From: an uncultured Acholeplasmatales bacterium
GTDB lineage: Bacteria > Bacillota_I > Bacilli_A > Acholeplasmatales > Anaeroplasmataceae
Assembly: GCA_905236105.1 (NCBI GenBank)
Contig: CAJOOI010000018.1
Coordinates: forward strand, 1 to 42,439
DNA length: 42,439 bases
Direction of reading: 5' to 3'
Part shown: piece after piece, positions 1-42,439 of the stretch
How the letters are laid out: every line of letters begins with the position of its first letter
Position numbering within the stretch: the stretch's first letter is position 1
Program-made: the position numbers and the translations under genes
Notes under the pieces: model-generated
Told to the model about the DNA's origin: nothing
Database searches by the model: none
Seen by the model: the letters and a program-made list of their open reading frames with translations, nothing else

Positions 1-1
1 A

Positions 2-1330
2 AGATTAGGTGCAACTTTTATTTATGTAACACATGATCAAGTTGAAGCTATGACAATGGGTACAAGAATTGTTGTTATGAAATTAGGCTATGTACAACAA
101 ATCGATAAGCCAATGAATTTATATAATAAACCATATAATAAATTTGTTGCTGGATTTATTGGAACACCTCAAATGAATTTCTTTGATGTCACATTAAAAA
201 GAGAAAATGATACAGTTTCTATTTTATTCAAAGATGGTTCAAAAATCGAATTACCTTATGAAAATGTTTGTAAAGTTCATGATAAATACTTACATGGTGA
301 TGTAAATGTTATTTTTGGTATTAGACCTGAACATATATTTGTAAGCGAAGAAAAAACAGGTCTTAGCTGTACAGTTACATCAATTGAACGTTTAGGTAAT
401 GAAACAATAATTTATGGTGATTTAGGTTCAGAAGCTTCTGAATTCACAATGAAGGATGAAGGAAAATCTATTATCATTAAAACTGTTCAGGATAAAGAAT
501 TTGAAATTGGCGAAGTTATTAATTTAGCTATTTCTCCTGAAAAGATTCATTTATTTGATGGACAAACAGAAGTAACAATAATGCATGATATTCCTGAATA
601 TAATGCAATAGCTGCTAAGGTATCTAAAGATGAATTAGAATTACTTGATGCAAAAGTTAAATTAAATCCTGTTTATTTTGAAGCCGTAAAAGATGCTAAA
701 GATGTATTACTTGAAGTATCACCTGAGGCATTTGTTCCTGGCAAAGATTTCAAACTTCCTGTTGTTAAAATTGAAAAAATTGAGGATAAGAATCTTGCAT
801 ATTTAAGATATAAAGATAGTTATATTTTTGCCTTAGTTGATGAAAATGTCAAAGAAGGTAGCGAATATGCATTCTCATTAAGATTTGATAAAATACGTGT
901 ATTAGTTGATGGTAATGTTGTATCAGATATAGTTTCAGATAGAGATTGCTTACGTGGTAGATTCGAAATGAATCAATTAGGAAGAAATGATTATGAATTC
1001 TTCTATAATATCAATGATACAAAATTAAAAACATCTGAAAAGAATGGCTATAAGATTAATACAGTAGAAGGCAATAACTGTTATAAGAAGATATATAAAT
1101 ATGAATTCAACAGATGTGATGTTAAAATCGCAGAAAATGGAATTCCAGCAAAATTGATTGAAGTTAAAGATTTCGGTAATCAAAAATATGCATTAGTAGA
1201 TGTTGCTGGACAAAATTTATTAGTATTAGTCGATGCTAATTTTGATTCAGCTGCTAAAGATTTATATATATCATTAGATTCAGAAAAACTTGAAGTTTGG
1301 CAAGAAGAAAGCAATTTCAGGATTTGCTAA
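2..1330 (+). CDS. Sugar ABC transporter ATP-binding protein (MalK/MsmK/UgpC-type), 5' truncated by the window edge, with long C-terminal extension
   Basis: In-frame sequence upstream of the called ATG reads RLGATFIYVTHDQVEAMTM (switch-His region), then GYVQQIDKPMNLYNKPYNKFVAGFIGTPQMNFF and a TOBE-like GIRPEHIFVS...IHLFDG region. It is followed directly by solute-binding protein and permease genes. Confidence 0.9.
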   Translation, partial: RLGATFIYVTHDQVEAMTMGTRIVVMKLGYVQQIDKPMNLYNKPYNKFVAGFIGTPQMNFFDVTLKRENDTVSILFKDGSKIELPYENVCKVHDKYLHGDVNVIFGIRPEHIFVSEEKTGLSCTVTSIERLGNETIIYGDLGSEASEFTMKDEGKSIIIKTVQDKEFEIGEVINLAISPEKIHLFDGQTEVTIMHDIPEYNAIAAKVSKDELELLDAKVKLNPVYFEAVKDAKDVLLEVSPEAFVPGKDFKLPVVKIEKIEDKNLAYLRYKDSYIFALVDENVKEGSEYAFSLRFDKIRVLVDGNVVSDIVSDRDCLRGRFEMNQLGRNDYEFFYNINDTKLKTSEKNGYKINTVEGNNCYKKIYKYEFNRCDVKIAENGIPAKLIEVKDFGNQKYALVDVAGQNLLVLVDANFDSAAKDLYISLDSEKLEVWQEESNFRIC

Positions 1331-1333
1331 AAT

Positions 1334-2119
1334 ATGGAAAATAAAAAGATTGAAAATATTGATTATATTCCCGCTTTCTTATCACATATTATAGATTTAT
1401 CTTTAATATTTTTAGGTTATTTCTTATTATTCTTTTTAATATCAAAAATACCAAATGTTTCAAATTTATATTCCAAGCATCAAATTGAGGCTGTAAGTAT
1501 TCAAGATAAATATAAACTTGAAAATAATATAGGATATAAAATTTATAGTGATGATAAAGAATATGATGGAAAATATAAAGATTATTTAAAACATACTGAT
1601 GAAATTGGTGAATATAAGGTTATAAATTATGATTCAGCAAATATAAGTAAGGAAGATGCTACAAATTATCAAACAGAATTAAACAATGATTCTAATTATC
1701 GTAATGAAAGATTCTTACTTGCTTTAATTGAATATGAAATAAGAATTATTTCTTTTGTTGGAATATCATTTATCTTGATATTGATTATTCCTATATTCAA
1801 TAAAAAAAGATATACGATTGGTAGATTAGCATCAAAAACTATCTTGATAAGTCAAAAAAAGCAATTTGCAGCTTCAAGGTGGCAAATATTAGGAAGATTC
1901 TTTTTAGCAATTATTGTTCCAAGCTTACTTGCGATATATTTAAATCCAATTTTAATCTTATTTATTGTTTTAGCAATTGATGTTATTACAATGTTATACA
2001 AGAAAAATGGAAGAACTATTATTGATTATCTTACTAAAACAAAAATAATCAATGGGGCTTCTTATATAACTAATAAAATTGAAACTAAACAACAAAATAA
2101 TTTAGGAGGTAAACAATGA
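1334..2119 (+). CDS. RDD-family-like integral membrane protein
   Basis: N-terminal and C-terminal TM segments plus the C-terminal motif GRFFLAIIVPSLLAIYL...VITMLYKKNGRTIIDYLTKTKII, typical of RDD proteins. Its TGA stop overlaps the ATG of the next gene. Confidence 0.6.
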   Translation: MENKKIENIDYIPAFLSHIIDLSLIFLGYFLLFFLISKIPNVSNLYSKHQIEAVSIQDKYKLENNIGYKIYSDDKEYDGKYKDYLKHTDEIGEYKVINYDSANISKEDATNYQTELNNDSNYRNERFLLALIEYEIRIISFVGISFILILIIPIFNKKRYTIGRLASKTILISQKKQFAASRWQILGRFFLAIIVPSLLAIYLNPILILFIVLAIDVITMLYKKNGRTIIDYLTKTKIINGASYITNKIETKQQNNLGGKQ

Positions 2120-3516
2120 AAAAATTATTTTTAGGCCTTGGTGCCTTAGTTTTAGGTGCATTTACACTTGTAAGTTGTGGTGGTAATTCAAATCAAATTA
2201 CTTTATGGTGTGGTGCAGAAAGTGCAGACTTCTATGAAAAAGAAGGAAATGAATTCTTCAAAAATAATGCAGAATTCTCACAATTTAGCTTAAAAGCAGT
2301 TGCAACAGACGCTGGTACAACACCAGGCGAAATGATTACTGATAATACAAAATGTGCAGATATTATTACTGTAGCACATGATAATATTGGTAAATTAGCA
2401 AATCAAAATAAAATTAAACCACTTATTAATGAAGATTTAATTAATCAAATTAAAAATGACAACCCAGAAAATTTCGTTTCAGTTGCTCAATCAACTTTAG
2501 GTGGAGATAGTGAAAAGAGATTTTTTGCAGTTCCATATATTTCTCAATCATTATTCTTATATTACAATAAATCACTTGTAACAGAAGAACAAGCAAAAAC
2601 ATTTGAAGGCTTAAAAGAAGCAGGAAAAGCTGCAAATGCAAAAGGCTTTACAGTTACAGGCTTAGATGGTTATAATTTCTCATTTACAATTTTAGCATTA
2701 AATGCAGAAACTAAAACTTCTACATTAAGACTATATAATGATGGTACAAGACTTGATGCATATGCACAAGGTGATGATGAAGTAGCATTATTAAGATGGT
2801 CTCAACGTATTTTTAATGATCCAAATGGTGGCTTACTTCCAAGTGATACAGCATGGGCAGTATCAGTTCAAAATAAAAAGGTATTAGCAGTTGTTGGTGG
2901 TGCATGGCATTATAATGCATTCTTAAAATCAGTTGGAGAAGAAAACTTTGGTGCAACTGTTCTTCCAACAATGACTTTAACTGAAGACGATGTTGCAGGT
3001 ACAACAATTGCAGCTGGTACTAAATTCCAAGCTGGTACATTTGCAGATTGTAAAGTATTCTTAATCAATGCTGCATCTGATGCTTCAAAATACAATGCTA
3101 TATCTGCTTTATTAAAACATTTATCTAGTACTACAGTACAAAATAAATCATTCAAAGAATGCCAAAACTTACCTGCATATAAAGGATCTAGCGCATATAT
3201 TGAATCAATTAAATCAGAAATTAGTGCTAATTCATATGCAACTGCAACTGCACAATTAAAAATGGCAGAATTTGGTATGCCTCAACCTTTCATTAATGGT
3301 ACTTTAAATACATTATATTATTCAAGTGGTGCTCCAAAATTATATGAATTATGTATCGTAAATGAAAAAGGCGCATATAATGATATTAGAAAATTAAGAG
3401 AAACATTATATAGAATGGAATTTATTTGGAAATATATGGAAGATCCAGCTGATAATATTCCTGAAACCTTACCAACTCCAGCTGTTAAAGCATTTCAATT
3501 AATGTTTCAAAAATAA
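2116..3516 (+). CDS. Extracellular solute-binding lipoprotein of a sugar ABC transporter (MalE-like)
   Basis: Signal peptide with lipobox (FTLVSCGG), SBP family 1-like sequence, located between MalK-like and MalF/MalG-like genes. Confidence 0.88.
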   Translation: MKKLFLGLGALVLGAFTLVSCGGNSNQITLWCGAESADFYEKEGNEFFKNNAEFSQFSLKAVATDAGTTPGEMITDNTKCADIITVAHDNIGKLANQNKIKPLINEDLINQIKNDNPENFVSVAQSTLGGDSEKRFFAVPYISQSLFLYYNKSLVTEEQAKTFEGLKEAGKAANAKGFTVTGLDGYNFSFTILALNAETKTSTLRLYNDGTRLDAYAQGDDEVALLRWSQRIFNDPNGGLLPSDTAWAVSVQNKKVLAVVGGAWHYNAFLKSVGEENFGATVLPTMTLTEDDVAGTTIAAGTKFQAGTFADCKVFLINAASDASKYNAISALLKHLSSTTVQNKSFKECQNLPAYKGSSAYIESIKSEISANSYATATAQLKMAEFGMPQPFINGTLNTLYYSSGAPKLYELCIVNEKGAYNDIRKLRETLYRMEFIWKYMEDPADNIPETLPTPAVKAFQLMFQK

Positions 3517-3543
3517 TTACTATTTTTTAGAAAGAGGACGGCT

Positions 3544-5127
3544 ATGGAAAAAAATGATAAAGAAGTCTTAAATGAAGATTTCGTAGATATTAAAATAAAA
3601 GAGCCAAACGTCTTTAAGAGAATTGGAAATGGATTTGTTAATTTCTTTAAAGTATCAATTCCTAATTTCTTTACGAAAAAACTTCCTGATTTCTTCAAGA
3701 AAATAGGAACAGGGATAAAAAATTTTGGTATAAATTTTGCTAAAAGATGGAAAGAAGGAAGTATTGGAACTAAAATATCACACTTCATAATGGGTTTTGG
3801 TAATTTATATCATGGACAAATAGTTAAAGGCTTAATATATTTAGCTATAGAAGTATTATTTATACTTTATATGGTATTATGTCCTGCCATTACAGGCCCT
3901 GGTAATGTAAAGGTTCCAACAGGTTATAAATCATTAGGTAATTTGGTACTACAAGGTCAAGAAAATCGTGGTTTTGATCCAATAACAATGCAGATTATTC
4001 CAGATGATAGTTCACAATTATTCTTATTATTTGGTCTTGTTACAATTGCAATAATAATATTATTTATCGTACTTTATTTATCAAATTTAAAATCATCATT
4101 TAAAGCTGATAAAGATGCAATTGAAGGAAAGAAGCCAACAACTATAAAAGATGATTTTAAATCTTTACTTGATAATAGATTACATGTCTTAATGATAGCT
4201 CCTACTTGTATTGCTGCATTAATATTTACTGTATTACCAACAATATTTATGATATGTATGGCATTTACAACATATAATGATGTTGAAATGCAAGCAGCTG
4301 GAACTAATCTATTCCATTGGAATGGTTTATCTAATATTGGTGCTATTTTCACAGGTAATTCATCATTGGGAAAAGAAATTAATGCTAGATTCTTACCAAT
4401 CTTAGGATGGACATTTATTTGGGCAATCTTTGCTACATTTACATGTTATTTTGGTGGTATTATTCTTGCAATATTAATTAATAAAAAGGGATTAAAAGGT
4501 AAAAAAGTATTTAGAACAATATTTATTTTAACTATCGCAATTCCTCAATTTATTTCATTACTTGCTATGAGAAATTTACTTTCTGGTGAAGGTCCAGTAA
4601 ATTCATTACTTCAAAGCTGGGGATGGATTGATGAACCAATTTCATTTTTAGGTAATAATGTTACAGGAAATAATGCTACATTATCTAAGGTTATGGTTAT
4701 AATTATTAATATGTGGCTAGGTATTCCTTATACAATGTTAATGACTAGTGGTATTTTAATGAATATTCCAACAGATTTATATGAGGCAGCTAGAGTAGAT
4801 GGTACAAGTAGACCAAAGATGTTCTTTAAGATTACATTACCTTATATAGTGTTTGTTACTACACCATATTTGATTTCAAGCTTCATTGGTAATATTAATT
4901 CATTTAATACAATTTTCTTGTTGACAGGCGGTGGACCATCAATAGGCGAATATGTTGGTGGTGAAACTGATTTATTAGTTACTTGGTTATATAAATTAAC
5001 TATTGATAAAGGAATGTTTAATACAGGTGCTGTAATTGGTATTTTAACATTCTTAATTACATCAACAATTACTCTTATTACATATAGAAGAAGTAAAGCT
5101 TATAACGAGGAGGATACGTTCCAATAA
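3544..5127 (+). CDS. Sugar ABC transporter permease (MalF-like) with long N-terminal extension
   Basis: EAA-loop signature YEAARVDGTSRPKMFFKITLPYI; multiple TM segments; ~200-residue N-terminal extension before the core permease. Confidence 0.9.
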   Translation: MEKNDKEVLNEDFVDIKIKEPNVFKRIGNGFVNFFKVSIPNFFTKKLPDFFKKIGTGIKNFGINFAKRWKEGSIGTKISHFIMGFGNLYHGQIVKGLIYLAIEVLFILYMVLCPAITGPGNVKVPTGYKSLGNLVLQGQENRGFDPITMQIIPDDSSQLFLLFGLVTIAIIILFIVLYLSNLKSSFKADKDAIEGKKPTTIKDDFKSLLDNRLHVLMIAPTCIAALIFTVLPTIFMICMAFTTYNDVEMQAAGTNLFHWNGLSNIGAIFTGNSSLGKEINARFLPILGWTFIWAIFATFTCYFGGIILAILINKKGLKGKKVFRTIFILTIAIPQFISLLAMRNLLSGEGPVNSLLQSWGWIDEPISFLGNNVTGNNATLSKVMVIIINMWLGIPYTMLMTSGILMNIPTDLYEAARVDGTSRPKMFFKITLPYIVFVTTPYLISSFIGNINSFNTIFLLTGGGPSIGEYVGGETDLLVTWLYKLTIDKGMFNTGAVIGILTFLITSTITLITYRRSKAYNEEDTFQ

Positions 5128-6047
5128 TGAAAACAACGGGTATAAAAATAAAAAAATATCGTTCACAAAAAGCATCAGCTCGTACAAGCTTAATAGTTAC
5201 ATATGTAATATTAGGTATTTTAAGTGTTATTTGGATTATTCCAGTTTTATGGATTGTATTAAGCTCACTTAGAGGCGATGTTGGTCCAGTTTCATCAAAT
5301 TTCTTCCCAAGAAGTTTTGGGTTTGAAAATTTCAAGTTATTATTTACTTCAGATTATTATAACGTAGATTTTGCTTTCCTTAGATGGATCTTAAATACAA
5401 TTATAGTAGCAATTATTGATTGTTTAATTTCAACATTCCTTGTACTTTCAGTTGCTTACTGTATGTCAAAACTTAAATTCAAATTAAGAAAGCCATTTAT
5501 GAACATAACAATGATTATTGGCTTATTCCCAGGATTTATGTCAATGATAGCTATTTATTTCTTACTAAAAGCTATAGGTTTATCTGGAAATGTTGGTTCT
5601 AGTTCATGGTTGAATTTAGTTGGTTTGATTTTTGCATATTCTGCAGGTGCAGGTATGGGTTATCAAATTGCTAAAGGATTCTTTGATGTTATTCCATCTT
5701 CATTAATTGAAAGTGCTAAGCTTGATGGATGTAGTAATTTTAAGATATTTGTAAGAATTATTCTTCCTTTATCTAAACCTATTATTATTTATCAATTACT
5801 TATGTCATTTACCGGCCCATGGATGGATTTCATCTTTGCTAAGGTAATTATTGGTACTGGTGCACCAGAAATGTGGACAGTATCAGTTGGGCTTTATTCA
5901 TTAATGTTTGGTGCACAATCAGATGCAGCACTATTTACTCAATTTGCTGCAGGCTGTGTTATTGTTGGTATTCCAATTGTTTCATTATTTATCGCATTAC
6001 AAAGATTCTATGTTGAAGGCGTTACAGCAGGTGCTGTAAAAGGGTAG
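5127..6047 (+). CDS. Sugar ABC transporter permease (MalG-like)
   Basis: EAA-loop signature IESAKLDGCSNFKIFVRIILPLSKP; C-terminal VEGVTAGAVKG typical of MalG. Confidence 0.92.
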   Translation: MKTTGIKIKKYRSQKASARTSLIVTYVILGILSVIWIIPVLWIVLSSLRGDVGPVSSNFFPRSFGFENFKLLFTSDYYNVDFAFLRWILNTIIVAIIDCLISTFLVLSVAYCMSKLKFKLRKPFMNITMIIGLFPGFMSMIAIYFLLKAIGLSGNVGSSSWLNLVGLIFAYSAGAGMGYQIAKGFFDVIPSSLIESAKLDGCSNFKIFVRIILPLSKPIIIYQLLMSFTGPWMDFIFAKVIIGTGAPEMWTVSVGLYSLMFGAQSDAALFTQFAAGCVIVGIPIVSLFIALQRFYVEGVTAGAVKG

Positions 6048-6060
6048 AATTTAAAAAATA

Positions 6061-6735
6061 ATGATAAAAAATGTTATATTTGATTTATATGGCACTCTTA
6101 TAGATATATGGACTGATGAATCATATGATGGTTTCTTTGAAAAAATTGAAGAATTATTTAAATGCTATAAAGATTTAAAAGGTCATTTAAAAGAATTATA
6201 CTTAACTAAATGCCAAGAAAAACAAGAACTTATTGAAGAAATTGATTTACTTGAAGTATTTAAAGAAATATATGAAGTAGATGACAAAAAAGCATATGAA
6301 ATAGCATTAACATTTAGAATGCTTTCAATAAATAATATTAGTTTATATCCTAAAGTAACATGGTTACTTGAAAAATTAAAGAAGAAAGGTTATAAAATAT
6401 TTTTATTAAGCAATGCTCAAAGATGCTTTACTATATTTGAATTATATGCTTTAGATATTGATAAATATTTTGATAAAATATATTTGTCAAGTGATTATGG
6501 AATGCGTAAACCTAACCATGAATTCTTTATGAGACCAATTTTAGATTATGATTTATTAAAGCCAGAAACTTTAATGATTGGTAATGATTGTTATACTGAT
6601 ATTAAAGGATCTTTAGAGGTTGGATTAAAAACTATTTATATAGAAACAGAAACCTCAACAAAGAATGTCATTAAGCCAGACATAAAAGGGTTTAAAGCAA
6701 AAAAAATATATAGGAAAATAAAATCATTTAAATGA
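6061..6735 (+). CDS. HAD-superfamily hydrolase
   Basis: Motif I FDLYGTLID, motif II LLSNAQ, motif III/IV KPNHEFF...MIGNDCYTDIKGS. Confidence 0.85.
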   Translation: MIKNVIFDLYGTLIDIWTDESYDGFFEKIEELFKCYKDLKGHLKELYLTKCQEKQELIEEIDLLEVFKEIYEVDDKKAYEIALTFRMLSINNISLYPKVTWLLEKLKKKGYKIFLLSNAQRCFTIFELYALDIDKYFDKIYLSSDYGMRKPNHEFFMRPILDYDLLKPETLMIGNDCYTDIKGSLEVGLKTIYIETETSTKNVIKPDIKGFKAKKIYRKIKSFK

Positions 6736-6737
6736 TC

Positions 6738-6773
6738 AAAAAGGTCTTAGTTCAAACGAACTAAGACCTTTTT
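6738..6773. terminator. Bidirectional Rho-independent terminator between convergent genes
   Basis: Perfect 16-bp stem AAAAAGGTCTTAGTTC-AAAC-GAACTAAGACCTTTTT with A/T tracts on both sides. Confidence 0.95.
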
Positions 6774-6861
6774 AATAAAATATTTTGTAATACAATTATT
6801 TGTATATAAATTTTTAATGTAATAATTTTAATCTTATAATTATCACATTTTATGAATTTAT

Positions 6862-7968
6862 TTATCTATTATGAATTTGTCCACCTTTGGCAAGGATTTC
6901 TTGTTTTCTTCTTTTTTTATCTTCATACATATTATTATCAGCTCTAGAAACAGTATCAACTACTTTTTCTTCCTTTTTTCTCATCGCATAACCGAGTGCA
7001 CATGTATAATCAGTTTTTGCTAAATCATCATTTATTGCTTGAATTCTTCTTTTTATTTCTTTTTCATCTTTTATAGAATATAAAATAATGAATTCATCTC
7101 CACCTGTACGATATACAGCTTTATGATGACCTGCATGTTTAAGTAAAATTTTAGCAATTATTTTTAATGCAGTATCACCTGCATCATGACCATATGTATC
7201 ATTTAGATATTTTAGTTCATTCATATCAACTACAATAACTGATTCGATACGATCATTTATATCATTTATATCTTTATAGTAGCTTTGACGATTCATTAGG
7301 CCTGTAAGAGGGTCTAAGCTTGCTAAATGGATATAAATAAATAAGAAATAAAAAACAGTAGCTGATGTGAAAATAGGAGTAAAATCTGTATCGCCTTTTA
7401 GTATTAAATAAATAATAATAAATGCTGCAGATACTAAAGTAATATATAAAGCTATTATTTTATCTCTTGTTTTATAATGTCTTAAATAAAATATTATTTG
7501 GATAATGAATAATATTAAATATATTGCAAATATTATATAAGGTAAAAAGTATATTGCACCTTTTTCGTATACATTATCTAATCTATAATAAAATACTATG
7601 TGTGTCCATTGTGATGAAAAATAAAGAGGGATGCAAATTAGTTCTGGAATAAGCATTAAAATTTTAAATTTTTTAGGAATTTTAATTGCATCCTGAGAAA
7701 TGGTTTCAATTAACATCATTAATATTATTGGGTATATCAAATATTTAACAGATGTTAAAAGAGGCCTTAAAACAGTGTAGGTCTCTAATGTTTGTGTCCA
7801 TGCTTCTAAATTATGAGCTATTATGGCAACAAATAATAATATTACTGTTGTTCTCATAAAAATTTTCATTCTATCAGGAATATGTACACTTATTATTAAT
7901 ATTATTAGTAGTCCAAATAATTCAAATAGGACTTGATAATTGTTTAAAATGAAATCACTGAAACTCAT
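6862..7968 (-). CDS. Membrane-anchored GGDEF diguanylate cyclase
   Basis: Several N-terminal TM helices, then DPLTGLMNRQSY...VDMNELKYLNDTYGHDAGD...YRTGGDEFIILY. Confidence 0.93.
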   Translation of the reverse strand: MSFSDFILNNYQVLFELFGLLIILIISVHIPDRMKIFMRTTVILLFVAIIAHNLEAWTQTLETYTVLRPLLTSVKYLIYPIILMMLIETISQDAIKIPKKFKILMLIPELICIPLYFSSQWTHIVFYYRLDNVYEKGAIYFLPYIIFAIYLILFIIQIIFYLRHYKTRDKIIALYITLVSAAFIIIYLILKGDTDFTPIFTSATVFYFLFIYIHLASLDPLTGLMNRQSYYKDINDINDRIESVIVVDMNELKYLNDTYGHDAGDTALKIIAKILLKHAGHHKAVYRTGGDEFIILYSIKDEKEIKRRIQAINDDLAKTDYTCALGYAMRKKEEKVVDTVSRADNNMYEDKKRRKQEILAKGGQIHNR

Positions 7969-8007
7969 ATAGCCTCGATATTAATTTAATATTTTATTTC
8001 TAAACTA

Positions 8008-8307
8008 CTATTTTATTCTTTCTAATAAAAAGCTCATTGGCCTAAAGCCATCATTACATGATACTAAAGCTTTATTTTTATCTTTCATCCAACCTTCATA
8101 TATTTCTTCTTTTTTAGCTAAAGCTATGATGAATGGTGTTAATGTTTCCCAAGCACTATCACAAAATCCCTCAGGCTTTTCTAAATTATAAGAAATATAT
8201 TCTTTATTTAATTCCATTTCACAAGGAATTGCAATCTTATTTTCTAATTCTTCAATTAGATCTTTATAAACTGTTTGTCTAATGCCAACAATTTTTATTT
8301 TTATCAT
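8008..8307 (-). CDS. TIGR04076-family small protein (unknown function)
   Basis: ~99 aa with PEGFCDSAWETLTPFIIAL...WMKDKNKALVSCNDGFRPMSFLLERI, matching the remembered TIGR04076 pattern. Confidence 0.7.
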   Translation of the reverse strand: MIKIKIVGIRQTVYKDLIEELENKIAIPCEMELNKEYISYNLEKPEGFCDSAWETLTPFIIALAKKEEIYEGWMKDKNKALVSCNDGFRPMSFLLERIK

Positions 8308-9440
8308 TTTTTCTCCTTCAAGCTGTAATCTCTAATTATTCTATCAAAATGACTTAACATCTTATTAGCTGAAGAATTGATTAATAATTTTTTACCTAAT
8401 TCAATATATTTATTACGGTATTCTTCTAATTTGGTTTTATTTTCATACCAATAATCTATTTTAAAAGCTAATTCTTTTACATTTTTGCTTATATATATAT
8501 TATTATCACTTAATCCATAAATACTTGTTGAAGATAATTTGTTTTTAGCGATAATTGGTACACAACCTGAAGCAAAAGCTTCCATACAGGCCATACCTTC
8601 TACTTCAACTTTAGCACAGTGAATAAATAAATCTGCATAGCCTCTTATTGTTTTTAATTCATCTTGATGATAAAAACTAAATTCAATATCTACATTTAAT
8701 TTAGTTGCTAATTTCTTTAATTTTGCTTCTAAAGGGCCTTTTCCAGCTAAGATGATATGAATATCATCTTTATGCTTTGATAGCGCGTAGGCCTTAATTA
8801 AATCTTTTTGATTTTTTTCATTTGAGTATCTACCTGTACAAAGAATTATAAATTTATTGTTATATTTTTCTGGTTTTTCTAATCTTTGTTGTTGGATACT
8901 TTCAAGATTAATTCCATTTGATACAGTAACTAATTCATTTTTAAAATGATATTTAAGTAATCTTTCTTTTACTAATTCTGTAGGACATTGAATTAGGGTA
9001 GCTCTTTTAAAAGATGAACGGAAATAAGCCATTATAATTGAATCTATATGCATCCATTTTATACCTGCTGAATATGTCATATTTTCAGGATATAGATGGA
9101 ATGTTGCTGTACAAGGTTTATGATATTTAACTGCTAATTTTGATGCAAAACGACAAACAGGAAATGGATCTTCTAAATGAACTATATCACACCATTTAAC
9201 TGCTTCTGTTATTATTTTTTCATCAGTTTTTGCAAATGTATAACCTTCTTTTTCGATTATTCCATGAAAGATTGGTACTTTATATACTTCAAGAGGATAT
9301 TCTGAAATACCTCTTCTATTATTTGTTACAACTCGTACTTCATGACCTTTTTCTTTAAAAAGCTTGATAAAGCGTTGAGTGGATATGCAAAGACCATTGC
9401 TGTCATTAAAATAATCATTTGCTATTATTAAAATCTTCAT
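8304..9440 (-). CDS. Glycosyltransferase family 4 (diacylglycerol glucosyltransferase-like)
   Basis: N-terminal NDYFNDSNGLCISTQRFIKLFKEKGHEVRVVT, C-terminal GRYSNEKNQKDLIKAYA...EVEGMACMEAFASGCVPI (E-x7-E-like donor motif). Confidence 0.87.
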   Translation of the reverse strand: MKILIIANDYFNDSNGLCISTQRFIKLFKEKGHEVRVVTNNRRGISEYPLEVYKVPIFHGIIEKEGYTFAKTDEKIITEAVKWCDIVHLEDPFPVCRFASKLAVKYHKPCTATFHLYPENMTYSAGIKWMHIDSIIMAYFRSSFKRATLIQCPTELVKERLLKYHFKNELVTVSNGINLESIQQQRLEKPEKYNNKFIILCTGRYSNEKNQKDLIKAYALSKHKDDIHIILAGKGPLEAKLKKLATKLNVDIEFSFYHQDELKTIRGYADLFIHCAKVEVEGMACMEAFASGCVPIIAKNKLSSTSIYGLSDNNIYISKNVKELAFKIDYWYENKTKLEEYRNKYIELGKKLLINSSANKMLSHFDRIIRDYSLKEKK

Positions 9441-9461
9441 TACTACTATACTCCAAATTGA

Positions 9462-10826
9462 TTAATTGCTTTTATTTAAAGATAAAACAGTAATTGATTC
9501 AATATGGGCTGTATTTGGTAGCATATCAAATGGCTCAATTGAATTAATTTTATATTTATTAGATAAATCATTTAAGTTTTTAGCAAGAGTTGAAGGATTA
9601 CATGATACGTATATAATTCTTTTGAAATCATTATCTAATAATAATTTTATCATATTATCATCTAAACCTGTTCTAGGTGGGTCTAATATTAAACAATCAA
9701 ATGATTCATTCTTTAATAATTCCTCAGTTACTTTTGCTGCATCTCCACAATAAAAACGTGTATTTTTTATTTTGTTTATTTCAGCATTTTCATTAGCTGA
9801 TATGATTGATTTTTTCTCATATTCAATACCTACAACTTCTTTAGCCATATGAGAAATATATAAAGAAATAAAACCAACCCCACAATAGATATCTAATACT
9901 TTTTCTTTTAATGATAATTTTAAGTTTTTTAATACTTTTTCACACAAATTTTCAGTTTGAGAAGTGTTTAATTGAAAAAAAGTATCAGGATAAATATTAT
10001 ATTTAAGTTTATTAATGTTTAAAACTATTTTTTCTTCACCATATGCATGGATAAATTTACCTTGAATAATATTTCCAGAATTAAAATTATTATTTAAAAG
10101 AATGTAAATACCTTTTACTTCTTTTATTATAGATGTTTCTGATATTAATTTATATAAATCTTCTGTTTGTTTAGTTACAATAAAAGTTACTAATGCTTCA
10201 TTATTATCATTTACTCTTATTGATAAATATCTTAAAATACCATCTTTATTTTTAGCACTATAAACAGGTATTTTATATGATGATGCGATTTTAATGATTT
10301 TATTAGTTAATTCATTAATTAATTCATCATGAATAAGGCATTCATCTATATCAATTAAATGATTTGTACCTTCTTTAATCATACAAGCTTTTACATTATT
10401 GTAATCTGTACTTCTTAAAGGTGTAATTGAACGATTACGATAATTTGATGTGAAAGGAGCTTTAAAAGTAGGCTTGATTTCAAAAGACTTGGGATTAATT
10501 TTAGTATATTTTCTTATAGCCTCTATTATCATTTCGCGTTTGTAATCACACATTTTATCATATTGAATATGCATTGTTGAGCATGCACCACAATCTTTAA
10601 AATATGGACAAACTGGAATTTGTCTAAATTCTGAAGGATGTTTATTTTCAATAGATTCAGCAAATGCCATATTATCAGTAACTTTAGTTATTTTTACATT
10701 ATGACCTTCACCAGGGATTGCATCATCTACAAAAATAGCTAATTTATGATAATAGCCTATTCCTTCACCATTTATACCTATTCTTTTAATATCTAATATG
10801 AATTCATCATTTTCTTTTAGTCTCAT
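9462..10826 (-). CDS. rlmD: 23S rRNA (uracil-C5)-methyltransferase, RlmD/RumA-like
   Basis: N-terminal TRAM-like region; Fe-S ligand motif CPYFKDCGACSTMHIQYDKMCDYK; DIYCGVGFISLYIS, DPPRTGLD, YVSCNPSTLAKNL. Confidence 0.9.
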   Translation of the reverse strand: MRLKENDEFILDIKRIGINGEGIGYYHKLAIFVDDAIPGEGHNVKITKVTDNMAFAESIENKHPSEFRQIPVCPYFKDCGACSTMHIQYDKMCDYKREMIIEAIRKYTKINPKSFEIKPTFKAPFTSNYRNRSITPLRSTDYNNVKACMIKEGTNHLIDIDECLIHDELINELTNKIIKIASSYKIPVYSAKNKDGILRYLSIRVNDNNEALVTFIVTKQTEDLYKLISETSIIKEVKGIYILLNNNFNSGNIIQGKFIHAYGEEKIVLNINKLKYNIYPDTFFQLNTSQTENLCEKVLKNLKLSLKEKVLDIYCGVGFISLYISHMAKEVVGIEYEKKSIISANENAEINKIKNTRFYCGDAAKVTEELLKNESFDCLILDPPRTGLDDNMIKLLLDNDFKRIIYVSCNPSTLAKNLNDLSNKYKINSIEPFDMLPNTAHIESITVLSLNKSN

Positions 10827-12282
10827 TTTCTACGTTAAAATACAAGAATTTTGCATTTCCACCTAATTTTTTACCTCTTGCAAATATTCCGTATTTTCCT
10901 CCTATCCATCTACCAGGTGTTGCTTCAAATACTTCATCAAAATAACAATTATTAAAACCTAATTGATATTTATTTGGATAGCTGTATTTTAGATTAAATA
11001 TTATTTCATTATCATCAAATGGTATTTTTTTTATGATTTTATCTAATTCATTAAATTTACCAATAGATAATAAAATAAATTTTTTATTATTTATCATTTT
11101 TACACTTATATAAGAATATTTATTTCCCATATAGCATAAACCAACTTCATCATTGTTATTGATTAAATTTATGATACATTTTGTTTTGATTTCAAATGAA
11201 TAAAATACTAATTTTGTTAATAAAGAATTAGGTATTTTATTTAAAGGTAAATTGTTTGTATCAACAATATTTAAATATAAACCATCTTTTGTTGGCTTAA
11301 ACCAATTTTTATCTTTATTAGCTGGAGTTTGCCACATTAAAGATAATCTATTTTTATTGAATTTATCACTTGATATTATTTTATAATTTGATTTTTTATT
11401 AATAAAATAATTATATGATTCAAGTGCACTTCCTGCAAGTAATTCATCTCTTACATCGCCAATAATAGGCCAATCATTAATCCATTTTACTGGTTGTAAT
11501 AAAACTACTCTACCATAAGGGCCTAAATCTTGAAAATGATAAAATACATATTTATCATCCTCATATTCAACTAAAGCTCCTTGATGAGGACCATTTATTT
11601 TTGAATCATTTTGTAGCATAACTATTTTTGATTCATAAGGACCATATACATTTTTACTTCTTAAAGCTACTTGCCAACCTGATTTAACACTTCCTGCTGG
11701 AGCTAAAATATAAAAATAATCATTTCTATAATAAAATTTAGGTCCTTCTATTGTTGGATTATTGTTGTGACCATCATAAATTATTTGATATGTATCTGAA
11801 ATACATTTTTTTAAATCAGGAGTTATTTCATATAATCCGAGCATTGAATTAAAACCAATTCTACTTTTGGCAAAGCCTACAACTAAATAGCATTTATCAT
11901 CTTTCCAAATAGGACAAGGATCTATAATACCTTTTCCTAATATTAATGGCCAAGATGTAAATTTACCTTTTTCGATATCATTTGTTTCATATATCCATAT
12001 ACCTTCATCAGGATATGGGACAATGATATAAAATTTATTGTTATGAAAACGAATAGATGGTGCCCAGACACCTTCTCCATGATATACATCTTTAAATCTA
12101 TCAAAAGGTATTTTATAATCGGCATAACGTAATAATTTAAAATCAATTAAATTTTTACTTTTTAATATTGGTAAAATAGGTGTATGGTTAAATGATGATG
12201 CAACAAGATAATATGCATCTTTATATTTAATAACATCTGGATCAGAATAATCAGATAATATTATTGGATTATTGTATTTCAT
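10807..12282 (-). CDS. Glycoside hydrolase family 43 (beta-xylosidase/alpha-L-arabinofuranosidase-like), predicted cytoplasmic
   Basis: Catalytic-triad-like residues in SDPDVIKYKDAYYLVASSF, GIIDPCPIWKDDKCYLV and NPTIEGPKFYYRNDYFYI; no signal peptide; C-terminal beta-sandwich-like region. Confidence 0.85.
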   Translation of the reverse strand: MKYNNPIILSDYSDPDVIKYKDAYYLVASSFNHTPILPILKSKNLIDFKLLRYADYKIPFDRFKDVYHGEGVWAPSIRFHNNKFYIIVPYPDEGIWIYETNDIEKGKFTSWPLILGKGIIDPCPIWKDDKCYLVVGFAKSRIGFNSMLGLYEITPDLKKCISDTYQIIYDGHNNNPTIEGPKFYYRNDYFYILAPAGSVKSGWQVALRSKNVYGPYESKIVMLQNDSKINGPHQGALVEYEDDKYVFYHFQDLGPYGRVVLLQPVKWINDWPIIGDVRDELLAGSALESYNYFINKKSNYKIISSDKFNKNRLSLMWQTPANKDKNWFKPTKDGLYLNIVDTNNLPLNKIPNSLLTKLVFYSFEIKTKCIINLINNNDEVGLCYMGNKYSYISVKMINNKKFILLSIGKFNELDKIIKKIPFDDNEIIFNLKYSYPNKYQLGFNNCYFDEVFEATPGRWIGGKYGIFARGKKLGGNAKFLYFNVENETKRK

Positions 12283-12297
12283 TTAACCACTTCCTTA

Positions 12298-14028
12298 TTA
12301 TTTGTTGATAATTCTCATTATGTCAAATACTGTTACTACTACAAATAATGCAAGTATTAAGACAAAGAATATATTATTAATAATATTTTCTACTTTCTTT
12401 GAAGGTTTCTTTCTTGTTATAGCTTCTATTATTAAGAATAGAATTCTTCCACCATCTAAGGCTGGAATTGGAAGTAAATTAACTACTCCTATATTAACTG
12501 ATAACATTGCTGTAAGGCCTAAAAGAGATAAGAAGCCAGAATTAATATAAGATTCTACCATCGAGAATATACCAACAAAACTAGATAGATTTTGAACACC
12601 CACTTGTCTTACTCCTGATGGAGCAATTAATAATTTTAATGTCCTAAATATTAAAGTAAAATCATTACCAAACTGAGCAAAGGCATTACCTATGCAGCCA
12701 AAGAATGAAAAGTGTGTTGTAGGTGCTACACCAATTTTTTGTTGAATTTTTTCTATTCTTTGATTAATTAATACTTCATCTGTATAAGGCTCAGCAATGC
12801 CTGATGCTTCATAATCAACTAATGTATAAGTATCATCAGTATTTTTTGAATAATATTGGAATTTAATTTTTGATGCAGATTTAATATCTTTAAATATTGT
12901 TATTAATTGACTCCAAGAAGTGATTTCTTTTTTTTCAAAATCAATATTTTGAGGATTTTCTTTATCTTTTTCATCATAAGTTACACTAATACCTGTTAAA
13001 ATATCACCAGTCTTAATTTTATTAGATGGAGTATTTATATATCTTACGTTACAAGCACCTACTTCAAGACCAGATATTTGTTTGTTATCAACTGTTATAT
13101 TTTTTAGTCCATATGTTGATGAACCCATATTTGATAAACCAATTGATACAATATAAGTATATGCTTCTATGTTAAAAGATTTTTCTTCTGTCCCTCTTAA
13201 GACCTTAAGAGGGATTGTTGTATTATTTTCTTTAAATATATTTTCAAGTTCTTTTTGAAAATCGGTCCAGGTATCGATTTTATTTCCATTTACTTCAATA
13301 ATTTTATCATCTTTTTGAAGTCCTGCTTTATAAGCTGGATATTCCATTGTCTCAGAATAAGTTACTTCTCCAATGACATTTGAATCATAATTCGGAACAC
13401 CTGTTGCAAAAGAAATAATGATATAAATTAAGATTGCTAAGATGAAATTATTCATTGCACCAGCAAATAATGTTATAAATCTTTTCCATTTGCTTTTAGA
13501 ATCAAATGATCTATCATATGGTTCAATTTGATATCTTTTATTTTTAGAAAAAACAAAGAATGCATCATCAGCTATTTCATAATAATTATTACCTGTTTCT
13601 GTGCGTAAACTGATATGTAATTTATTTTCACCTTTACCTTCAAAATCATATTCAAATACATTGCCTGTAATTTGAGATTCTACTTTTTCATCTAATATTA
13701 TTTCTTTTACTTTATCATTTTCTAAATTAAGACCAATTTGATCGTTAAATTTGACAATGTCAGTTAGATTTTCTTCTCCTGCCATTGCAACATAACCACC
13801 AATTGGAATTGCTCTAATTGTAAATGTTGTTTCTTTAAATTGATGTTTATATATTACTGGGCCCATACCAATTGAAAATTCATGACATAGTATGCCAGCT
13901 CTTTTGGCAAAAAATAAATGCCCTAGTTCATGAACTGTTATTATTACACCAATTATGATAATAAAAGCTATAATGGCTACCACAACAAGCCAAAAGCCAC
14001 TCAAAGCTAAAAACAAATTAATCACCAA
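12298..14028 (-). CDS. rseP: Site-2 intramembrane metalloprotease RseP/RasP (M50), expanded
   Basis: HELGHLFFAKRAG zinc site near the N-terminus; PDZ region; NLLPIPALDGGRILF near the C-terminus; downstream of dxr. Confidence 0.93.
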   Translation of the reverse strand: MVINLFLALSGFWLVVVAIIAFIIIIGVIITVHELGHLFFAKRAGILCHEFSIGMGPVIYKHQFKETTFTIRAIPIGGYVAMAGEENLTDIVKFNDQIGLNLENDKVKEIILDEKVESQITGNVFEYDFEGKGENKLHISLRTETGNNYYEIADDAFFVFSKNKRYQIEPYDRSFDSKSKWKRFITLFAGAMNNFILAILIYIIISFATGVPNYDSNVIGEVTYSETMEYPAYKAGLQKDDKIIEVNGNKIDTWTDFQKELENIFKENNTTIPLKVLRGTEEKSFNIEAYTYIVSIGLSNMGSSTYGLKNITVDNKQISGLEVGACNVRYINTPSNKIKTGDILTGISVTYDEKDKENPQNIDFEKKEITSWSQLITIFKDIKSASKIKFQYYSKNTDDTYTLVDYEASGIAEPYTDEVLINQRIEKIQQKIGVAPTTHFSFFGCIGNAFAQFGNDFTLIFRTLKLLIAPSGVRQVGVQNLSSFVGIFSMVESYINSGFLSLLGLTAMLSVNIGVVNLLPIPALDGGRILFLIIEAITRKKPSKKVENIINNIFFVLILALFVVVTVFDIMRIINK

Positions 14029-15160
14029 ATCTTTCTAATATATCTTTAATAATTTTATTTGATATATTTAAAATATTTTCGATATTATATTCTATTTTTT
14101 TGTATTTATCATTTGATAATTCTTGATAAATTATTTCTTCTATTTTTAAAAATGGTATTTTATCTTCTAAAAATAATTTTACTGCTGCTTCATTTGCTGC
14201 GTTTAAAACAGCTCTATATATTCCGCCTTTTTCTAAAGCTAAATAAGCATAAGCAAGGCATGGAAATCTTTCTGTTGATAATTCTTCAAAATGAAGATTT
14301 TTTCCGATTAAAGAAAAATCATCACTACCATTTATTTTTTCATGGTTAGGGTATCTTAAAGCATAAGCGATAGGAATATGCATATCAGGAGTTCCTAAGG
14401 CAGCTTTAATTACTCCATCATTAAATTCAACCATAGAATGCACTATTGATTCTTTATGCAATATGGTTTTAATTTTTTCATATGGAACATTAAATAGATA
14501 ATGTGCTTCAATGACTTCAAAGCCTTTGTTCATCATTGTAGCACTATCAATTGTTATTTTATTTCCCATAGACCAATTAGGATGTTTTAGGGCATCTTCT
14601 TTAGTAACATTAATTAATTCTTCTCTTGTTTTATTTCTAAAAGAACCACCGCTAGCTGTAATTATAAGATTTTTTATATCATTTTTATTTTCACCTTTTA
14701 AGCATTCTAAAATAGCAGAATGTTCAGAATCAATTGGTAATAATGATACATTATATTCTTTTACAAGAAAATTTATAATATCACCTGCAACAACCAGTGT
14801 TTCTTTATTAGCAAGTGCGATATTTTTTCTTGCTTTAATTGCATAAACTGTTGGTAATAAACCAGAAATACCAACCAAAGAATTAACAAATATCATTTCT
14901 CTTTCAGTTTTATATGATGCGACTTTTAATAAACCTTCATCCCCATAATAAATTTCAGGTTGATATGAAAGATTTAAATCGCATTTATTTTTAATTGAAA
15001 TGATTTTTGGCCTAAATTCTTCAATTATTTTTTTCCCTAATTCAATATTATTTCCAATTCCAATACCTACTAAATTAAATTCGTTATTATATTGTCTAAT
15101 AATATCTAGTGTTTGGGTTCCAATTGAACCTGTTACACCAACTATGAATACGTCTTTCAT
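14018..15160 (-). CDS. dxr: 1-deoxy-D-xylulose 5-phosphate reductoisomerase
   Basis: GVTGSIGTQTLDII NADPH site, ALANKETLVVAG, DSEHSAILECLKG, ASGGSFRNKTREEL, HPNWSMGNKITIDSATMMNKGFEVIEAHYLF. Confidence 0.97.
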   Translation of the reverse strand: MKDVFIVGVTGSIGTQTLDIIRQYNNEFNLVGIGIGNNIELGKKIIEEFRPKIISIKNKCDLNLSYQPEIYYGDEGLLKVASYKTEREMIFVNSLVGISGLLPTVYAIKARKNIALANKETLVVAGDIINFLVKEYNVSLLPIDSEHSAILECLKGENKNDIKNLIITASGGSFRNKTREELINVTKEDALKHPNWSMGNKITIDSATMMNKGFEVIEAHYLFNVPYEKIKTILHKESIVHSMVEFNDGVIKAALGTPDMHIPIAYALRYPNHEKINGSDDFSLIGKNLHFEELSTERFPCLAYAYLALEKGGIYRAVLNAANEAAVKLFLEDKIPFLKIEEIIYQELSNDKYKKIEYNIENILNISNKIIKDILERFGD

Positions 15161-15161
15161 G

Positions 15162-16148
15162 CTATCCTATGAATGGGAATAATTGTTGTTCAATTAATAT
15201 GAACACCATAAAAATTGCAGCAGCAAACAAAGCTGAATCAAATCTATCTAGGACACCACCATGGCCTGGGAAGATTTGAGAATAGTCTTTAATGCCAAAA
15301 TTTCTTTTTAATCTTGAAGCAACTAAATCACCAATTTGGGCACAAACTGATAAGAATATAGTAGTAATTATAATATAAATTATTTTGCCAAATTCTAGCT
15401 TGAAATTATTATATGCAAAAATATCATCGAAAAATTCCATGCTACGACCTGCACCACCAGCTAGTTTATCAAAAAATGAAGAATAGTATGGGTATAGGTA
15501 AACAATGCAAAAACCAATGATTGTTGCAACTAGTGTACCACCGATTGCACCTTCCCATGTTTTCTTAGGTGAAATATGAGGAGCCATTTTATGCTTGCCA
15601 AATTTTAAACCGAAAACTAATGCAAAGGTATCAGTCATTGATGTTATAGCAAATAAATAAATGATAAATCTTACACCATAAGCTCTTAGGGCAGTAAGGG
15701 ATGCAAAACAAATACCAACATAAAAGATACTGATATAAATTTTGCCTAGATCGTAAATTGAGAAATTCTTTACGAATACTAAACTACTCATAAATACGAT
15801 AAATATGATAAGTAGAGCAACTGTTGGTGATAAGATCTTACGCAAATGCAACCAGTTTAATGCCTTAACGACTATTGGGTCAGACCAATTGTTTGTAGTT
15901 GCATTTAAATCTGAAATGTAATTTAGAATAGATGCATATAAGATAAGCATCAGGCAAATTGCAAATATTCTCATACCAAGTGGTATGATTTTTTCTTTAT
16001 CATACATATTAAATAGCTCTATCATTGCGCCTATTGCTAGTATAATCATTATACTTTCTAAGACTGGTCTAAGTGCTGGTACAATGAAGGCTGGAACTAA
16101 TATTAATATTATAACTGTAGCTGTTAAAAATCTTTTCAAGGATTCCAT
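15162..16148 (-). CDS. cdsA: Phosphatidate cytidylyltransferase
   Basis: C-terminal signature SVCAQIGDLVASRLKRNFGIKDYSQIFPGHGGVLDRFDS; polytopic membrane protein. Start may be the downstream TTG at 16139. Confidence 0.95.
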   Translation of the reverse strand: MESLKRFLTATVIILILVPAFIVPALRPVLESIMIILAIGAMIELFNMYDKEKIIPLGMRIFAICLMLILYASILNYISDLNATTNNWSDPIVVKALNWLHLRKILSPTVALLIIFIVFMSSLVFVKNFSIYDLGKIYISIFYVGICFASLTALRAYGVRFIIYLFAITSMTDTFALVFGLKFGKHKMAPHISPKKTWEGAIGGTLVATIIGFCIVYLYPYYSSFFDKLAGGAGRSMEFFDDIFAYNNFKLEFGKIIYIIITTIFLSVCAQIGDLVASRLKRNFGIKDYSQIFPGHGGVLDRFDSALFAAAIFMVFILIEQQLFPFIG

Positions 16149-16197
16149 CTCCTTTTTTCTTGTATAATCCGATATATTATAGCATTATAAATAAAAA

Positions 16198-16223
16198 AAA
16201 TCTAGTTTATATAAACTAGATTT
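16198..16223. terminator. Rho-independent terminator downstream of frr
   Basis: Perfect 26-bp palindrome AAATCTAGTTTATATAAACTAGATTT with A/T runs on both sides. Confidence 0.88.
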
Positions 16224-16243
16224 AAAAATATATCACTTTTTGA

Positions 16244-16795
16244 TTAAAAACTCATTAATTCTTTTGTTTTTCTTTCGGAAATTTCTTCAATTAATTTGCT
16301 CTTTTTATCTGTTAGGTTTTGAACTTCTTCAAGTTGTTCTTTTTCTTGATCTTCTGTGATAGAAGCTTTTTTAACTTCGTCATTTAAATCACGTCTGATA
16401 TTTCTAACAGCAACTTTTGCTGATTCTTCCATTTTGCTAACAACTTTAACTAATTCTCTTCTTCTTTCTTCAGTCATTTTTGGTATGATTAATCTTATAC
16501 CAGTGCCATCATTTTGTGGTGTTAATCCTAAAGAAGAAGCAAATAGTGCAGTTTCAATAGCCTTAAGAGATGATTTATCAAATGGCTTTATGTAAAGTTG
16601 ATTTGCCTCAGGAGTTGTTATTGAAGAAATTTGCTTAACTGGTGTTGGAACACCATAATAATCAATTTCAATTGTATCAAGTAAAGATGCATTTGCTCTA
16701 CCTGTTCTTACTGTTGTTAATTCACGTTCAAAGTTTTCAATAGCTTTATCCATTCTTTCTTCGCCTTCAAGAATGGTCATTTCTAATTCTTCCAT
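16244..16795 (-). CDS. frr: Ribosome recycling factor
   Basis: RMDKAIENFERELTTVRTGRANASLLD...YGVPTPVKQISSIT...GTGIRLIIPKMTEERRRELVKVV. Confidence 0.98.
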   Translation of the reverse strand: MEELEMTILEGEERMDKAIENFERELTTVRTGRANASLLDTIEIDYYGVPTPVKQISSITTPEANQLYIKPFDKSSLKAIETALFASSLGLTPQNDGTGIRLIIPKMTEERRRELVKVVSKMEESAKVAVRNIRRDLNDEVKKASITEDQEKEQLEEVQNLTDKKSKLIEEISERKTKELMSF

Positions 16796-16804
16796 TTTGT
16801 CCTC

Positions 16805-17512
16805 CTAATGATGTACATATGTACCTATTTTTTCACCAGTAACAACTTTTTTAATGTTACCTTTTTTATTCATATTGAAAGCAATTAAATTCATATGATT
16901 GTCTTTGCATAAAGATGCAGCAGTTGAATCCATTACTGCAAGGTTTAAATGTAGAATGTCTTCAAATGTTATTTCTGAGAATAATTTTGCATCATCATAT
17001 TTATTTGGATCTTTATCATAGATACCATCTGTATTATTTTTTGCCATCAATACGATTTCAGCACCAATTTCAGTTGCTCTAAGAACCGAAGCTGTGTCTG
17101 TAGAAAAATATGGGTTACCAAGGCCACCAACGAAAATACAAACACGATTTTTTTCAAGGTGTCTTATTGCTCTTCTTCTAATGTAGGGCTCAGCAACATT
17201 ATTACAAGCTATTGCTGTAAGAACTCTTGTTGGCACACCCAAATGTTCAAGTGAATCTTGAACTGCAAGACCATTCATTATAGTAGCAAGCATTCCCATG
17301 TAGTCAGCTTGAGATCTATCCATTCCTAAACCTTCAGCTGTCTTACCACGCCAAATATTACCACCACCAACAACAATGCCTATTTTTACTCCTAATTCCC
17401 AAACTTCTTTAACTTGTTCGGCAATTTCAAACACGGTTTTTGGATCAATTCCACTACCTAAATCACCAGCTAGTGCTTCACCAGATAATTTTAATAATAT
17501 TGTCTTATACAT
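16805..17512 (-). CDS. pyrH: UMP kinase
   Basis: [66 protein letters not shown]. Start placed at MYKTILLK (17512), 3' of GGGAGGTGTGTT, rather than the upstream ORF start at 17536. Confidence 0.97.
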
Positions 17513-17545
17513 AACACACCTCCCAAATTTTTTCAAGTTTTAAAA

Positions 17546-17567
17546 AATAGGGGAAAAATCCCCTATT
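17546..17567 (-). terminator. Intergenic hairpin between tsf and pyrH (terminator or attenuator)
   Basis: On - strand AATAGGGG-ATTTTT-CCCCTATT followed by TTTT, directly after the tsf stop and upstream of the pyrH RBS. Confidence 0.75.
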
Positions 17568-17570
17568 CTA

Positions 17571-18476
17571 TTATTTGAATGCTTCAGATTGAGCTTTAAC
17601 TTCTGCTGCGAAGTCTGCTTCAACTTTTTCGATTCCTTCGCCTACTTCAAGACGTACGAAATTAGCAACTGAACATTTGTTTGAGCTTAGATAAACTTCA
17701 ACAGTTTGATCAGGATTCTTAACAAATTCTTGTGATAGCAAGCAAATTTCTTTTAAATTCTTTTCAAGTCTACCTGGTACGATACGTGTTCTAATTACTT
17801 CTTCAGGCTTTGGTTTAGCAGAATCTTTATTTTCATTTAATGCTGTAGCTAAAATGATTTCTTCTTCTGATTTAATAACTTCAGCAGGAATATCAGATTT
17901 AGCAACATATCTTGGGTTTAAAGCTGCAACGTGCATAGCAACATCTTTTGCTACTGTTTCGTTATTGCCATTTAATAATGTAACAACTACAATTTTACCA
18001 CCCATATGTTTGTATGAACCAAAGATTTGGTCATCAGTTTTATTTAATACTGTAACTCTACGTAAAGAGATCTTTTCACCGATTACGCCAGAAGCTTCAA
18101 GAATAACAGTTTCAAGAGTTTTGTCTCCAACCATAACTTTTAATGCTTCTTCATCGTTAGTTGCATTTGAATTAACTAAAGCTTCACCAACTCTTTTTAA
18201 TAAGTCAGTAAATTTTGCGTTTTGAGCTACGAAATCTGTTTGGCTGTTAAGTTCAAATAATACAGCTTTATTGCCTTTAACTTCAAATGAGCAAAGACCT
18301 TCGGCAGCAACAGCGCTAGCTTTTTTAGCAGCTTTTGCTATACCTCTTTCTCTTAGCCATACTACGGCTTTTTCCATATCGCCATCACATTCATTTAATG
18401 CTTTTTTACAATCAAGCATACCAGCTTCTGTAGCTTCACGTAATTCTTTAATCATTGCTGCAGTAATGTTTGCCAT
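17571..18476 (-). CDS. tsf: Translation elongation factor Ts
   Basis: AAMIKELREATEAGMLDCKKALNECDGDMEKAVVWLRERGIAKAAKKASAVAAEG, HVAALNPRYV. Confidence 0.98.
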   Translation of the reverse strand: MANITAAMIKELREATEAGMLDCKKALNECDGDMEKAVVWLRERGIAKAAKKASAVAAEGLCSFEVKGNKAVLFELNSQTDFVAQNAKFTDLLKRVGEALVNSNATNDEEALKVMVGDKTLETVILEASGVIGEKISLRRVTVLNKTDDQIFGSYKHMGGKIVVVTLLNGNNETVAKDVAMHVAALNPRYVAKSDIPAEVIKSEEEIILATALNENKDSAKPKPEEVIRTRIVPGRLEKNLKEICLLSQEFVKNPDQTVEVYLSSNKCSVANFVRLEVGEGIEKVEADFAAEVKAQSEAFK

Positions 18477-18498
18477 AATATTTATCTCCTAATTATAA

Positions 18499-19377
18499 TT
18501 ATTCTGCTTTAGCATCAGTTTTTGGTGCTTCTTCAGCTTTTACTTCTTTTTTAGCAGGTTTTTTTGCTTTAGGTTTAGCTTCTGTTTTTGCTTCATTACC
18601 TAATTTAGCGATTGGTTCAACTTTTTCATCTCTAGAAATTTCTTCACCTAAGTCAACACTTTCTTGAGAATCATCAAATTTTTCAACTACGCCACCATTA
18701 GCTTCAATTACAGCATTAGCCATAACCCAAGTAACTAGTTTAACGGCACGGATAGCATCATCGTTTGCTGGGATTACATAATCAACATCATCAGGATCAC
18801 AGTTAGTATCAACGATACCAAATACAGGAATACCTAATTTTCTTGCTTCTAGAATAGCATTTCTTTCTTTTCTAGGATCAACGATGAATAATGCATCAGG
18901 AAGTTTTTTCATATCCTTAATTCCTGATAAGAATTTTTCTAATTTGTCTCTTTCTGCTCTTAATTTAATAACTTCTTTTTTAGGAAGCTTTTCAAATTCG
19001 CCAGTTTCTTCCATTTTATCTAAATCTTGAAGTTTTTTGATTCTCTTTCTAATTGTTTTGAAGTTAGTAAGAGTACCACCTAACCATCTTTGATTTACAT
19101 AGAATTGACCACTTCTATTGGCTTCTTCCTTAACAGCTTCTTGAGCTTGTTTTTTAGTACCTACGAATAAAACTTTGCCATCGTTTTTAGCTATTTCTAA
19201 TAAAGCATAATAAGCTTTTTCGATTTCGGCTGCAGTTTTTTCTAGGTCGATGATGTAAATACCATTTCTGGCTGTATAAATATATCTAGCCATCTTTGGA
19301 TTCCATCTGCGAGTCGCATGTCCAAAATGAACACCTGACTCAAGTAATTGTTTCATAGAAACTACTGATTCAGACAT
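18499..19377 (-). CDS. rpsB: 30S ribosomal protein S2 with Lys/Ala/Glu-rich C-terminal tail
   Basis: [92 protein letters not shown]. Confidence 0.99.
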
Positions 19378-19414
19378 TTTTAATTTTCCTCCATTTTATT
19401 TTTGTTATGTCCTC

Positions 19415-19476
19415 TGCCATCTTCATCATACGCCTCCATCAATTTTACTCGCACACGACGGCGCACTCCAATGACA
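19415..19476 (-). promoter_or_regulatory. Candidate structured rpsB mRNA leader
   Basis: On - strand UGUCAUU pairs with GAUGGCA, GUGCG with CGUAU, and CCGUC with GAUGG as nested stems in the 5' UTR. Confidence 0.5.
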
Positions 19477-19498
19477 TGTGTATTTTGTGCCATTTGAA

Positions 19499-19527
19499 AT
19501 AATATCATAGTTTTTAAATAAAAGCAA
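19499..19527 (-). promoter_or_regulatory. rpsB operon promoter
   Basis: On - strand TTGCTT-N17-TATTAT, about 120 nt upstream of the rpsB start. Confidence 0.7.
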
Positions 19528-19571
19528 GAAAAATATTACATATTATTAATATGTATATTTTAACAAAAAAA

Positions 19572-19605
19572 GAAGCATTTGCTAAAATTGATTAACAAAT
19601 GCTTC
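19572..19605 (-). terminator. Rho-independent terminator of the Hsp20 operon
   Basis: On - strand GAAGCATTTG-TTAATCAATTTTAG-CAAATGCTTC followed by TTTTTTT. Confidence 0.9.
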
Positions 19606-19616
19606 ATATAAGGGGG

Positions 19617-19994
19617 TTATTCTATTGCAATAAGCTTTTTAGTATTATGCTCTGTAAGCTTTTTGATGACAATTGTAAGAATTCCATCTTCATATTTAGC
19701 TCTTACATTATTTTCATCCATGTTGTCTAAATAAAATGTTCTTTCAATTGATTTGAAACTTCTTTCTTTAATTAAATATTTTTTATCATCATTTTGAGCT
19801 TTCTTAGTTGCTTTAATTGCTAAAACATCATCGTTGATTTCAATTTTGATATCTTCTTTTCTCATACCAGCAACTTCAAATGTTACAACATAATTGTCTT
19901 TGTTTTCGATTATGTCAGTTTTTCCGTCATTACTAAATAAGTTATTGAATTCTTTTGTACAGTTATAATATGGATTTTCTCTTAAATAAAACAT
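19617..19994 (-). CDS. Hsp20/alpha-crystallin small heat shock protein (second gene)
   Basis: ACD fold motif VTFEVAGMRKEDIKIEINDDVLAIKA, RTFYLD, AKYEDGILTIVIKK; C-terminal IxI-like tail LIAIE. Confidence 0.9.
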   Translation of the reverse strand: MFYLRENPYYNCTKEFNNLFSNDGKTDIIENKDNYVVTFEVAGMRKEDIKIEINDDVLAIKATKKAQNDDKKYLIKERSFKSIERTFYLDNMDENNVRAKYEDGILTIVIKKLTEHNTKKLIAIE

Positions 19995-20013
19995 AAATCA
20001 TTACTTCCTTTCA

Positions 20014-20400
20014 TTATTCAATTGTGATGCTCTTTTTAGTTTTATCTTGTTCTTTAACTGTAAGATTAACTATTAATAGACCATTTTCATATTTTGCAGA
20101 TAAGCTTTCTTCATTTATATCGCCAAAATTTATTTCACGTCTCATTTTTGAATTAGTACGCTCTTTTAATAAATATTTGATATTTTCGTTTTCTTTATTT
20201 TCTTTTCTTTCTGCAGTAATTGTTAAAGTTCCCTTTTCAAATTCTATATTAAAATCTTCTTTAGAAAAACCAGGTATTTCAGCAACTACTTTATATCCTT
20301 CCTTCGTCTTAGTTACATCAAGAGGGAAACTTTTATTTTCTTGTGCCTCTGCAAATATATTTGTTAAATCTTCTAAAAAATCATAAAATTGTGTTCTCAT
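20014..20400 (-). CDS. Hsp20/alpha-crystallin small heat shock protein (first gene)
   Basis: YKVVAEIPGFSKEDFNIEFEKGTLTITAERK, REINFGDINEESLSAKYENGLLIVNL, SITIE tail. Start placed at MRTQFYDF (20400), preceded by AGAAAGGATGATATT; the ORF-track start (20424) lies inside the operator region. Confidence 0.93.
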   Translation of the reverse strand: MRTQFYDFLEDLTNIFAEAQENKSFPLDVTKTKEGYKVVAEIPGFSKEDFNIEFEKGTLTITAERKENKENENIKYLLKERTNSKMRREINFGDINEESLSAKYENGLLIVNLTVKEQDKTKKSITIE

Positions 20401-20417
20401 AATATCATCCTTTCTTG

Positions 20418-20444
20418 TTGGCACTCTTACTACTCCTCTGCCAA
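20418..20444 (-). promoter_or_regulatory. Second, degenerate CIRCE-like inverted repeat in the 5' UTR of the Hsp20 operon
   Basis: TTGGCACTC-N9-CTCTGCCAA: the half-site outer 6 bp (TTGGCA/TGCCAA) are perfectly inverted with CIRCE spacing. Confidence 0.55.
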
Positions 20445-20453
20445 TCTACCTAT

Positions 20454-20481
20454 ATTATATCACTATTTTTGGCACTGTCAA
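20454..20481 (-). promoter_or_regulatory. Hsp20 operon sigma-A-type promoter
   Basis: On - strand TTGACA-N16-TATAAT. Confidence 0.85.
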
Positions 20482-20495
20482 TACTAAAGTGCTAA
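20469..20495 (-). promoter_or_regulatory. CIRCE (HrcA operator)
   Basis: TTGGCACTG-N9-AAGTGCTAA versus consensus TTAGCACTC-N9-GAGTGCTAA (3 mismatches in 18), overlapping the -35 box upstream of Hsp20. Confidence 0.85.
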
Positions 20496-20520
20496 TTTTT
20501 TAAAAATTTTTTTTGAACAA

Positions 20521-20553
20521 TAAAAAAAGCCTTATTTTGTGGATAAGACTTTT
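20521..20553 (-). terminator. Rho-independent terminator after glpK
   Basis: On - strand AAAAAGTCTTAT-CCACAAA-ATAAGGCTTTTTTT with one internal mismatch. Confidence 0.8.
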
Positions 20554-20567
20554 TAGAGAACCATATA

Positions 20568-22061
20568 TTAATGAATCATAGATAATTTAACTGCTTTGTG
20601 CCAACCATCTAGTTTCTCGCATCTTTCTTCATTTTTCATTGTTGGTTCAAAAATACGTTCAATTTCTTTATTTGATTTGATTTCTTGAATATCTTTCCAA
20701 TATTTTATTTTTAAACCTGCAAGATATGCTGCACCTAATGCAGTAACCTCAATAACTTTTGGCCTTTTTACTTCAGCTTTTAAAATATCTGCTTCAAACT
20801 GCATTAAGAAATTATTTTTTGATGCACCACCATCAACACATAATGTTTTTATATCAATACCTAAATCATTTTCCATAGCTTTTAGGACATCATATACTTG
20901 ATAACATACACCTTCCATGGTTGCTCTAATGATATGCTCTTTAGATGTTCCTCTTGTAATACCTACAATTATTCCACGTGCTTCTGCATCCCAATGTGGA
21001 GCACCAAGCCCTGTGAATGCTGGTACTACATAAACTCCATCTGTATCTTTTATTTTGTTTGAATATTCTTCTGTTTCATCCAAATCTCTAATAAGACGCA
21101 TTTCATCTTTTAACCATTTTATTGCTGCACCACCAATAAATACAGAACCTTCTAAAACATATGAAGGCTTTTCTCCTTCAAGGGATGCTGCTAATGTAGT
21201 AATTAAGCCATGTTTACTTCTTATTATTTTATTACCAGTATTCATCAGCATAAAACAGCCTGTACCAAATGTGTTTTTAATGTCGCCTTTTTCAATACAT
21301 AATTGACCAAATAAGGCTCCTTGCTGATCTCCAACTATACCTGTGATTGGGATTGATGCACCAACAGAATCAACTGTAGTATGACCGAATAGATGGCTTG
21401 ATGGTGCTACATCAGGCAATATTGATTTTGGAATATTAAATAATTTCAATAATTCATCATCCCATTTTAAAGTATGAATATTAAATAAAAGTGTACGAGA
21501 AGCATTAGTATAATCTGTTTTAAATGATTTACCACCAGTTAAATGCCATAGTAAGAATGTATCAACTGTACCAAATAATAATTCATTTTTATTTGCAAGC
21601 TCTCTTGCTTCTTTTACATTATCTAAAATCCATTTTATTTTTGTAGCACAGAAATATGAATCTAATCTTAAACCAGTTTTTTGATAAATCAATTCATCAA
21701 GTGATTTATCTTCTAATAATTTTTTACAATATTCATCAGTTCTTCTACATTGCCATACAATGGCATTATAAACAGGCTTGCCAGTTTTTTTATCCCATAA
21801 TATTGTTGTCTCTCTTTGGTTTGTTATACCAATTGCGGCAATATCTTTAATTGATATGCCACTGCGGATTATTGCAGAATGTAGGGAAGCCATTTCTGAT
21901 GATAATATTTCTTTAGGATCGTGTTCGACCCAACCTGGCTTCGGATATATTTGATTGAATTCTTCTTGTGCTAAGCCTACTATTTCACCTTTATGATTAA
22001 AAACTATGGCACGAGAAGATGTAGTACCTTGATCTAATGATAATATATATTTTTCTTTCAT
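20568..22061 (-). CDS. glpK: Glycerol kinase
   Basis: [79 protein letters not shown]. Confidence 0.98.
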
Positions 22062-22073
22062 ATAAACACCAAA

Positions 22074-22424
22074 TTATAAAATATTTTTTGTTGCTACAAC
22101 ATCTACACCTGTATTTAATATATTTTTAACTACAACATCTCCAATATATATAGGTTTATTTACAGTTACATTTTTTAAGACTTCTAATGCTTTAAATATT
22201 AATTCTTTAGGTATAGCTTCTTTTGTTTTAACTGATAATATCAAATCACTATTTTTAATTTTTACAACAGATGTAACCATCCTTTTTGGATGAAGAATTT
22301 CATTTATACCATAAGTTTCTCCTCTTTTACATGTGTTGCCAGTTACTTTAATATTATTTAAATCAGAATCATCTACTTTTAAAAGGCATCCCATAGGACA
22401 ATTAATACAAATAAATTCTTTCAT
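22074..22424 (-). CDS. DUF1667-family protein associated with glycerol-3-phosphate oxidation genes
   Basis: ICINCPMGCLLKV...TGNTCKRGETYGINEILHPKRMVTS Cys pattern, next to FAD oxidoreductase genes and glpK. Confidence 0.85.
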   Translation of the reverse strand: MKEFICINCPMGCLLKVDDSDLNNIKVTGNTCKRGETYGINEILHPKRMVTSVVKIKNSDLILSVKTKEAIPKELIFKALEVLKNVTVNKPIYIGDVVVKNILNTGVDVVATKNIL

Positions 22425-23686
22425 TATTGAATCCTCACTAATATATTATTTGCTGATTTTAGTTTTTTAACTTCATCTTCTTTTAAATCAATTGATTGCA
22501 TCTCACCTGGAGTAAGTACTCTTTTCTTTTTAGAAATAAAAACCTCGCCATCAACTAAAACCTCAAGCTTAACATCCTTATAAACATTACCTACTCTAAG
22601 TTTTAAAGAAATAGATGTATAATCTTCATTTTTTAATAATAATTCTGGAACTACATATCTAACTTTACCATCAGTTTTTATTTCTATTTTTTCACAATTT
22701 GTAACATTTTCTTTATTGATAAAATTAGCTGCAGCCTCACCTGCTTTTTTAGCTTCAAGAGAAACAAAATCTACTAAATCATGAACATGCAATACATTGC
22801 CACATTCAAAAATACCTTCAACTGATGTCATATATGAATCATCAACAAGTGCACCTCTTGTTATATTAGACATAGAAACATTTGCGCCTCTTGCAAGTTC
22901 ATTTTCAGGTATTAGTCCAACTGATAACAACAATGTATCACATTTGATTTCAAAAGAGGTATCTAGTTTTGGATTTAGTTTTTCATCTACTTGGGCAACT
23001 ATTACACTTTCTACTCTATCTTTTCCTTTTATTTCAACAATTGTATGTGAAAAATAAAGCGGAATATTAAAATCATTTAAGCATTGTACAATATTACGAT
23101 TTAATCCTGAAGAATATGGCATTAATTCTATTACTGCTTTAACTTTAGCACCTTCAAAAGTCATTCGCCTTGCCATAATTAAACCAATATCACCAGAACC
23201 TAAAATAACTATTTCTTTTCCGGGCATATAGCCATCAATATTTACAAGCTTCTGAGCTGTACCAGCACTATATATACCAGCACATCTTGCCCCAGCAATA
23301 TTTATAGCTCCACGAGGACGTTCTCTACAGCCACAAGCAAGTATTATAGCTTTAGCTTTAATTTCTAATAATTCGCCTTCTTTTAAAGCTTTAATTGTTT
23401 TATCATTTGATATATTAATTACTGTTGTATTTAAAGAATATTTAATATTTCTTTTTTCTACTTCATCAATGAATCTTTGAGCATATTCAGGACCAGTTAA
23501 TTCTTCATTGAATGTATGTAGGCCAAAACCATTATGAATACATTGATTTAAAATACCACCAAGTTTATCTTCTCTTTCTAATATTAATATATCTTTTTGG
23601 CCTTTATCATAAGCCCCGATTGCGGCTGCAAGTCCTGCTGGACCACCACCGATTATTACTAAATTAATATTTTTCATCTTGTTCAC
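22424..23686 (-). CDS. NAD(P)/FAD-dependent oxidoreductase
   Basis: VIIGGGPAGLAAAIGAYDKG, ILACGCRERPRGAINIAGARCAGIYSAGTAQKLVNIDGYMPGKEIVILGSGDIGLIMARR. Confidence 0.9.
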   Translation of the reverse strand: MNKMKNINLVIIGGGPAGLAAAIGAYDKGQKDILILEREDKLGGILNQCIHNGFGLHTFNEELTGPEYAQRFIDEVEKRNIKYSLNTTVINISNDKTIKALKEGELLEIKAKAIILACGCRERPRGAINIAGARCAGIYSAGTAQKLVNIDGYMPGKEIVILGSGDIGLIMARRMTFEGAKVKAVIELMPYSSGLNRNIVQCLNDFNIPLYFSHTIVEIKGKDRVESVIVAQVDEKLNPKLDTSFEIKCDTLLLSVGLIPENELARGANVSMSNITRGALVDDSYMTSVEGIFECGNVLHVHDLVDFVSLEAKKAGEAAANFINKENVTNCEKIEIKTDGKVRYVVPELLLKNEDYTSISLKLRVGNVYKDVKLEVLVDGEVFISKKKRVLTPGEMQSIDLKEDEVKKLKSANNILVRIQ

Positions 23687-23700
23687 CTATATTTAAAGAA

Positions 23701-25140
23701 TTATTTGTTTTCTTTTATTTCACTAACGATTAATCTAGAATTATGACCTGATTTAGATATTTGTTTTATATCTATTTTTAATTCTTCAGCTAATATTGCC
23801 ATAATTTTTGGCGTACAGAAGCCCATCTGGCATCTACCCATTCCTGCTCTAGTTCTTCTTTTCACACCATCTAAATCACGAGCACCAGGTTTTCTTCTTA
23901 TAGCTTGTCTTATTTCTGCTTCACTTACTACTTCACACCTACAGATAATATGACCATATTCTTCATTTTTACTTAATTCTAGTCTTAATTCATCATCACT
24001 CATAGATGAAACGCGCTTTATAGCTTTTCTTGTTGGAATGAAATTTTCATTTTTTTCTAATGAAAGATATTTAGAAACTTCATCTGAAGTATATTCTGCA
24101 ATTGCAGGAGATGATGCAAGGCCAGGAGATTCAATTCCAATTAAATTGAATAATCCATCAACATCTTTTGACCATTCAATTGTAAAATCATTTTTATCTT
24201 CATGTGCTCTAAGCCCAGAAAATTGAGTAATAATTCCACCTCTTGGTAGGCTATTTACAGATAAATTTCCTTTTTCCCATACATCTTTTAATCCAAGATA
24301 GGATGTTGATACATCATCTTTATCATTTATATCTAATGCTGTAGGACCTACTAATATGTTGCCATGGCATGTTTTTGTTACTAAAATACCTTTACCCATT
24401 TTAGTAGGTAGTTGAAATAATGTTTTAGAAGTAATAGATTCAAATTCTCTATCTAATAATACATATTCTCCTTTTCTTGGAGTAATATGATATTTTTCAT
24501 TTGAAATCATATTATTAATTTCATCTGAATATAAGCCTGCAGCATTAATTAATACCTTAGTTTCATATGTGGTATTTTCTGTTTTGATTACAAATAAATT
24601 ATTATTTTTCTTTACATCAATAACTTTTTCATTAAATTTGAAATCAACACCATTTGTTGCGGCATTTTCCGCCATTGCAATACACATTTCATATGGACTA
24701 ACTATACCTGAAGTTTTGGCATATAAACCATGTTTGACATCTTTAGAAACATTTGGCTCAATTCTTCTTATCTCATCTCCAGTTAATATTGTTACATCAC
24801 TAACATTATTTTGTTTTGCTCTTTCTAATAATTCGTTTAAATCTTTTAATCCATCTAAAGAAAAAGATAATACAAAAGCTCCATTTTGTTCATATGGGAA
24901 ATCTAATTCTTTAGCTAAATGGGGATACATCTTAGCTCCTCTAACATTAAAATATGCTTTTTTTGAACCAACTTTTGCATCAAATCCAGCATGAACAATT
25001 CCTGAATTTGCTTTTGTTGTACCACATGATACGTCATCTTCTTTTTCTAATACTAAGAAATTACCTTTATATTGTGATAAGAATCTAGCAACACTTGAAC
25101 CAATAATGCCAGAACCTACAATAATTACATCATATACCAT
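23701..25140 (-). CDS. FAD-dependent glycerol-3-phosphate dehydrogenase-like oxidoreductase (GlpA/LhgO type) with C-terminal BFD-like [2Fe-2S] domain
   Basis: VIIVGSGIIGSSVARFLSQY; C-terminal ICRCEVVSEAEIRQAIRRKPGARDLDGVKRRTRAGMGRCQMGFC. Confidence 0.9.
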   Translation of the reverse strand: MVYDVIIVGSGIIGSSVARFLSQYKGNFLVLEKEDDVSCGTTKANSGIVHAGFDAKVGSKKAYFNVRGAKMYPHLAKELDFPYEQNGAFVLSFSLDGLKDLNELLERAKQNNVSDVTILTGDEIRRIEPNVSKDVKHGLYAKTSGIVSPYEMCIAMAENAATNGVDFKFNEKVIDVKKNNNLFVIKTENTTYETKVLINAAGLYSDEINNMISNEKYHITPRKGEYVLLDREFESITSKTLFQLPTKMGKGILVTKTCHGNILVGPTALDINDKDDVSTSYLGLKDVWEKGNLSVNSLPRGGIITQFSGLRAHEDKNDFTIEWSKDVDGLFNLIGIESPGLASSPAIAEYTSDEVSKYLSLEKNENFIPTRKAIKRVSSMSDDELRLELSKNEEYGHIICRCEVVSEAEIRQAIRRKPGARDLDGVKRRTRAGMGRCQMGFCTPKIMAILAEELKIDIKQISKSGHNSRLIVSEIKENK

Positions 25141-25150
25141 ATTTATTCTC

Positions 25151-26314
25151 CTACTTTACTCTTAATATAATACATTTTAAATATAATTGCTCAACAGATT
25201 CTAATAATGAAGGATGATCAGGAGCTTGAATCCTAAAATCTATTAATTGTACACTTCTTTTAGAATCTTTTACTGCTTCTTTTAACATTTGAAAAAATAG
25301 ATCCACCGTCATATGCTGTGAACAACTAAATGTTAATAAATAACCACCACTTTTGATGATTTTTAAAGCTTGTAGATTGATTTCTTTATAGCCTTTATAT
25401 GCATTTTTTAATGAATCTTTATCTTTGGAAAATGCTGGTGGATCTAAAATTATAACGTCATATTTTCCTTTATTTTTTTCATCTCGTAAATAATCAAATA
25501 CATCAACACAAATTGGTGTAATGTTCGAATAATTATTTAAATTAGCATTAAATAAAATATCTTCACAAGCTTTTTTAGATATATCACAGGCATCTATTTT
25601 TGATGCACCATATTTTGAAGCATGTAATGCAAAGCCACCAACATTTGAAAAAGCATCTAAAACATATTTGTCTTTTGAATAAAATCTTAAAATATCCCTA
25701 TTTAATTTTTGATCCAAGAAATAGCCTGTTTTTTGGCCATCTTTTAAATCTACTTTTAATTTGATGCCATCTTCTTCAATTATTACATTTGTATCGAATT
25801 CGTTATATAAAAAGCCTTTAGTTTCTTCTAAACCTTCTTTAAGCCTTACTGGCATATCACTTCTTTCAAATATACCTTTAGGATTAATTAATTTTACCAA
25901 AATATTTACAATATCTTTTTTTATTAAATCCATTCCCAATGATAAAAATTGAACTGATAAATAATCACCATATTTATCTACTATTAATCCAGGTAGCCCA
26001 TCAGCTTCTGAAAATATTATGCGAGTAGCACTAAAGCCCAAATTTTTTCTATGATCAAGTGCGTATTTGATTTTGGCTTCAAAAAAATTAATATCAATAA
26101 CATCATCTTCATTTAATGATAAAAATCTTACCATTATTTTAGAATTTGAATTAAAAAATCCATAACCTACGAATTGATTTGTTGATGTTAATACTTTACA
26201 AACACTGCCACTTTTTATTTCTCCCTCAAAATGATTTACTTCATTTGAAAAGACCCAAGGAAAGCCTTCAAGCTTCTCTTTTTCTTCGTTTTTGTTTAAA
26301 AATACATTCAGCAT
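25151..26314 (-). CDS. PUA-domain class I SAM-dependent rRNA methyltransferase (RlmI/RlmCD-like)
   Basis: GFPWVFSNEV N-terminus; ADGLPGLIVDKYGDYLSVQ; GQKTGYFLDQKLNRDILRFY; DPPAFSKDKDSLKNAYKGYKEIN. Confidence 0.9.
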   Translation of the reverse strand: MLNVFLNKNEEKEKLEGFPWVFSNEVNHFEGEIKSGSVCKVLTSTNQFVGYGFFNSNSKIMVRFLSLNEDDVIDINFFEAKIKYALDHRKNLGFSATRIIFSEADGLPGLIVDKYGDYLSVQFLSLGMDLIKKDIVNILVKLINPKGIFERSDMPVRLKEGLEETKGFLYNEFDTNVIIEEDGIKLKVDLKDGQKTGYFLDQKLNRDILRFYSKDKYVLDAFSNVGGFALHASKYGASKIDACDISKKACEDILFNANLNNYSNITPICVDVFDYLRDEKNKGKYDVIILDPPAFSKDKDSLKNAYKGYKEINLQALKIIKSGGYLLTFSCSQHMTVDLFFQMLKEAVKDSKRSVQLIDFRIQAPDHPSLLESVEQLYLKCIILRVK

Positions 26315-26375
26315 ATCATCACCAAGTTTCTATATAATATGATAACATATTTATGGATAAAAATCATTAAAAGAA

Positions 26376-26406
26376 AAAAAGAATTCTACATAAGAGAATT
26401 CTTTTT
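26376..26406 (-). terminator. Rho-independent terminator after the 116-aa membrane protein gene
   Basis: AAAAAGAATTCT-ACATAAG-AGAATTCTTTTT hairpin. Confidence 0.85.
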
Positions 26407-26425
26407 AAGAAATTTTTAATTTAAT

Positions 26426-26776
26426 TTAAAAGAATAATAAAATTGCATCTTTATTAGATGTTACTGTTTTAATTAATTGGTCATATACTTGTGGGAAGAA
26501 ATGAATAATAATTAAAGCTGCAAGTAATAAATAGAAGATTATACGAATGATAATATTTCTTTTTAATGTAAAACCTAGTCCTACTACTCCAACTAAAATT
26601 AATGTTGCCCATCTTAATATGAATTCAATTGTTATAACTAGTGCATCTGGAGCATCCTTTAGGAAACCAAATGAAGCATTTAGTACAGAAACTATCCATA
26701 ATGCAGCAACAATTATTGCAAATATACCACCTAAAAATAGAAAAATCTTTGATAAATTTTCTCTTAATTCTTTCAT
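26426..26776 (-). CDS. Small integral membrane protein of unknown function
   Basis: 116-aa ORF with about 4 hydrophobic segments, RBS (CGGAGG) upstream and terminator downstream. Confidence 0.6.
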   Translation of the reverse strand: MKELRENLSKIFLFLGGIFAIIVAALWIVSVLNASFGFLKDAPDALVITIEFILRWATLILVGVVGLGFTLKRNIIIRIIFYLLLAALIIIHFFPQVYDQLIKTVTSNKDAILLFF

Positions 26777-26839
26777 TATAAATGTCCTCCGTTTTCTATT
26801 AATATTATATAAAATATATTAATAAAATCAAATATAATT

Positions 26840-27643
26840 TTACACAAATTGAATGCAATCTAAGACCATCATTATTATAAAACCAATAATAAATGACCAA
26901 ACACCAAAATGATCATGACCCTCATTTGACATTTCTGGTATCATTTCTTCAGCAACTACATAAATCATGCATCCTGCAGCAAAAGCTAAAGCCCAAGGCA
27001 TTATACCTTGAATTTGCATTGCTAAAAACAATCCTAGTACAGCCGCAATTGGTTCAACAATACCAGATGCCATACCAAATAAAAATGCACGCTTTGAAGA
27101 ACCAGTTTCACCTTTTATAGGCAAAGATACTACTGCACCTTCTGGTATATTTTGGATACCTATACCTACTGAAAGAAGTAGAGCACCTACCAATAATGCT
27201 TGATTATTTGGTTGTGCTAAAGCAACTCCAAATGCAATACCTACAGATAAGCCTTCAGGTACATTATGTATAGTTACTGCTAAAAACATTTTAGCATTTT
27301 TAGACATTGTTTTAGTTTTTAAGCCTTCATCTTTATTTTCAGATGTATGGAAATGCGGAACAATTTTATCTATCAACCATAAAAATCCTGCGCCTAAAAA
27401 TACAGATATAGCTACAATTAACCAAATTGGCATATAATTTGCTTCAGTTTCTAATGCTGGTTTAATTAAAGAAAAGAATGAGGCTGAAAACATTACGCCA
27501 GCCGCAAATCCTATAAAAACTCTATTTAATTTTTCTGATATTTGTTTTTTTATAAAGAATATTAATAAGGCACCAAGTGTGGTGCAAATAAATATTAGTG
27601 GTATTCCTATTAAAGGATATACATAATCTTTCATTATTTCCAT
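26840..27643 (-). CDS. ZIP-family metal transporter (ZupT-like)
   Basis: HNVPEGLSVGIAFG and GIQNIPEGAVVSLPIKGETGSSKRAFLFG (TM4/TM5 metal-site motifs). Confidence 0.93.
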   Translation of the reverse strand: MEIMKDYVYPLIGIPLIFICTTLGALLIFFIKKQISEKLNRVFIGFAAGVMFSASFFSLIKPALETEANYMPIWLIVAISVFLGAGFLWLIDKIVPHFHTSENKDEGLKTKTMSKNAKMFLAVTIHNVPEGLSVGIAFGVALAQPNNQALLVGALLLSVGIGIQNIPEGAVVSLPIKGETGSSKRAFLFGMASGIVEPIAAVLGLFLAMQIQGIMPWALAFAAGCMIYVVAEEMIPEMSNEGHDHFGVWSFIIGFIIMMVLDCIQFV

Positions 27644-27882
27644 CCTAACAAGGTTTTAGTTGCTTGTCCTATTTCATAATTATTTATTAAATATCCTGAA
27701 TCATCAAATGCTTTATTTAATGATTCAAGTGAAATTATTTCTTCTGAAAAAATAAGAGCTTCATTCTTTTTATGAGATGAATTAACTTTTTTAATTTTAA
27801 AATTTTTTCTTATTAAATCATTTATATGTGCTTCACACATACTACATTTCATACCATCTATTTTTAAAATAATTTTATACAT
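27634..27882 (-). CDS. HMA-domain-like small metal-binding protein
   Basis: IDGMKCSMCEAHINDLIRKNFKIKKV...KAFDDSGY with a single CxxC; overlaps the ZIP gene start. Confidence 0.82.
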   Translation of the reverse strand: MYKIILKIDGMKCSMCEAHINDLIRKNFKIKKVNSSHKKNEALIFSEEIISLESLNKAFDDSGYLINNYEIGQATKTLLGWK

Positions 27883-27899
27883 TTTTTGTCCTCCTTGCA

Positions 27900-27915
27900 G
27901 TTAGTTATAACTAAC
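27900..27915. promoter_or_regulatory. 16-bp perfect palindrome, candidate operator of the HMA-ZIP operon
   Basis: GTTAGTTATAACTAAC located between the -10 box and the RBS. Confidence 0.65.
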
Positions 27916-27925
27916 ATATCAAAAT

Positions 27926-27953
27926 ATTATAGGACATTTTTAGAAAATGTCAA
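27926..27953 (-). promoter_or_regulatory. HMA-ZIP operon promoter with inverted repeat in the spacer
   Basis: TTGACA-N16-TATAAT; GACATTTT-N3-AAAATGTC spans from within the -35 to 1 nt before the -10. Confidence 0.8.
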
Positions 27954-27965
27954 GCAAAAATAGAT

Positions 27966-28442
27966 TTATTCTGGTTTATTTGAAGTATCTGATTCTTCTA
28001 TTTGTGGTGTTGCATCTACTTCTTCTACTTTTTCAGGGATTTTATTATTTTTTGATACAACAATTAGGCCAAAAATAGCACCAACTGAATTTACATAAAT
28101 TCCTGATAAGATGCCAAAAATAATATTTAAAATAAATAATGCTTTATTTTCTTTATTACGCGCTATAAATGCTAATACAGCATTAGCAATACAAAACATC
28201 ATTACAACTAATAATAATATACCAATTATTAAAAACATTAGTTGTATAGCTTCAGCTACTTGTTCGTATGATCCAGTAAAACTTGAATTTATATTTCCGT
28301 TTTTTAAGCCTTCAATAATATCATTTTTAAATCTTGGATCAGCAAAAGCTAAAAGAATTATACTTGTTATTAAATAAAAAGCAGGTAACACACAAGAAAA
28401 TATTGCTCCTATGAGCATTAAGATTTTTGATGCAGTTTTCAT
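27966..28442 (-). CDS. Small integral membrane protein (possibly DUF4064-like)
   Basis: 158 aa, about 4 hydrophobic segments, acidic C-terminal tail; family call tentative. Confidence 0.55.
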   Translation of the reverse strand: MKTASKILMLIGAIFSCVLPAFYLITSIILLAFADPRFKNDIIEGLKNGNINSSFTGSYEQVAEAIQLMFLIIGILLLVVMMFCIANAVLAFIARNKENKALFILNIIFGILSGIYVNSVGAIFGLIVVSKNNKIPEKVEEVDATPQIEESDTSNKPE

Positions 28443-28475
28443 TTTTTTCTCCTTATATAATATAAATATTGTTTA

Positions 28476-28551
28476 TGGTGCTGACTATAGGATTTGAACC
28501 TACGACCTATCGCTTACGAGACGATTGCTCTACCAACTAAGCTAAGTCAGC
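28476..28551 (-). tRNA. tRNA-Thr (anticodon CGU), CCA encoded
   Basis: On - strand GCTGACT TA GCTT-AGTTGGTA-GAGC A ATCGT-CTCGTAA-GCGAT AGGTC GTAGG-TTCAAAT-CCTAT AGTCAGC ACCA; all four stems pair. Confidence 0.95.
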
Positions 28552-28560
28552 AATTAGAAA

Positions 28561-28590
28561 TAAAGGCACTTAAAAAACAAGCGCCTTTAT
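28561..28590 (-). terminator. Terminator after the P-type ATPase gene
   Basis: On - strand AAAGGCGCTT-GTTTTTT-AAGTGCCTTT (one G-U pair). Confidence 0.75.
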
Positions 28591-28596
28591 TGAATT

Positions 28597-31500
28597 TTAA
28601 ATTCTACCTATTAATTTTTGAATCCATTTTAATTGTCTCTTAAACCAAGGGACAAAATTTTTAAATATTTGCATTACAGGAATTGATAGTAAACATAACA
28701 TTAATAAGAAAATCTTATTTTGAATTGATAATTCTCTTACAATTCCTGTATTAGATGATGTAATACTATTTGAAGATATTTGATAATCTGTAACTATATT
28801 ACCTAATATCAAATAGTTATCAGCTGATTTTTGAGGATTTAAGATAGGATCTGTTGCTGTATATTTTGTATAATAACCATCAATAATATAATTTCCTTCA
28901 CCAGTTACTTCAATTGAAGGTGAATAATGAATATTATCAATTGTAGCGCCGTAACAACGGAATGTTTCATCACCAACTTTAAGTGAATAAGAAATATCTC
29001 CAGAATCTGCAGTAACTTCCATAAATGCATCACTTCTATAAATATCGATTGGCTTACCATTCTTATCTAAATATTTTAAGAAGCCTTCAATACTTACATT
29101 AGGGAATGTGAAATCTTGTTCTACATCATTTACGTAATATTTATCTTCAACTGGTTTATATTTAATTGATTGCGTACCATCTGCTGAAGTAATAGTATAG
29201 ATAGCATAATCTTCAACATTTTTAGTACCATAAATATAAAATATGTTTGTATCAGTAAAGACAGCATCTAAATATAATACATTTCTTCCAGCAGTTACAG
29301 ATGTAGTAAATTTAGGAATAGTTATTTCATATGGTTGAGGTCTTAATGTACCATCATTATTAGTTGCGTAAATTGGTTTTCCATTTACTAATAATAAATA
29401 TTTATCGCCTGATTTACCAATTGTATAAGTATTATTTGTTGATTCAACTTTATATTTATATTCATTAGATTGGAAACCATTTATGATTAATTCACCATTT
29501 TTTACAGTGATTGTAGGCATTACACAAGCTTGACGTATTGCCTCATCTGATTTATATGAACCATATTTAATATGATAATTATAATAATCATTACTACTTT
29601 CTAAAGTAATATTGATTGGATATTGTTTTACTGAGCCATCTTCATCAAGAATAGTATTACCATTTTCATCTGTTCTAGAGCACCATAAATAACCTTTTTC
29701 ATCAATAAATAATTGATCTTGTAAATCATCTGTATATTGAATATCATTTACTTGATAACCACCTAAATAAATATTTCCTTTTGAATCAAAGCTAATATCT
29801 GGAATTGTAACTTCAAAATATACTATAGATGAATTAGATATATAATATGGTTTAGAACCATTGATTGTATAATATAATTTAGTTGTAGAACCATCATCAT
29901 CAACATCAACTGAAAGAGTAGTTGTTGCTGAATTGTTGTCTAATCTAAGTTCGCTTACTTTATTATCTATTACATAATAATTGCTTTTTGATATTTGAAC
30001 ACTAGGATATGATGTTATTGTTTCTTCTGTAATTGAAGTAGAATGATATTCTGCAAATTTAAAGATTGGCCTAAATTCAAATAATTGAGGTAAAACCAAT
30101 ATAGCAAACAAGAATGCAGAATAGCAGCCTATACATAAGCCTTTACGCATTGCATTAAATGGCTTACATGCTCTAATTAATACTGTAAGACATGTATGTG
30201 TTGCTGCAATAACTATGACAGTAGTTAATGTAACACTATCTAAATATAAAACATCTTTTAGCGAGAATACAATAATAGATATCACTAAAATCGTGAGCGC
30301 CCCAGGCAGAGCCTCTCGAACAACATTATAAATGAATTTACCTTTAACTGGGTTGTTATTAGGTTCATTTATTAAGAATAATGATGGGATACCAATTGAT
30401 AATGTATCAATTAAGAATAATTGGTTAGTTGATATTGGATAAGTTCCCATAAATAAAGCTTGGATTGCTAAGAATAATGAGAAGATAGTCTTTGTTAAGA
30501 ATAATGAAGATACTTTAGTAATATTATTAATAACTCTTCTACCTTCTGATACAACACTAGGCATTGAATCAAAATTTGAGTCTAGTAAAACTAAGTGTGA
30601 ACAATTTCTTGCAGCATCAGAACCTGAAGCAACAGCAATTGAACAATCTGCTTCTCTTAAGGCAAGAATATCGTTAACACCATCACCAGTCATGGCAACA
30701 GTTTTACCTTCATTCTTAAGAGCACTGATTAATAATCTCTTTTGTGCAGGTGATACACGACCAAATACTGTATATTTAGATGCACATTTAATGATATCTG
30801 AATCTCCCATACCATCTAAAGAAATATATTTATCTGCATTATCAATACCAGCTCTTTGGCTTATTTTAGATACTGTAATAGGGTTATCACCAGAAATAAC
30901 TTTAACTTCTACACCAGAATCCTTGAAATATTTAATAGTATTTATAGCATCTGGTCTAATTGTATCTTCAATTAGAATCATTGATAATAATAAAGCTTCA
31001 TTAGATGGTAATTCACCACCTACTATGTCGCCTTCTCTATATGCTAAGCATAAAACTCTAAAGCCTAATTGGGCATATTTATTAATATCATTTTTATATT
31101 TATCAAATGTGCCTCTTAATACAAATTCAGGAGCACCTAAAATAAATGTACCAAATTTGTCAAATGTAACAGCTTGATATTTTCTTTGAGAAGAAAAAGG
31201 AATTGCAGCTGTGTGTCTAATTCTTTTACCTAAACCGAATTTTTCTTTTAATGCTGTACTCGTAAGGTTAGTATCCTCAAGTGCATTTAGCATTGCTGAT
31301 ACAATGTTTTTAGTAGCAAGACCATGAATTGTATTATAATCAATTACATTTTTTACAACCATTGAGCCATCTGTTATTGTACCTGTCTTATCAAGACAAA
31401 TACAATTAACTCTTGCAAGCATTTCAATACAATATAATTCTTGAACTAAGACATTTTTCTGAGCAAGTCTAATAACAGATAAGGTTAGTGCGATAGATGA

Positions 31501-32616
31501 AGTTAAGAATAAGCCTGAAGGAATCATACCTATCATTGCACCAGCAGTTTTCCTAATTGCTGTAGCATAATTTACATCTCTTGCCAAAAACATTATGATA
31601 AATAAGCTAACACCTAATACAATTACTGGTACAGACATTACCCATATAATCATATTTAATGAATGCAATAAATCTGATTTTGGTTTTTTGTAAAGTCTTG
31701 CTTGATCAGATAATCTTTCAATATAATTATCTTTACCAATTTTATCTACTTTAGCGCTACATTTGCCTGATATAACAAATGAACCACTATATAATAAATC
31801 ACCAGGTTTTTTAACTATTGCATCTGATTCACCTGTAAGAAGTGATTCATTTACTTCAACTGAACCTTCAACTACAATTGAATCTGCGCATATTTGTCTT
31901 CCTGCATCTAATAATACTAGATCATCAAGGACAATTTCATTGACTGCAACTTCATGATTTACACCATCACGTTTGACTATTGCAGTAGGTGAATTTAATA
32001 AAGAAAGGTTATCAATAATCTTTTTAGCCCTTATTTCTTGGATAATTCCTATTATTGTGTTTGCAACAACAATAACTAAGAAAGTTAAATCTAGGTAAGC
32101 ACCAACAGATATTAACATACCTGCAATAAAGAACATCAAAATATTAAAAAATGATAAGAAATTAGTAAAAACAATTTTCCATATTGGTCTACTTCTTGTA
32201 TTACTTGATTCATTTACAAGTCCATCAATCATTCTATCATTTACGATATCTGATGGAAGACCTAATTCTGGGTCTGTTTCATATCTAATCAATTTAGAAG
32301 TTTCATTTTGTAATGCTTTTCTTCTTTTTTTGATTTCATTTTTTCTTTCGCGTTCAAATAGCTCTTTTTGCTTCTTTTCTTCCTTAAGCTTTCTTTTTCT
32401 TTCTTTAGGTGGAAGCATTTCTATTTCAGCAGATACTTTGGTTTCATTGGCCACTTCAATTCTTTCTTCTTCATCACTATAAACTATGGCATCTGAATTG
32501 TCTATTTCTTCATCTTCATCAGTTTGATCAGCTTGAAGCTCTTCATCTTCAGTATTATTTAAATACTCAGCCAATTCTTCTTCTGATAGTTCATCGATGT
32601 TTGGATATTTTGCCAT
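28597..32616 (-). CDS. P-type cation-transporting ATPase (CtpE/Ca2+-type-like) with charged N-terminal tail and large C-terminal extracytoplasmic insert
   Basis: ICLDKTGTITDG phosphorylation site, LLTGESDAIVKKPG actuator loop, VKVISGDNPITVSKI, AMTGDGVNDILALREADCSIAVASGSDAAR hinge. Confidence 0.93.
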   Translation of the reverse strand: MAKYPNIDELSEEELAEYLNNTEDEELQADQTDEDEEIDNSDAIVYSDEEERIEVANETKVSAEIEMLPPKERKRKLKEEKKQKELFERERKNEIKKRRKALQNETSKLIRYETDPELGLPSDIVNDRMIDGLVNESSNTRSRPIWKIVFTNFLSFFNILMFFIAGMLISVGAYLDLTFLVIVVANTIIGIIQEIRAKKIIDNLSLLNSPTAIVKRDGVNHEVAVNEIVLDDLVLLDAGRQICADSIVVEGSVEVNESLLTGESDAIVKKPGDLLYSGSFVISGKCSAKVDKIGKDNYIERLSDQARLYKKPKSDLLHSLNMIIWVMSVPVIVLGVSLFIIMFLARDVNYATAIRKTAGAMIGMIPSGLFLTSSIALTLSVIRLAQKNVLVQELYCIEMLARVNCICLDKTGTITDGSMVVKNVIDYNTIHGLATKNIVSAMLNALEDTNLTSTALKEKFGLGKRIRHTAAIPFSSQRKYQAVTFDKFGTFILGAPEFVLRGTFDKYKNDINKYAQLGFRVLCLAYREGDIVGGELPSNEALLLSMILIEDTIRPDAINTIKYFKDSGVEVKVISGDNPITVSKISQRAGIDNADKYISLDGMGDSDIIKCASKYTVFGRVSPAQKRLLISALKNEGKTVAMTGDGVNDILALREADCSIAVASGSDAARNCSHLVLLDSNFDSMPSVVSEGRRVINNITKVSSLFLTKTIFSLFLAIQALFMGTYPISTNQLFLIDTLSIGIPSLFLINEPNNNPVKGKFIYNVVREALPGALTILVISIIVFSLKDVLYLDSVTLTTVIVIAATHTCLTVLIRACKPFNAMRKGLCIGCYSAFLFAILVLPQLFEFRPIFKFAEYHSTSITEETITSYPSVQISKSNYYVIDNKVSELRLDNNSATTTLSVDVDDDGSTTKLYYTINGSKPYYISNSSIVYFEVTIPDISFDSKGNIYLGGYQVNDIQYTDDLQDQLFIDEKGYLWCSRTDENGNTILDEDGSVKQYPINITLESSNDYYNYHIKYGSYKSDEAIRQACVMPTITVKNGELIINGFQSNEYKYKVESTNNTYTIGKSGDKYLLLVNGKPIYATNNDGTLRPQPYEITIPKFTTSVTAGRNVLYLDAVFTDTNIFYIYGTKNVEDYAIYTITSADGTQSIKYKPVEDKYYVNDVEQDFTFPNVSIEGFLKYLDKNGKPIDIYRSDAFMEVTADSGDISYSLKVGDETFRCYGATIDNIHYSPSIEVTGEGNYIIDGYYTKYTATDPILNPQKSADNYLILGNIVTDYQISSNSITSSNTGIVRELSIQNKIFLLMLCLLSIPVMQIFKNFVPWFKRQLKWIQKLIGRI

Positions 32617-33011
32617 TATAACCCTCCTCCTGTAATCATATTTATTATTTCTTCAACACGATTTAGCTTACCATCTAGATATAAACCACCTATCAGTGCT
32701 TCAAAGCCTGTGGCAGTTAAATAATCTTTTAATTCAACATTATGCCTTGTTGTAGATGGATGCGTGTTTCTCCCTTTTTTAAAAAGGCTTAATTCGTATT
32801 CGTCTAATAAATTTTTCTCTAATATTTTTTCCATATAAGCTTTTTGAGCTTTAGCACTTGTATAATTAGTAGAAACAATATTGTGAATATTATTCATTTT
32901 TCCACCTTTTGTTGTCAAAATGAATTCACGAATATATTTTTCATATACTGCATCACCTAAATATGCTAATGCTAGTCCATTATAATCATTACTTTTTAAA
33001 TGATTTTCCAT
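32616..33011 (-). CDS. mrnC: Mini-ribonuclease III
   Basis: LALAYLGDAVYEKYIREFILTTKG...STTRHNVELKDYLTATGFEALIGGLYLDGKLNRVEEII; adjacent to cysS. Confidence 0.93.
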   Translation of the reverse strand: MENHLKSNDYNGLALAYLGDAVYEKYIREFILTTKGGKMNNIHNIVSTNYTSAKAQKAYMEKILEKNLLDEYELSLFKKGRNTHPSTTRHNVELKDYLTATGFEALIGGLYLDGKLNRVEEIINMITGGGL

Positions 33012-34327
33012 TCAACAAGTTTTCTCCTATATTCATCAGCAAGTTCGAAATTTTTATTTAATCGTGCATCTTGCCATAATTTATAAGTATTTAATTCTTC
33101 ATCATTCATTTTTTTAACGAATAAATTAATACCTAATACGCTAAAAATAGTTTCGATTGTTTTTAATTTGATTGCTAAATCTTTATAGTTTTTGTTTCTT
33201 AATAAGGTATTAATATCTTTAAAAATGTTATTTATTAGCATTAATACATTTTGAACGTTAAAATCATCATCCATATATGATTTAAATGATGTGATATCAT
33301 CTTCATTAAATTCGTTAGATAATAAATCTAATGATTGTAGCTCATATAAAGCCATCTTATATGCTCTTTGCCATTTTAAATATTCATTTTTATATTGGTT
33401 AAATATTGAGCCATCTTTATCATATGAAATGATATTTCTGTATGGAGTAAATAATATTAATGTTCTTAAAATCATTCCTTCAAATGAATCAAAATCTTTA
33501 ACATAAATTACATTACCTAAAGATTTACTCATTTTTTCTTTACCTAAATCAAGTCGTGCTACATGCATCCAATATTTAGCTAGTGGAGCATTGTATAGTG
33601 CTTTAAATTGGGATAATTCATTTTCATGATGAGGGAATTTTAAATCCATTCCACCACCATGAATATCTAAATTAGTTCCAAACAATTTGTAATTCATTAC
33701 AACACATTCAGTGTGCCAGCCTGGTCTACCTTCTCCAAAAGGTGATTGCCATTTAATACCAGTTTCTGTTTTTTTCCATAAAGCAAAATCAAATGGATTT
33801 TCTTTTGCTTCATCAACATCTATTCTAGCGCCACTTTCTAAATCTTCAATACGTTGACCTGAAAGCTCACCATAATTTTTAACTTTACTTACTCTAAAAA
33901 ATACATCTCCATCTTTTTCATAAGCGTAGCCTTCTTTTATTAGTGAATTGATAAAATCAATCATTTCGTTGATGTAGTCAGTTGCATGAGGAATAAAATC
34001 TGGTTTTTTTGAGCCAACTAAATTTACTGCTTTAAAATAAGCATTTTCATAAAAAGAAGCAACTTCTTTTTCTGTTTTTTCTTCTGATAAAGCTTTGTTA
34101 ATTATTTTATCATCAACATCAGTTATGTTTGATGCATAATTAACTTTATAACCTAAGAATTCTAAATAATTTTTGACCATATCATAAAAGATAACTGGTC
34201 TTGCATTGCCGATATGAATGTAATTATAAACTGTAGGACCACATACATACATATTGACAACATTTCTTTGACTAGGTATAAATTCTTCTATTTTTCCGCT
34301 TAAAGAATTATATATTTTTAAAGACAT
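32996..34327 (-). CDS. cysS: Cysteinyl-tRNA synthetase
   Basis: VYNYIHIGNARPVIFYD (HIGH), GWHTECVVMNYKLFGTNLDIHGGGMDLKFPHHENELSQ, KEKMSKSLGN (KMSKS). Confidence 0.98.
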   Translation of the reverse strand: MSLKIYNSLSGKIEEFIPSQRNVVNMYVCGPTVYNYIHIGNARPVIFYDMVKNYLEFLGYKVNYASNITDVDDKIINKALSEEKTEKEVASFYENAYFKAVNLVGSKKPDFIPHATDYINEMIDFINSLIKEGYAYEKDGDVFFRVSKVKNYGELSGQRIEDLESGARIDVDEAKENPFDFALWKKTETGIKWQSPFGEGRPGWHTECVVMNYKLFGTNLDIHGGGMDLKFPHHENELSQFKALYNAPLAKYWMHVARLDLGKEKMSKSLGNVIYVKDFDSFEGMILRTLILFTPYRNIISYDKDGSIFNQYKNEYLKWQRAYKMALYELQSLDLLSNEFNEDDITSFKSYMDDDFNVQNVLMLINNIFKDINTLLRNKNYKDLAIKLKTIETIFSVLGINLFVKKMNDEELNTYKLWQDARLNKNFELADEYRRKLVEWKII

Positions 34328-34340
34328 AAAATACCTCTTT

Positions 34341-36305
34341 TTAAGCAGCTAAATCAACATATTTTTCAATTAATGCTTTAAATAGATTGTATAATTCTTC
34401 TGATAAGCCACCTTCAATTGAAGATGAAGTATTTGTTACTTTAGCTTCAACATCACCAAAAGAACCTGCAACATCTCCTACATAAAAATAGCTTTCTATA
34501 TTTTCATCAGGCATATATAATCTTACAATTGTATTTGCATCAAGAGTAAAATCACATTCTTCAGTTGATAATGCTTCAATTTCATAAGTTTCATTTGTGC
34601 TATTTTCTTTTATTATATCAAGCATTAAAGTTTTTTCAGAATTATTAACTACACGTGTCTTTAATTCTTTTGAAGGATCAAAAGTTGCACCACTTGCAAC
34701 ATTTACTTCTTGTTCATCTTCTAGATAATATGCTTTGAAAGTTACTTGTTGTAATATTTCTGCATCAGTAATCTTGTTTTCAAGTTTAACAGAATATTTA
34801 CCTTCTTCTGTATTTGCAAATTCATCTGTATAAACAGTCGTACTATCTAATTTAGCATTGATGTAGAAAGGTAAGTCAGCTTTAAATATTGCATAGCAAT
34901 TATCTATTTTGTCAATTTGACCTTGGATTTTTCCAATGAAGCCACCTAAATATGAGAAGAAATGTCTAGTTTTGCTAGAAGTTGTTGTTGTACCTTTTGT
35001 CATTTTAACATTTTGATAATCTACTTCTGGTTCAGTTCCATCTTCATTAAGTTTATATTCGCCTGCATAAATCTTGATTTCTGATGCTGCAACACATTTA
35101 GTTATATTGCTACCATTTGATATGTTGTTTGTACCAATAAAGCCACCAACATATAAGTCAAATTCATCTGTTGCTGATGAATTTTTATATTTAGAAACAA
35201 TAATATTTGCATCTGCATATGATTCTGTTACTAAACCACGAGCATTACAGTTGCCAATAAAGCCACCAATTGCAAGCCATCCAACTTGAGCATAGTTTGT
35301 TGCAGCCTCAATTGAACCTTCAGCACCACAATTTTTAACAGAGATTCCATCTTTTAATGCATTATCTTTTAAGCAACCTGCAAATAGGCCGATTGATAAT
35401 TTTAATCTAGCTTGTGTAGATGTTATTTTGGCATTTGTTACTTTTGTATTTTCGATTGTATCATTTACACCTAAGCCGATTACACCACCAAAATAGCTTT
35501 CAGCTGATGATAATGCGCTATATTTGAAATCTATGTTATCAACTGTACAATCTGTTATTAAAGTTCTTTCAGCATAACCAACAATGGCACCACATTTTGT
35601 ATTTCCTTTGCTAGATGAAGAAAAATTAGCGGTAACATCACTTACATTTAAATTTTTGATAGTTGCAGATAAAGCATATTCAAATAAACCTGTATATTCT
35701 GAGTTAGGTACTGCATAGTTTTTAATTGTATGTCCTTTACCATCAAATGTACCACTGAATTTAGTTGTTGCATTGAATCTTGTAGATAAAGTTTCACCAG
35801 CAAAATCTAAGTCGTTATCTAAAACATAATAGCTTGTTGGGTCATTAACCATTTTTTCAAAATCATCAACAGTTGTGATATGTATAGCATTATCTTCAGT
35901 TTGACTATTTGAATTTGTTGTTACATCATGATGTGTGATTTCTGTATCATTTCCATTGAATGTAACAAATAATTTGAAACGATATTTTGTAGAAGCTGTA
36001 AGTCCACTAAATGTTTTAGTTGCTGAATAAGTTGATGTATCAACATCTAATTTTTCCATTAGCTTATAAGTTTCATTCCCATCTTCAACTTCGTATTGTT
36101 TAAAGTATGTTGATGCTGCACCAGTTGTTAGGTTATCATTTTTGTCAAATCTAACAGAAAGTGTTACAGTTTTACTTGTTACACTTGAAGTTGTTATTTG
36201 GACATTGCTTTCAGTAATACCGCTTTGGTTAGAATTACATGAAACAAAAGTAAACACTCCTATAAATGCTAGCGCAACAAGTGCGATTATTTTTTTAAAT
36301 TTCAT
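34341..36305 (-). CDS. Surface lipoprotein with FN3-like N-terminus and GLUG-type beta-helix repeats
   Basis: Signal peptide with lipobox (FTFVSCNS); GTFDGKGHTIKNYAVPNSEYTGLFEYALSATIKNLNV, GAIVGYAERTLITDCTV, GGVIGLGVNDTIENTKV. Confidence 0.75.
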   Translation of the reverse strand: MKFKKIIALVALAFIGVFTFVSCNSNQSGITESNVQITTSSVTSKTVTLSVRFDKNDNLTTGAASTYFKQYEVEDGNETYKLMEKLDVDTSTYSATKTFSGLTASTKYRFKLFVTFNGNDTEITHHDVTTNSNSQTEDNAIHITTVDDFEKMVNDPTSYYVLDNDLDFAGETLSTRFNATTKFSGTFDGKGHTIKNYAVPNSEYTGLFEYALSATIKNLNVSDVTANFSSSSKGNTKCGAIVGYAERTLITDCTVDNIDFKYSALSSAESYFGGVIGLGVNDTIENTKVTNAKITSTQARLKLSIGLFAGCLKDNALKDGISVKNCGAEGSIEAATNYAQVGWLAIGGFIGNCNARGLVTESYADANIIVSKYKNSSATDEFDLYVGGFIGTNNISNGSNITKCVAASEIKIYAGEYKLNEDGTEPEVDYQNVKMTKGTTTTSSKTRHFFSYLGGFIGKIQGQIDKIDNCYAIFKADLPFYINAKLDSTTVYTDEFANTEEGKYSVKLENKITDAEILQQVTFKAYYLEDEQEVNVASGATFDPSKELKTRVVNNSEKTLMLDIIKENSTNETYEIEALSTEECDFTLDANTIVRLYMPDENIESYFYVGDVAGSFGDVEAKVTNTSSSIEGGLSEELYNLFKALIEKYVDLAA

Positions 36306-36332
36306 AAAACACCTCGTAAATCTATATTAATT

Positions 36333-36351
36333 TATGAATTATAAATTCATA
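36333..36351. promoter_or_regulatory. 19-bp inverted repeat in the 5' UTR of the GLUG lipoprotein gene
   Basis: TATGAATT-ATA-AATTCATA just downstream of a - strand -10 TATAAT (36363-36368). Confidence 0.5.
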
Positions 36352-36471
36352 TGCTATTGCAAATTATACATTAAACAAAGTTTAAAAACAATAAAAATTT
36401 GTTAATTTTTAGAGAATAAATTTATAAAAAAAATAATTGAATTTGTAAAACACTTACATAATTTAAAACAT

Positions 36472-36506
36472 TTGACAAAGTCCATTATGTAGTTATATAA
36501 TAACTA
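36472..36506 (+). promoter_or_regulatory. Promoter of the activase operon with inverted repeat over the -10 box
   Basis: TTGACA-N18-TATAAT; TAGTTAT-ATA-ATAACTA (36490-36506) overlaps the -10. Confidence 0.7.
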
Positions 36507-36544
36507 AAGCATTTTTAAAATCTTATTTAAGGAGTTTGTAGTAT

Positions 36545-39460
36545 ATGCTTAGAGTAGGTTTAGATATTGGTTCAACAACAATAAAATGTGTTGTCATAGA
36601 TGATAAAAATAATATACTTTTTAGTGATTATCGTAGACACTATTCTCACATTAAAGACAATATAATCAAGACTTTAACTGAGATAAAAGAAAAGAAAATA
36701 ATAACTGATAAAATAATGCTAAGTATGTCTGGTTCAGCAGGAATGGGTCTTGCTGATGGATGTCATATTCCATTTGTGCAAGAAGTTTATGCAACACGTA
36801 TTGCTGCAAATATTTTAATACCTGGAACTGACTGCATTATTGAACTTGGTGGAGAAGATGCTAAAATTCTATTTTTAACAGATGGAATGGAAGTTAGAAT
36901 GAATGGTACTTGTGCTGGTGGTACAGGTGCATTTATTGATCAAATGGCAACATTACTTAATGTTGATATTACAGAAATTAATGGTCTTGCAAGAGAACAC
37001 CAAAAATTATATTCTATCGCTTCACGATGCGGTGTTTTTGCTAAGAGTGATATACAGCCTTTACTTAATCAGGGTGCATCAAAATCTGATATAGCTGCTT
37101 CAATATTTTATGCTGTAGTTAATCAGACAATTGGTGGACTTGCACAAGGTAGAGAAATAACTGGGAAAGTTGCATATTTAGGTGGGCCATTAACATTTTT
37201 ATCTGAATTAAAAAAAGCATTTGATAAAGTGTTAAATACTGAGGGACTTTGTCCAGATAATTCACTATATTTTGTTGCCTTAGGTGCAGCATTTGCTTCA
37301 AAAGAAGAATTAAGTGTTGATGAAATAATCAAAAATCTTAATGAATTTTCCAATAAATCTACTTATGCATTTAATAACCCTTTATTTAAAGATGAAAACG
37401 AATTAAAAGAATTTGATTTAAGACATAAAAAAGATACAGTTGAAACATTACCTCTAGAAGGATATGAAGGAAATTTATATTTGGGTATAGATAGTGGTTC
37501 TACTACTTTAAAATTTGTTTTAATTGATGAAGATTTAAATATAAGATTTCAAAGTTATAATCCGAATAAAGGAAATCCAGTTTCAGTTATAAAATCTATT
37601 TTTACTGATATTTATGAAAAATATCCAAATATCAGAATTAAGGCTTCTGCTTCTACTGGCTACGGTGAAGAATTAGTAAAAAATGGTTTTAAGCTTGATG
37701 GTGGTATTGTTGAGACTATGGCGCATTATATGGCTGCCCAACATTTTAAACCAGATGTTGATTTTATAATCGATATTGGTGGTCAAGATATTAAATGCTT
37801 TAAAATAGAAAATAATGCAATATCAAATATTTTCTTAAATGAAGCTTGTTCTTCTGGTTGTGGTTCTTTTTTACAAACATTTGCAAACGCACTTGGCTAT
37901 GACATAAAAGATTTTGCTAATTTAGGTTTGATGGCAAAAAAACCAGTAGATTTAGGCTCTAGATGCACTGTATTTATGAATTCGAGTGTTAAACAAGCTC
38001 AAAAAGATGGTGCTACTATTGATAATATTTCTGCAGGTTTATCTATATCTGTAGTTAAAAATGCATTATATAAAGTTATTAGATGTACATCAAAAGATCA
38101 ACTTGGAAAACATATTGTAGTTCAAGGTGGTACTTTCTTAAATAAAGCTGTATTGAGAGCTTTTGAAAGAGAGCTTGGAATTGATGTTGTTTGTCCTAAT
38201 ATAGCAGGATTGATGGGAGCATATGGTGCAGCTTTATATGCAAAAAGCTTAAATATAGAAAAAACAAATACATTAACAAAAGAAGAAATATTAAATTTTG
38301 AACATATTGTTAAAAATATAGAATGTCAGGGCTGTAATAACCATTGCTTATTAAATATAAATACTTTTAAGAATAATCCTAATAAATTTATAAGTGGTAA
38401 CAAATGTGAAAAACCATTAGGTATTAAAGCAACTAAAAAAGGTGAGAATTTATATGAATTCACAAGAAAATTACTTACAAGTTATAAATCAACTGGAGGT
38501 AAGCGTGGAAGAATAGCTATACCTTTAGTGCTAAATATATATGAATTACTTCCATTTTGGACAACGTTCTTTTCTTCATTAGGCTTCGAAGTTGTAAATA
38601 GTGGCTTTTCAAGTGATAAAATATATTCACAAGGACAAAATACAATTCCATCTGATACTGCATGTTATCCAGCAAAGCTTGTTCATGGACACATAGCTAA
38701 GCTTATTGATGAAGGTGAAAAAATCATATTTTATCCATGTATGAGCTATAATATTGATGAAAATATGGGTGATAATCATTACAATTGTCCAATTGTTGCA
38801 TATTATCCTGAAAATATATTAAATAATGTTGGTAAAATAAAAGATGTGACTTTCATTTCTGACTTTTTGGCAATTGATGATAAAAAGATGTTTAATATAA
38901 AAATTAAAGCTATCTTAGATAAATATTTTAAAGATAAAAAAATAAAAGCTAAAGAAATAGAAAATGCATCAAGACTTGCTTTTGAGGCATATGATGATTA
39001 TTTAAGTCAAATAAGGAATAAAGGCTTAGAATATATTGAAAATGCTAGAAAAGAAAAAAGACAAATTATTGTTCTTGCAGGTCGTCCATATCATCAAGAC
39101 CCACAAATTAATCATGGTATTGATAAATTAATTTGTGATATGGGAGCTACAGTAGTTACTGAAGAATCTATTTCACATCTTAATGAAAAATTCCCTGTTA
39201 AAGTATTAAATCAATGGACTTATCATTCAAGATTATATTCTGCTGCAAAATATTGTACACATGAAGATGATATGAATTTAGTTCAATTAGTATCATTTGG
39301 TTGTGGACTTGATGCAGTAACAACAGATGAATGTAAACTTATATTAGAATCAAAAGGAAAAATATATACGCAAATTAAGATAGATGAAATTACAAATTTA
39401 GGCGCAGTTAAAATTAGACTTAGAAGTTTATTTGCTGCATTGGAGCGAGGTAAAAAATAA
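36545..39460 (+). CDS. 2-hydroxyacyl-CoA dehydratase activase-type protein with two BadF/HgdC-like ASKHA domains plus DUF2229-like region
   Basis: LDIGSTTIKCVVID...GGEDAKI...NGTCAGGTGAFIDQM...SRCGVFAKSD, then a second copy LGIDSGSTTLKFVLID...IGGQDIKCF...NEACSSGCGSFLQTFA...SRCTVFMNSS; C-terminal DTACYPAKLVHGH. Confidence 0.88.
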   Translation: MLRVGLDIGSTTIKCVVIDDKNNILFSDYRRHYSHIKDNIIKTLTEIKEKKIITDKIMLSMSGSAGMGLADGCHIPFVQEVYATRIAANILIPGTDCIIELGGEDAKILFLTDGMEVRMNGTCAGGTGAFIDQMATLLNVDITEINGLAREHQKLYSIASRCGVFAKSDIQPLLNQGASKSDIAASIFYAVVNQTIGGLAQGREITGKVAYLGGPLTFLSELKKAFDKVLNTEGLCPDNSLYFVALGAAFASKEELSVDEIIKNLNEFSNKSTYAFNNPLFKDENELKEFDLRHKKDTVETLPLEGYEGNLYLGIDSGSTTLKFVLIDEDLNIRFQSYNPNKGNPVSVIKSIFTDIYEKYPNIRIKASASTGYGEELVKNGFKLDGGIVETMAHYMAAQHFKPDVDFIIDIGGQDIKCFKIENNAISNIFLNEACSSGCGSFLQTFANALGYDIKDFANLGLMAKKPVDLGSRCTVFMNSSVKQAQKDGATIDNISAGLSISVVKNALYKVIRCTSKDQLGKHIVVQGGTFLNKAVLRAFERELGIDVVCPNIAGLMGAYGAALYAKSLNIEKTNTLTKEEILNFEHIVKNIECQGCNNHCLLNINTFKNNPNKFISGNKCEKPLGIKATKKGENLYEFTRKLLTSYKSTGGKRGRIAIPLVLNIYELLPFWTTFFSSLGFEVVNSGFSSDKIYSQGQNTIPSDTACYPAKLVHGHIAKLIDEGEKIIFYPCMSYNIDENMGDNHYNCPIVAYYPENILNNVGKIKDVTFISDFLAIDDKKMFNIKIKAILDKYFKDKKIKAKEIENASRLAFEAYDDYLSQIRNKGLEYIENARKEKRQIIVLAGRPYHQDPQINHGIDKLICDMGATVVTEESISHLNEKFPVKVLNQWTYHSRLYSAAKYCTHEDDMNLVQLVSFGCGLDAVTTDECKLILESKGKIYTQIKIDEITNLGAVKIRLRSLFAALERGKK

Positions 39461-40740
39461 TGGATCAATTAACAGAAGATTACCAATACCCTAAATTTAA
39501 TAAATCAATGATAAAAACTCACACTATTTTGATACCTTCAATGCTTGATATTCATATGGCATTATTTGAAAGTGTATTAACACAATGTGGCTATAAAGTT
39601 GAAGTAATGCAAAACCAAGGTCATGAAGTTGTTGAAGAAGGTTTAAAATATGTTCATAATGATACATGCTATCCTGCATTATTAGTTATTGGACAATTTA
39701 TTGACAATTTAAATCACAGAAATGATTTAGATAGAGTTGTACTTTTAATAACTCAAACAGGTGGAGGTTGTCGTGCATCAAATTATATCCATCTTCTTAG
39801 AAAAGCACTTGTAAAGGCTGGATATGGTTATATTCCAGTTGTATCTTTAAATGCTAATAGATTAGAAAAAGATAGTGGGTTTGAATTCAGCTTTAAAACA
39901 ATAAAAAAAGTAGTATCTGCAGTAACATATGGAGATACTTTAATGTATTTATATAATAAGACACGCTCTTATGTAAAAGTGCCTGGTGAAGCCAAAAAAT
40001 TAGTTGATGACTGGGTTAAAAAAATAAGTGATCAATTTGATTCTGGCAAAGGTACAAGCTATAAAGACATGAGAAAAAATATAAATCAAATTGCCCAAGA
40101 TTTTGATAATTTAGATTTGGATTTATCTCATGCAAAACCTAAAGTTGGTATTGTTGGCGAAATATATATTAAGTATGCTTCTTTAGGAAATAATCACTTA
40201 GAAGATTTTTTAGTAAGTCAAGGGGCTGAAGTAATGGTTCCTGGACTTTATGGATTTGCTTTATATTCGATTTATAATGGTATATATGATTATGAAATAT
40301 ATGGAAGAGGTAAATTAAAAGCATTCCTTTCTAAACTTCTTTTGAAATATTTAAAAAGAAGAGAAAAATTAATGATTAATGGTATTTCTAAAACAAAAAT
40401 AACACCAATGAAATATTTTAGTCATACAAAAGATTTATCTGAAGGTGTTTTAGACCATGGAACAAAGATGGGTGAAGGTTGGCTATTAACTGCTGAAATG
40501 ATGGAACTTGTAGAAATAGGGTACAGTAATATCGTTTGTGCACAACCTTTTGGTTGTCTTCCTAATCATATTTGTGGCAAGGGCGTAATGAAGAAAATAA
40601 AAATGCTACATCCAAGTGCTAATATAGTAGCAATTGATTATGACCCAAGTGCAACTAAAGTAAATCAAGATAATAGAATAAAATTGATGCTTTCAATTGC
40701 AAGAGAGTCCATTAAGGACGATGAGGAGGCGACTCTTTAA
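39460..40740 (+). CDS. 2-hydroxyacyl-CoA dehydratase-like (HgdB/HgdC-associated) protein
   Basis: HNDTCYPALLVIGQFID, LITQTGGGCRASNYIHLLRKAL, AQPFGCLPNHICGKGV; TAATG overlap with the upstream gene. Confidence 0.82.
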   Translation: MDQLTEDYQYPKFNKSMIKTHTILIPSMLDIHMALFESVLTQCGYKVEVMQNQGHEVVEEGLKYVHNDTCYPALLVIGQFIDNLNHRNDLDRVVLLITQTGGGCRASNYIHLLRKALVKAGYGYIPVVSLNANRLEKDSGFEFSFKTIKKVVSAVTYGDTLMYLYNKTRSYVKVPGEAKKLVDDWVKKISDQFDSGKGTSYKDMRKNINQIAQDFDNLDLDLSHAKPKVGIVGEIYIKYASLGNNHLEDFLVSQGAEVMVPGLYGFALYSIYNGIYDYEIYGRGKLKAFLSKLLLKYLKRREKLMINGISKTKITPMKYFSHTKDLSEGVLDHGTKMGEGWLLTAEMMELVEIGYSNIVCAQPFGCLPNHICGKGVMKKIKMLHPSANIVAIDYDPSATKVNQDNRIKLMLSIARESIKDDEEATL

Positions 40741-41384
40741 TGACCATTTTTGATGATCTTAATAAGGAAAAATTAGCTGAGGTTTTTGCACATATAAGAC
40801 TAAGACAACGTACAATGTTATCTGATAGTATACTTGTAAGACAAAATGATTCTTGTGAAAAAATTTTTTATGTAATAAATGGGACAATTGAGGCTTATAA
40901 AAAAATAGGCGATAAAGAAATTTTTGTTAAAGGAATTACTACTGGTGAATACATTGGTATTAATTTGATTTTTTCATCAAATCCGCTTTATAGAGCCACA
41001 TTTAAAGCAAAAGATAAAGTAAGTGTTGAAGAAATTAACAAAGAAGATTTAATAAAAGTTTTACAATATGATGAGCGAATCTTAAAAAAATTTTTAAACA
41101 TATTAACTGACTTAGCAATTGAACAAAACGACTCAATGAAAATTAAAACAATGAAAACAATTAGAACAAAATTGTGCTATTTCTTATATGAAGAATATAA
41201 AAAAAATAATTCATTAGAATTTGAACTCAATTATTCAAAAACTGATTTGGCTCGTTTATTAAATGTTGAAAGACCATCTGTCGGGTATGAAATAAAAAAA
41301 CTTGTTGATGATAAAATAATTGAAAATAAAAATAAGCATTATAAAATAATTTCATTAACTGACTTAATGAACAATTTAAAATAA
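40740..41384 (+). CDS. Crp/Fnr-family transcriptional regulator
   Basis: N-terminal cNMP-binding-like fold (IFYVINGTIEAYKKIGDKEIFVKGITTGEYIG) and C-terminal wHTH (YSKTDLARLLNVERPSVGYEIKKLVDDKII). Confidence 0.87.
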   Translation: MTIFDDLNKEKLAEVFAHIRLRQRTMLSDSILVRQNDSCEKIFYVINGTIEAYKKIGDKEIFVKGITTGEYIGINLIFSSNPLYRATFKAKDKVSVEEINKEDLIKVLQYDERILKKFLNILTDLAIEQNDSMKIKTMKTIRTKLCYFLYEEYKKNNSLEFELNYSKTDLARLLNVERPSVGYEIKKLVDDKIIENKNKHYKIISLTDLMNNLK

Positions 41385-41424
41385 TTTAGGAAATATGCTG
41401 AAAAATTCACACGAAAAATATTTC

Positions 41425-41453
41425 TTGACTATTATTTCATAATAGTGTAGAAT
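41425..41453 (+). promoter_or_regulatory. rplM-rpsI promoter with inverted repeat in the spacer
   Basis: TTGACT-N17-TAGAAT; ACTATTAT-TTC-ATAATAGT spans the spacer. Confidence 0.75.
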
Positions 41454-41488
41454 ATCAATCGGTACATTTTTAAGCAATTATCCACAGC

Positions 41489-41514
41489 CCTAAATTAATT
41501 TTATTAAATTTAGG
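41489..41514 (+). promoter_or_regulatory. rplM leader hairpin overlapping the Shine-Dalgarno
   Basis: CCTAAATT-N10-AATTTAGG, with the 3' arm entering AGGAGG. Confidence 0.5.
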
Positions 41515-41524
41515 AGGACAAAAA

Positions 41525-41959
41525 ATGAAGACATTCATGGCAAATAATCAAACTGTAACTCATGATTGGTATGTAGTTGATGCAAAAGGTTTAACTTTAG
41601 GTAGACTTTCTACTCAAGTAGCTAGTTTATTAAGAGGTAAACATAAACCAACTTATACTCCTCATGTTAATTGTGGTGATAACGTAATTGTTATCAATGC
41701 AGACAAAGTTAAATTAACTGGTAACAAGTGGGAAGACAAATTGTATCGTAGACACTCTGAATATTCTGGTGGTTTAAAAACTGTAAATGCTGAAACATTA
41801 ATGGCTAACCAACCTACAAAAATGGTAGAACATGCTGTATATGGCATGCTTCCTCATACTAAACTTGGTAACCAAATGAGAAAGCAATTATATGTTTATG
41901 CTGGTGAAAATCATCCTCATCAAGCACAGCAACCAAAAGAATTTAAGGTAGTAGAATAG
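41525..41959 (+). CDS. rplM: 50S ribosomal protein L13
   Basis: [58 protein letters not shown]. Confidence 0.98.
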
Positions 41960-41969
41960 GAGAAAGAAT

Positions 41970-42371
41970 ATGGCTAAAAAACAATTAGTTCAATATTTAG
42001 GAACAGGTCGTCGTAAAAGTTCAGTTGCTCGTGTTTATTTAAGACCAGGCAAAGGTAAAATTACAATTAACGATCGTGAATTTGAAGATTATATTCCTTC
42101 TGCAGCAGTTCGTCTTGATGTATTACAACCACTTGAATTAACAGAAAATGTTGATAACTTTGATGTTTTAGTTAATGTATATGGCGGTGGAATCACTGGT
42201 CAAGCAGGCGCTATTCGTCTTGGTATCACTCGTGCATTAATGGAAGTAAACCCAGATTATAGAAAAACTTTAAAAGTTGCAGGATTAGTTACACGTGATC
42301 CACGTGCTAAAGAACGTAAAAAATATGGTCTTAAGAAAGCACGTAGAGCTCCACAATTCTCTAAGCGTTAA
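41970..42371 (+). CDS. rpsI: 30S ribosomal protein S9
   Basis: [26 protein letters not shown]...[27 protein letters not shown]...[25 protein letters not shown]. Confidence 0.99.
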
Positions 42372-42404
42372 TTGTTTGATTATTATAATTGCAAAGAAAT
42401 ATGG

Positions 42405-42429
42405 AAAGCAGGACTTCTCACCCTGCTTT
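42405..42429 (+). terminator. Rho-independent terminator after rpsI
   Basis: AAAGCAGG-N9-CCTGCTTT followed by a T-rich tract. Confidence 0.9.
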
Positions 42430-42439
42430 TTATTTTGCT

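Follow-up and report, generated by a model that had tools for sequence, protein, structure and literature searches.

P6 ATPases, represented by CtpE of the mycobacteria (family 23), have been reported from Firmicutes and Tenericutes (PMC5615198, PMC10654040). They carry the motif PEGL in TM4 and an Ile in TM6 where Ca2+ efflux pumps have an Asp, and the direction of their transport is an open question (PMC10654040). For CtpE, Ca2+ uptake was described (PMC5615198).

Large extracytoplasmic domains near TM7-TM10 of P-type pumps are known from the Na,K-ATPase beta subunit, Cdc50 and neuroplastin/PMCA (PMC6127144, PMC10654040). PMCA depends for its activity on neuroplastin, which touches both TM10 and the linker between TM8 and TM9; in Na,K- and H,K-ATPase, the contacts of the beta subunits are with TM7 and TM10 (PMC6127144). 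All of these are separate polypeptides with other folds, whereas pump and domain form one chain, a single ORF, in the case described here.

The ATPase and its relation to P6 pumps

The window is a stretch of 42,439 nucleotides from an uncultured Acholeplasmatales bacterium of the family Anaeroplasmataceae. It encodes a P-type ATPase of 1339 aa (Table 1), whose ORF, length and coordinates had been given correctly in a sequence-only reading of the same DNA. The catalytic motifs LTGES, DKTGT, LGAPE and TGDGVND are all intact, and the features of the P-type ATPase superfamily (TGES, DKTGT, GDGxND, E1-E2 and HAD domains) are present. The charged N-terminal extension of 145 residues measures 44–176 aa among the relatives. 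The C-terminal tail (residues 1315–1339) contains six K/R and no D/E.

Table 1. Features of the ATPase locus (positions in the window; all on the minus strand).
Feature	Positions	Strand	Evidence or remark
P-type ATPase ORF with insert, 1339 aa	28597..32616	-	Pfam E1-E2_ATPase 4e-39, Hydrolase 3e-22, TIGR01494
Charged N-terminal cytoplasmic extension, residues 1-145	32182..32616	-	length varies among relatives
ATPase core TM1-TM9, residues 146-848	30073..32181	-	identity 65-76% across the family
TM4 motif P-S-G-L (PEGL in P6 ATPases)	31510..31521	-	
TM9, about residues 826-846	30079..30141	-	hydropathy; helix in full-length model
Beta-repeat insert, probably extracytoplasmic, residues 853-1296, ~445 aa	28729..30060	-	location by standard topology
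Repeat R1, residues 868-935	29812..30015	-	outscores shuffled controls against R6 and R3
Repeat R2, residues 936-1030	29527..29811	-	sequence weak, strand pattern shared
Repeat R3, residues 1031-1097	29326..29526	-	profile comparison and single-unit HMM
Proposed repeat R4, residues 1098-1168	29113..29325	-	sequence weak, strand pattern similar
Proposed repeat R5, residues 1169-1229	28930..29112	-	unsupported
Repeat R6, residues 1230-1293	28738..28929	-	most conserved (YIIDGYYTxY...YLxLGxxxTDY)
TM10, residues 1300-1318, then basic cytoplasmic tail	28663..28719	-	hydropathy
Upstream Mini-ribonuclease III-like gene (mrnC), overlaps ATPase start	32616..33011	-	PF00636 5.7e-19
cysS, same operon-like array	32996..34327	-	TIGR00435 2.5e-133, above cut-off
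GLUG-motif lipoprotein (predicted), same array	34341..36305	-	neighbour conserved order-wide

Like P6 ATPases, the protein has a P-type core, 10 predicted TM helices and an Ile in TM6. This residue (I741, in SIGIP) falls at the position of the Ca2+-site Asp in a manual alignment with the TM6 motif of SERCA and with the relatives. TM4 reads PSGL in the window and in nearly all examined members of the order, and PEGL in the relatives from Monoglobus, Tsukamurella and Pseudonocardia. The actinobacterial PEGL relatives align over the core at 36–37%. The pump further differs from P6 ATPases in its TM9-TM10 loop of ~445 aa; the CtpE of M. smegmatis comprises 791 aa.

Since the TM6 Ile is that of P6 ATPases but TM4 carries PSGL instead of PEGL, the pump is referred to as P6-like. 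Judged from its sequence, it appears to be related to the P6/CtpE ATPases and resembles them more than the canonical P2-type pumps of the earlier comparison; the Ca2+ uptake of CtpE should not be assumed for it. A second P-type ATPase of the genome (G000:C89, L055; about 890 aa) has a core 39% identical to that of the pump, likewise PSGL in TM4, and a TM9-TM10 loop of about 28–51 aa by alignment.

Location, fold and repeat units of the insert

Hydrophobic segments at residues 827–845 (TM9) and 1300–1318 (TM10) flank the insert, which confirms its placement between TM9-like and TM10-like segments, and the insert itself contains no TM-like stretch (maximum 19-residue Kyte-Doolittle value of 0.87). 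As the TM9-TM10 loop of the standard 10-TM topology, it is probably located outside the cell, as had been proposed. Family precedent, hydropathy, charge and the kinship of its hairpin unit with repeats of secreted surface proteins (see below) all point in this direction. The positive residues of the ATPase sit on the cytoplasmic side, and the inserts were found to be acidic in every orthologue examined, with a net charge of −13 to −42.

Acidic inserts would also suit an ectodomain that senses or captures ions and feeds or gates the pump; of this, ion sensing had been suggested in the sequence-only reading. However, the conserved columns of the insert hold mostly G, P, Y, N and T (the invariant ones mostly G, P, Y and T), the conserved acidic positions are few and scattered, and no ion-binding match for the insert was obtained in Pfam or PDB. 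Ion sensing is thus considered very unlikely. The other half of that functional claim, a surface-binding or subunit-like role, agrees with the kinship of the hairpins to secreted surface-protein repeats and was retained.

The AlphaFold model of the insert, based on 18 sequences, is all-beta (pLDDT 84.8, pTM 0.80) with 47% strand and 4% helix. A model of 1200 residues of the pump, of lower confidence (pLDDT 71.5), still places helices before and after the beta region and matches solved P-type ATPases. In other families of the order the TM9-TM10 loop measures 6–23 aa, depending on species and alignment. The description of the insert as beta-rich and unusual for the pump holds.

The sequence-only reading had asked whether the insert belongs to an already annotated family; its sequence gave no significant match in Pfam, NCBIfam or PDB. 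A Foldseek search of the model against PDB was counted as no match: its hits were largely β-propellers and OspA-like sheets, with a best E-value of 0.005 and no TM-score above 0.16. A viral structure library likewise yielded no match. The repeat profile matched rotavirus VP4 in PDB (best E-value 0.0009) over 16–28 residues only, which was deemed chance. No description of such a pump insert was found in the open-access literature searched, and literature searches that covered the walls of Anaeroplasma and the ectodomains of P-type ATPases gave no relevant paper.

Six degenerate repeats had been proposed for the insert. These units (R1–R6) were compared profile against profile, with 60 column-shuffled profiles as controls. 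The probabilities were 96.6% for R1-R6, 80.6% for R1-R3 and 73.2% for R3-R6, values reached by none of the 60 controls. The pairs R2-R4 (29%), R2-R3 and R2-R6 (about 8% each) and R3-R4 (2%) scored low, yet above the controls, and for R5 no profile match exceeded its shuffled controls. Single-unit HMMs of R1, R3 and R6 matched elsewhere in real inserts, but hit shuffled inserts only very rarely.

In the AlphaFold model, R1, R2, R3 and R6 share an opening Pro followed by strand, turn, strand, turn and strand; R4 is similar and R5 is different. Three of the six units thus appear well supported by sequence and five by predicted secondary structure. R1, R3 and R6 can be retained as repeats, R2 and R4 remain weak, and R5 lacks support. 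The common unit is a beta-hairpin of the form P-x-I-x-I...G-x-[YW]-x-I-[ND]-G-x-x-T; across 39 inserts its motif was counted 203 times, compared to a mean of 27 (maximum 44) after shuffling.

A profile of the unit (55 positions) matched not only the pump but also a surface protein encoded in the same genome (C79, L166), with an E-value of 0.0036, a kinship that is statistically modest per unit. This protein has an N-terminal TM segment and List_Bact_rpt domains; three canonical hairpin units and GLUG-like repeats were also noted in it (G000:C79). Surface proteins of other members of the class, which have lipobox-like N-termini, were matched with E-values between 6e-5 and 9e-4. Weak matches to a RecF-like protein (L167) and a methyltransferase (L174), which are not surface proteins, were judged to be chance.

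In the surface proteins the unit reads P-x-I-x-I-x-x-x-G-x-W-x-I-[ND]-G-x-x-T-x-x-K-A and adjoins List_Bact_rpt, collagen-like and DUF4988 (PF16378) regions, which have the hairpin P-x-I-x-I..G-x-[YW]-x-I-[ND]-G-x-x-T in common with the insert. Compared to DUF4988, the unit of the window insert is degenerate, based on tyrosine instead of tryptophan, and situated in a pump loop; neither this insert nor its relatives gave any match to DUF4988. Because the canonical units were gathered with a profile derived from the inserts, their comparison with the inserts is not independent.

Distribution and history of the insert

Orthologues of the ATPase core were found throughout the order. Among 160 genomes of the order, the whole-insert profile gave matches in 48, every one of them from the family of the window, and samples of the class and phylum gave nothing outside the family except one weak match (G357, E-value 0.0085) to an unrelated surface protein. 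Every full-length orthologue in six genera of Anaeroplasmataceae carries the insert between intact TM9 and TM10, with a length of 420–514 aa in the genus of the window (g1), about 380–400 aa in g15, 317–359 aa in g13 and about 300 aa in g12, g14 and g16. Cases that are truncated or missing correspond to contig ends or incomplete genomes (e.g., G015, G020 and G136). The seventh genus (g17) lacks the insert and has 19 aa in this loop.

In a tree of the core only, the insert-bearing Anaeroplasmataceae form a single group (support 98/99) with g17 outside, and one gain within the family followed by growth is the simplest history. Across the family, the insert is 29–46% identical compared to 65–76% for the core, and its structural residues stay conserved, which fits an exposed module.

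A screen for orthologues by open-frame length revealed four pumps from f19, a further family of the class (G320, G391, G350 and G262; L202–L205). They are orthologous to the window pump with a core ~50% identical, and bear an insert in the same TM9-TM10 loop with the same hairpin unit. Their inserts differ in being shorter (~270 aa) and in being built, in each protein, from six canonical W-type units; they score 28.8 bits against DUF4988, below its cut-off of 30. In the other two f19 members examined the loop has 6–11 aa. The tree requires separate gains in Anaeroplasmataceae and f19, with a single gain in 0% of the bootstrap trees.

The whole-insert profile of Anaeroplasmataceae fails to find the f19 inserts. 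An HMM built from the f19 ATPase inserts only, on the other hand, detected 19 of the 39 Anaeroplasmataceae inserts at iE<0.01 and gave no match to shuffled inserts. This is the strongest evidence that the inserts of both families are built from one kind of unit.

These data also bear on a near-neutral or selfish expansion, in which a surface repeat entered the loop a single time, was tolerated because the loop is exposed, and expanded by duplication of units. The increase in length along the tree, from about 300 aa (g12, g14, g16) to 420–514 aa (g1), and the rapid divergence of the insert are as expected for such a process. It is nevertheless quite unlikely, as the open frame is retained in every full-length orthologue of the six genera, the structural motifs are conserved, and the independent second recruitment in f19 argues against a meaningless accident. 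That a similar domain was separately built into the same loop indicates that the fusion is probably useful.

The order lipoprotein-cysS-mrnC-ATPase is kept in the family and throughout the order, with or without the insert. It is thus older than the insert, which rules out that the GLUG lipoprotein was acquired together with it as a partner, and no partner gene co-occurring with the insert was found. Several families have an additional gene between the GLUG lipoprotein and cysS. Beside the array (36545–41384) the window encodes a divergent CoA-dehydratase activase, a DUF2229 protein and a Crp-like regulator; across the family, the activase and the DUF2229 protein are conserved as neighbours.

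A PF00905 transpeptidase was not detected in the genome of the window (94% complete), as would be expected if the insert compensated for a lost cell wall. The presence of the insert does not track peptidoglycan transpeptidases, however: inserts of similar size occur together with them (g12, g15 and some g1) and where none were found (g13 and g16), and g17 has transpeptidases without an insert. Wall loss as a driver is contradicted by this distribution and is extremely improbable. Within one genus PF00905 is patchy (present in G006, G014, G016 and G021, undetected in the genome of the window, G018, G007 and G013), which suggests several wall losses or incomplete bins.

Possible role of the insert

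We propose that the TM9-TM10 loop was enlarged, most simply once in Anaeroplasmataceae, by an array of β-hairpins of a type that secreted surface proteins also contain. The array would most likely form a folded accessory module held by both ends on the outer side of the membrane. Instead of providing an ion-binding site, it would make contacts with proteins or surfaces and in this way position, stabilize or tether the pump or bind a component of the envelope or medium, while the pump core presumably works as in the insert-free orthologues. The anatomy and evolution of the insert are very probably as proposed; an accessory or surface-contact role is plausible but still tentative. For the explanation as a whole, a single-chain P6-like pump with an extracytoplasmic accessory or surface-contact module in cis, we see about equal reason for belief and doubt.

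Modelled on the separate subunits of Na,K-ATPase, P4 ATPases and PMCA, the insert could instead be a beta subunit in cis. It would then lie against the outer side of the pump close to TM7-TM10, and the pump would rely on it for folding or stability and have its turnover adjusted by it. The direct anchoring at TM9 and TM10, the recurrent gain in the same loop and the TM7/TM10 contacts of neuroplastin and of the Na,K- and H,K-ATPase beta subunits (PMC6127144) speak for such a subunit. The pump does not generally need the insert, however, as g17 and close orthologues in the order lack it, and the variable length (~300 to 514 aa) and fast divergence also make this rather unlikely.

Most of the large extracytoplasmic domains described for P-type pumps are subunits of their own, whereas here the domain is part of the pump's own chain. 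In a broader and fairly unlikely reading, a P6-like pump fused a surface-repeat ectodomain at least twice, resulting in a single-chain pump equipped with a β-subunit or receptor that would couple envelope or extracellular contacts to cation transport. The orthologues with and without the domain, together with the second independent case, offer a natural comparison for what an outside domain adds to a pump, and the insert-bearing pumps bear on the P6 group and the direction of its transport (PMC10654040).
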